A DNA stretch of 36,027 nucleotides, from positions 1-36,027 of IMG/VR virus record IMGVR_UViG_3300036900_000232. One strand, 5' to 3'. The DNA comes from a virus. The number at the start of each line of letters is the position of its first letter. The first letter of the stretch is position 1. A program made the translations under genes and the position numbers. Shown one piece after another: positions 1 through 36,027 of this stretch. The notes beneath the pieces were generated by a model. It was not told where the DNA came from. It did no database searches and saw only the letters and a list, made by a program, of their open reading frames with translations.

Positions 1-105
1 ACGTGGGCCGCGACGAGGGCCGCGACGGAGGCCGCGACGAGGGCCGCGACGTGGGACGCGACGAGGGACGCGACGTGGGCCGCGACGAGGGACGCGACGG
101 AGGCC
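1..105 (+). repeat. 12-base tandem repeat, left contig end
   Basis: There are eight full units of gcgacg-NNN-gNc from base 10 to 105, preceded by a 9-base partial unit. In the coding frame each unit is Ala-Thr-X-(Ala/Asp), where X is Arg (agg), Trp (tgg) or Glu (gag). Differences between units fall only at unit positions 7, 8 and 11. The array ends abruptly at GCC AAC ATC, where unique sequence begins. It continues the array seen at 35793-36027. Confidence 0.95.
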
Positions 106-792
106 GCCAACATCGCTCCGCTCGTTTCATTTTACCTTTCCGCGCTTCACCACTGGTCGCGCTTCTGGAACGGCGGGAACCAGTGGGCCGGCTACTGCGC
201 CTACCTCTCGTTCTTCCGTGAGGTGGCAGAGCTCGAGCTACCCATCTACGACAAGTGGATCCACTTCGAGGAGGCCGCGATCCACGGCGGCCCGCGCTTC
301 ATGCACGAGAAGTTTTGGATCGTGAGCGACTTCCCAACGGTCGTCGCGCGCGACGCGCAGAACCGGCCTCATCGCGAGAATGGGCCGTCGATCGCCTGGC
401 GCGACGGGTGGGCCGCCTACTACTGGCACGGCGTCAAGGTTTCAGCGGACCTAATCCTGCGCCCCGAGTCGATCACGGTCGCGCAGATCGATGCGGAGCC
501 AAACGCGGAGATCCGCCGGGTCATGGTCGAGCGCTACGGCGCGGACCGCTACCTCCGCGACGGAGGCGCCAAGCAGATCGCGCGCGACAAATACGGGATC
601 CTGTGGCGGAAGGACGTCCGCGACGACGAGCCGCTTGTCATGGTTCAGGTCGACAACAGCACGCCGGAGCCCGACGGCTCGATCAAGCAGTACATGCTCC
701 GCGTGCCGCCCGACATGCGCACGCCGCGTCAGGCGATCGCGTGGACGTTCGGGCTCGCCGAGAAGGAATACAGCCCCCTGGTGGAGACCTGA
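1..792 (+). CDS. DUF6745-like protein, C-terminal part (cut by contig start)
   Basis: The frame is open from base 1 and ends at TGA 790-792, so this is the 3' part of a gene that starts at the other contig end (35394). It begins with tetrapeptide repeats (see the repeat entry), then a region rich in Trp and aromatic residues with WAGYCAYLSFF, then HEKFWIVSDFP, RENGPSIAWRDGWAAYYWHG, and a tail containing RRVMVERYG. From memory these match the C-terminal half of DUF6745 proteins of actinobacteria, myxobacteria and phages; their function is unknown. The GTG at 223 is in frame but is not a credible start, because conserved sequence lies upstream of it. The next gene begins 5 bases after the stop and has GGTGGAG ahead of it inside this gene's end. 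Confidence 0.8.
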   Translation, partial: TWAATRAATEAATRAATWDATRDATWAATRDATEAANIAPLVSFYLSALHHWSRFWNGGNQWAGYCAYLSFFREVAELELPIYDKWIHFEEAAIHGGPRFMHEKFWIVSDFPTVVARDAQNRPHRENGPSIAWRDGWAAYYWHGVKVSADLILRPESITVAQIDAEPNAEIRRVMVERYGADRYLRDGGAKQIARDKYGILWRKDVRDDEPLVMVQVDNSTPEPDGSIKQYMLRVPPDMRTPRQAIAWTFGLAEKEYSPLVET

Positions 793-796
793 GCCG

Positions 797-2308
797 ATGG
801 ATCCGATTTGCCTCGTCGACCTCTCCGGCGTGTTCTGGCGCAACTGGCACGGAAGCGTCGCGAAGGAAGCGACCGCCGCCTACCAGCTCACGCTCGGCAA
901 CATCCACAAGATCCTCGACGGCTGCACCGTCCCGCACGCGGTAGCGGTCGACGCCGGCTCGTCGTTCCGAAAGGAGATCGCGCCCCTCTACAAAGCCAAT
1001 CGACCCGAGAAGGACGCCGCCGCGAGCGACCAGTTGCGGAGCGTTATCGAGCGGCTCACGGCCGACGGAATCAAGGTCCTTCGCGCGGAGGGTTGGGAAG
1101 CAGACGACGTGATCGCGACGGCGACCCGATGGGCGCGCGCGAAGGGGCACCCCGTCGAGATCTACTCGGCCGATAAGGACCTCCTCGCGCTGGTGACCGA
1201 CGAGGAGCCGCGCGTCGTCGCCGTCCACCCGTTCAAGGGCGAGACCTGGGCGGCTGCCGGCGTCTTCGAGCGACTCGGTGTGCCGCCGGACAAGGTGCCG
1301 GAGCTCCTCTCGCTCGTCGGCGACACGAGCGACAACATCCCGGGCGTCAAGGGCATCGGCCCCGTGAACGCCTCCAAGCTGCTCGCAAGCTTCGGATCGA
1401 TCGCGGGCATCCTCTCGGCGTGCGATGACCCCGCGAGCGACATCCCGCCGGCGGTTCGCACGAAGCTCGTCGCCGGGATCGGTGACCTCGATCTCTCGAG
1501 CAAGCTCGTCGCGCTGCGCTTCGACGCACCGATCGACTGCGCGCAGATTCTCGAGCCGCGGGTGATTCCTCCGCCGGCCGCGCCGCGCGAGCTGGGCGGC
1601 GGCAAGAGCATGGGGGGTGGCAGCCTGGAGCATCAGGCGTCGCTCTCGAGCCAGGTGGCGTTCGAGCAGGCCAACCTGCGACAGCAACATCTGCTGCAGC
1701 GGCAACCAATGCGGGAGCCGCCTGAAGTGAAGGGCGAGCCAGTGGCGCCGCGCTCGATCCCGACGTCGAGCGCACTCGCTCGTCGCGAGTCCGAGTCGTG
1801 GGAGCTCTCTCTCGAGCCGTCCACGCCCGAGGAGGCCTTCAAGATGGCGGCGACCATCTTCGATGGGCGCCTGTTCCCCGCATACGGCAACGAGGCGGCG
1901 GTCTTCTCGATCATCCTCACCGGCCGATCGCTCGGGCTGTCGGCCATGGCGAGCGTGCGCGGGATCCAGATGATCAAGGGCAAGCCGTGCCTCTCGGCGG
2001 ACCTGATCGTGGGCCTCGTGCGCAATTCGCCGCTCTGCGAGTACTTCGAGTGCGTCGAGACCACCGACACGCGCGCGAAGTACGTCACGAAGCGGCGCGG
2101 CCGGCCGGAGATCTCGTACGAGTTCACCATCGAGGAGGCGCGGAGCCGCGGCTTCACGTTCACGAGTCGAGACGGCCAGCCGGCGCAGTGGTCGACGAAC
2201 CCGCGCGGGATGCTGCGCGCGGCGTGCAAACGAGAGCTCGCGCGGCTCGCCTACGAGGAGATCGTGGCCGGCGTCTACACACCCGACGAGCTTCAGGAGA
2301 GCGCATGA
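797..2308 (+). CDS. 5'-3' exonuclease (FEN) joined to a RecT-type annealing protein
   Basis: 503 residues. Residues 1-255 look like a T5/Pol I-type 5'-3' exonuclease: DLSGVFWRNWH at 8-18, acidic cluster GWEADD (E101, D103, D104), SADKD (D126, D128) and VGDTSDNIPGVKGIG at 174-188, the last being the metal-binding and helix-hairpin region. Residues about 256-340 are a Gly/Pro/Gln-rich linker. Residues about 341-503 resemble RecT-family single-strand annealing proteins: LGLSAMASVRGIQMIKGKPC, LSADLIVGLV, W..NPR.ML at 465-473, and AGVYTPDEL at 491-499. Together they would resect and anneal DNA ends, as lambda exo and beta do from separate genes. An in-frame ATG at 1610 (residue 272) could give a separate annealase. 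The ORF is uninterrupted, so the fusion is seen in sequence; the functions are inferred from motifs. Confidence 0.85.
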   Translation: MDPICLVDLSGVFWRNWHGSVAKEATAAYQLTLGNIHKILDGCTVPHAVAVDAGSSFRKEIAPLYKANRPEKDAAASDQLRSVIERLTADGIKVLRAEGWEADDVIATATRWARAKGHPVEIYSADKDLLALVTDEEPRVVAVHPFKGETWAAAGVFERLGVPPDKVPELLSLVGDTSDNIPGVKGIGPVNASKLLASFGSIAGILSACDDPASDIPPAVRTKLVAGIGDLDLSSKLVALRFDAPIDCAQILEPRVIPPPAAPRELGGGKSMGGGSLEHQASLSSQVAFEQANLRQQHLLQRQPMREPPEVKGEPVAPRSIPTSSALARRESESWELSLEPSTPEEAFKMAATIFDGRLFPAYGNEAAVFSIILTGRSLGLSAMASVRGIQMIKGKPCLSADLIVGLVRNSPLCEYFECVETTDTRAKYVTKRRGRPEISYEFTIEEARSRGFTFTSRDGQPAQWSTNPRGMLRAACKRELARLAYEEIVAGVYTPDELQESA

Positions 2309-2808
2309 AAGCGGAGCAGACCGATCACGAGATTGACCGATCCGGGTGGCGAGCTGGTCCGTGGGACAGCGAACCGGATCGCGTCGAGTGGCGCGCGAGC
2401 GGCTTCCCGTGTCTCGCGGTCCGAAATCACATCGGCGCCTGGTGCGGGTACGTCGAGCTGCCGCCGGGCCACCCGCTCCACGGCGCCGGCTATGACGCAG
2501 CAAACGGGAGGCTGGAGGACGGAGTACACGGCGGCCTGACGTACGCGGGGGCGTGCTCTGGCCCCGTCTGTCACGTTCCTGCGCCCGGGGAGTCAGAGGA
2601 CGTCTGGTGGCTCGGATTCGATTGCTGTCACGTCGGCGATAACTTTCCGGGTCGCGCAGATCCGGTGTGGTCCTTCGCGAACGAGTTCGTGAGCGCGTTC
2701 GGTCTGGCCCAGACCCGCGCGCGCGCCGGTGAGTACCGGGACCTTTCGTTCGTCCGATCCGAAGTCGAATCGCTGGCGGGGCAGCTCTCGCGCCTGGCCG
2801 ATCCGTGA
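2305..2808 (+). CDS. Conserved phage hypothetical protein
   Basis: 167 residues. The ATG overlaps the previous stop (ATGA). It is soluble and Trp/Cys-rich, with WCGYVELPPGHPLHG at 46-60, VHGGLTYAGAC and WWLGFDCCHVGD. I recognise this pattern from many phage proteins of unknown function that sit near recombination or replication genes. The conserved Cys and His residues could bind metal, but no known zinc-finger spacing is evident. It sits between the exonuclease-annealase and the HTH gene in one coupled operon. I assign no function. Confidence 0.8.
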   Translation: MKAEQTDHEIDRSGWRAGPWDSEPDRVEWRASGFPCLAVRNHIGAWCGYVELPPGHPLHGAGYDAANGRLEDGVHGGLTYAGACSGPVCHVPAPGESEDVWWLGFDCCHVGDNFPGRADPVWSFANEFVSAFGLAQTRARAGEYRDLSFVRSEVESLAGQLSRLADP

Positions 2809-3026
2809 GCGACGCGGCTCAAGCAGCGCCGGAGCTTCTCACCGTCCGCGAGACGGCGGCGCTTCTCGGCTACTCCGAGGCGAACATCTACAAGATGGCG
2901 GAGGCGAACCAACTGCCTGGAATCAAGCGGATCGGCCGCCGTCTTCGCTTCTCGCGCGTCGCCCTCGTATCCTGGCTCGCCTCGGACGAACAGCGCGCCT
3001 CGCGACCTCGAAAGGGCAAGCGATGA
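2805..3026 (+). CDS. Excisionase-like helix-turn-helix protein
   Basis: 73 residues with a GTG start overlapping the previous stop (GTGA). The core LLTVRETAALLGYSEANIY, followed by LPGIKRIGRRLRFSRVALVSWL, is the MerR/AlpA-type HTH_17 fold: a recognition helix, then a wing with RIGRRLRF. It ends in a basic tail. Such proteins act as excisionases or DNA-bending directionality factors. Its stop overlaps the integrase start, which supports a role in excision, but a regulatory role for the integrase operon is equally possible from sequence alone. Confidence 0.8.
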   Translation: MSDAAQAAPELLTVRETAALLGYSEANIYKMAEANQLPGIKRIGRRLRFSRVALVSWLASDEQRASRPRKGKR

Positions 3027-4108
3027 GCGTTCGAAAACGGAAGGACGGCCGATGGCAAATCGACGTGGTGACATGGGTTCGCGGCGAGCGCGTCCGCGTG
3101 AAGAAGAGCGGCGGGAGGACGCGCGCGGAAGCCCTGGAGCTCGAGCGGGCGGAGCGGCGACGGCTGGAGGACGGCGGCCCGGTGAAGCGCGGGCGGTGCC
3201 CGACCGTGGCTGACTTCGCGACCGCCTTCCTCGACGGGTACGTGGCGGCGAACTGCAAGCCGTCGACGGCGACCGCGTACCGGATGCACCTCGAGCGGCA
3301 CCTCGTCCCGGAGATCGGCGAGCTCCCCGTCGATGAAGTCGGGCCGCGCGAGGTCGAGCGATACAAGGCGAAGAAGCTCGCCGCGAAGCTCGAGCCGAAG
3401 ACGGTCAATAATCACTTGACCACGCTCCGGCGGATGCTCGCCGTCGCGGTCGAGTGGGGGACCTTCCCCGGCCCGGTGCCGAAGGTGCGGCCGCTGCCGC
3501 TCGCGCCGCGCCGCTTCGACTTCCTCACGTTCGAGGAGTCGGCGCGGCTTCTGGAGGCCGTGACACCCGCCTGGCGTCCGATGGTGCTCCTCGCGCTCCG
3601 GACGGGGCTGCGGCAAGGCGAGCTCCTGGCGCTTCGCTGGGAAGACGTGGATCTCGTCGCGGGCCGCCTCATGGTCCGCCGCTCGGTCTACGCCGGCCAC
3701 GTCGGAACGCCGAAGGGCGGCCGGGAGCGGGAGGTCCCTCTCTCGGATGAAGCGCGCGCGGCGCTCCGGACGCTCCCGTCGAGGTTCGCCGGCGAGCTCG
3801 TGTTCCCGCGCGAGGGCGGCCGTTACCTGACGCCGCCCGGGTGCCGGCGCCCGCTGTGGACCGCCTGCAAGAAGGCGGACCTCCGTCACATCATGTGGCA
3901 CGCGCTCCGCCACACCTTCGCCTCGCACCTCGTCATGAGGGGCGTTGCGATCAAGGCGGTCCAGGAGCTCTTGGGCCACGCCTCGCTCGAGATGACGATG
4001 CGCTACGCGCACCTCTCGCCGGACGTGCGGCGAGACGCCGTCGCGCTCCTGGACGCGCCGGCGAGCGCCGGCGGAAGCGACCGGGTCCCGATCGGGTCCC
4101 GGTCATAG
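3023..4108 (+). CDS. int: Tyrosine recombinase (phage integrase)
   Basis: 361 residues. The ATG overlaps the upstream TGA (ATGA). An N-terminal Arm-binding region (MSVRKRKDGRWQIDVVTWVR) is followed by a core-binding domain at about 60-150 (TVADFATAFLDGYV) and a catalytic domain at about 165-345. All catalytic residues are visible: R197 in TGLRQGELLALRW, K231 in TPKGGRE, H293 and R296 in HALRHTF, H319 in LLGHASLEMT, and nucleophile Y328 in MRYAHLS. It should integrate the phage genome at a host tRNA: a tRNA-3'-end-like sequence lies about 30 bases past its stop. It is the last recombination gene of the plus-strand arm. Confidence 0.97.
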   Translation: MSVRKRKDGRWQIDVVTWVRGERVRVKKSGGRTRAEALELERAERRRLEDGGPVKRGRCPTVADFATAFLDGYVAANCKPSTATAYRMHLERHLVPEIGELPVDEVGPREVERYKAKKLAAKLEPKTVNNHLTTLRRMLAVAVEWGTFPGPVPKVRPLPLAPRRFDFLTFEESARLLEAVTPAWRPMVLLALRTGLRQGELLALRWEDVDLVAGRLMVRRSVYAGHVGTPKGGREREVPLSDEARAALRTLPSRFAGELVFPREGGRYLTPPGCRRPLWTACKKADLRHIMWHALRHTFASHLVMRGVAIKAVQELLGHASLEMTMRYAHLSPDVRRDAVALLDAPASAGGSDRVPIGSRS

Positions 4109-4134
4109 AAGTAATCAGCAGAAAGGTCGAGAGA

Positions 4135-4584
4135 ATGAGGAGCGGGACACGAGGTTCGAACCCGTCGACCGGAGCAGCGCGAGACGCGCGATCGCCCGAG
4201 AAAACCAGCGTTTCCGGCGCAGGCGACGACCGCGGGCTCCGCTCCGAATTCTCCGCGTTTGGAAGCCGCGCGAAGGGCGACGAGGAACGTTTTAGGGAAC
4301 GGTCCCGCCGGGCAGCGGAACGCGAGGTGATCGAGGCGGCGAAGGCGTGGGTCCGCTTCGCGTACGCCCGGGAAAACACCTCTCACCATCACCGACTCCT
4401 ACGCGCCGTGGACGCCCTACCAAAACCGCCGCCGCGGTTCTGCGACGTCTGCGGAACGGAGATCCCGCACGACCGGTACGCGCGGAAACACCATCCCGCG
4501 TGCGCGCTGGAAGCCAAGAGGCGGTGCCACCGCGCGCGATACGAGGCGGCGCGGAGGCCGTTCGGGATCTCGAGGGCGCGATGA
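4135..4584 (+). CDS. Small protein with a Cys/His zinc-finger-like motif
   Basis: 149 residues if the ATG at 4135 is used; that start lies within the attP candidate and has only a weak ribosome site, so GTG at 4327 (85 residues) is an alternative. The conserved-looking part is the C-terminal half: EREVIEAAKAWVRFAYAR, a short helix HHHRLLRAVDAL, then FCDVCGTEIPHDRYARKHHP with C-x2-C and a His/Cys pair that could hold one zinc. I recognise the helix-plus-zinc layout from small phage proteins of unknown role. The stop overlaps the next start (ATGA). If the long start is real, integration would change its 5' end. Confidence 0.6.
   Translation: MRSGTRGSNPSTGAARDARSPEKTSVSGAGDDRGLRSEFSAFGSRAKGDEERFRERSRRAAEREVIEAAKAWVRFAYARENTSHHHRLLRAVDALPKPPPRFCDVCGTEIPHDRYARKHHPACALEAKRRCHRARYEAARRPFGISRAR
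4137..4165 (-). other. attP: Candidate attP core (3' end of a tRNA)
   Basis: Read on the minus strand, 4165-4149 forms a T arm: a five-pair stem (ACGGG with CTCGT, one G-T pair) around the loop TTCGAAC. It is followed by GTCCCGC, then T and CC, as an acceptor strand and discriminator would be. The rest of a tRNA (anticodon arm, D arm, 5' acceptor) cannot be found upstream on that strand, so this is a tRNA fragment rather than a gene. A tRNA 3' end next to a tyrosine integrase is the classic layout of attP. The exact crossover limits cannot be set without the bacterial attB. Confidence 0.7.
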
Positions 4585-4778
4585 CGGCCTCGGATCTCCT
4601 CCTGGCCTTCCTCACCGGCGCCGCGATCGCGGCGCTTCACGCCCAACCTGGCGCGCGCCGGGAGCTTGCCGCGCTCCGCTTCCTCGCGGCAGCACCGGGC
4701 TGGCAGATCATTTGGCTCCCACCACCCCACGGATCGCGCCTGCTCGAGATCCAGCTCCAGGCCGCGCGCTGGAACTAG
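4581..4778 (+). CDS. Hypothetical protein, 65 residues
   Basis: The ATG overlaps the previous stop (ATGA). An N-terminal hydrophobic run, LLLAFLTGAAIAAL, could be a membrane anchor or signal, followed by a short soluble tail rich in Trp, Pro and Gln (PGWQIIWLPPPHG). I do not recognise a family. Only the coupling to its neighbours and the codon bias support it as a gene. Confidence 0.5.
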   Translation: MTASDLLLAFLTGAAIAALHAQPGARRELAALRFLAAAPGWQIIWLPPPHGSRLLEIQLQAARWN

Positions 4779-4787
4779 ACTCACGAC

Positions 4788-5039
4788 GTGGACAAGCGAC
4801 TCCAGGCGAAGCATGTACCCGACGAGGCCCTTCTCGCGGAGATCGACCGGCAGAACCGCGAGCGGCCTCACTATGCCGGCGCGATCTGGTGGGAGGCCGC
4901 CGAGCGACTTGGGCTCCCGGGAAAGATCGTGCTGGCCAAGGCGCGCGCCCTGGTCAAGCGCGGCATCGTCGAGGGCTGCTGCTGCGGATGCCGCGGCGAC
5001 TTCAGGCGGCGAGCGCGTCCCGAAGGCTCCGAACGGTAG
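4788..5039 (+). CDS. Hypothetical protein with a Cys-rich CGCRGDF motif
   Basis: 83 residues from a GTG start 9 bases after the previous stop. It has a winged-helix-like middle (WEAAERLGLPGKIVLAKARA, then LVKRGIVEG) and a tail CCCGCRGDF. The pattern 'gene-level choice of W..LG.P.KVV.AK...L..RG..GC.CGCRGDF' recurs in phage hypothetical proteins; no function is established to my knowledge. Its 3' end overlaps the minus-strand endolysin gene by 38 bases, marking the point where the two arms converge without a spacer or visible terminator. Confidence 0.7.
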   Translation: MDKRLQAKHVPDEALLAEIDRQNRERPHYAGAIWWEAAERLGLPGKIVLAKARALVKRGIVEGCCCGCRGDFRRRARPEGSER

Positions 5040-5829
5040 CCGCCCCCGCGATCCCGTCGACCGCGAGGCCGTGCGCGCGTTGCCAGGTCGCGATCGCCGC
5101 CCGCGTCTTCGGGCCGTCGATCCCGTCCTCGACGAGGGGCGCGCAGTCCGGGCACAGGCGGTTCAGCGCCTGCTGGACGCCGAGTGTCGTCGCGAGGTCG
5201 GGCTCGGCCGGCTCCGTGTAGACCGGCGGATCGGCGCCGGGCGTCCAGCCCTCGAGGGCCGCGAGCGCCGCCCGGAAGAACGGATCGATCGCGCGCAGGT
5301 AGTCCGCGACGTTCGCGCTCGGGTCGTCGAGGTGCGTCCCGGTGTAGTAGTGCGCCGCGAACATCGCCCACGCCTCCTCGGCCGGGCTCCCGTCGGCGAG
5401 CCCCTGCTTCTCGGCCGCGGTCCGGAAGAAGGACGCGAAGTAGGCGGCGCCGGCGGCGTCGTCGGGGAACTTGGCAAACCATGTGAAGTAGACCTTCCCC
5501 GGCGGGCGCGAGTCGACGTGGATCGCGGCGTCGGGCGGGTCGATGCCGGCGGCCCGCAGCGCCTCCGTGGCGAGGCTTTCGGAAACGTGCCGCTGCGTGG
5601 ACGGCTGGAGGACGGGAACGACGCCAGCGGCCGAAAGCGCCGCCTGGTCGGCCTGCGAGAGACCGCGCCGCGTCGTGGCCCCCCAGTTGTGCTCGCCCGG
5701 CCAGGCGTCGCCGCAGCCCGTCTCGTGCTCGGCGATGGCCAGGAGGAGCGCGATCGAGCGGACGGTCGCGCCGGGCATCGCCGGCGCCAGCGCGTTCGCC
5801 TTCTCCCACCAGGAGGCGCGCGACCTCAC
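5002..5829 (-). CDS. Endolysin: N-terminal hydrolase plus peptidoglycan-binding domain
   Basis: 275 residues. The GTG start at 5829 overlaps the upstream stop (GTGA), which decides it over the longer open frame. The N-terminal domain (about 1-190) has ALLLAIAEHETGCGDAW followed by EHNWGA. This pattern resembles glucosaminidase or lysozyme-like phage hydrolases, with E34 or E36 as candidate catalytic acids. Residues 211-275 match a PG_binding_1 domain: LGVQQALNRL, DGIDGPKTRAAIATWQRAHG, then VDGIAGAATVRSL. It should cut host peptidoglycan at lysis. No signal peptide is seen, so it needs a holin; the hydrophobic genes just upstream are candidates. The exact bond cleaved cannot be told from sequence. 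Confidence 0.85.
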   Translation of the reverse strand: MRSRASWWEKANALAPAMPGATVRSIALLLAIAEHETGCGDAWPGEHNWGATTRRGLSQADQAALSAAGVVPVLQPSTQRHVSESLATEALRAAGIDPPDAAIHVDSRPPGKVYFTWFAKFPDDAAGAAYFASFFRTAAEKQGLADGSPAEEAWAMFAAHYYTGTHLDDPSANVADYLRAIDPFFRAALAALEGWTPGADPPVYTEPAEPDLATTLGVQQALNRLCPDCAPLVEDGIDGPKTRAAIATWQRAHGLAVDGIAGAATVRSLRDALAA

Positions 5830-6521
5830 GCGACCTCGAGGACGGCGACGCGAGCCGCCCGGCGCATCGTCCTGGCGAGCGGCGCCTTCGACTTCCACCT
5901 CGGCCGCTCGGCGCCCACCTGGGTCACCTTGCCGCCGCGCATTACGACGAAATAGCCGCCCGGCGTCCGGGTGAACGGCGCGGACAGGGCGAGCGTGGCG
6001 TCGAGCTGGGTCGGCGCCGTCGCGCGCTCGTCGAAGTAGCGGGGGTACACGAAGCTCGAGACCGCGACGTCACCGATCGAGTAGTACCGATCCTGCACCG
6101 GGTCGCAGACCTCGAAGGCGACGAGGTGCTGCCCGTCGGGCATCTGGACCCAGGAGTCGACGAAGGGGTCGACGTGGGTCTCGAGGATCTCGTGCGAGAG
6201 CGCACCCGAGACCGAGACGGAGCCGGTGAAGAGCGTGCCCCCGTCGTCGAGAATCGTCTTCGCGCCGACGAGCCCAGAGATCGCGCCGTCGGTGCCCTCC
6301 GTGTGGTAGGCGAGCGCCTCCGGGTCGTCGCAGACGTCGGCGACGAGGATCGTGGGCGTCCCCGCCGGGATCTGGCTCTTGTCGGAGAAGAAGCGGGGCG
6401 TCGAGGGGAGGCGCGACCAAGCCGGCGCGAAGTCGCGCTCCACCTGCGTCGCGCAGGCGTGCACCATCTTCTCGACGTCGGCCGGGGAGCAGACGGAGGC
6501 GGCGGAGTAGACGGCGATCAC
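5826..6521 (-). CDS. Conserved phage protein with an HEILE motif (possible metallopeptidase)
   Basis: 231 residues. The GTG at 6521 overlaps the preceding stop (GTGA) and is preferred over ATG 6551. It has SHEILETHVDPFVDSW in the middle, then FEVCDPVQDRYYSI and VSSFVYPRYFD. The HE-x-x-E helix followed by a conserved DP, E-x-CDP and FV-P-x-YF pattern is seen in proteins of many phages and bacteria. It looks like a zincin variant, but the second His of a classical HExxH is replaced by Glu (a His comes two residues later), so catalysis is uncertain. Its position between the lysis-type membrane gene and the endolysin suggests a role in the virion tip or in lysis. Confidence 0.65.
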   Translation of the reverse strand: MIAVYSAASVCSPADVEKMVHACATQVERDFAPAWSRLPSTPRFFSDKSQIPAGTPTILVADVCDDPEALAYHTEGTDGAISGLVGAKTILDDGGTLFTGSVSVSGALSHEILETHVDPFVDSWVQMPDGQHLVAFEVCDPVQDRYYSIGDVAVSSFVYPRYFDERATAPTQLDATLALSAPFTRTPGGYFVVMRGGKVTQVGAERPRWKSKAPLARTMRRAARVAVLEVA

Positions 6522-7009
6522 GGCGACACCTGGCCCTGCGCGGGCTTGCATGTCCGCGCGGCGAAGGCTGGCGCATCTTCCTTCGGGACCCGGATGAGGA
6601 AGACGTGGGCCGCGCCGTCGGCGACGGTGATTCCGGTGCAGGTGAAAACGACTGCCGAGGGCTCGGGCTGGGTCTCGAGGGCGGCGCAGGCCGCGGTCGC
6701 GACGTCGAGCGCGCTCTTCACGTCCGCCTTCGCCGCGGGGGTGCACGAGACGAGGAAGAAGGCGAGGAGGCCGAGGGCGGCCGGGGGCACGCTCGGCGGC
6801 TTCGGCGCCGTCGGGACCGGCGTCGAGCGCGCGCGGGTCGCCTCGGCCGCGCCGAAGAAGCCGACGAGGAGGGTCACCAGGTTCTTGATGCTCTCGAGCT
6901 GGGGGTCGGAGAGGTGGAGGCCGAACTGCGCGGCGACGGCGAGCACGGCGAAGACGAGGGCGGCGATGCGCGCCGGCTCGAGATCGAGGGTCTTGAAGTA
7001 GGGGATCAC
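6518..7009 (-). CDS. Holin-like membrane protein with an internal lipobox
   Basis: 163 residues from a GTG start. Two hydrophobic segments (about 14-32, ALVFAVLAVAAQFGL; and 41-57, NLVTLLVGFFGAAE) with a short loop LSDPQLES between them look like a small phage holin. After a Pro-rich stretch comes a third hydrophobic segment ending in FLVSC (C89), then a soluble domain. That segment looks like a lipoprotein signal peptide, and the in-frame GTG at 6790 could start a 90-residue lipoprotein. The ORF may thus encode a holin-like part and a nested or fused outer-membrane lipoprotein (spanin-like). The function is inferred from topology and from the endolysin two genes on. Confidence 0.65.
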   Translation of the reverse strand: MIPYFKTLDLEPARIAALVFAVLAVAAQFGLHLSDPQLESIKNLVTLLVGFFGAAEATRARSTPVPTAPKPPSVPPAALGLLAFFLVSCTPAAKADVKSALDVATAACAALETQPEPSAVVFTCTGITVADGAAHVFLIRVPKEDAPAFAARTCKPAQGQVSP

Positions 7010-7012
7010 GGG

Positions 7013-7609
7013 TCAGCCTCCGATGAGGTGGAAGAGGTGCTTGATGAGCTCGACGCCGCCGCCCGACGCGGCGCCGACGAGGACGCCGCCGATCGCGAGC
7101 TGCGCTACGAGCGTCTTGGACTGGAGCTTGTGGACGACGAGACGCATCCCGGAACCCTTCTCGCCGCGGGTCGGGTCGGGGGTCTCGCCGAGCTCGGCGT
7201 CGAGGTGGCCGACGCGCCTTTCGATGGCATCGATCCTCGCGATGATCGCGGCGGTGTTCCCGGCGATGAGGGTCGCCAGCGCCTCGATCGAGTTGCCCAG
7301 CGCCTGCGCGTCGAGCTGGTTCGCGCTCGCGAGCGGAGGCCGGTAACTCGGCGCCGGAGTCGCCCGCTCGAGTGCGATGACGAGATCGCCGACCCGCGCG
7401 AGCGTCGTCTCGATCAGGCCGCGGAGCTGCGCGAGCTCGGCGTGCGTCGCGTCGTGCCGCGAGAGCGACCGCATGAGGAGCGATTCGATCTCGTGCAGGT
7501 TCGCGTGCAGCACGTCGAGCGCGGCGCCCCAGTCGCCAGCCTCCTTGGCTCGCTCGAGCTCCTCGTGGTCGGCCTTGCGACGAGCGGATGCGATGTCGAC
7601 GGGGCTCAC
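7013..7609 (-). CDS. Coiled-coil protein with a C-terminal membrane segment
   Basis: 198 residues. The GTG at 7609 overlaps the upstream stop (GTGA). The body is charged, heptad-like helix (ARRKADHEELERAKEAGDW; LHEIESLLMRSLSRHDATH; LIAGNTAAIIARIDAIERRV). A Gly/Ala-rich hydrophobic segment near the C-terminus (LVAQLAIGGVLVGAASGGG) ends in a short amphipathic tail. The layout fits an inner-membrane lysis accessory (holin or spanin-like) or a tail-tip protein. I recognise no family. Confidence 0.6.
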   Translation of the reverse strand: MSPVDIASARRKADHEELERAKEAGDWGAALDVLHANLHEIESLLMRSLSRHDATHAELAQLRGLIETTLARVGDLVIALERATPAPSYRPPLASANQLDAQALGNSIEALATLIAGNTAAIIARIDAIERRVGHLDAELGETPDPTRGEKGSGMRLVVHKLQSKTLVAQLAIGGVLVGAASGGGVELIKHLFHLIGG

Positions 7610-8271
7610 GGCGTGACCCTCCCTGCCGCCGGGACGCGAAGCGGGATGTCCGTACCCGACGCGGCAGCGAGCGTCGGTACGTACGGGAGCGCTTGCCAGC
7701 TCTGATTTAGCTGCGCGCCCCACACGGCGAAGCGCTGCGCGCCGGCACCCTGGTAGTTGAACCCGGCGCCGCCGCTCACCGCCGACGCGATGTTGTGGCC
7801 GTCGGCGCCCGAGGAAAGCCGCAGATACGTCATGCAGCATCGGAACCAGCCCCCGCCGACATTGATCGTTGTCGCCGAGATCGGCGGAGCCGTGCCGTTC
7901 AACTCGATCGCCGTCCCCGCGACGAGGTCGAAGACCGCGTACGTCGTTTGCCCGTTGACGAGCAGGAGGGCGCACGACGCCGACCCGAGGATCGTTTTGA
8001 GGTAGACGGAGAGCGTGTAGACCCCGGCGCCCGTCGTCGAATCGAGCTGAAAGAGGCCGTGGAACTGCGGCGATCCGTCGGTCGGGTCCTTGAAAATCTC
8101 CGCGCCGCCGCCGAACGGACCCGCGGCGGCGTTGGCCTGAATGACCGGCGCGCCGAACGTCACCCAGCTCGCATCGTCCAGCGCATCGCTATGCGTGAGG
8201 AGATTTTGCGCCTGCGACGCGACCACTCGATTCGCGACGGCGACGCGGTTGGCTACGGCGACGCGGGCCAT
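7606..8271 (-). CDS. Lectin-like tail protein (probable receptor binding)
   Basis: 221 residues. After a short heptad-like N-terminus (VAVANRVAVANRVVASQ), the rest is a beta-rich domain with the landmarks of phage carbohydrate-binding or concanavalin-like modules: NLLTHSDALDDASWVTFG, YTLSVYLKTI, FDLVAGTAIELNG, GGWFRCCMTYLRLS, YQGAG and VWGAQLNQSW. Such modules sit on tail fibers or spikes and bind surface glycans. It stands downstream of the internal virion proteins and upstream of lysis genes, as expected for a tail appendage. Its short length suggests it is a tip subunit rather than a complete fiber. Confidence 0.75.
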   Translation of the reverse strand: MARVAVANRVAVANRVVASQAQNLLTHSDALDDASWVTFGAPVIQANAAAGPFGGGAEIFKDPTDGSPQFHGLFQLDSTTGAGVYTLSVYLKTILGSASCALLLVNGQTTYAVFDLVAGTAIELNGTAPPISATTINVGGGWFRCCMTYLRLSSGADGHNIASAVSGGAGFNYQGAGAQRFAVWGAQLNQSWQALPYVPTLAAASGTDIPLRVPAAGRVTP

Positions 8272-8274
8272 GTC

Positions 8275-8475
8275 TCAGAGGGACGCCCCCGTCGTCGGAT
8301 CGAGCTGCGCGATCAGGTTCAGAAGCGCGGTGTTCGCATCGATCCGCGCCTGCTTCGCCGTCGCGAGCGCCGCCGCCGTCTGCGCCTCCGCAGCCACGGC
8401 CTGAGCCTCGGCCCACGCCGCCTGCGAGAGCGTCTTCAGGGCCGCGGTCACGTCTGCTTTCGTCGGAGCTGCCAT
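8275..8475 (-). CDS. Small Ala-rich helical protein
   Basis: 66 residues from an ATG, ending 4 bases before the lectin-like gene. It is almost entirely Ala/Gln/Thr-rich helix (AEAQAVAAEAQTAAALATAK). It could be a trimeric coiled-coil stalk or linker for the neighbouring tail protein. No family is recognised. Confidence 0.55.
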   Translation of the reverse strand: MAAPTKADVTAALKTLSQAAWAEAQAVAAEAQTAAALATAKQARIDANTALLNLIAQLDPTTGASL

Positions 8476-8489
8476 GTGGTTTCAGAGCC

Positions 8490-8981
8490 TCACTTGTAGT
8501 GAACGGCGAGCACGTGATCGGCCGCCGTCGCGCTGTCGGTGAACGTCGCCGCCGTCGTCGAGATCGCCCAGCCGATCCCGGTCGAGAAGAAGCCTCCCGA
8601 GCCGACGAAGAAGCCGGCGCCGATCTCGATCGTCGAGGCGGGCGGGAGGTAGAACGCGTAGAGCGGGACGTCGGTCGCGACGGGCGCCGTCGCCTTGTTG
8701 TGGAGGAGGAGGAAGCGCGCCGCGGCGTTCGCGTTCGAGACGCGGACCGACAGCACGTTGCCGGCGCTGGCCTTGACGTTCGCTTTGGTGGCGACGCCGA
8801 GGCCGGTCGCGAGCGTGGGAGCGTAGGTGCTCGTCGCGAGCGGCTTGATCACCTCCGCGTACACGCCGTTGGTGTTGTCCTCGGCAACGGGCGCGAACTG
8901 CTCGGCAACGGGAACGACGCCCGAGCCGTTCGTGGGGACCGCGCCCGCGGCGGCGCCGCGGCGGAGAAGTGCGGTGGTCAT
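8490..8981 (-). CDS. Virion-associated hypothetical protein
   Basis: 163 residues, low in charge and rich in Ala, Thr, Val and Gly. The tail half looks beta-rich: VLSVRVSNANAAARFLLLHN, VPLYAFYLPP, then Gly/Phe-rich GAGFFVGSGGFFSTGIGWAI. It resembles small tail- or capsid-surface proteins of phages in composition, and in the recurrent pattern 'ARFLLLHNKATAP...P...F.LPP'. It lies between internal virion proteins and the tail lectin. The role is unknown. Confidence 0.65.
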   Translation of the reverse strand: MTTALLRRGAAAGAVPTNGSGVVPVAEQFAPVAEDNTNGVYAEVIKPLATSTYAPTLATGLGVATKANVKASAGNVLSVRVSNANAAARFLLLHNKATAPVATDVPLYAFYLPPASTIEIGAGFFVGSGGFFSTGIGWAISTTAATFTDSATAADHVLAVHYK

Positions 8982-8982
8982 C

Positions 8983-9423
8983 TCAGTCCGTTCCTTTCAC
9001 CTGAAGCGAAACCGTCGGCGTGATGCTTCCGCTCGTCGCGGTGTAGACGACGCGGACCCAGCGGTAAGCGCACGCCGTCTCCTCGAACGCGATCGTCGAG
9101 GCGCCGCTCACCGCCTGGCTCGTCACCTGGTTCCCGCTCGCGTCGTAGAACACGAGGTCATAGAAGTTCGTGAGCCGCGGATCGGGCATCTGTGACGCGA
9201 CGCGCGCGCGGTCGTCGCACGCCTGGAGCTTCACGGTGCCGACCGGCGAGCCCGTCGAGGGGCACGTGAGGACGAGCGAATAGAGCTGCGCGTTGCCGAC
9301 GTAGATCGGCGAGCTCGTCCAGCTCGTCGCCTGCGCGGCGCTGCCGTCGAGCAGGACCGCCGGGGCCTGCATCGAGATCCCGTCCGCTCCGGCGATCTGC
9401 GGCGTCATCGAGTCTTGCTTCAT
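8983..9423 (-). CDS. Virion-associated beta-rich protein
   Basis: 146 residues. It ends 1 base before the start of the following gene. It is beta-strand rich, with the C-terminal pattern CAYRWVRVVYTATSGSITPT then VSLQVKG, which recurs in small structural proteins of tailed phages. The middle, VGTVKLQACDD, suits a jelly-roll or discoidin-like fold. It probably decorates the tail or head. Only position and composition support this. Confidence 0.65.
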   Translation of the reverse strand: MKQDSMTPQIAGADGISMQAPAVLLDGSAAQATSWTSSPIYVGNAQLYSLVLTCPSTGSPVGTVKLQACDDRARVASQMPDPRLTNFYDLVFYDASGNQVTSQAVSGASTIAFEETACAYRWVRVVYTATSGSITPTVSLQVKGTD

Positions 9424-9430
9424 CGGGTCC

Positions 9431-11848
9431 TCACTTGAATTGCAGCCTTTGCGACGAGGTTTGCAGCGATGGCACGTTGACCTTGTGCCCCTTCGCCTTC
9501 TTCGGGCCCGGCGCCGCCTGCTGCTGGGGCTCGACGTTCTGGTAGGCGCCCTGGTAGTTCGCGCCCGCCGGCGCCGTGAGCTGTACGCCGGTGAGGAGCG
9601 AGAGTCCGTGGCGGACGCCGGCGGAGATGGGCGGCGCGCTCGGGTCGTGCGCCATCTTCGCGACCTCTCCGACGAACGAATCGTGAAGGGCCGGGTAGAG
9701 CGTTTGGAGCGCCTCCACGTGCTCGGCGCGAAGGTCGCCGCGCTGGACGTGATCCATCACGGCCCACGGGTTCTGGGCGACCTCGAGACGCCGCTCGAAG
9801 GCGGCGCGCTCGTGGAAGCTTGGCGACCACGGCCGCTTGTTGAACGCCTGTGGGTCCTTCGGGTCCTTCGGGAGCGCCTGGTGTAGGTAGGCGATCTGGG
9901 CCTGCGCCTTCTGCGCGACGAGGGCCGCGAGGCGCGGGTCCTCTCCGAAGATGCTCGAGAGGTGCGCGGCCTCCTGGGTCACCTGGTCCGGGTTCGCCGC
10001 GGCCTGCGTAAGCGATTGGTTCAGCTTGTCGTACTGCTGCGCCTTCGAGAGCCCGTTCGCCTTGCGGCCGAGGTAGCCCTTGATCGCGTCGACCGGCGCG
10101 CTATCGGCGACGCCGGCGCGGAGCGCGCGCGAGACGGTGCCGATCTTCTTCGCCGCGGCGTCGGCCGCGTTCTTCGCGAGCGAGACGCCGAAGCCCGCGG
10201 AGATCTCCGGTGCGCTCTTGGCGATCTTCTGGAGGACGGCGCCGGAGAGGTCGAGCGCCTTCGGCGTGAGGACGTGATCGAGGACGCGACCGATCAACGG
10301 CGAGACGGCCTTGGTGCCGAGCCACGCGCCGGCCGGCCCCGCGATCGCGCCGCCGATGCCGCCGCCGATCGCGCCGCTCGCCGCCTTCGAGACGGCGCCG
10401 ACGGCCTTCCCCGCGAGCCACTGCTGCGCCATCGACGGCGCGCCCAAGGCGTTGGCGGCGCCGAGCGCGTTCTGCTTCGCAGCGAGGTCCGCGAGGAACT
10501 TCGGGTAGTCGGTCTTGAGCGGCAGCGCGTTGTACGTCTGCGCCATCGCCCGCGACTGCTCGGCCTCGACGATCTGATCGATCTGCCGAAGGACGCGCGC
10601 GCGCTCGCTCGAGCCGAGCCCGCCCTCGAGAAGCGAGGAGCGGAGTTCCTGGAGCTTGCCGAACGAGAGCGGCTGATTGCCGAGGTCGGCGATCTTCTTC
10701 ACCGCCGCCTCGACGGTCTGCTTCGCCTCCGGGTTCGCGAAGCCTGGGAGGGTGAGCCCGGGTTTCGCGTCGGCGAGCGTCGAGCCCACCTTGTCCGCGA
10801 GGTCGGTCGGGACGACGGCCAGCTTGTCGACGGCCGCGCGCTCCTTGCCGGGAAGGTCGCCGATCGCCTTGTCGAGGATCGAAGCGTGCTCGCCGAGCGC
10901 CCTCGTCGCGGCCGCGCGCGCCTCGGCCGCCTTCTCGGGTGTCGCGATCCCGAGCTTCGAGAGGTCGAGCGCGCCGTTCTCGCCGACGAGCCCGTGCTCC
11001 TTCGCCGCACCAAGGAGCTTCCCGCCGGTCTCACCGATCGCGCTCCGCGTCGCGTTTGCGGCCTCCGAGAACGCGCCGTGCCCGAGCCCGAGGAGCCCGC
11101 CGGTGCCGACGCCCCACAGGACCGACTCCGCCGCCTGGTCGTAGTCGCCGAACGCGGCTTGCGTCACGGCCTGAGGTGCCGACCACGCCGCGCCCTCGAG
11201 AGCGGCGCGACCCGTCGCCGCGGCCATCCGCTGGGTCAAGCCGGGGGCGGCCGCCTCGACGGCTTGGCCGACCATCCGCGCGCCGTCCGCCTTACCGACG
11301 GCCTGCGCGGTCGCGGCGAGCGCGTGGCCGCCCTGGAGCGCCTCGCCGAGTCCCGCCGTCGCCGCCGTGAGGCCGAGGGCGCCGACGCCGCCGCCGACAA
11401 CTTGGGCGACGCGGTGCTCCTTGTTTTCGGCCTCGTAGGCCTCCTGGAGCTCGGGAGGGAGCTCGTGCTTCTCGAGCTCGCCTTGGACGCCGCCCGAGAG
11501 TTGGTTCAGCGCCTCGTGCGCGCCGACCTGGAACGCGCCGCCGTAGTGCTCGCGGTAGAAGTCGACGCGGGCCTCGTGCGCGGCGGCCGCGTCGTCGTGC
11601 CAGGTCCACCCCTTGTTGGCCGCGTCCTGCGCGCTCGACGCCGGCAGCGTGTACGTCTTGCCGCTCGGGTCGAGCATCTTGACGCGCTGATCGCCGACGG
11701 GCTGGAAGCGCTTCGGGTCGGCGGCCGCGACGGCCGGATCGACGTTCACGACGCGCGAGTAGTGCGCGTCGAACGCCGTCACCGGCGGCGCGGTGGGCGG
11801 CGGAGGAGCCTCGGGCGGAGGAGGCGGGGGGAGCGACGCGTCGGCCAT
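9431..11848 (-). CDS. Large internal virion / DNA-ejection protein (probable)
   Basis: 805 residues. The ATG overlaps the upstream stop (ATGA). After a Pro-rich N-terminus it is almost wholly Ala-rich helix with several Gly/Ala hydrophobic stretches that could enter a membrane: VGGGVGALGLTAATAGLGEA, LWGVGTGGLLGLGHGAF, and ASGAIGGGIGGAIAGPAGAW near residues 490-510. Long helical proteins with such segments, placed after the nozzle gene, are typical of podovirus ejection proteins, which form a channel through the host envelope. No lytic transglycosylase motif is visible. Sequence does not show a specific family. Confidence 0.65.
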   Translation of the reverse strand: MADASLPPPPPPEAPPPPTAPPVTAFDAHYSRVVNVDPAVAAADPKRFQPVGDQRVKMLDPSGKTYTLPASSAQDAANKGWTWHDDAAAAHEARVDFYREHYGGAFQVGAHEALNQLSGGVQGELEKHELPPELQEAYEAENKEHRVAQVVGGGVGALGLTAATAGLGEALQGGHALAATAQAVGKADGARMVGQAVEAAAPGLTQRMAAATGRAALEGAAWSAPQAVTQAAFGDYDQAAESVLWGVGTGGLLGLGHGAFSEAANATRSAIGETGGKLLGAAKEHGLVGENGALDLSKLGIATPEKAAEARAAATRALGEHASILDKAIGDLPGKERAAVDKLAVVPTDLADKVGSTLADAKPGLTLPGFANPEAKQTVEAAVKKIADLGNQPLSFGKLQELRSSLLEGGLGSSERARVLRQIDQIVEAEQSRAMAQTYNALPLKTDYPKFLADLAAKQNALGAANALGAPSMAQQWLAGKAVGAVSKAASGAIGGGIGGAIAGPAGAWLGTKAVSPLIGRVLDHVLTPKALDLSGAVLQKIAKSAPEISAGFGVSLAKNAADAAAKKIGTVSRALRAGVADSAPVDAIKGYLGRKANGLSKAQQYDKLNQSLTQAAANPDQVTQEAAHLSSIFGEDPRLAALVAQKAQAQIAYLHQALPKDPKDPQAFNKRPWSPSFHERAAFERRLEVAQNPWAVMDHVQRGDLRAEHVEALQTLYPALHDSFVGEVAKMAHDPSAPPISAGVRHGLSLLTGVQLTAPAGANYQGAYQNVEPQQQAAPGPKKAKGHKVNVPSLQTSSQRLQFK

Positions 11849-13653
11849 CAGTCCTCCTCCTTCGCGCCGGCGGGGAGACCGGGCACGCTAGCGCCCGGCG
11901 TCGCCGCGAGCGACGTGAAGATCTTCGTCCGCTGCGCGTGGCGCTTCTCGATCGTGGCCTTCGTATCTCCCGCCTGGGGGACGAACGGCTTCGCGATCTC
12001 TCGCGCCTTCTCCGGATCGCGGACACCCATATATTTGTGGACGTCGGCGATCACGCCAGCTTCGTAGGCCTGGCGCGCAAGCTCGGCGTCCTGCCCCTTC
12101 GTGCCCTGGATCCCGAGCGCTCCGGTGAGACGATCGAGCGGGTGCTCCGTCAGGGCGGTCGACGCGAGGCCCTGCCCCTGCGCGTCGATCGTTGCGCCGA
12201 CGTCCGCCGCTTGCTGCTTTCGCTCCGCCGCCTTCTTCGCCAGGTCGGCGGCGACGGCGGGCGTGACGCCTGTGGCCGCGCCTGGAGCGCCGGGCGTCGA
12301 AGTGACGCGCCCCATGCCGCTCCGGTTGAACCACTCCTGGAAGCCGACGCGCGCGCCTGGCGCGAGCTTGCCCTCGGCCTCGAGCTTGTCCCATTCCTTG
12401 GCCGTGTCGCGGTACGCCTGGAGGTCCTTGACCGTCGGTCCGCCTCCGCCGCCGGCGCTCGCGACGGCCGCCGCTTGGGCGGCCGCGAGGTTTCGTTGGA
12501 TCCCGGCCTGGGTGAGTTGCTCTTGCTGCTGCGTCAGGCCGGCCGACAGTTGCGCGAGCTTCGCGCGCTGCTCGTCCGAGGTAGCCTTCGCGGAGTAGCC
12601 CGCGATCGTCTCCTTGGCCTTCTCGTACGCGAAGTGCTGATCCTCGCGGCCGCGCGTGTCGAGCCACTCACCCTTCGCGCGCTCGTCCTTCGCGAGCTGC
12701 GTCCCCTGGGTGATCTTCTTCCACTCGTTCTCGTTGTTCTGTCGCTGCGCCTCGACGTCCTTCGCGATCCCGTCCTGCATCATCTGATATGCGACGTTCG
12801 GCGTTTTTGTGAACGACGAGCCGAACGTGCCGAGGGCCAGACCGATGCCGGTAAGCACCTTGTCGCCGGCGCTCTTGTTGTTCCACCAGCGCTTCGGATC
12901 TTCCTTCGGGAGCGCGGCGGCGCGGTCCTGCGCCGCCTTGACGAGCCCCGCTTCCTTCGTGGCCGAGTCCTGGAGCTGCTGATCGCGCTGCGTCTGGATC
13001 TTCGCTGCGGCGTCCTGCGCCGTCGCGACGGCCGCCTGCGCGCCGAAGCCGAGATCCTCTTGGGACCCGCTCGCGGCCGCGTTCATGTCCTTCGCGCCCT
13101 CGAGGGCGCCCTGGGTCCGCTTGTCGCTCTCGCCCATCTGCTGGAGCGCGCTCTTCTGCGCGGCCATCAGGCCGGTGTTGGGGCCGGCGGGGCGAGCGGG
13201 GATGAAGCCGGGGTCGACCTTCGTCGGGGCCGCCGCGACGCCGGCGCCGGGCGTCCCGGGCTGCGCACCGATCGGCGTCACGCCCGCCGTCGAGCCGGCG
13301 ACGGGCGGCGTCGGCGCGGGAGGCGCGATCGAAACCTTGCCGCCGCCCTGGCCGTCGCCGCCGCGGGCGATGTCGGCCGCGCGCGCGTCGGCGCCTTTCA
13401 TCGTCGCGATGATGGCCCGCGCCTTCGCGGCGCCCGGGGAGAGGTCCTTCGTCGCGATGTTTGGATCGTTCGCCTGGCCGACGTCGAACGGCGTCGCGGG
13501 GGCGGAGGGGCCGAGTCCGTTCGCCTGAGCTGCGAGCGCGGCGCCGGGCGACACGAGCCCCGACGCAGGGACGGGCGGCGCGGCCGGGAGGGTGTCCGAG
13601 CTGATGGGCGCGGAGCCGGGATCGAACGGATCGATCTCGTCGGGCGTCGTCAT
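11848..13653 (-). CDS. Internal virion protein, helical (probable ejection protein)
   Basis: 601 residues. The N-terminal ~170 are Pro/Ala-rich and disordered. From about 180 it is coiled-coil-like helix, with KRWWNNKSAGDKVLTGIGLA and LGTFGSSFTKTPNVAYQMMQ around 255-300, then a long charged Gln-rich helix. The 'GDKVLTGIGLALGTFGS...N.A..M...I..D..AQ' pattern is seen in internal proteins of other phages in my recollection. It couples to both neighbours by 4-base overlaps and lies in the ejection-protein block. Confidence 0.65.
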   Translation of the reverse strand: MTTPDEIDPFDPGSAPISSDTLPAAPPVPASGLVSPGAALAAQANGLGPSAPATPFDVGQANDPNIATKDLSPGAAKARAIIATMKGADARAADIARGGDGQGGGKVSIAPPAPTPPVAGSTAGVTPIGAQPGTPGAGVAAAPTKVDPGFIPARPAGPNTGLMAAQKSALQQMGESDKRTQGALEGAKDMNAAASGSQEDLGFGAQAAVATAQDAAAKIQTQRDQQLQDSATKEAGLVKAAQDRAAALPKEDPKRWWNNKSAGDKVLTGIGLALGTFGSSFTKTPNVAYQMMQDGIAKDVEAQRQNNENEWKKITQGTQLAKDERAKGEWLDTRGREDQHFAYEKAKETIAGYSAKATSDEQRAKLAQLSAGLTQQQEQLTQAGIQRNLAAAQAAAVASAGGGGGPTVKDLQAYRDTAKEWDKLEAEGKLAPGARVGFQEWFNRSGMGRVTSTPGAPGAATGVTPAVAADLAKKAAERKQQAADVGATIDAQGQGLASTALTEHPLDRLTGALGIQGTKGQDAELARQAYEAGVIADVHKYMGVRDPEKAREIAKPFVPQAGDTKATIEKRHAQRTKIFTSLAATPGASVPGLPAGAKEED

Positions 13654-15296
13654 CGCCGTCCCTTTCGTGCGAGGCGCCGCTCGAGCTCGTCGATGCGTCG
13701 ATTCAGCATCGCGTCGGCCGCGATAAGGACGCCGGGGAGGCGACCGGGGCCGCCGCCGATCCGGTTGTAGTCGACCATCTTGCCGGCCGGCGTCTCGTAG
13801 ATCGCGCTCTTGCCGAGCGGGTGCTTCTCGATCTCCTGCGCCATCGGTGAGAGGTAGCGGCCGGCGCCGAAGCGCTTGTTCTTGTACTCGTACGAGTGGG
13901 GCTTGAGCCCGTCGAGGAAGCTCCGCACCTCGCCTGCGCCCGGGCGGATCTCTTCCTTTGCGCGCTCGTCCGACATCATCGCGAGCGCGCCGAGCGCGGC
14001 GACGCCGCTCGCGCCGGCTTGCGCCGCCATCTGCTGCTGTTGGATCGCCACGTTGTTGTCGATGCCGTAGCGCTGGAGTTCTTCATTCGCGATCTGCTGC
14101 TGCTCCGTCATCGCGTTCGTGATGTCCTGCTGGTTCTGCCCCATGTATGACGCGAGCCCGGCGTTGTACGCCTGGTTGTTCATCCCGGTTTGGGAGAGCT
14201 GGGCTTGCTGGTTTGCGAGGTCGAATTGGTTCTGCGCGCCCGCGTTCGCGAGGCCCGCCTGCTGATAGAGGTTCGCCTGCGCCTGCGCCTGCTGGTTGTA
14301 GGCGGACTGATTCGCGAGGTCGGCTTGCTGCTGAAGGCCCGCCTGATACTGGCTCGTCGCCTGCGTCTGGCCGCGGGCGCCGCCGAGCGCGCCGGTGAGC
14401 TGCTGCTGCGCCGCCATCGCCTCCTGCGCGCGCCCGAGGGCCGCCTGCTGCGCGGCCGCGTTGTCGGCGCCGGCGGCGGCGTTCTGCGACGCGAGCAGGC
14501 CGCTCGCCGTCGAGCTTGAGCCGCGCTGCGAGCCGAGCATCGCCATGCTCGCGGCCACGTTTGCGTCGCGCTGCTGTGCTGCCGTCGTCGCCGCGACGCT
14601 CGGGCCCTGCCCGCTCGCGATCGCCGCGAGCTGATTGATCTGGGCGTTCTGCGCGCCCTGGTATTGAAGGTCGCTCCCGGTGTCGAGCTGCGCGCCGCTC
14701 GTCATCATCGTTGGCGAGATCTGCGCGCCGCCGTACATCGACGCCGAGCCGAGTTGGGGCGCGCTCTGATTCGCGCGCTGGTTCAGCTCGCTGTTGATGA
14801 CGCCGTAGATGTTCTTCGCGTTCGGATCGTCGGCGACGCCCGCGGCTTGGTAGGTCGGTGCCGAGCTGGACCCCGCGTCGGGCTCGTAGAAGGCGCCGGA
14901 CTGGAGCGTCTGCTGCCCGCCCGCGCGGCCTCCGCCGCCGCCGGGGGCCCGGCCGCCGTAGGGATTGTCGCCCCCGCCCCCGTTCTCGCCGGGCTGGTAC
15001 GAGTGGCCGGGCTGCGCGGCGTAGGGGCCGAGCTTGTCGTGACCGGCCGGGTGCCCGGGGTCGTAGCCCTGGTAGCCCTGGGGCGTCCCCGACTGTTTCG
15101 TGTTCTTGCCGCCGCCGGCCCACGTTTGCCCGCCGCCCATCGCGCCCGTGTTGCCGCTGGCGGCGGGGAGGAGACCGAGGAGCTTGCTCTGCGTCTGCGG
15201 GAGCTGCCCCGACGGCGGCGCCAGCGGCTTCTTGAGGAGGCCAGTGACGGGCGAGGCGCCGGACGGGGGCGCGTAGGAGAAGGCGGGGGCGGGCAT
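13650..15296 (-). CDS. Gln-rich virion protein with a C-terminal S74-type chaperone-like domain
   Basis: 548 residues. Residues about 1-150 are Gly/Pro/Gln-rich. Residues about 170-430 are Gln/Ala/Asn-rich helix (YQAGLQQQADLANQSAYNQQ). The last ~110 begin MMSDERAKEEIRPGAGEV and continue LKPHSYEYKN, LSPMAQEIEKH, and IAADAMLNRRIDELERRL. This matches the Peptidase_S74 / endosialidase intramolecular chaperone layout, in which a trimeric C-terminal domain helps fold a virion protein and may cut itself off. Here it sits on a helical internal-type protein rather than a beta-helix tailspike. The upstream gene carries a broken copy of the same segment. Confidence 0.75.
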   Translation of the reverse strand: MPAPAFSYAPPSGASPVTGLLKKPLAPPSGQLPQTQSKLLGLLPAASGNTGAMGGGQTWAGGGKNTKQSGTPQGYQGYDPGHPAGHDKLGPYAAQPGHSYQPGENGGGGDNPYGGRAPGGGGGRAGGQQTLQSGAFYEPDAGSSSAPTYQAAGVADDPNAKNIYGVINSELNQRANQSAPQLGSASMYGGAQISPTMMTSGAQLDTGSDLQYQGAQNAQINQLAAIASGQGPSVAATTAAQQRDANVAASMAMLGSQRGSSSTASGLLASQNAAAGADNAAAQQAALGRAQEAMAAQQQLTGALGGARGQTQATSQYQAGLQQQADLANQSAYNQQAQAQANLYQQAGLANAGAQNQFDLANQQAQLSQTGMNNQAYNAGLASYMGQNQQDITNAMTEQQQIANEELQRYGIDNNVAIQQQQMAAQAGASGVAALGALAMMSDERAKEEIRPGAGEVRSFLDGLKPHSYEYKNKRFGAGRYLSPMAQEIEKHPLGKSAIYETPAGKMVDYNRIGGGPGRLPGVLIAADAMLNRRIDELERRLARKGRR

Positions 15297-16456
15297 TACT
15301 CGGCCTCCAGGGCGATGAGCTCGAGCAGGCTCCGCGCCGCTCGGGCGCCGTCACGGATTCCGATCTTCGCGCGCTCGTCGCTCATCATCGCGTTCGCGCC
15401 GAGCATCCCCTGGGCCCCGAGGTTCGGGCGCGGCGGCGCGGGAGACGGCGGGCGCTGCATGAGCCCCGGAGCGCCGCCGGGGCGCTGTTGCGGAGCCATC
15501 CCTGCGCCTTGCGGCGGCGGCCGCTGCGGAGGCTGCTGCGACGGGGCGGGAGAGCCCTGGGCCTGCTGCGGGCGCTGCATCGGGAACTGCGCGCCCGCTC
15601 CCGCGGCGGGCCGCGCGAGGCTCGCCATCTGCGCGCCGCCAGGGAACGGCCGCTGCATCGTCGCGGACTGCTTCTCCCACGCGTCGCCCGGCGCCGGCTG
15701 GCCGAAGTTGCTGGGGAGCTGCCCGTTGAAGTTCGAGGGGCCGCCGCCGGAAAGATCGCCGCCCTTGTACCATGACGGCATCCCGTTGCTCGGGCCCGAG
15801 CCGCCCGCGGGGGCAGGGGCGGGAGCCTGAGGGCCGAGACTTTGGAGCACGGACTGGCCGACGGGCGGCGCGGCCGGCGCCTGCGCGTAACTCGTCGTCC
15901 CCGCGTTGCCGGTCCACGCGGCCGGGGCGCCCAAGAGCTGGGGCGTCGACGTCGGGGCGGGCGTACCGACGTTCAGCTGCGTATCGTTGCTGCCGGCGCC
16001 GACGGCGCGGAGCGCCGAGATGAAGTCTTGCGTCCTCGACGCGTCGCCTCCGCCGGCGAGCGCGGCTTGCTCGACGGACTGGGGCGACGGGCCGGAGCCG
16101 GGTGCCTGCGCGCTCGGCATGACCGGGAGCGGGCCGCCGTAGGTCGGCATCGCCTGCGCCGGCGGAAGCCTGGGCATCTGCGAACCCGCCCCTCCCGAGA
16201 GACCGAGCGACGACGCCGCGCCGGTGTGGATCCCGCCGCCGCTCGGCGCCGGACCGGCGACCATCCCGGAGCCCGCGGCGGACGTCATCGGCGGCGCTCC
16301 AGGCGGCGGAGGCGGCCAGGGGTTGCCGGCTGCGTCGGTGCGCGAGAGGAGCCCGCCGACGGCGTTGCGGCCCATCGTCGGGGCCTGCGCCACCCCCGCG
16401 GTGGGCGCGGCGCCGGTTTGGCCGAAGCTCGGAGCGGGGCCGTAGGAAAAGGGCAT
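15296..16456 (-). CDS. Pro/Gly-rich virion protein with a stub of the S74-like domain
   Basis: 386 residues. The ATG at 16456 overlaps the nozzle gene's stop; the TAA shares one base with the next start. Nearly all of it is low-complexity Pro, Gly, Ala, Gln and Ser, probably disordered. The last ~35 residues, from MMSDERAKIGIRDGARAARS, align with the beginning of the S74-like domain of the next gene, then stop at LLELIALEAE. It may be a decayed duplicate or a natural short form. Its place in the block suggests a minor virion component; low-complexity sequence gives no more. Confidence 0.6.
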   Translation of the reverse strand: MPFSYGPAPSFGQTGAAPTAGVAQAPTMGRNAVGGLLSRTDAAGNPWPPPPPGAPPMTSAAGSGMVAGPAPSGGGIHTGAASSLGLSGGAGSQMPRLPPAQAMPTYGGPLPVMPSAQAPGSGPSPQSVEQAALAGGGDASRTQDFISALRAVGAGSNDTQLNVGTPAPTSTPQLLGAPAAWTGNAGTTSYAQAPAAPPVGQSVLQSLGPQAPAPAPAGGSGPSNGMPSWYKGGDLSGGGPSNFNGQLPSNFGQPAPGDAWEKQSATMQRPFPGGAQMASLARPAAGAGAQFPMQRPQQAQGSPAPSQQPPQRPPPQGAGMAPQQRPGGAPGLMQRPPSPAPPRPNLGAQGMLGANAMMSDERAKIGIRDGARAARSLLELIALEAE

Positions 16457-19434
16457 CACGTGCTCCCGTACTGCTGCGCGGCGGGCAGCTTGCGGCCGCC
16501 GGGGCCGGCGGCGACCTTGAAGGTGAGCGAGGAGAGCGAGAGGCCCTCGCCGAAGCCGGCGACCGGCGCGACGTCGGTGATCCGAAGGCGGATCGCGGTG
16601 CACTTCTGCCGCGCGAAGTCGACCCGGTAGGAGTAGAGATCGTCGCCCGGTTGCGGCGCGATCGTCGCGGCCGCGGCGTAGCTGTCCGAGCCCTCGTAGG
16701 CGACCTCGACGCGGAGCGTGTGCGCGCTCTTGTAGGTCCCGAGGACGTGGACCGAGTAGACGCGCTGGTAGCCCGAGAGGTCGGCGAACGAGAAGTTCGG
16801 CGTGGTGACGGAGAGCGCGACGTAGCTCCCGTCGCCGTCGATGAAGCCGCCCGACTCCTCCCAAACCGACCCGTCGAAGCGCGCGACGTAGAGTTGGTCG
16901 TTCAAGACCTCCGCGTCGAACGAGTCGAGATTCGTCCACGTCGACCACTGCCCGAAGAAGTAGTCGTAGGCGAGCGCGCTCGCGGTCCCGTTGCCGCTCG
17001 AACGCCCGAAGATGACGGCGTTCTTTGCGGCATGAAGCGTCGCGCTCGTGATCGGGTCGCCGAGGAGGTCCTCGACCGGCGCGCCGATGTACGAAACCGA
17101 CGTCGATCGATCGAGCAGGTAGAGCCCCTTCGCCGAGAGGAAGAGGATCCCCGCGGGCGAGAGCGCCACGCTGTCGGGGTTCACGCACCCGACGTCGCTC
17201 GTGAGGAGCTGAGGATCGGCGTAGACGTCGCCGGCGCCCGTGTCGTTCGGGCCGTCCCCGGTGAGCACGAAGATCGCGCCGCTCTTGAAGACGACGAGCT
17301 TGTCGTCGAGCGACGCGAGCGCCGTGATCGGACCCCCGAACGCGTCGAGACCGATCGTGTTCTCGATCGCGAATTCGACCGGGATCGTCGATGTGGCCGC
17401 GTTATCGAACCGGTTTTTGGAAAACCAGATCTGATTCGGATCCTCGAGACCCGCGAGGAACACGCGGGCCTGGTGGCTCGTGATGAGCGCGGAGGAGGGC
17501 GGCGCCATGTTGTTCAGGACGCCGCCAGTCGTGTAGGCGAGCTCGTTCGCGATGATCGAGGCGTCCGAGGCCGAGTCGACGAAGGTCACCGTGTCGATGG
17601 TCGGATCGTTCACGAACGGCGCGAGGATCGAGGTGATTCGGAAGAAGAGCGCGCCCGCGGCCGTCGTGCGGTAGATCGCGATCCGGACCTCGCCCTTCGC
17701 CGTAAGGCGCAGGGTCGGGATCGTCAGGGTCGCCTTGTCGTTCGCGAGCGTCGTCGCCGACTTCGCGACGCTCGCGCGGCTCCGCTGGATGCGCCCGAGC
17801 GCGTCCGTGTACTCGTAAACGACGATCCACTGATGGGCGCCCGCGTCGATGCTCCCGCCCGAGCCCGCGAGCGCGATCGACGGCTGCTCGGGGAAGACGT
17901 GGAAGCCGAGCTCGACGAACTGGATCCCGTCGTAGATCTGCGCGACGCCGCCCGCGATGAGGAGCTCGCCCGCGACGCGGGTCGAGCGGTACCCGGCGCG
18001 CGGCGCAACGTCGAAGCTCGAGCGGTTCACCCCGACGAGCGAGAAGACGGTCCCCGCTTCCGCGTCGATCTTCCCCTTCGAGCCGTTCGCCCAGAAAACG
18101 CCCTCGTCGACGACGGGAACCACCTCCGCGAGCATGTGATTCGAGCGGTGGCCCTGCCCCGTGCCGGGCTGGACGCGTGCGACGACGAAGGGCGGGTCGA
18201 AGATGTCGTGCCCGCCGGCGGCAACGTAGGCGACGGTGAAGTAGGACGCCTGGAGAGGCGAATCGAACGAGACGTTCAGGCAGAGCGCGTTGGCCGAGAG
18301 AACCTGTGTACCGTCCGGCGTCCACGGCTTCGACGCGAGCCCGCACCCGCGGAGCCACACCGTGCCTGCGACGATCGAGCCCGTCGACTCGACGGCGCTC
18401 TTGATGAAGTGGTTCAGCGAGGAGGCGGCGTCGACCTCGTAAAAAAGGATCGCGCGGCTCGAGCCCGAGGTTCCCGGCGCCGGGTTGTCGACGAAGATCG
18501 CGATCGTGTCGACGGCGGAGACGGCCTCGACGAGGGTCGACGCCTGGAAGATCGAGGCGGCGCTCGTCATCCCGGCGATCCGCACCGCAGTGCCGGTGCT
18601 CCAGGAGATCCACAGGATGCCCGCGGTGTCGGAGGCGATCGAGAGGACGGACGGGCCGCCGTTGTACGCGTTCGCCGCGGTCGCCTCGATCGTCGTAGAG
18701 GCCCCGCCGAGCTGTTTCACAACGATCGCCGGCGCCGTCGTCAGGTAGGCGATGAAGACGCCGGCCGGGTCGCTCACGGCGTCGAAGCTGCCGTTCGCGT
18801 TGACGTTCGAGGCGATAGTGGATCGCGAGATCGTGGCCGTGATCTGGCCGGCCGAGATCGACGGGTTCAGCGTCGCCTGAACGAGGTTCGCGCCGTCGAC
18901 GTAGTAGACGACGAGCGCCGCGCCGGTGTTGATGACCTTCGGCTTCGAGCCGGTTGCGCCCGCCGAGATCCGCTGCGGAGGCAGGATGACCGCGCCGGTC
19001 GCGAAGTCGATCGCCGTGCCCCAGATGCCGCCGCGGGTGTCCTCCCACGCGTAGAGCTCGATCCCGTTCCGGAGGCCGACATCCGCGTTCAGCTGCTGAT
19101 CGCTCGTCGTGTGGAGGATCGCGCGGTCGCCAACAACGGAGGCCATCGCGTAGCCGCGCGACGCCCAGGCCGCGGACGTCGACTCGGTGAGCGACCAAGC
19201 GCGGAGGCCGTCGAAGAAGAGCAGCTCCGAGCTGAGGTTCGCGAGGGCGCCCGTCCCGAAGAACGGCGGCGCCGTCGTCGCCACGAAGCCGTTCCGCTTC
19301 GTGAGCTCGCCCGTTTTCTTGAACTGCGCGTTCACGAGCTCGAGCACGCGCCCGCCCTGAACCTGCTTCGGATCCGTCTTCGTGTCGACGCCGCCGCCGA
19401 ACGGGACCGAGATCATTTGCGGCGAGAGCGCCAT
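16456..19434 (-). CDS. Tail nozzle / stabilisation protein (P22 gp10-like)
   Basis: 992 residues. The ATG at 19434 overlaps the upstream stop (ATGA); a TTG one codon earlier is less likely. The N-terminus (SVPFGGGVDTKTDPKQVQGG, then LVNAQFKKTGELTKRNGF) is the signature of podovirus nozzle proteins (P22 gp10 and relatives). Later come a beta-propeller-like series, RVFLAGLEDPNQIWFSKNRF, ITALASLDDKLVVFKSGAIF, VLTGDGPND and DVGCVNPDSVALSPAGILFL. It forms the lower tail tube that holds packaged DNA. It is much longer than P22 gp10, with added beta-rich sequence in the middle. It is well placed after the adaptor gene. Confidence 0.85.
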   Translation of the reverse strand: MALSPQMISVPFGGGVDTKTDPKQVQGGRVLELVNAQFKKTGELTKRNGFVATTAPPFFGTGALANLSSELLFFDGLRAWSLTESTSAAWASRGYAMASVVGDRAILHTTSDQQLNADVGLRNGIELYAWEDTRGGIWGTAIDFATGAVILPPQRISAGATGSKPKVINTGAALVVYYVDGANLVQATLNPSISAGQITATISRSTIASNVNANGSFDAVSDPAGVFIAYLTTAPAIVVKQLGGASTTIEATAANAYNGGPSVLSIASDTAGILWISWSTGTAVRIAGMTSAASIFQASTLVEAVSAVDTIAIFVDNPAPGTSGSSRAILFYEVDAASSLNHFIKSAVESTGSIVAGTVWLRGCGLASKPWTPDGTQVLSANALCLNVSFDSPLQASYFTVAYVAAGGHDIFDPPFVVARVQPGTGQGHRSNHMLAEVVPVVDEGVFWANGSKGKIDAEAGTVFSLVGVNRSSFDVAPRAGYRSTRVAGELLIAGGVAQIYDGIQFVELGFHVFPEQPSIALAGSGGSIDAGAHQWIVVYEYTDALGRIQRSRASVAKSATTLANDKATLTIPTLRLTAKGEVRIAIYRTTAAGALFFRITSILAPFVNDPTIDTVTFVDSASDASIIANELAYTTGGVLNNMAPPSSALITSHQARVFLAGLEDPNQIWFSKNRFDNAATSTIPVEFAIENTIGLDAFGGPITALASLDDKLVVFKSGAIFVLTGDGPNDTGAGDVYADPQLLTSDVGCVNPDSVALSPAGILFLSAKGLYLLDRSTSVSYIGAPVEDLLGDPITSATLHAAKNAVIFGRSSGNGTASALAYDYFFGQWSTWTNLDSFDAEVLNDQLYVARFDGSVWEESGGFIDGDGSYVALSVTTPNFSFADLSGYQRVYSVHVLGTYKSAHTLRVEVAYEGSDSYAAAATIAPQPGDDLYSYRVDFARQKCTAIRLRITDVAPVAGFGEGLSLSSLTFKVAAGPGGRKLPAAQQYGST

Positions 19435-19754
19435 CAAAACACCAGGAGGTCAACGACCACGGTCGCCGACGTCTGGAGGTTCAAGGTGCGGTCCGCCGCG
19501 ACGTTCGAATCCTGGGCGTCCCAGATGGCCGCGTTTGCGCGGCGCCGCACGACGACGAAGCCGACGAGCTTTCGCCCGAGGCTGTGAGGAACGGGCGTCA
19601 CAGCGCCGGCGGTGAGCGCCACCCCTTGGAGGATCTGCGCCTGCGAGGTGAGGCGACGGAACGTGCGCGCGATCGACGACTGGATCCGCTCGAGCACCTT
19701 GTCATTGGTGTTCGTCTGCTCGAAGGGCGCGACGAGGAAGGGGAGCGTCACCAC
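19434..19754 (-). CDS. Small conserved virion protein
   Basis: 106 residues. The pattern TPVPHSLGRKLVGFVVVRRR followed by TLNLQTSATVVVDLLVF at the end is one I recognise from small structural proteins of many tailed phages, often between head completion and tail genes. It is predicted beta-rich. It overlaps the upstream adaptor gene by 7 bases and the nozzle start by 3. A role at the head-tail or tail-fiber junction is inferred from place only. Confidence 0.7.
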   Translation of the reverse strand: MVTLPFLVAPFEQTNTNDKVLERIQSSIARTFRRLTSQAQILQGVALTAGAVTPVPHSLGRKLVGFVVVRRRANAAIWDAQDSNVAADRTLNLQTSATVVVDLLVF

Positions 19755-20446
19755 GGCCCGCTACCTCCGCGACGGAAGGGCCACGCGCGCGAGCGGCGCG
19801 TGTTCTGGATCTTCTTCGGCGGCCCCGCGTCGCGGCTCTTGGCGGCGGCGACGATCCGCACGAGCTGCTGCTGCTTCTCGGCGACGAAGGCCGAGGCGTC
19901 GAGCTCCTGCTTCTGCATCGCCTGCGCGCACGCGCCGGCGACCGATGCACGGAACCACGCCTGCTGATCCATGTACGGCGGCAGCGCATCGGTGAGCGCG
20001 AGCGGCGTGAATTTCGGGATGTAGTAAAGGCGGTAGGTGCCCGGCGCGCTCGGCACCGGAAGCACAACGACCTTTTGGCCCTCGATCCGGTAGCGGACGC
20101 TCGGGCAGCCGGGCGCGAGCGGGAGCGACTGGAGGCTGAAGGCGCCGGCATCCTGGAGCGAGAACGGCTCGAGTGGGACCCAGCCGTTCCCGTACTGGCG
20201 ATGCACTGCGCGGCTCTTCAGAAAATCGGACGGGAGCGAAAAGTAGTTGCTCCCGTCCGTCGCGCTCGTGATCGCGAGGTCCGTCGACGTGATGTTGTAG
20301 TCCTCGTACTCGCCGATCAGCGTGTCGTAGTACTCCGCGAGCTCGTCGTTCAGGTACGTCGTCCATTCCGGATCCGTCACCACCTGGTTGTTCACCAGGT
20401 CTGCGCGCTGACGCGCGCGGGTGACGAGATCCGAAAGGAGCGTCAC
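19748..20446 (-). CDS. Head-tail adaptor (tail tubular A / P22 gp4-like)
   Basis: 232 residues from a GTG start. The order LVTRARQRADLVNNQVVTDP, WTTYLNDELAEYYDTL, YFSLPSDFLKSRAVHRQYG, RYRIEGQKVVVLP and YRLYYIPKFTPL is that of podovirus adaptor proteins that join the portal to the tail nozzle: an N-terminal helical bundle, then a beta barrel, then helices (AQAMQKQELDASAFVAEKQQ). Its place between capsid and nozzle genes agrees. The C-terminal ~25 residues are Arg-rich. Confidence 0.8.
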   Translation of the reverse strand: MTLLSDLVTRARQRADLVNNQVVTDPEWTTYLNDELAEYYDTLIGEYEDYNITSTDLAITSATDGSNYFSLPSDFLKSRAVHRQYGNGWVPLEPFSLQDAGAFSLQSLPLAPGCPSVRYRIEGQKVVVLPVPSAPGTYRLYYIPKFTPLALTDALPPYMDQQAWFRASVAGACAQAMQKQELDASAFVAEKQQQLVRIVAAAKSRDAGPPKKIQNTRRSRAWPFRRGGSGPW

Positions 20447-20449
20447 GGA

Positions 20450-20704
20450 TTAGCCCTCGTCCCGCATCGAGCCGTACTTCGACTCGCAGATGTCCTCGAT
20501 CGCGGCGCGCGCCTTCGCGACGTCGACCTTTGCCGGGTCGATCCCGAAGGCTTCGGCGAGGTCCTGCACGGCCGAGTCGGAGACGTCCTCGTCGTCTCCC
20601 TCGTCGTCCCTGGTGTCCGGCTCGTCCTCGGGCGCCTTGCCCTTGTCCTTGCCGATCATCATGAGGATCGACGGGCCGCCCTTCTTCTCGGGGAGGCCCA
20701 TCAT
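20450..20704 (-). CDS. Small acidic hypothetical protein
   Basis: 84 residues. The ATG-ATG start at 20704 overlaps the upstream stop. A basic N-terminus (MMGLPEKKGGPSILMMIGKD) is followed by an acidic disordered stretch (EDEPDTRDDEGDDEDVSD) and a helical tail (AVQDLAEAFGIDPAKVDVAK). The shape fits a head-completion or decoration accessory, as its neighbours are capsid genes. No family is recognised. Confidence 0.65.
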   Translation of the reverse strand: MMGLPEKKGGPSILMMIGKDKGKAPEDEPDTRDDEGDDEDVSDSAVQDLAEAFGIDPAKVDVAKARAAIEDICESKYGSMRDEG

Positions 20705-21132
20705 CCACCCGCCTTCACGGCCTTGAGGAGGATCGTGATGTAGAAGCCCGCGGACACGAGGTCCGTCGCGGTGCCGGCGACCTGATAGATCAGGTCGATG
20801 GTCTGCGCGGGGACCGAGTTGACGACGAAGCCCTTCGGGTTGAACTGCTTCACCTGGAAGCCCGCGTTCACCCCGGCGCTCTTGAAGAGCATCGCGTCGA
20901 CGCCGCGGATCTTCCACCAGTCCTTTTCGAGGGTGAGGCGGTAGGTCCCCGTCGACGGCTTCGTGATGCTGGTGAGCCCGCGCGGGATGATGAGGGTGTC
21001 GCCGTCCTGATCGGTGACGGCACCCGTGTTTGCGTTGGTCGGGTTGCCCGACCCGTCGGTGAGGATGAGGCCGGAGATGCACCAGATCTCCGGGTCGATC
21101 ATCCACGTCGCTTGGCCACGATATGCAGTCAT
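20701..21132 (-). CDS. Capsid-associated hypothetical protein
   Basis: 143 residues. It is beta-rich, with GDTLIIPRGLTSITKPSTG and YRLTLEKDWWKIRGVDAMLF in the middle and AGFYITILLKAVKAGG at the end. It starts 7 bases after the major capsid gene. Small beta-rich proteins in this place are often capsid decoration proteins or head fibers; that is inferred from location and length. Confidence 0.7.
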   Translation of the reverse strand: MTAYRGQATWMIDPEIWCISGLILTDGSGNPTNANTGAVTDQDGDTLIIPRGLTSITKPSTGTYRLTLEKDWWKIRGVDAMLFKSAGVNAGFQVKQFNPKGFVVNSVPAQTIDLIYQVAGTATDLVSAGFYITILLKAVKAGG

Positions 21133-21139
21133 GGCGCCC

Positions 21140-22429
21140 TCAGCTCGGCATGACCTGCACGCGGATGTTGTTCCGCGGGTTCTTGCAGATCAGGTTCCCG
21201 TAGGAGTAGAGGCGGATCTCCATGCCCGCGTCGGAGGTCGCACGGAGCCACTTCTGGTCGTCGTCCTCCCAGACGTGGACGATGGGATCGACGCTCCCGA
21301 GCATCCACGAGTCCTTGTTGATGCCGTACACGCTGTCGCTCGGGCAGTGCGGATCGGGGAGCACGGCCACGGGACCCTTGAGGGTCATGACCTCGATCCC
21401 GACGTAGCCGACGCTCGCGTTCGTGCTCTTGACCATCGTGTCGACGCGGCGCGTGCCGAGCTCGATCGAGAGGTCCTGGAACCACAGCGGGTTGACGACG
21501 AAGTGCGTGAGGCGGCCGCCGTGGAGGCCCACGCGCGCCGCGGCGACTTCGAGGATCGACTGCTTCGATCCGAGGCCGCGCGCGTCGAGGTAGTGCCCCG
21601 CGAGCCGGACCCGGTTGATGTTGCGGTTGACGCCGAAGAACGAGTCGTTCGACGCGAGCGAGACCGGGAGCCAGTCCGCGAACCCGTTCATCTTGAGGTT
21701 GCGGTCGCCCGAGCAGTAGAGGAAGTCGTTCGCGGCGAGCGCGGGGATGCCGTCGGCGGCGTCCGTCGCGGCGACGGCGGTGCCGGTCGGCGAAGGCGTG
21801 GTGCCGACGTCGAAGGTGCCCGCATCGTAGTCGACGGCGATGACGTAGAGGCCGTGGCCGTTCGAGCCGTAGGCGCGGAGACCGCCGGTCGACTGCGCGG
21901 CCGCGGCGTCGAGCTGCATCCCGACCTCGAAGTTGATGATGTCCTTCGTGTTGAGGAGCGTGATGCGGCTGTTCGTCGTGAGGCCGTTGCCGATCGATCC
22001 GACCTGCGCGCGATCGCCGGCGCTCGACTTGAAGATCGAAAGCGCGATGTCGCCGTCGAAGTTCTCGATCTGGTTGTCGACGATGAGCGACGCCGCGTCC
22101 ATGAACGCGCCGTCGTTGTTCTTCGTCTGCTTGATCAGCTTCGCGCTGATGTTCGCGACTTCGTGGTTCTCGACGAACGGGATCTTGAACTGGATCGGGA
22201 TCTCGCCGACGCGCGAGGCGTGCGTCTGCGCGGTCGTGAAGGTCGCGCTGCGGCCCTGCCCGGCGCCGACGACGAGCGCGATGTCGATCTCGCGCCCGGT
22301 GAGCTTCTCGTTCTTCGGGATGATGCCGAGGGTGGGCGCCTCGGTCAGGAGGATGATCTCGAGCTTGTCCTGCGGGTAGCGTTCTTTGAGGAGCCCGTCT
22401 TGCGACGTGCTGTTGTTACCGAAGGCCAT
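21140..22429 (-). CDS. Major capsid protein
   Basis: 429 residues. GGAG at 22442-22439 lies 9 bases before the ATG, one of the clearest ribosome sites in the window. It is the first gene after the scaffold and portal genes. It has an N-arm-like start, a long alpha/beta body (THASRVGEIPIQFKIPFVEN; SILEVAAARVGLHGG) and a C-terminal part with HFVVNPLWFQDLSIEL, VGIEVMTLKGPVAVLPDPHC and VWEDDDQKWLRATSDAGMEI. This fits the HK97-fold coat proteins of podoviruses in length and layout. The call depends on order plus pattern memory. Confidence 0.85.
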   Translation of the reverse strand: MAFGNNSTSQDGLLKERYPQDKLEIILLTEAPTLGIIPKNEKLTGREIDIALVVGAGQGRSATFTTAQTHASRVGEIPIQFKIPFVENHEVANISAKLIKQTKNNDGAFMDAASLIVDNQIENFDGDIALSIFKSSAGDRAQVGSIGNGLTTNSRITLLNTKDIINFEVGMQLDAAAAQSTGGLRAYGSNGHGLYVIAVDYDAGTFDVGTTPSPTGTAVAATDAADGIPALAANDFLYCSGDRNLKMNGFADWLPVSLASNDSFFGVNRNINRVRLAGHYLDARGLGSKQSILEVAAARVGLHGGRLTHFVVNPLWFQDLSIELGTRRVDTMVKSTNASVGYVGIEVMTLKGPVAVLPDPHCPSDSVYGINKDSWMLGSVDPIVHVWEDDDQKWLRATSDAGMEIRLYSYGNLICKNPRNNIRVQVMPS

Positions 22430-22442
22430 TGGAACTGACTCC

Positions 22443-22461
22443 GCGAGCCTCGTTGGCTCGA
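22443..22461 (-). promoter_or_regulatory. Hairpin just ahead of the capsid ribosome site
   Basis: CGAGCC (22444-22449) and GGCTCG (22455-22460) pair around a 5-base loop. On the minus strand the hairpin ends 2 bases before the GGAG of the major capsid gene. It could expose the ribosome site or stabilise a processed 5' end, helping the coat gene outproduce its neighbours. It has no T run, so it is not a terminator. Confidence 0.4.
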
Positions 22462-22569
22462 GCGAGATGTCGTTCCGGCGCTTGGGCTAGGTCCGGGGCG
22501 CTACCGGAGGGGGCGAGGATCCGCTCAGCAGGTCTTCGGCGCGGTCTCGATCGGAAGGCTCGCACACAT

Positions 22570-22601
22570 CCAACATGTTGGCAATGCCTCCAATATGTTG
22601 T
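22570..22601. promoter_or_regulatory. Paired 12-base palindromes between scaffold and capsid genes
   Basis: CCAACATGTTGG at 22570-22581 is a perfect palindrome. CCAATATGTTGT at 22590-22601 is a near copy, starting exactly 20 bases later, that is, on the same face of the helix. The stretch is AT-richer than its surroundings. It lies just past the scaffold stop in the 178-base gap 22430-22607, the largest gap inside the structural operon. Two spaced palindromes suggest a dimer-binding operator. No promoter hexamers stand out. Confidence 0.5.
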
Positions 22602-22607
22602 AGCGCG

Positions 22608-23627
22608 TCAGCCGGTGGCCTGGCGGGCGCGGACGGCGGCGAGAGCAGCGGCATTCTGTTCCTCGCGCGTCCCCAGCGGGTTCAGGAGGCGGAGCGGATC
22701 GCCGCCGGGCGTCGGGCCGTCCTTGTTCGTGAGCGTCTTCTTCGCCGGCGCGGGCGGCGCGAACTTGCCCTTGAACTTGGAGAGCTTCGCGAGCCGCTCG
22801 AGCTCGCGTTCTTTCTCGCCCGAGACGTGCTCCTCCAGACGGCGCGCGATCTCGGCGGGCAAGACCTGCTCGCCGGTCTTTTCGTAGTGGTCCTTCCCGA
22901 CGGCGAACACGTAGTCCGCGGCGGCGCGCGCCGGATCCTTCTCGCCGTCGAACTGCGAGAGCAGCGCCTCGTGCTTCGCCGCGGACTCGCCGGTGAAGAG
23001 CGGGAGGACGTGCTGCTCGACCATCTGCGTCGTATGCGCGAGCGCGGCCTGCGTCGCGCGCTCGGCGGCCGTCTGCTGCTCGTAGCGCTGGATCCGCTCG
23101 AGCAGTGGCGCGACCGCGGCCTTGATCTGCTCCTCGACGGGATCCGGCGCCGCGCCGGCCTTGAGCGTCTGGAGAATCCGATCGTGCTGGTAGCGGTCCG
23201 GATCGTAGCCCATCGCGCGGAGGATCGCGTCGGGGTCGCCGGACTTCGCCGCCTGCTCGAGCGTCGAGAAGCCGCGGCGGGCCTCCTCGAGCTCGCGGCG
23301 CTGCTTCGCGAGCGCGCGCTGTTCGCGCTGGAGGTCGAGCGCGGCCCGGCGGCGCTCCGCGCGCGTCTGCTCGGCGGGCTTCTCCTCGCCCTGGGCGGCG
23401 CCGGCGGCCGGCGGGGGCGTCTCGCCCTCGGGCGGGGGCGGCGCGGGGTCTGTGCTCCGCGCGGCGCGGGCTTCGGCGGCGGCGCGGCGCGCGGCCTCGG
23501 AGCGGCCCCCGGAGATGTCCGGGAGCGTTTCGCGACCAGCGGCCGCCTCTTGGGCGGCGGCCGGCGCGGGCGGCGCGGTGGGAGCGGACGGAGCGGCGGC
23601 GGGGGGTGCGGCTTGGGCTTCGGTCAT
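22608..23627 (-). CDS. Capsid scaffold protein
   Basis: 339 residues. The N-terminal ~90 are Ala/Pro-rich and disordered. From about 90 on it is a highly charged helix (RAERRRAALDLQREQRALAK; QRRELEEARRGFSTLEQAAK) with more helices to about 290, then a Lys-rich tail (KLSKFKGKFAPPAPAKKTLT) suited to binding the capsid interior. Position between portal and major capsid genes, length and composition all fit an internal scaffold that guides procapsid assembly and then leaves. No protease gene is seen next to it, so exit without cleavage, as in P22, is likely. Confidence 0.8.
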   Translation of the reverse strand: MTEAQAAPPAAAPSAPTAPPAPAAAQEAAAGRETLPDISGGRSEAARRAAAEARAARSTDPAPPPPEGETPPPAAGAAQGEEKPAEQTRAERRRAALDLQREQRALAKQRRELEEARRGFSTLEQAAKSGDPDAILRAMGYDPDRYQHDRILQTLKAGAAPDPVEEQIKAAVAPLLERIQRYEQQTAAERATQAALAHTTQMVEQHVLPLFTGESAAKHEALLSQFDGEKDPARAAADYVFAVGKDHYEKTGEQVLPAEIARRLEEHVSGEKERELERLAKLSKFKGKFAPPAPAKKTLTNKDGPTPGGDPLRLLNPLGTREEQNAAALAAVRARQATG

Positions 23628-23634
23628 GGCGTCC

Positions 23635-25539
23635 TCACGCCGCCTGCGCGGTGGGCGGCGGCTGTTGCTGCTGATCGGGCGGCGGGGGCGCGCCCTGGCT
23701 CTGGTCCTGGGGCGGCGAAGGCGGTGCGTTCGCCGCTGCCGCGGCGTCCTGACGCGCCTTCTCGGCCTTGATGTCCTCGTTGTAGGCGCGGAGGAGCTCG
23801 ATCGTTTCGTCCGGGATCCCTTGGAGCTTCGCGACGACGGTCTCTTGCGTGACGAGCTGCGAGGCGAGCTCGAGATTCATCTCCGGGATCGGCTTGTCGT
23901 CGTTCGTGTAGGCGTCGTCGTCCTTGATCTTCGTCACGGTTGCGAGGACGAGATCGACGGTCGCCGTCTGACGCGCGCGATCCTGCTCGATGTCGGGGAT
24001 GCGCGAGAGCTGCATGAACACCTCGCGCGAGATGAGTCCTGATTGGAACCATTCGGAGAGGGTTTGCAGGCGCCCCGCCGGCGTCTGCGGCAGCGCCGAC
24101 ACCTCGAAGGGCTGGATGCGGAAGCGGTCCTTGTCGAGGTCGACGTCCTTCCAGTTGATCCGGGTGAGCTTGCCGTCGCGCTCCGCGGTGATCGAGAGGT
24201 CCTTGGTCGCCTTCGCGAGGTCGCGCGAGAGGTCAACGATCACCTCCGCAATCTCGACGAAGAACTCTTCCCAGCGCTGGCCGACCACCTGGAAGCGGCC
24301 GCCCACGATGTCCTGCCGCTCGCGCTGCGCGATCCCCGAGTCGAGGCCCGGCTCTTTCTCGCCGCTCGCCGTCGCTTGGGGAACGCCGGTGACCTGGTAG
24401 CTCGACTGGATGAGCCACTGGAGGTGCTGATAGAGCTCCGGCGCGACCGACGGCGGCGTGTCGAACTGCGGGCGCTGGTCGCCGAAGTAGCGGATCCGCC
24501 GCGCGAGCTCGTTCGTGTAGAGATCGTCCTCGCTCACCTGCGCCGTCACCGGCTCCCAGATGACGGGCACGCCCACGAGCTCCTGCGCCTCGTCGATTGT
24601 CGAGAGCGTCCGGTTGATCATCCGCTGGATCGACTCGAGCTCGTCCGAGATGCCGATGCCCCAGAAGCCGATCGGCGCGTGGTCCCAGCGCCAGAAGATG
24701 ATCGGGTAGTAGTCCTTCTCGTACGGCTCGGAGAAGAGCGTCGCGCCCTCGACACAGATCGTGTGCAGGCCATCGGACGCGTTCGGGCCGCTCCGCATGT
24801 GCCACGACTCGATCACCGGCACGACATCGCCGACGGTGCGGCCGGCGTCGTTGGCCTTGAGGTCGTTCGCCGTCTTGAGGATCGCTTCTTCGTGGTCGGG
24901 ATACTGCTCGAGCAGGCTGTCGCGCGGGACGTACTTGCGCCGATGGATCTGCGAGGGCGTCTCGCGCAGGCCCTCGATCTCGTCGACGAGGATCTCGTTC
25001 AAGAACACCCACTCGGCCGAAACGCGCTTCTTTTCCTCGTCGGCCCAAAGGTGGAGCGCGCCCGTTCCGTAGCTCCCGCCGTCGGTGAAGACCCGCTCGG
25101 TCTTCGGGTGGATCTTCGCCGTCGACATGACGCCGGCCACGTAGCGGGTGAGCTTCGCGGCCTTCGAGAAGGTTTTGTAGTCGCCGCCGTCCGTCAGAAA
25201 CATCGTCTGCGGCCGGTTCTTCGCGATGATGCTCGCCGCCGTCTGGATGTTCGACTTCGTGACGTTGTAGCCGATCGCGATCCGGCCGCCGTCGTCCTCG
25301 GGGCGGCCACGAAGCAAGGCGTCGACGTCGATGTCCGCGTACGTGCGGGCGTGGCGGAAGTTCCGGAGGCGGCGGCTCTCGAGGTTCTTGTGGATCTTGC
25401 CGGCGACGTGCCACACGCGCTCGTGCAGCGTCTCCTCGGCGCCGATCCACCAGCGCGTGCCCTTATCGCCCTCGCGCTCGGAAAGCCGGTTCTTCGCCTG
25501 GCTCTTCCGGGTCTCGGCGTTGTCAGTTGCGCGCGCCAT
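23635..25539 (-). CDS. Portal protein
   Basis: 634 residues. The ATG overlaps the stop of the small gene before it (ATGA). Landmarks include GYNVTKSNIQTAASIIAKNR and PQTMFLTDGGDYKTFSKAAK (wing), PYEKDYYPIIFWRWDHAPIG then FWGIGISDELESIQRMINRT (stem/crown helices), and YQVTGVPQATASGEKEPGLD followed by SGIAQRERQDIV, a pattern typical of podovirus portals. The C-terminal ~45 residues are Gln/Pro-rich. It forms the dodecameric vertex through which DNA is packaged by the terminase encoded two genes upstream. Confidence 0.88.
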   Translation of the reverse strand: MARATDNAETRKSQAKNRLSEREGDKGTRWWIGAEETLHERVWHVAGKIHKNLESRRLRNFRHARTYADIDVDALLRGRPEDDGGRIAIGYNVTKSNIQTAASIIAKNRPQTMFLTDGGDYKTFSKAAKLTRYVAGVMSTAKIHPKTERVFTDGGSYGTGALHLWADEEKKRVSAEWVFLNEILVDEIEGLRETPSQIHRRKYVPRDSLLEQYPDHEEAILKTANDLKANDAGRTVGDVVPVIESWHMRSGPNASDGLHTICVEGATLFSEPYEKDYYPIIFWRWDHAPIGFWGIGISDELESIQRMINRTLSTIDEAQELVGVPVIWEPVTAQVSEDDLYTNELARRIRYFGDQRPQFDTPPSVAPELYQHLQWLIQSSYQVTGVPQATASGEKEPGLDSGIAQRERQDIVGGRFQVVGQRWEEFFVEIAEVIVDLSRDLAKATKDLSITAERDGKLTRINWKDVDLDKDRFRIQPFEVSALPQTPAGRLQTLSEWFQSGLISREVFMQLSRIPDIEQDRARQTATVDLVLATVTKIKDDDAYTNDDKPIPEMNLELASQLVTQETVVAKLQGIPDETIELLRAYNEDIKAEKARQDAAAAANAPPSPPQDQSQGAPPPPDQQQQPPPTAQAA

Positions 25540-25763
25540 CAGCGGATCCCCTCCCCGCGTTCCCAGCGCTTGAACGCCTCGGTTTCCTCGATCGGCGTCC
25601 GCGGTTTCTTCTTCGCCGGCTCATCATCGCCCTCCGGCGCCGCGATCTTCGGAGGCGGTGAGGGGCGGCGCACGAGGCGCACGAGGCCGGGGATCTCGAG
25701 CTCGACGAGCCCGTGTTTTTCGGCGAGCGCGAGCGCCTGTTCGACGAGCCGGAGAGACCTCAC
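25539..25763 (-). CDS. Small hypothetical protein between terminase and portal
   Basis: 74 residues. The GTG at 25763 overlaps the terminase stop (GTGA) and its own stop overlaps the portal start (ATGA), so expression is tied to both. It has a helical N-terminus (LRLVEQALALAEKHGLVELE) and a basic Pro/Lys middle (PAKKKPRTPIEETEAFKRWE). It lacks an HTH and does not look like a small terminase. The function is unknown. Confidence 0.65.
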   Translation of the reverse strand: MRSLRLVEQALALAEKHGLVELEIPGLVRLVRRPSPPPKIAAPEGDDEPAKKKPRTPIEETEAFKRWERGEGIR

Positions 25764-27559
25764 GCGACGGGCCTCCCTTCGCGACGGGCGCCCATCCACT
25801 CGCGGCGCTTCCTTCGCGCCACCTGCTCGAGCTTCTTATCGATCGTCGTCTTCGGCTCCGCGGGCTTGTCGCGCTCGTGGTAGTGCTGCGCGTCGCGCCA
25901 CGCGTAGAGCGCGGCGTCGCAGAGGTGGTTGTCGAGCCGGGGATGCTCGGCCCATTCGCCGAGCTCACGCTTCTTCGGGTCGAGCACGAGCTCTTCCCAC
26001 TCGCGCACGAGGTCCTTGTTGTCGCCCTCGATCACCTGGACGAGCCCGGTCGAGAAGTCGCCGTTCATCCGCGCGACGTGGTCCTGCTTGTCCGTCTTTC
26101 CCGCCGGGACGATCGCGAGCTTGTACCGGGCGGCGAGCGAGCGCGCGAGCTGCTTGCCGACGCCGGCGGAGTCGATAACGATCCGCTGTGGCCCGTAGAG
26201 CGCGCACCATTCTGTGAGCCACGCCCCGACCTCCTCGTAGGTCGCGTGGCGGCGCTTCTCGCTCCGGATGATGTAGAGCCGCCGGTCGCCGTGGCGGTAG
26301 CCGACGACGACGACGGCCGTCGCGTCTTCCCAGCCGAGGTCGACGCCCATCAAGAAGTGCCAGGCGTGGTAGCTCGAGCCGCGGACGCCCGCCGCGCCGG
26401 CGTCGACGACATCGTTCGCCACGTTCGTGTTCTTCGCGCGGACGAAGCGGTAGACGCGGCTCTCGAGCTCGAGCACCCACTTGCCGAGCCACTGCCGGCG
26501 AAAGCCCGGGTCTCGAAGGAAGTCGTCCGAGCCCCACGCCTCGCGGAGGCGCGCCTTCTCGGCCTCGAACTGCTCGCGCATCCACGGGTTCGCCGTCACC
26601 GGCCACTCGTGCCCGACCCAGCCTTTCAGGCGCTCCGTGCTCGGCTCGCCGGCCTCGTCCTGCTTCGTGAGGCGCCACCAAAAGTGGGTCCCCATCCGGA
26701 GCCCAGGCGTGCCGAGGAGATCCAAGCCGCCGCCGTGGAGGATGTTGTCGGTGACGGCCTGGCCGAGGACTTCGTTCGCGATCCGCTCGAGGTCCTGCAC
26801 CTGCGACTGGCACTCGTCGAGCGCGCAGCGGTGGAACTTCCCGCCGAGCTGCTTCTCTTGCTCCGTCGGGTTCGCGTTCAGGCCGACGATGCGGATGACG
26901 TGCCCGTTGTCGAGCGTCCCCGTGTGCTTCTGCTGGTTGTAGTCGACCTTTCCGCCGCCGAGCGCGTAGACGGCTCGCTCGAGCGCGCCGCGCATGATCA
27001 TCTCCGCATGGCCGCCGGTGAGGCCGACGAACAGCGACGTTGCCGGCGTCCCGTCCGGGTTCTGTGGGTAGAGGATCGCGCCGCGCGCGAGCTTGAAGGC
27101 TGCGCCCTCGGTCTTGCCGCCGCGGCGCGGGGTGAAGGCCCAGACGCGCGGGCCCTCGTCGAGCACGTAGGCGAGCTGTTCGGGGAAGAGCCGCTCGGCG
27201 CAGATGCGATCGAGGATCTCTCGCTTCGTGTCGCGCCTCGACGCGTCCACCGTCGCGGGCGCCGCCTCGCGGTCGACGACCTTCTTCGGAAGCCGGGGAG
27301 GGATCCAGCGGTACTCACGCTCGACGCCGACGCCGCGGCGCTCGCAGCGCCAGCCGAGGGCCTTCAGCGCGGCGCTCACTTGGCGGATGGTGCGCTGGTC
27401 CGACTCGGCTCCGAGCTCGGCGACGAGCTTCTTGAGCAGCGTCGTCCAGCCGGGCGGCTTCGTGGCGTACCAGGCGACGATTCGATCCGTCCACTCGTCG
27501 GCGATGGTCTCATTGCGGACGAGCGACGCCGCGCGCTCGATCGGCGCGTCGGGCTTCAC
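25760..27559 (-). CDS. terL: Terminase large subunit with an N-terminal winged-helix-like segment
   Basis: 599 residues. The GTG at 27559 overlaps the upstream stop (GTGA). ATPase domain: Walker A PRRGGKT (144-150), Walker B CALDEC (D248, E249) and coupling motif LLGTPG (281-286). Nuclease domain of RNase H type: GVDLGW (D407), VIDSAG (D463) and LDNHLCDAAL (D543, D548). It packages DNA into the procapsid through the portal. Residues about 38-88 (LLKKLVAELG, then RQVSAALKALGWRCERRGVG, then REYRWIPP) precede the ATPase and resemble a winged helix also present at the end of the VapE-like protein here. No separate small terminase is recognisable, so this segment may supply DNA recognition; that part is inference. 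Confidence 0.92.
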   Translation of the reverse strand: MKPDAPIERAASLVRNETIADEWTDRIVAWYATKPPGWTTLLKKLVAELGAESDQRTIRQVSAALKALGWRCERRGVGVEREYRWIPPRLPKKVVDREAAPATVDASRRDTKREILDRICAERLFPEQLAYVLDEGPRVWAFTPRRGGKTEGAAFKLARGAILYPQNPDGTPATSLFVGLTGGHAEMIMRGALERAVYALGGGKVDYNQQKHTGTLDNGHVIRIVGLNANPTEQEKQLGGKFHRCALDECQSQVQDLERIANEVLGQAVTDNILHGGGLDLLGTPGLRMGTHFWWRLTKQDEAGEPSTERLKGWVGHEWPVTANPWMREQFEAEKARLREAWGSDDFLRDPGFRRQWLGKWVLELESRVYRFVRAKNTNVANDVVDAGAAGVRGSSYHAWHFLMGVDLGWEDATAVVVVGYRHGDRRLYIIRSEKRRHATYEEVGAWLTEWCALYGPQRIVIDSAGVGKQLARSLAARYKLAIVPAGKTDKQDHVARMNGDFSTGLVQVIEGDNKDLVREWEELVLDPKKRELGEWAEHPRLDNHLCDAALYAWRDAQHYHERDKPAEPKTTIDKKLEQVARRKRREWMGARREGRPVA

Positions 27560-27855
27560 GCGGCCACCGGCGGGTCGGGCTGCACCTCGAAGCGCTGCCA
27601 GCCGGGGGCTGTGCCACACCAGAAGCGGGGGCCGTCCTCGTCGCGCACCTCGATCCCGAAGCGATCGAAGGCGGCGCGCTCCCCGGCCGTGATCGGGAGC
27701 GGGTGCTCAAGCTCGCCTTGCTGGCGGGCGCGGCGGAGCACCTCTTTCACGAGCAGCGCCGCGGGCGGCGGGGGCGACGGCTGGGGGGCAGAGAGGGCGC
27801 TCGCGAACGCCCGGGCGGTGCGCTGCTCGTCGGTCCCGCGCGGCGGCTCGCTCAT
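27556..27855 (-). CDS. Hypothetical protein upstream of the large terminase
   Basis: 99 residues. The ATG at 27855 overlaps the acetyltransferase stop; its own stop overlaps the terminase start. A Pro-rich linker separates a helical N-terminus from a C-terminal segment (LPITAGERAAFDRFGIEVRD then FWCGTAPGWQRFEV). In position it is where a small terminase is often found, but it lacks any HTH and is short, so I do not make that call. Confidence 0.6.
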   Translation of the reverse strand: MSEPPRGTDEQRTARAFASALSAPQPSPPPPAALLVKEVLRRARQQGELEHPLPITAGERAAFDRFGIEVRDEDGPRFWCGTAPGWQRFEVQPDPPVAA

Positions 27856-28337
27856 GACCGCCCCGCGCGCCAGGGGTCGTATTCGAGCCGGACGCGGGCC
27901 GAGAGCCAGCCGGCGGGGACCTCGCGGGAGGCCTGCGAGAAGATGATGCGCGGGCGGACCGTCGGGAGCTTCGCGGCGACGAGGGCGGCCTCGACGAGGG
28001 CGCGACCGACGCCGCGGCCGCGGAAGCTCGGGCGGGCGCGGACCCAAGCCCAGTGGACGACGAGGGCCCCGCCATCGGCCCCGCCGTGGACCAGGTAGCC
28101 GATCACCTCGGACGCGTCGTCGGGGTGCGCTGCAACGAGGGTGGTCCCGGTCGCGAGGCAGCGGGCGATGTGCTCGTGTTGCCGACGGGCGAAGACGGAC
28201 GCCGGTACGAAGTCGCCGAGCCGGCCGAGCCCCTCTCGCGCGCCGCGGCGCCACGAATCGCAGATGAGCGGCCGGTCTTCCTCGACGCCGAGACGCACGA
28301 CGTACTCGAGCGGCGGGAGAGCGACCGCGGCCGACAT
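27852..28337 (-). CDS. GNAT-family N-acetyltransferase
   Basis: 161 residues from ATG 28337. It has the GNAT core: beta4 ALVVHWAWVRARPSFRGRGV with the acetyl-CoA loop R106-G-R-G-V-G111, then helix RALVEAALVAAKLPT. The N-terminal part (VVRLGVEEDRPLICDSWRRG) and DASEVIGYLVHG match beta1 and beta3. It should move an acetyl group from acetyl-CoA to an amine; the substrate is unknown. GNAT genes are found near packaging genes of other phages. It might modify a virion protein or act on a host factor; nothing in the sequence decides. Confidence 0.82.
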   Translation of the reverse strand: MSAAVALPPLEYVVRLGVEEDRPLICDSWRRGAREGLGRLGDFVPASVFARRQHEHIARCLATGTTLVAAHPDDASEVIGYLVHGGADGGALVVHWAWVRARPSFRGRGVGRALVEAALVAAKLPTVRPRIIFSQASREVPAGWLSARVRLEYDPWRAGRS

Positions 28338-28417
28338 CAGCGTCCCTCGTGGAAGAGCCCGAGCAGCACCGGAATGCAGCGCCAGCCCGGGGAGCACTTC
28401 CAGCCCCAGCGCTTCAC
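28337..28417 (-). CDS. Tiny basic/aromatic protein, 26 residues
   Basis: The GTG at 28417 overlaps the stop of the gene before it (GTGA), and its TGA shares a base with the ATG of the acetyltransferase (TGATG). The product, starting MKRWGWKCSPGWRC, has a basic Trp/Cys-rich head, a hydrophobic middle (IPVLLGLF) and a short charged end. Exact tiling between two coupled genes, in a genome where this is the rule, is the main evidence that it is translated. It may be membrane-associated. No family is known to me. Confidence 0.5.
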   Translation of the reverse strand: MKRWGWKCSPGWRCIPVLLGLFHEGR

Positions 28418-28650
28418 GAGCGTTGCCCCCTGAACGTGCCGAGCCCGGGCGGGAGGGCCCCGACGAGCTGGACGCGCGCCGGCTCTTCCTTGGCCTCTCC
28501 GCGGGCCAGCAACGCGAGGTGCTCCAGGGCCGTCGCGTTGGCCTGGAGGAGAGCGAGTTTCTCCTGGTTGCTCAGACCGGCGAGCCGAAGGCCATCGCAG
28601 CGCCGGCGGCAGCTGGCGAGGTGGTCATGCGGGTCCTGACGGCCGAGCAT
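28414..28650 (-). CDS. Hypothetical protein, first gene of the structural operon
   Basis: 78 residues from ATG 28650. Mostly helical (LSNQEKLALLQANATALEHL) with two Cys near the N-terminus (ASCRRRC). The start codon lies about 7 bases after a promoter-like CAGAAT box, so the message may be leaderless or nearly so. It opens the coupled run that leads to terminase, portal and capsid genes. The function is unknown; a small terminase cannot be excluded but no HTH is clear. Confidence 0.55.
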   Translation of the reverse strand: MLGRQDPHDHLASCRRRCDGLRLAGLSNQEKLALLQANATALEHLALLARGEAKEEPARVQLVGALPPGLGTFRGQRS

Positions 28651-28699
28651 GGGTCAATTCTGACCCACTAACAGGGTCAAAATCAACCCATCGTGACCC
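28651..28699 (-). promoter_or_regulatory. Candidate promoter and operator array for the structural operon
   Basis: GGGTCAATTCTGACCC (28651-28666) is an inverted repeat. Further boxes of the same motif lie at 28674-28679 (GGGTCA) and 28694-28699 (TGACCC). Read on the minus strand, TTGATT (28686-28681), an 18-base spacer and CAGAAT (28662-28657) form a plausible -35/-10 pair overlapped by the boxes. Transcription would begin at about the ATG at 28650. A dedicated late activator or repressor site is likely; the host's promoter consensus is unknown. Confidence 0.5.
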
Positions 28700-29055
28700 G
28701 TAGGTCTCGTTTCGGGGAACGCGGCGGCAATTCATCAATGATTACGCCGGCGAGACACGAGGTAGGTACTCTTGGCCCGGGCAAAATCCGTTATAGCGGA
28801 GGTAATGACGCCTTTGCGGACCTGTGGCGGGGTTGGGCCGATCGGGGGTTGGCGATCGGGGGTTGGGGCGGTCCCAGTGGTCCACCCTGGTCCCATGGAC
28901 CGCCTTCCATCACAAACAACATCTGTGCTCGCATGCATGTGCAAAATATTAGTGGGACCAGTGGGACCAGTGGGACCAGAAGCCAACTTGAAGCCTCGCC
29001 GTCCGGTCCCACCTCCAGCTTGACAGGTAGACCACTCGTGCTGACCTGGGACCGC
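28700..29055 (+). repeat. Gene-poor stretch with short tandem repeats and GGGACC boxes
   Basis: This stretch of about 350 bases has no convincing gene. It holds two tandem 14-base copies (28839-28852 and 28853-28866, cgatcgggggttgg), three exact 9-base copies of gtgggacca (28952-28978), and GGTCCC or GGGACC boxes at 28870, 28889, 28954, 28963, 28972, 29005 and 29048. A TTGACA sits at 29020-29025 but has no good -10. The boxes look like a binding-site array or recombination scar ahead of the lipoprotein gene. An open frame runs through it from 28693, but it is made of these repeats and is not protein-like. Confidence 0.6.
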
Positions 29056-29472
29056 ATGACCCATCGCCACTTCCTAGCCCTCGCCGTCGCCCTCGTGGCT
29101 CTTCCGTTCGCCGGGTGCGGATCCGGGACAGCCGAAGCCAACCCGTGCGCCACGCCCGGCGCGACCTACCTGGAGCACTTCGCGGAGCACCCGGGTGGGA
29201 CGTGCGGGCCGATCACGGATCAGGTACTCAACATCAACCACGACGGGACGATCGACACGGCCTCGCCGGACTGCGATTCGGTGACGCAGGACGGTTGCAC
29301 GGCGCGGGACACCAACTGCCGAACGTCGGCAAACGGGACCGATTGCACCGCTACGACATCGGTGACCTTCGCGAAGGACGGCTCGGCGGCGTCGGGTATC
29401 GCGACGATCTCCTGCACCGCCGGCAGCTCAAGCTGCGAATCGACCTACGACATCTCGGCCGAGCGCCGGTAG
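29056..29472 (+). CDS. Cysteine-rich lipoprotein (probable lysogenic conversion gene)
   Basis: 138 residues. A signal peptide with a basic start and hydrophobic core (HFLALAVALVALPFAGC) ends in a lipobox FAGC, so the mature protein should be lipid-anchored in the envelope. The mature part has many Cys residues, GGTCGPITDQVLNIN, DCDSVTQDGCTARDTNC and the ending SSCESTYDISAERR. From memory this resembles short lipoproteins abundant in Myxococcota (ending CxSTYDV-like). It is the only plus-strand gene inside the minus-strand arm, and is set off by repeat-rich DNA, which is typical of a moron carried for the lysogen. The 3' end overlaps the VapE gene by 28 bases. Confidence 0.75.
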   Translation: MTHRHFLALAVALVALPFAGCGSGTAEANPCATPGATYLEHFAEHPGGTCGPITDQVLNINHDGTIDTASPDCDSVTQDGCTARDTNCRTSANGTDCTATTSVTFAKDGSAASGIATISCTAGSSSCESTYDISAERR

Positions 29473-30689
29473 ACCCAGCCGCGGGGAACGCCGCCAGCGC
29501 CACGCGGCGCGCGCTGGCGTGTCCACCCGAGCACCTTCAGCGCCCGCGCGACGCGCGCTTGGTCGCCCATCGTCCACTTGGCACGCTCGAGAGCGAAGAC
29601 GTCGCGGAGCACGCTGCTCACCGTCAGCTCGTTGAGCGGATGCCCGATGAGCCACGTCGCGATCTCGTCCGCCCAAGCGTCGCGCGAGAGCCGCGAGCCC
29701 TGCTCCGCCACGACGTCGCCGAGCTCGTCGGGCCTCGGGTGCCAGATGCCGCCCGACTCCCAGATCGCGAACGCCTCCGCCCAGAGCTGCTCCCGCGCCG
29801 CGTGCAGCCCCTCGAGGTCGATGCGCCCGCACCGCACCGGGAAGAACCGCCGATTACCCGTCTCGTCGCGCAAGTAGTCGTCCCGGTTCGTCGTCCCCGC
29901 GAACACCGCTTGCCGCGGCACGTCGACGAGCCCGCGCCCGTACGGCGGCCGATACGAATCGACCGAGCTGCTCAAGAAGTTCTTGACGCGCTCGATCTCG
30001 CTCCGCCCCACCGAATCGAGCTCGGCAAACTCGACGCACCACTTCCCGCGCAGCCCCACGAAGCGGTCTTTCGACTGGAGCTCGAGCGGCGTGTCCGAGA
30101 ACCACGCGTCGCCGAACAGGACGCGCAGCATCGTCGACTTCCCCGCGCCCTGGTCGCCCTCGAAGGTCGGCATCGTGTCGAGCTTGCACCCGGGGCGCAT
30201 GACGCGCCCGACGGCGCCGACGAGGAACCACCGCCCGACGTTCGACGCGTACGCGCCGTTCTCCGCGCCGACGTAGGCCGCGAGCCACCCGTCGACACGC
30301 TTCTCGCCGTCCCACCGGAGATCGCGAAGCCAGTCGCGGATCGGGTGCACGCGCCGGCGCTCGGCGACGACCATCGCCGCGTCGCGCACCGTCTCGCGGG
30401 CCAGCGTCACGTCACAATTCCGAATGAGCCAAGCCTGAAGCCTAATAATATCAACGTCTGATACAATCTTCTTGACTCGCGCCGTCGTCTCTGCGTCGTC
30501 AATGTGCCAGGGCGGAGCGTCGAGCTCGATCTCTTGCGCGAGCTCGTTCCACGCGATCTTGTTCTTCCACCGCGAGTCGTTCGCGAGAATCGAGATCGCG
30601 GTCGCAACGGTGGGCTTCGGCGCGCCGCGCGACTTCTTCGCCGCCTCGATCGGGACCACGTTCCCTTCGCGCTCGACGTCCTCGATCAC
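29445..30689 (-). CDS. VapE-type replication ATPase
   Basis: 414 residues. The GTG at 30689 overlaps the upstream stop (GTGA). Residues about 28-130 carry the conserved lead (VHPIRDWLRDLRWDGEKRVD, then W..AY.G). P-loop: FEGDQGAGKST (176-186, K184). Walker-B-like acidic strand: CVEFAELD (218-225). Then AGTTNRDDYLRDETGNRRFF with the NR and R residues expected of the sensor and arginine finger, and a C-terminal winged-helix-like end (VSSVLRDVF; RVARALKVLGW). VapE-family proteins are SF3-like helicase or primase-associated ATPases of phages and islands, so this is probably the replication initiator-helicase. An AT-rich patch lies within residues about 73-92. Confidence 0.88.
   Translation of the reverse strand: MIEDVEREGNVVPIEAAKKSRGAPKPTVATAISILANDSRWKNKIAWNELAQEIELDAPPWHIDDAETTARVKKIVSDVDIIRLQAWLIRNCDVTLARETVRDAAMVVAERRRVHPIRDWLRDLRWDGEKRVDGWLAAYVGAENGAYASNVGRWFLVGAVGRVMRPGCKLDTMPTFEGDQGAGKSTMLRVLFGDAWFSDTPLELQSKDRFVGLRGKWCVEFAELDSVGRSEIERVKNFLSSSVDSYRPPYGRGLVDVPRQAVFAGTTNRDDYLRDETGNRRFFPVRCGRIDLEGLHAAREQLWAEAFAIWESGGIWHPRPDELGDVVAEQGSRLSRDAWADEIATWLIGHPLNELTVSSVLRDVFALERAKWTMGDQARVARALKVLGWTRQRAPRGAGGVPRGWVYRRSAEMS
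30414..30475. other. AT-rich patch inside the VapE gene
   Basis: I count 24 G or C in 62 bases (39%), and 9 in 30 at 30441-30470, against strongly GC-rich flanks. The codons used (GTA, TCA, ATT, ATT, AGG, CTT) are rare elsewhere in the window. DNA that melts easily inside a replication gene is where some phages hold the origin. No clear iterons are seen, so origin is only a candidate reading. Confidence 0.4.
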
Positions 30690-30871
30690 CGTCGAACCCC
30701 TCGCCGCCGGTCGGGCGGCTGGCTCGTCAAGTGGTACGAGCCGCAGTCGGGGCAGAGGTAGATCCAGATCGGCCGGCGCTTCCGGAAGCCGGTCCGAATG
30801 TGCTCGCGCGCGCCGCCCTTGGTATACCGAACCTTGCCGCTGGACGCGCAGAGCCTTCCGTCCGTGCTCAT
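30686..30871 (-). CDS. Small zinc-ribbon-like protein
   Basis: 61 residues. ATG 30871 overlaps the upstream stop (ATGA). A basic middle (REHIRTGFRKRRPIWIYLC) leads to YLCPDCGSYHLTSQ, a C-x2-C knuckle followed by YHLT; an earlier Cys is near the N-terminus. Phage proteins with 'Y.C..CG.WHLT' are common and unassigned. It could be a small nucleic-acid-binding partner of the VapE ATPase next to it. That is inference. Confidence 0.65.
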   Translation of the reverse strand: MSTDGRLCASSGKVRYTKGGAREHIRTGFRKRRPIWIYLCPDCGSYHLTSQPPDRRRGVRR

Positions 30872-31143
30872 GCCGCCGCGCTCCTCTCCTCCTCGCGCCC
30901 AACCTCCGCGAGCCGCCGATCGATCTCCCGCTCGACTCGCGCCCCGAGCCACGCGAGCGCGATCGTCCGAATCGAGCGCCGCGTGGGCCTGGTCCCGGTC
31001 CGCGCGCTCGCGAGCAGGGCGCGATCCACGGCATCCGAGATGAGCCCGAGCCCGAGATGCGCCTCGACGATGGCGCGCCCGAGCTGCTTCAGGCCTACGC
31101 CGGCGAGCTCGGCGCGACAGCGGATGCAGCGCGGTTTGCTCAC
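30868..31143 (-). CDS. Hypothetical protein with an N-terminal CxxC
   Basis: 91 residues. GTG 31143 overlaps the Tad2-like gene's stop (GTGA). It starts MSKPRCIRCRAELAGVG, then helices (LGRAIVEAHLGLGLISDAVD; IALAWLGARVEREIDRRLAE). One C-x2-C only, so any metal site would need partners or dimerisation. No family is recognised. It lies in the early gene run. Confidence 0.55.
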   Translation of the reverse strand: MSKPRCIRCRAELAGVGLKQLGRAIVEAHLGLGLISDAVDRALLASARTGTRPTRRSIRTIALAWLGARVEREIDRRLAEVGREEERSAAA

Positions 31144-31343
31144 AGCTCGAGCCAGTCCTCGGCCATGATGCTCGCCTGCGTCGGGATCCAGTCCGTGGGG
31201 CGACGCTCGCGGCGCCCGACGAAGACGGCGATCGACTGGTAGCCCTGCGGCCCCGCGAGCTGAATCCACATGCCGGTCTCCCAGCCCACGCGGCGGACGC
31301 CCTTCCCGCGCTTGAGCGCCTCGACAGCTTCCCCGAACGTCAT
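31140..31343 (-). CDS. DUF2829 / Tad2-like protein (candidate anti-Thoeris factor)
   Basis: 67 residues. It begins MTFGEAVEALKRGKGVRRVG, then WETGMWIQLAG, and ends PTDWIPTQASIMAEDWLEL. This is the full DUF2829 pattern: F-x-AL-x2-LK-G-x2-V-x-R-x2-W near the start and W-x-P-x3-D/S-x2-AxDW at the end. Known family members (Tad2) bind the cyclic ADP-ribose-type signal made by Thoeris TIR proteins, and so block that host defence. The pocket residues cannot be checked here by eye. It overlaps both neighbours by 4 bases. The same frame is open upstream through an A9 run in the preceding gene, so a fused longer form is possible. Confidence 0.82.
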   Translation of the reverse strand: MTFGEAVEALKRGKGVRRVGWETGMWIQLAGPQGYQSIAVFVGRRERRPTDWIPTQASIMAEDWLEL

Positions 31344-31690
31344 GGCCTCACGTCCCCGGGATCTTGAGCTGTTCCGGCCGCGCCTTTTTTTTTGCGCGCC
31401 CACTGGCAGAAGCACTCGCGCCCGTGGATCACCCCGTCATGTTTGCAGGACGGGTGTCGCGAGCTGTGCTCGTCGTTGAACCAGATGAGCGCGCTCTGCC
31501 GCGATTCCGGCGTCGGGTTGTTGATCGTCGTGCACTTCTTGCAGTGGTGGCAGATGAGCTCGACCTGCGTTTTGCCCGGGCCGATGAGCCGCACCTCGAT
31601 CCAAGGCCGCATGTCGACCGGCGGCGGCGAGCTCGGCAAGAGCGGCGTTCGCTTCTTGAGCTCCGCGGCGGTGTAGCCGTCGGCCTTCAC
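31340..31690 (-). CDS. Cys/His-rich hypothetical protein ahead of Tad2
   Basis: 116 residues. GTG 31690 overlaps the upstream stop, and its stop overlaps the Tad2-like start (ATGA). It contains VELICHHCKKCTTINNP, then WFNDEHSSRHPSCKHD and GRECFCQWARKKKG. The Cys/His set could form one or two zinc sites, a layout seen in small phage proteins. The tail past the lysines (about 14 residues) is low-complexity, as expected if the main product ends by slippage or if the tail is dispensable. The function is unknown; adjacency to Tad2 makes it a candidate for the same anti-defence set. Confidence 0.6.
   Translation of the reverse strand: MKADGYTAAELKKRTPLLPSSPPPVDMRPWIEVRLIGPGKTQVELICHHCKKCTTINNPTPESRQSALIWFNDEHSSRHPSCKHDGVIHGRECFCQWARKKKGAAGTAQDPGDVRP
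31385..31393 (-). other. A9 run: possible -1 slippage site
   Basis: On the minus strand, nine A residues sit in phase as A-AAA-AAA in the 116-residue gene (codons 100-102). A -1 slip leads into the frame of the Tad2-like gene, which is open with no stop from here to its ATG at 31343. The product would be 102 + 81 = 183 residues. A run this long is striking in GC-rich DNA. It could also be a homopolymer length error that splits one gene in two. Confidence 0.45.
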
Positions 31691-31842
31691 GGCCGCGGCT
31701 CCCGAATCGCGATGACGCGATCGATCGTCGTGCCCCACTTCGCAGCCGCCGCCGCGCGCGCCTCGAACCAGGTTGCGGCCTCGACGCGGCACATGCGCGG
31801 CTTGCCAGGCTGGCCGGCCAGGGTGCAATGCCACTTGTTCAT
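31687..31842 (-). CDS. Small hypothetical protein, 51 residues
   Basis: ATG 31842 overlaps the nuclease stop (ATGA). It has WHCTLAGQPGKPRMCRVEAA then TWFEARAAAAAKWGTTIDRV: a two-strand start followed by one helix, a layout typical of small double-psi or RNA-binding-like phage proteins. Two Cys residues. I recognise no named family. Confidence 0.55.
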   Translation of the reverse strand: MNKWHCTLAGQPGKPRMCRVEAATWFEARAAAAAKWGTTIDRVIAIREPRP

Positions 31843-32288
31843 GACTCTCCGCTCCTCAAGTGCTTCGCGCACTTCCTCAGGTAGGCGCCGGCGAGCGCGG
31901 CACCACAGCGCGCGTTCCCGGCAAAAATCGTTGCGATATCCCAGCGGGCGAAAAAGGAACCGAGCGACCCGAGGAGGGCGTTCGGCGAAACGGTCGAGCG
32001 ATAGAGCCCGTCGACGAGCGTGCCGAGCGCGCCCTCGACGACGATGACCTTGCGCTCGTAGGTCGCGAGCCGATCGAGCTCCCGCTCGAAGCGCTCGCGC
32101 CCCTTGGTGAGCGTGCCGACGAGATCGCCGAGCGACTTGCGCTCGATCGCCACCTTCGACTCGAGCCCGACGATCGAGTAGTCGCCGGCGTCGAGCTTCT
32201 TGCGGACCGTCGGCACGTCGGCGGGGAACTGCCAAGGCGTCTGTTCCCTGGAATCGATCGCGATCTCGTAGGGCGCGTCGAGCTTCAC
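31839..32288 (-). CDS. ERCC4/XPF-type nuclease
   Basis: 149 residues. GTG 32288 overlaps the upstream stop. The XPF motif GD-x(n)-ERK-x3-D is complete: G35-D36 in AGDYSIVG, E49-R50-K51 in VAIERKSLGDL and D55. D12 in IAIDSREQTPW is the first acidic residue of the fold, and FERELDRLATYERKVIVVEG supplies the next helix and strand. It is a structure-selective DNA nuclease that could cut branched intermediates left by the exonuclease-annealase pathway, or resolve replication forks. Many phages carry such single-domain ERCC4 proteins. Confidence 0.85.
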   Translation of the reverse strand: MKLDAPYEIAIDSREQTPWQFPADVPTVRKKLDAGDYSIVGLESKVAIERKSLGDLVGTLTKGRERFERELDRLATYERKVIVVEGALGTLVDGLYRSTVSPNALLGSLGSFFARWDIATIFAGNARCGAALAGAYLRKCAKHLRSGES

Positions 32289-32749
32289 GCGACGGCCTTG
32301 CGGGCGAGATCGGCGAGGCGAAAGAGATCGTCCTGACCCGAGAACCCCGAACGGTCACACCACCGTTTCCAGTTCGCATCCTTGGGGCGCTTCTCGTTGT
32401 GCTTCTCGATCCACCGGCGGATAGCCGGCTCCGCGAGCTCCACAGCGCCATCGATCGTTTCCGCCTTTCGCAGAGCCATGACGAACTCGAGCCGAATCGC
32501 CCCGCGGAGCGTCTCGTCGAACAGGGCGCCGCCCACCGGGATCGTTCCGTAGGGCAACCTAGCTTTGGCGAAAAAGTCGGTGGACTCTGCATCCCACTCG
32601 CGCATCAGCACAAACAGGGCCTCTCGCCGCTCCTCGGCCAAGTCCGACAGCCTTTGCTGTCCAGGCGGCCGCGACACGACGATCAGCCCATCGGCGATCA
32701 TCTCCGCCGCGCACTCGTTGATGAGTGCCATGGTCTCGGCGACGGTCAC
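32285..32749 (-). CDS. Hypothetical early protein, 154 residues
   Basis: GTG 32749 overlaps the upstream stop (GTGA). Helical throughout: MALINECAAEMIADGLIVVS, RRLEF-like middle segments, and EPAIRRWIEKHNEKRPKDAN, then WKRWCDRSGFSGQDDLFRLA. The closing charged helix looks DNA- or protein-binding, but there is no known motif. It is the second gene of the early run. Confidence 0.55.
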   Translation of the reverse strand: MTVAETMALINECAAEMIADGLIVVSRPPGQQRLSDLAEERREALFVLMREWDAESTDFFAKARLPYGTIPVGGALFDETLRGAIRLEFVMALRKAETIDGAVELAEPAIRRWIEKHNEKRPKDANWKRWCDRSGFSGQDDLFRLADLARKAVA

Positions 32750-32988
32750 GCGTCCGCCCCAACGCGCCGAACCGCGCCCGCGAGGTCGGTGAAGACGACG
32801 CCCGGTTGGTTCAGCCGCGCAACGACGAGAGCCGCGTCGACGCGCTCGATCGCCTCGCGAAGCTCCTCGGTCACCGGTACCGCGCCGAAGACGACGGGCG
32901 GCGGCCGGTACGGGATCCGCTCGTCGGGGATGGCCACCGCGGGCTCGGCCGTCGGCGGGATGGTGTCTGCAAGAGGAGAGACGCTCAT
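32746..32988 (-). CDS. Hypothetical protein, first gene of the early minus-strand run
   Basis: 80 residues. AAGGAG at 33003-32998, 9 bases before ATG 32988, is a strong ribosome site and fixes the start. It has a Pro-rich N-terminal half (AIPDERIPYRPPPVVFGAVP) and a helical C-terminal half (TEELREAIERVDAALVVARL). No family is recognised. Its well-marked start suggests efficient translation soon after induction. Confidence 0.6.
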   Translation of the reverse strand: MSVSPLADTIPPTAEPAVAIPDERIPYRPPPVVFGAVPVTEELREAIERVDAALVVARLNQPGVVFTDLAGAVRRVGADA

Positions 32989-33052
32989 CAGCTCAGGCTC
33001 CTTAGGTGCGGACTACTGTTCTTTCGGACAATTCCTGAGAGAGGCAGGCGCG
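32989..33052 (-). promoter_or_regulatory. 5' region of the early minus-strand operon
   Basis: This is the only spacer ahead of the run that starts at 32988, so the promoter should lie here or upstream of the terminator. It contains the AAGGAG ribosome site (33003-32998) and, on the minus strand, TTGTCC; no matching -10 is convincing. If no promoter lies here, expression would depend on reading through the terminator just upstream, which would itself be a control step. Confidence 0.35.
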
Positions 33053-33082
33053 AAAAAGGCCCAGCGGCGAACCGTTGGGCCT
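33053..33082 (-). terminator. Rho-independent terminator
   Basis: Read on the minus strand, AGGCCCA and TGGGCCT (33082-33076 with 33063-33057) plus an inner G-T and CGG/CCG give an 11-pair stem closed by a 4-base loop (CGAA on the plus strand, TTCG on the minus). It is followed by five T (33057-33053). It lies between the minus-strand regulator gene and the early operon, so it ends regulator transcripts. Confidence 0.85.
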
Positions 33083-33171
33083 CAAACGATCAGGTCGGGA
33101 AGTGGATGACGAATCGACGAGTTACCCGTCGACGACGGCCGCCCGCGTGCGCATCCGTCATAGACATGGGC

Positions 33172-33420
33172 TCAGCTCGCTTTCCGGTGCGGCGCTCGCG
33201 CCCAGGAGTCGGACGGGATGCCGAGCTCCCGCTGGAGCGCGAGCGCGAGCTCGAGCGTCGGCATCCGCTCGGCCGCGAGGTAGCGCGAGATCGCGGGCTG
33301 GGTGACGCCGAGCCGCGCCGCCAGGTCGGCCTGTGACAGACCGGCACGTTCAAGGGCGAGAGCCAGAAGACGCCGACCCTCGGTCGGGCGTTTCCACTGC
33401 CTGGAGCGTCGCAATGTCAC
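33172..33420 (-). CDS. XRE-family HTH regulator (Cro/CI type)
   Basis: 82 residues from GTG 33420. The HTH is textbook: LERAGLSQADLAARLGVTQP then AISRYLAAERMPTLELALAL. It has no extra domain, so it is Cro-like in size. It is transcribed away from the 203-residue regulator across a shared operator region. On the minus strand TTGACA (33457-33452), 17 bases, TAGTTC (33434-33429) would start transcription at about the GTG itself, making the message leaderless. The terminator at 33053-33082 follows. Whether it maintains lysogeny or opposes it cannot be told from sequence. The 89 bases between its stop and the terminator hold nothing I recognise. Confidence 0.85.
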   Translation of the reverse strand: MTLRRSRQWKRPTEGRRLLALALERAGLSQADLAARLGVTQPAISRYLAAERMPTLELALALQRELGIPSDSWARAPHRKAS

Positions 33421-33442
33421 AGAATGCCGAACTAGCAGACCG

Positions 33443-33506
33443 CGGCATTCATGTCAATCGGCATTATAAGTCGCGGGACTTGTTGACATTCATGCCGCTT
33501 GGCATG
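33443..33506. promoter_or_regulatory. Divergent promoter-operator region between two regulators
   Basis: Two 15-base arms face each other: CGGCATTCATGTCAA (33443-33457) and TTGACATTCATGCCG (33483-33497), 13 of 15 positions matching as inverted repeats. Within the right arm lies CATGCC-gctt-GGCATG (33491-33506). Each arm supplies a TTGACA. TATAAG (33465-33470) between them is a good -10 for the plus strand. Repressor binding here would control both divergent genes. Confidence 0.65.
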
Positions 33507-34103
33507 ATTCAGGACGTGCGGACCATCGGCGACCGCGTGAAAGAGATCTTCGAGGAGCGCCTGGCGCGCGAACCGGAGCTCACCGGCGCCGACGTGAACG
33601 AAGCGATCGGGAAGAAGCGCCTCTCCGGCTACTTCTCGCGCCTGATGAACAACCAGCGCAACGAGCGTCCCGACCGCGAAGCCATCAAGCAGATCGCGGA
33701 CTACTTCGGCGTCTCGTTCGAGTGGCTCTATCTCGGCCGCGGCCCGAAGTACGCGCCGACAGGCATGCCGACGACGGAAGCGGAGCTCTTGCGGGCCAGC
33801 GTTCAAGGACTCGCGCCGCCCGCGCCTGCCGAGTTGCCCGACAACCTCGACGCGGCCGTGCGCTTCCGGCCTGCGCGGTACTCGGACGCCTTGATCGCGC
33901 AGGTTCGGCGCGAGCTGCGCGAGCAGGGCATCCACCCGAACAGCCGCACGCCGGTCGATTGGGACGAGGAGCTCACCCAGCGGCTCATCCGTTCGATCGG
34001 TGAGGACATCGCACGCGGGAAGGCGCGGGACGCGCAGGAGCGCACCGTCGTGAACCTCCTGGAGGAGACGCAAAAGCGGGCCGCGGCTGGAGAGAAGCGC
34101 TAG
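33492..34103 (+). CDS. CI-like HTH regulator
   Basis: 203 residues from ATG 33492; ATG 33504 and ATG 33414 are alternatives, and none has a strong ribosome site. Residues about 10-85 form an XRE-type HTH: RVKEIFEERLAREPELTGAD, KKRLSGYFSRLMNNQRNERP, then IKQIADYFGVSFEWLYLGRG, the last being the usual end of phage repressor HTH domains. The rest is helical (ARYSDALIAQVRRELREQGI; LTQRLIRSIGEDIARGKARD), with no S24 peptidase Ser/Lys pair, so RecA-linked self-cleavage is not expected. The start overlaps the operator arm, so it may control itself. Confidence 0.75.
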   Translation: MPLGMIQDVRTIGDRVKEIFEERLAREPELTGADVNEAIGKKRLSGYFSRLMNNQRNERPDREAIKQIADYFGVSFEWLYLGRGPKYAPTGMPTTEAELLRASVQGLAPPAPAELPDNLDAAVRFRPARYSDALIAQVRRELREQGIHPNSRTPVDWDEELTQRLIRSIGEDIARGKARDAQERTVVNLLEETQKRAAAGEKR

Positions 34104-34130
34104 CCGGAACGACATTCGTTCGCATGCTGC

Positions 34131-34174
34131 TTGACATTGCATGCCAACCGGCATTATGGTCGGCGGCATGTCAA
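34131..34174 (+). promoter_or_regulatory. Promoter-operator of the plus-strand arm
   Basis: TTGACATTGCATGCC (34131-34145) continues as ATGCC-aacc-GGCAT (34141-34154), the same ATGCC-N4-GGCAT palindrome as at 33492-33505 with the same TTGACAT in front. GGCATGTCAA (34165-34174) adds a reversed half. TTGACA with an 18-base spacer and TATGGT (34155-34160) is a good promoter; transcription would start near 34167, at the ATG of the 31-residue ORF. The shared site suggests one repressor silences both this arm and the regulator pair. Confidence 0.7.
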
Positions 34175-34263
34175 CGCGCGTCCCGCCGAGTCTCCTCCGG
34201 TCCCTCCTAGCGGCGGCCGCCCGCACCTACGCGCTCCGCCTCGCGCTCGCGGTGGTCTCGTGA
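34168..34263 (+). CDS. 31-residue leader-like ORF
   Basis: The ATG is predicted at or next to the transcription start, so it would be read without a leader. The product (MSTRVPPSLLRSLLAAAART, then YALRLALAVVS) is an amphipathic to hydrophobic helix with four Arg. Its TGA overlaps the GTG of the next gene (GTGA), so its translation could set the level of the downstream genes by reinitiation. It may be only a leader or may act on membranes. Confidence 0.5.
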   Translation: MSTRVPPSLLRSLLAAAARTYALRLALAVVS

Positions 34264-34691
34264 AGAGCGGCGCCGCCCCGGCGCTCGCGCCCGAGCTCGA
34301 CGAGGCGCACCCGGTCGACCGGACGAAGCTCGACCTGATCGACGCGATCTTGTCGGACCAGCTCGCGGCAGCCGAGCCCCGGCCGCCCCCTCCGGCGCCG
34401 CGCATCTACGACAGCGCCGGCCACGCCTTCGCCGCAGCCCGCGCCGAGTACGCCCTTGAGATGGGGAAGTTCTCGCACCTCGATTGGCGCGACCGGACCG
34501 CGTTCGATCGAGTCCCCTCCCCGGCCGCCGTTTTCGACCGGCTGTGCTTCAAACACATCGCCCTGATCAAGGACGACTCGAAGCGAGACCGCGCGCTCGG
34601 CGACTACCGCGCCGCGCGCGATCACAAGCGCTTCGGACCGAAGATGATCGCGCGCGCCTTCGCGAAGCTCATCAACGGGTGGCAACCGTGA
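34260..34691 (+). CDS. Hypothetical protein, 143 residues
   Basis: The GTG at 34260 overlaps the stop of the leader-like ORF, which selects it over upstream starts lying in the promoter. N-terminal linker rich in Pro/Ala, then a helical domain: YDSAGHAFAAARAEYALEMG, FDRLCFKHIALIKDDSKRDR, ALGDYRAARDHKRFGPKMIA. It is basic and could bind nucleic acid. No family is recognised. Confidence 0.6.
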   Translation: MKSGAAPALAPELDEAHPVDRTKLDLIDAILSDQLAAAEPRPPPPAPRIYDSAGHAFAAARAEYALEMGKFSHLDWRDRTAFDRVPSPAAVFDRLCFKHIALIKDDSKRDRALGDYRAARDHKRFGPKMIARAFAKLINGWQP

Positions 34692-35059
34692 ACGAGAACG
34701 GAGGCTTCGCCGAGCCGGCTCTCGTCTCGGACTTGGCGCGCTCGGTCGTGGTGCCGGACCCGGACCTCGTGCTCCGCGCGCGGCGTCTGGTGGCGCTCCG
34801 AGAAGCGGCCTCGAAGGAGATCGAGGAGCGCTGGGCGCATGAGCTCGCCGCGTCGATCTGCGCCCGCGTCTTCGCGGCGGAAGACTGCGGCGCGGAGTCG
34901 GGCGCGGAGTCGGGCGCGATCGAGGACGTCATCGCCGAAACGATCGAGCAGAGGTGGCGCAACGTCGGCACCTACTGGGGCTGGAAGTTGGTTGGTTTCC
35001 CGCGCGCGGTGCGGATCTGCATCGCGTGCGTCAACGCTTGGAAAGGAACTGAATCATGA
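34688..35059 (+). CDS. Hypothetical protein, 123 residues
   Basis: GTG 34688 overlaps the upstream stop (GTGA). It is helical and acidic in the middle, with a 12-base tandem duplication (34892-34915) giving GAESGAES. C-terminal segment: IEQRWRNVGTYWGWKLVGFP then RAVRICIACVNAWKG. No known domain. It is coupled to the next gene by ATGA. Confidence 0.55.
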   Translation: MNENGGFAEPALVSDLARSVVVPDPDLVLRARRLVALREAASKEIEERWAHELAASICARVFAAEDCGAESGAESGAIEDVIAETIEQRWRNVGTYWGWKLVGFPRAVRICIACVNAWKGTES

Positions 35060-35394
35060 AGATGTGGCGACAGGGCGACGTGTTGATCATGCAGGCGGAC
35101 AAGGTGAAGCCCGGCGCGGAGGTGCCGCGCGACAAGGGCCGCGTCGTGCTCGCGTACGGCGAGGTGACCGGCCACGCGCACGCGATCAAGACGCCCGCGG
35201 CGAAGCTCTACGAGCTCGCGACGCCGGCGGCCGACGCCGCCGCGCTCGCGCTCGGGGAGCGGATTCTGCGCTCGCGGACCGGGATGCGGCTCCAGCACGA
35301 GGAGCACGACGAGATCAAGCTGCCCGCGGGGTCGTTCCTCGTGCGCCATCAGCGCGAGTACTCGCCGACGGCCCTCCGCCAGGTGATCGACTGA
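35056..35394 (+). CDS. Conserved phage hypothetical (RQGDVL...GEVTGHAH...QREY)
   Basis: 112 residues. ATG overlaps the upstream stop (ATGA). It starts MKMWRQGDVLIMQADKVK and has VVLAYGEVTGHAHAIKTP, LQHEEHDEIKLPAGSFLVRH then QREYSP. From memory this set of motifs is found in many actinobacterial, myxobacterial and phage proteins, often next to DUF6745-type genes, as here. The conserved His residues (GHAH, HEEH) suggest a small cupin-like metal site, but no activity is known to me. Confidence 0.75.
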   Translation: MKMWRQGDVLIMQADKVKPGAEVPRDKGRVVLAYGEVTGHAHAIKTPAAKLYELATPAADAAALALGERILRSRTGMRLQHEEHDEIKLPAGSFLVRHQREYSPTALRQVID

Positions 35395-36027
35395 TGAAGA
35401 AGTACGACTTCAAGGATCACCCGGAGCACAAGGCGCGTCTCGAGGAGTGGCGCGATCGCTGGATTGCGATCGCGCTGCGGACCGAGCCGCAGACCGAGGG
35501 CGATCGGATCTCTTGCCGCATCGCGCTCCGCGGGCTCTACGCGGCGGCGACCCTGGAGGCGCCGCCGCCTCACCGCGAGGTCTTCTGCGCCTCACCGATC
35601 GGCGCCGCAATCGCGTGCGTCTTCGCCTCCTGCGTTTGGTGGCTCCGGGAGAATCCGGGACGTCACGCGGCGCTGTTTGGGCGCGCCGTGACCGAGGGCG
35701 AGATCGTGGGCGCGATCGCGCCGGCAACGCTGATCGCTGTTCACGCCGGGTTCGGCCTCCCGGTTCCGCCGTATCAGCGGCGGAACGACGCCGCGACGAG
35801 GGCCGCGACGAGGGCCGCGACGTGGGCCGCGACGTGGGACGCGACGAGGGACGCGACGTGGGACGCGACGAGGGCCGCGACGGAGGCCGCGACGGGGGAC
35901 GCGACGTGGGCCGCGACGGAGGCCGCGACGAGGGCCGCGACGGAGGCCGCGACGGAGGCCGCGACGAGGGACGCGACGAGGGCCGCGACGAGGGACGCGA
36001 CGTGGGACGCGACGAGGGCCGCGACGG
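35394..36027 (+). CDS. DUF6745-like protein, N-terminal part (runs off the contig)
   Basis: At least 211 residues. ATG 35394 shares one base with the previous stop (TGATG). The N-terminus, KARLEEWRDRWIAIALRTEP then IALRGLYAAATLEAPPPHRE and VFCASPIGAAIACVFASCVW, resembles the start of DUF6745 proteins (W..W..IALRTEP..R, then a xxP-P..V.W..SP element). A hydrophobic stretch (SPIGAAIACVFASCVWWL) follows. From 35793 the gene becomes tandem repeats to the contig end. It should join the left-end fragment (1-792), giving a protein of more than 460 residues with the repeat array in its centre. Confidence 0.8.
   Translation, partial: MKKYDFKDHPEHKARLEEWRDRWIAIALRTEPQTEGDRISCRIALRGLYAAATLEAPPPHREVFCASPIGAAIACVFASCVWWLRENPGRHAALFGRAVTEGEIVGAIAPATLIAVHAGFGLPVPPYQRRNDAATRAATRAATWAATWDATRDATWDATRAATEAATGDATWAATEAATRAATEAATEAATRDATRAATRDATWDATRAAT
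35793..36027 (+). repeat. 12-base tandem repeat, right contig end
   Basis: Nineteen full 12-base units plus 7 bases. In the coding frame each is Ala-Thr-X-(Ala/Asp); X here is Arg, Trp, Glu or, once, Gly. All differences are at unit positions 7, 8 and 11. In this window there are thus at least 27 full units in the gene when both ends are counted; the true number is unknown because the contig breaks in the array. Confidence 0.95.

Follow-up and report, generated by a model that had tools for sequence, protein, structure and literature searches.

The closest described systems are the SynExo two-component recombinases, such as lambda Red and RecET, in which the annealase and its partner of the PDDEXK fold (lambda Exo, RecE or YqaJ) are two separate polypeptides. 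In lambda Red, a 5' nuclease, lambda Exo (a PDDEXK trimer), is paired with Redbeta, an annealase of the RecT/Redbeta fold. The C-terminal domain of Redbeta, i.e. the region past the annealing core, binds lambda exonuclease and SSB (PMC8303780). Redbeta that lacks this domain anneals DNA and gives no recombination; recombination of dsDNA requires a contact between Exo and Redbeta, and the partners in lambda Red and RecET are specific and not swappable (PMC5052646). The RecE/RecT system and the phage PDDEXK-RecT pairs, e.g. gp54-gp55 of the Gordonia phage SmokingBunny (locus L087), are likewise encoded by two genes, and their RecTs have a long C-terminal extension.

We analysed a stretch of viral DNA (the window), which is a single metagenomic IMG/VR virus record of 36,027 bases with a GC content of 70%. 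One uninterrupted ORF at 797-2308 (+), with an ATG start, a TGA stop and a length of 503 aa, was identified as the coding frame by codon-position bias. The first-pass annotation had placed a nuclease of the FEN type together with an annealase of the RecT type in this frame; Pfam and PHROG profiles agree on the former, and PHROG profiles and the fold model on the latter. The order of nuclease and annealase, as well as the annealase family, is the one seen in RecE/RecT and in the PDDEXK-RecT pairs, and the annealing core, as modelled, agrees with the structure of Redbeta. The window protein differs from all of these systems in that it is one polypeptide, its nuclease is of the unrelated FEN/PIN type, and the C-terminal domain of Redbeta is absent. 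We think that the gene probably encodes a single-chain exonuclease-annealase (a 'SynExo' in one piece) for phage DNA recombination and repair. Neither half belongs to a new family, and the reaction, too, is probably that of the described SynExo systems; the novelty lies in a single chain that has a FEN nuclease, no C-terminal domain and an annealase that can be exchanged. Such a one-piece form of a two-protein phage recombination system is apparently undescribed: a search of the open-licence literature turned up no description of a FEN-RecT fusion, and a mention elsewhere is possible.

Table 1. Coordinates of the fusion gene, its parts and its neighbours in the window.
Feature	Positions	Strand	Evidence
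DUF6745 gene (PF20530), 5' neighbour of the fusion	223..792	+	Pfam 1.8e-55
FEN-RecT fusion gene	797..2308	+	503 aa; ORF, Pfam, PHROG, relatives
FEN / PolI-type 5'-3' nuclease domain, aa 4-248	806..1540	+	Pfam, phrog_107, AF2, invariant residues
Gly/Pro/Gln-rich flexible linker, about aa 249-336	1541..1804	+	low pLDDT, sequence
ATG 272 (M272), in the linker	1610-1612	+	sequence
RecT/Redbeta annealing core, aa 339-502	1811..2302	+	phrog_561, AF2, Foldseek
ORF of no assigned function, 3' neighbour of the fusion	2305..2808	+	ORF list
HTH_17 excisionase-like ORF, before the integrase	2805-3026		PF12728 2e-13
Tyrosine integrase	3014..4108	+	Pfam PF00589 7.5e-33

The fusion gene starts after a gap of 4 nt from the end of the DUF6745 gene, and the two are probably parts of the same operon. 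At the other end, the TGA stop of the fusion (2306-2308) and the ATG of the next ORF (2305-2307) overlap. Given the tyrosine integrase and the small HTH gene, along with recognisable portal, terminase, helicase and internal virion proteins, the window phage is a temperate tailed phage. A search for its close relatives via the terminase found none. We also observed a small gene for an ERCC4/XPF-type nuclease at 31839-32288 (-), with matches to phrog_3490 (4e-22) and PF02732 (7e-15).

The nuclease half is not the usual PDDEXK partner of the lambda Exo or RecE kind, a point made already in the first reading of the sequence. Instead, it is assigned to the FEN type by two Pfam families, 5_3_exonuc_N (PF02739; aa 4-159, 1.2e-25, 90.5 bits with a cut-off of 34.3) and 5_3_exonuc (PF01367; aa 162-248, 3.6e-21, 75.9 bits with a cut-off of 40), and it matches phrog_107 at 3e-27. 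Its relatives in the PDB are Taq PolI and the 319-aa 5'-3' exonuclease 6c33, and the AF2 model of the domain has a pLDDT of about 96. Twelve positions (D8, D52, R58, K66, R69, E101, D103, D104, D126, D128, D176 and D179, window numbering) were identical in 49/49 fused proteins. They comprise the acidic residues that bind metal and, in the arch region, the Lys/Arg; most of them are also found in the PolI rows. Judged from this alignment, all catalytic acidic residues of a FEN domain are present, as had been claimed.

The 5' nuclease of DNA polymerase I, Xni, T5 exonuclease and the stand-alone 5'-3' exonucleases have the same two Pfam domains and the same active-site residues, with identities of up to about 36-43% between the FEN half and the N-terminal domains of PolI. 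These known enzymes are either joined to a polymerase or alone, whereas the window FEN is joined to an annealase and falls in a separate clade. In the FEN-domain tree, the 34/34 fused sequences used were in one clade (SH-aLRT 98) together with three others. All three were initially taken as unfused; L142 and L156 turned out to be fused to other annealases, and only L160 is a stand-alone FEN. A PolI-type FEN frame on the GTDB MAG contig JAJXZP010000228.1 (L005:2192-3451) continues, as judged by eye, into a stretch resembling the C-terminal part of elongation factor P; this contig is probably chimeric.

For the C-terminal half, the Pfam RecT family PF03837 gave 19.7-21.7 bits (E 7e-4 at 19.7 bits), compared to a gathering score of 24, which is exceeded by the fused relatives L130 (25.9 bits) and L145 (26.1 bits). 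The PHROG profiles gave stronger matches over aa 339-502, to phrog_561 (RecT) at 7e-17 with the whole protein and at 1e-17 with the half alone, and to phrog_4171 (RecT family) at 4e-13. An AlphaFold model of this half alone had a mean pLDDT of 92. Its best PDB match by Foldseek was the N-terminal domain of Redbeta (7ujl, E 8e-6, TM 0.60), followed by RecT of phage A118 (7ub2, E 8e-3). The C-terminal half, as modelled, has the fold of the Redbeta/RecT annealing core; the suggestion that it might not be a RecT at all fails on both the PHROG profile and the fold. The protein stops at the annealing core and has no C-terminal domain.

The full-length AlphaFold model showed two confident domains, with a pLDDT of about 93 for the RecT block, and a pTM of 0.60, as expected for two bodies joined by a flexible link. 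The linker is rich in Gly, Pro and Gln, in agreement with its first description. It is predicted to be disordered, with pLDDT below 50 at 270-277 and 282-332; the disordered part spans about aa 250-335, i.e. about 85 aa. Across the 49 members, the linker is poorly conserved and its length varies from 46 to 207 aa with a median of 81. A short acidic-aromatic motif (e.g. AEFDE, DAEYE or DDIAF) resembling the C-terminal tip of SSB was seen in the linkers of L130, L138, L300, L331, L303, L145, L134 and L307 and at the C-termini of L133 and L139; the window protein does not have it.

Scans with the window protein as a single sequence detected no relative of the fusion, only FEN/PolI matches and one short RecT match. 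An alignment query (the window protein and PolI rows) found 14 IMG/VR loci with both halves in one uninterrupted frame, and two further alignment scans brought the set to 49 distinct FEN-RecT fusions in IMG/VR, the window included, all of them single-frame. The 48 other proteins are about 30-50% identical and come from independent contigs of many metagenomes; related phages with the same fusion, which the first-pass annotation had advised looking for, thus exist. Split adjacent genes in nuclease-annealase order, offered there as the contrary case, were not found among the relatives. Elsewhere, at L162 (1465-3708), RecT, an HNH-like ORF (recognized by eye) and a FEN are nearby separate genes with RecT first.

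Outside IMG/VR, none of 50,697 GenBank phage records, queried with four members (three FEN-RecT, one FEN-phrog_3290), covers 80% of the fusion protein at one place. A Foldseek search of BFVD returned A0A6J5MUB0, a 'PIN_53EXO domain containing protein' of 462 aa from an uncultured Caudovirales phage, which aligns across the whole fusion (505 columns, 34% identity). It seems that one FEN-RecT member is already in UniProt under this accession, with a name that covers the nuclease half only. No fused prophage was found in sampled genomes of four phyla (195, 296, 398 and 150 genomes), reached through Corallococcus, an actinomycete, an alphaproteobacterium and a gemmatimonadete. The same genomes did contain unfused RecTs, which indicates that the search itself worked.

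The fused and unfused RecTs differ sharply past the annealing core. In the fused proteins whose 3' end is complete (47), the core is followed by 0-12 aa, compared to a median of 114 aa for the unfused RecTs (131 distinct cores, one at 32 aa and the others at 76 aa or more). A cut at 20 aa therefore separates the two groups, with 47/47 fused proteins and 0/131 unfused proteins below it. The apparent exception is L322. It begins at the end of its contig and clusters with the fused proteins, so that a truncated fusion is the probable explanation.

The gene neighbourhoods differ as well. A gene for a PDDEXK exonuclease was detected near RecT in 78/204 unfused loci and in 0/55 fused loci, in a search that compared the loci with five examples and one Pfam family, where the flanks of the fused loci were often shorter (3 kb vs 4-5 kb). 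The family PF12684 was absent from all fused records searched, and the window gave no PDDEXK match. At the four unfused loci that we inspected (L089, L100, L332 and L087), the PDDEXK gene is directly upstream of RecT; the calls in L089 and L100 were made by eye from the sequence. Compared with these loci, the FEN domain occupies the place of the gene for the resecting exonuclease.

How many times the C-terminal region was lost depends on the history of the fusion. A quick RecT tree placed the fused forms in two groups. A tree keeping all fused RecTs together, however, had a higher likelihood than the two-group tree. We prefer a single origin of the RecT fusion as the simpler reading of the trees; the C-terminal loss may then be one event and not a repeated pattern.

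A more independent sign of functional coupling than the C-terminal loss is the exchange of the annealase. FENs of the same type were found at the N-terminus, with a long linker, in proteins with C-terminal annealases of other families: a Sak4-like protein in L142 (2926-5124; phrog_124 2e-19, Pfam AAA_24), where an SSB gene directly follows the fusion; Sak4 in L429 (5e-34); Mgm101 in L401 (PF06420 4e-28); and single-strand annealing proteins of phrog_3290 in L156 (1e-42) and, by type, in L143, L147 and L155. The annealases differ in kind from RecT, Sak4 being RecA-like and Mgm101 belonging with Rad52. For example, the FEN-RecT protein of L145 and the FEN-phrog_3290 protein of L143 share 70% identity in their first 353 aa, i.e. 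the FEN and the linker, and have unrelated C-terminal domains; the annealase was thus exchanged while the nuclease and linker stayed constant. Whether the phage FEN clade as a whole is a tethering platform for at least four exchangeable kinds of annealase (RecT, Sak4, Mgm101/Rad52 and the phrog_3290 SSAP), with the linker replacing a specific docking domain, is a proposal to which we give even chances. In another phage lineage, a FEN-type nuclease is fused to a uracil-DNA glycosylase (L189:2992-4572; Pfam UDG 6e-26), possibly making a one-chain enzyme of base-excision repair.

In the mechanism that we propose for the window protein, the N-terminal FEN-type domain would attack 5' ends and leave 3' single strands. 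At the other end of the disordered linker, the tethered RecT core would bind the emerging strand and anneal it to a complementary strand. In the absence of the C-terminal docking domain known from RecT/Redbeta, its role would fall to the covalent tether. The direct hand-off of single strands from nuclease to annealase, put forward in the first-pass annotation, is a part of this mechanism that we infer, as are the polarity and substrate of the nuclease and the annealing activity. Functional coupling of the two halves, on the other hand, is strongly supported by the comparisons of genes and proteins given above. Several points make the mechanism less straightforward. The C-terminal domain of Redbeta also binds SSB, a loss for which the tether does not account. 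RecT is active in oligomeric form, and it would be awkward for each annealase subunit to carry its own nuclease. FEN enzymes are known mainly for 5' flap cleavage, and several of them, e.g. E. coli Xni, are weak exonucleases, so that long-range resection would need unusual processivity.

These properties of FEN enzymes suggest the reverse order of events, in which RecT anneals an incoming strand, e.g. at a fork or between repeats, and the tethered FEN then cuts the 5' flaps to ligatable nicks, the 3' overhangs being made by another nuclease. The 5' nucleases of the FEN/PolI kind are indeed structure-specific flap enzymes, and Senkevich reportedly found in 2009 that a predicted poxvirus FEN1-like nuclease is needed for homologous recombination and break repair. 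The ERCC4/XPF-type nuclease of the window could remove 3' flaps. As a conserved partner, however, the ERCC4 gene had to be discarded, with a single occurrence in 25 fused records, that of the window itself. The trimming order also calls for a nuclease making the overhangs, and no PDDEXK exonuclease of the known families was detected in the short flanks of the fused loci; furthermore, the FEN sits where the gene of the resecting exonuclease sits. We therefore favour resection with hand-off over flap trimming after annealing, and regard the latter as possible but unlikely.

An addition compatible with the other readings is that the gene makes two products, the full-length protein and a free linker-RecT from an internal start at the beginning of the linker. 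Free linker-RecT would solve the stoichiometry problem. In 24/34 members, an ATG lies in frame close to where the linker starts, and 10 of these members have a Shine-Dalgarno (SD) sequence at or below -8 kcal/mol. An SD this strong precedes 10/37 (27%) of the proximal linker ATGs, compared to 5% of linker codon positions and 2/316 of the ATGs within domains, and the family-wide signal is enriched by position near the linker start with p of about 1e-5. Conversely, a null model with synonymous recoding of the same residues gave equally strong SDs (combined p 0.82), so that the linker's own composition may cause the signal. Moreover, 10/34 members have no ATG near the linker start, and in the window the ATG at residue 272, once suggested as the source of free annealase, has no clear SD and is not supported as a start. 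We consider the second product doubtful.

In another reading, the fusion would only co-express two independent functions, the FEN removing RNA primers of Okazaki fragments and RecT annealing DNA. PolI-type FEN domains process primers in cells, the linker is long, variable in length and poorly conserved, and the FEN-UDG protein of L189 is a fusion of FEN to a different activity. Such co-packaging, however, would leave unexplained why at least four types of annealase are the C-terminal partners of this type of FEN, and why the fused RecTs have no C-terminal extension and no partner exonuclease detected near their genes. Taken together, the several annealase partners, the absent extension and the absence of a detected PDDEXK gene nearby point to functional coupling and make independent functions improbable. 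As for an assembly or sequencing artefact joining two genes, which a single metagenomic record might raise, a read error or frameshift is refuted by the 48 other distinct single-frame relatives and by A0A6J5MUB0 in BFVD/UniProt, and its likelihood is negligible.

Returning to the single-chain exonuclease-annealase, a natural protein of this kind that has no docking domain, and that occurs with several annealases on one nuclease type, makes it directly testable whether an exonuclease and an annealase must touch for phage recombination, a question that has been addressed in lambda Red and RecET. The fusion is also a one-gene candidate for recombineering. If the idea of a tethering platform is true, these fusions would be single-chain recombinases of a class of their own, with a linker standing in for the specific docking domain because of which the partners in ordinary exonuclease-annealase pairs cannot be interchanged. 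More broadly, the fusion suggests that FEN-type nucleases, besides the PDDEXK ones, partner annealases in phages.
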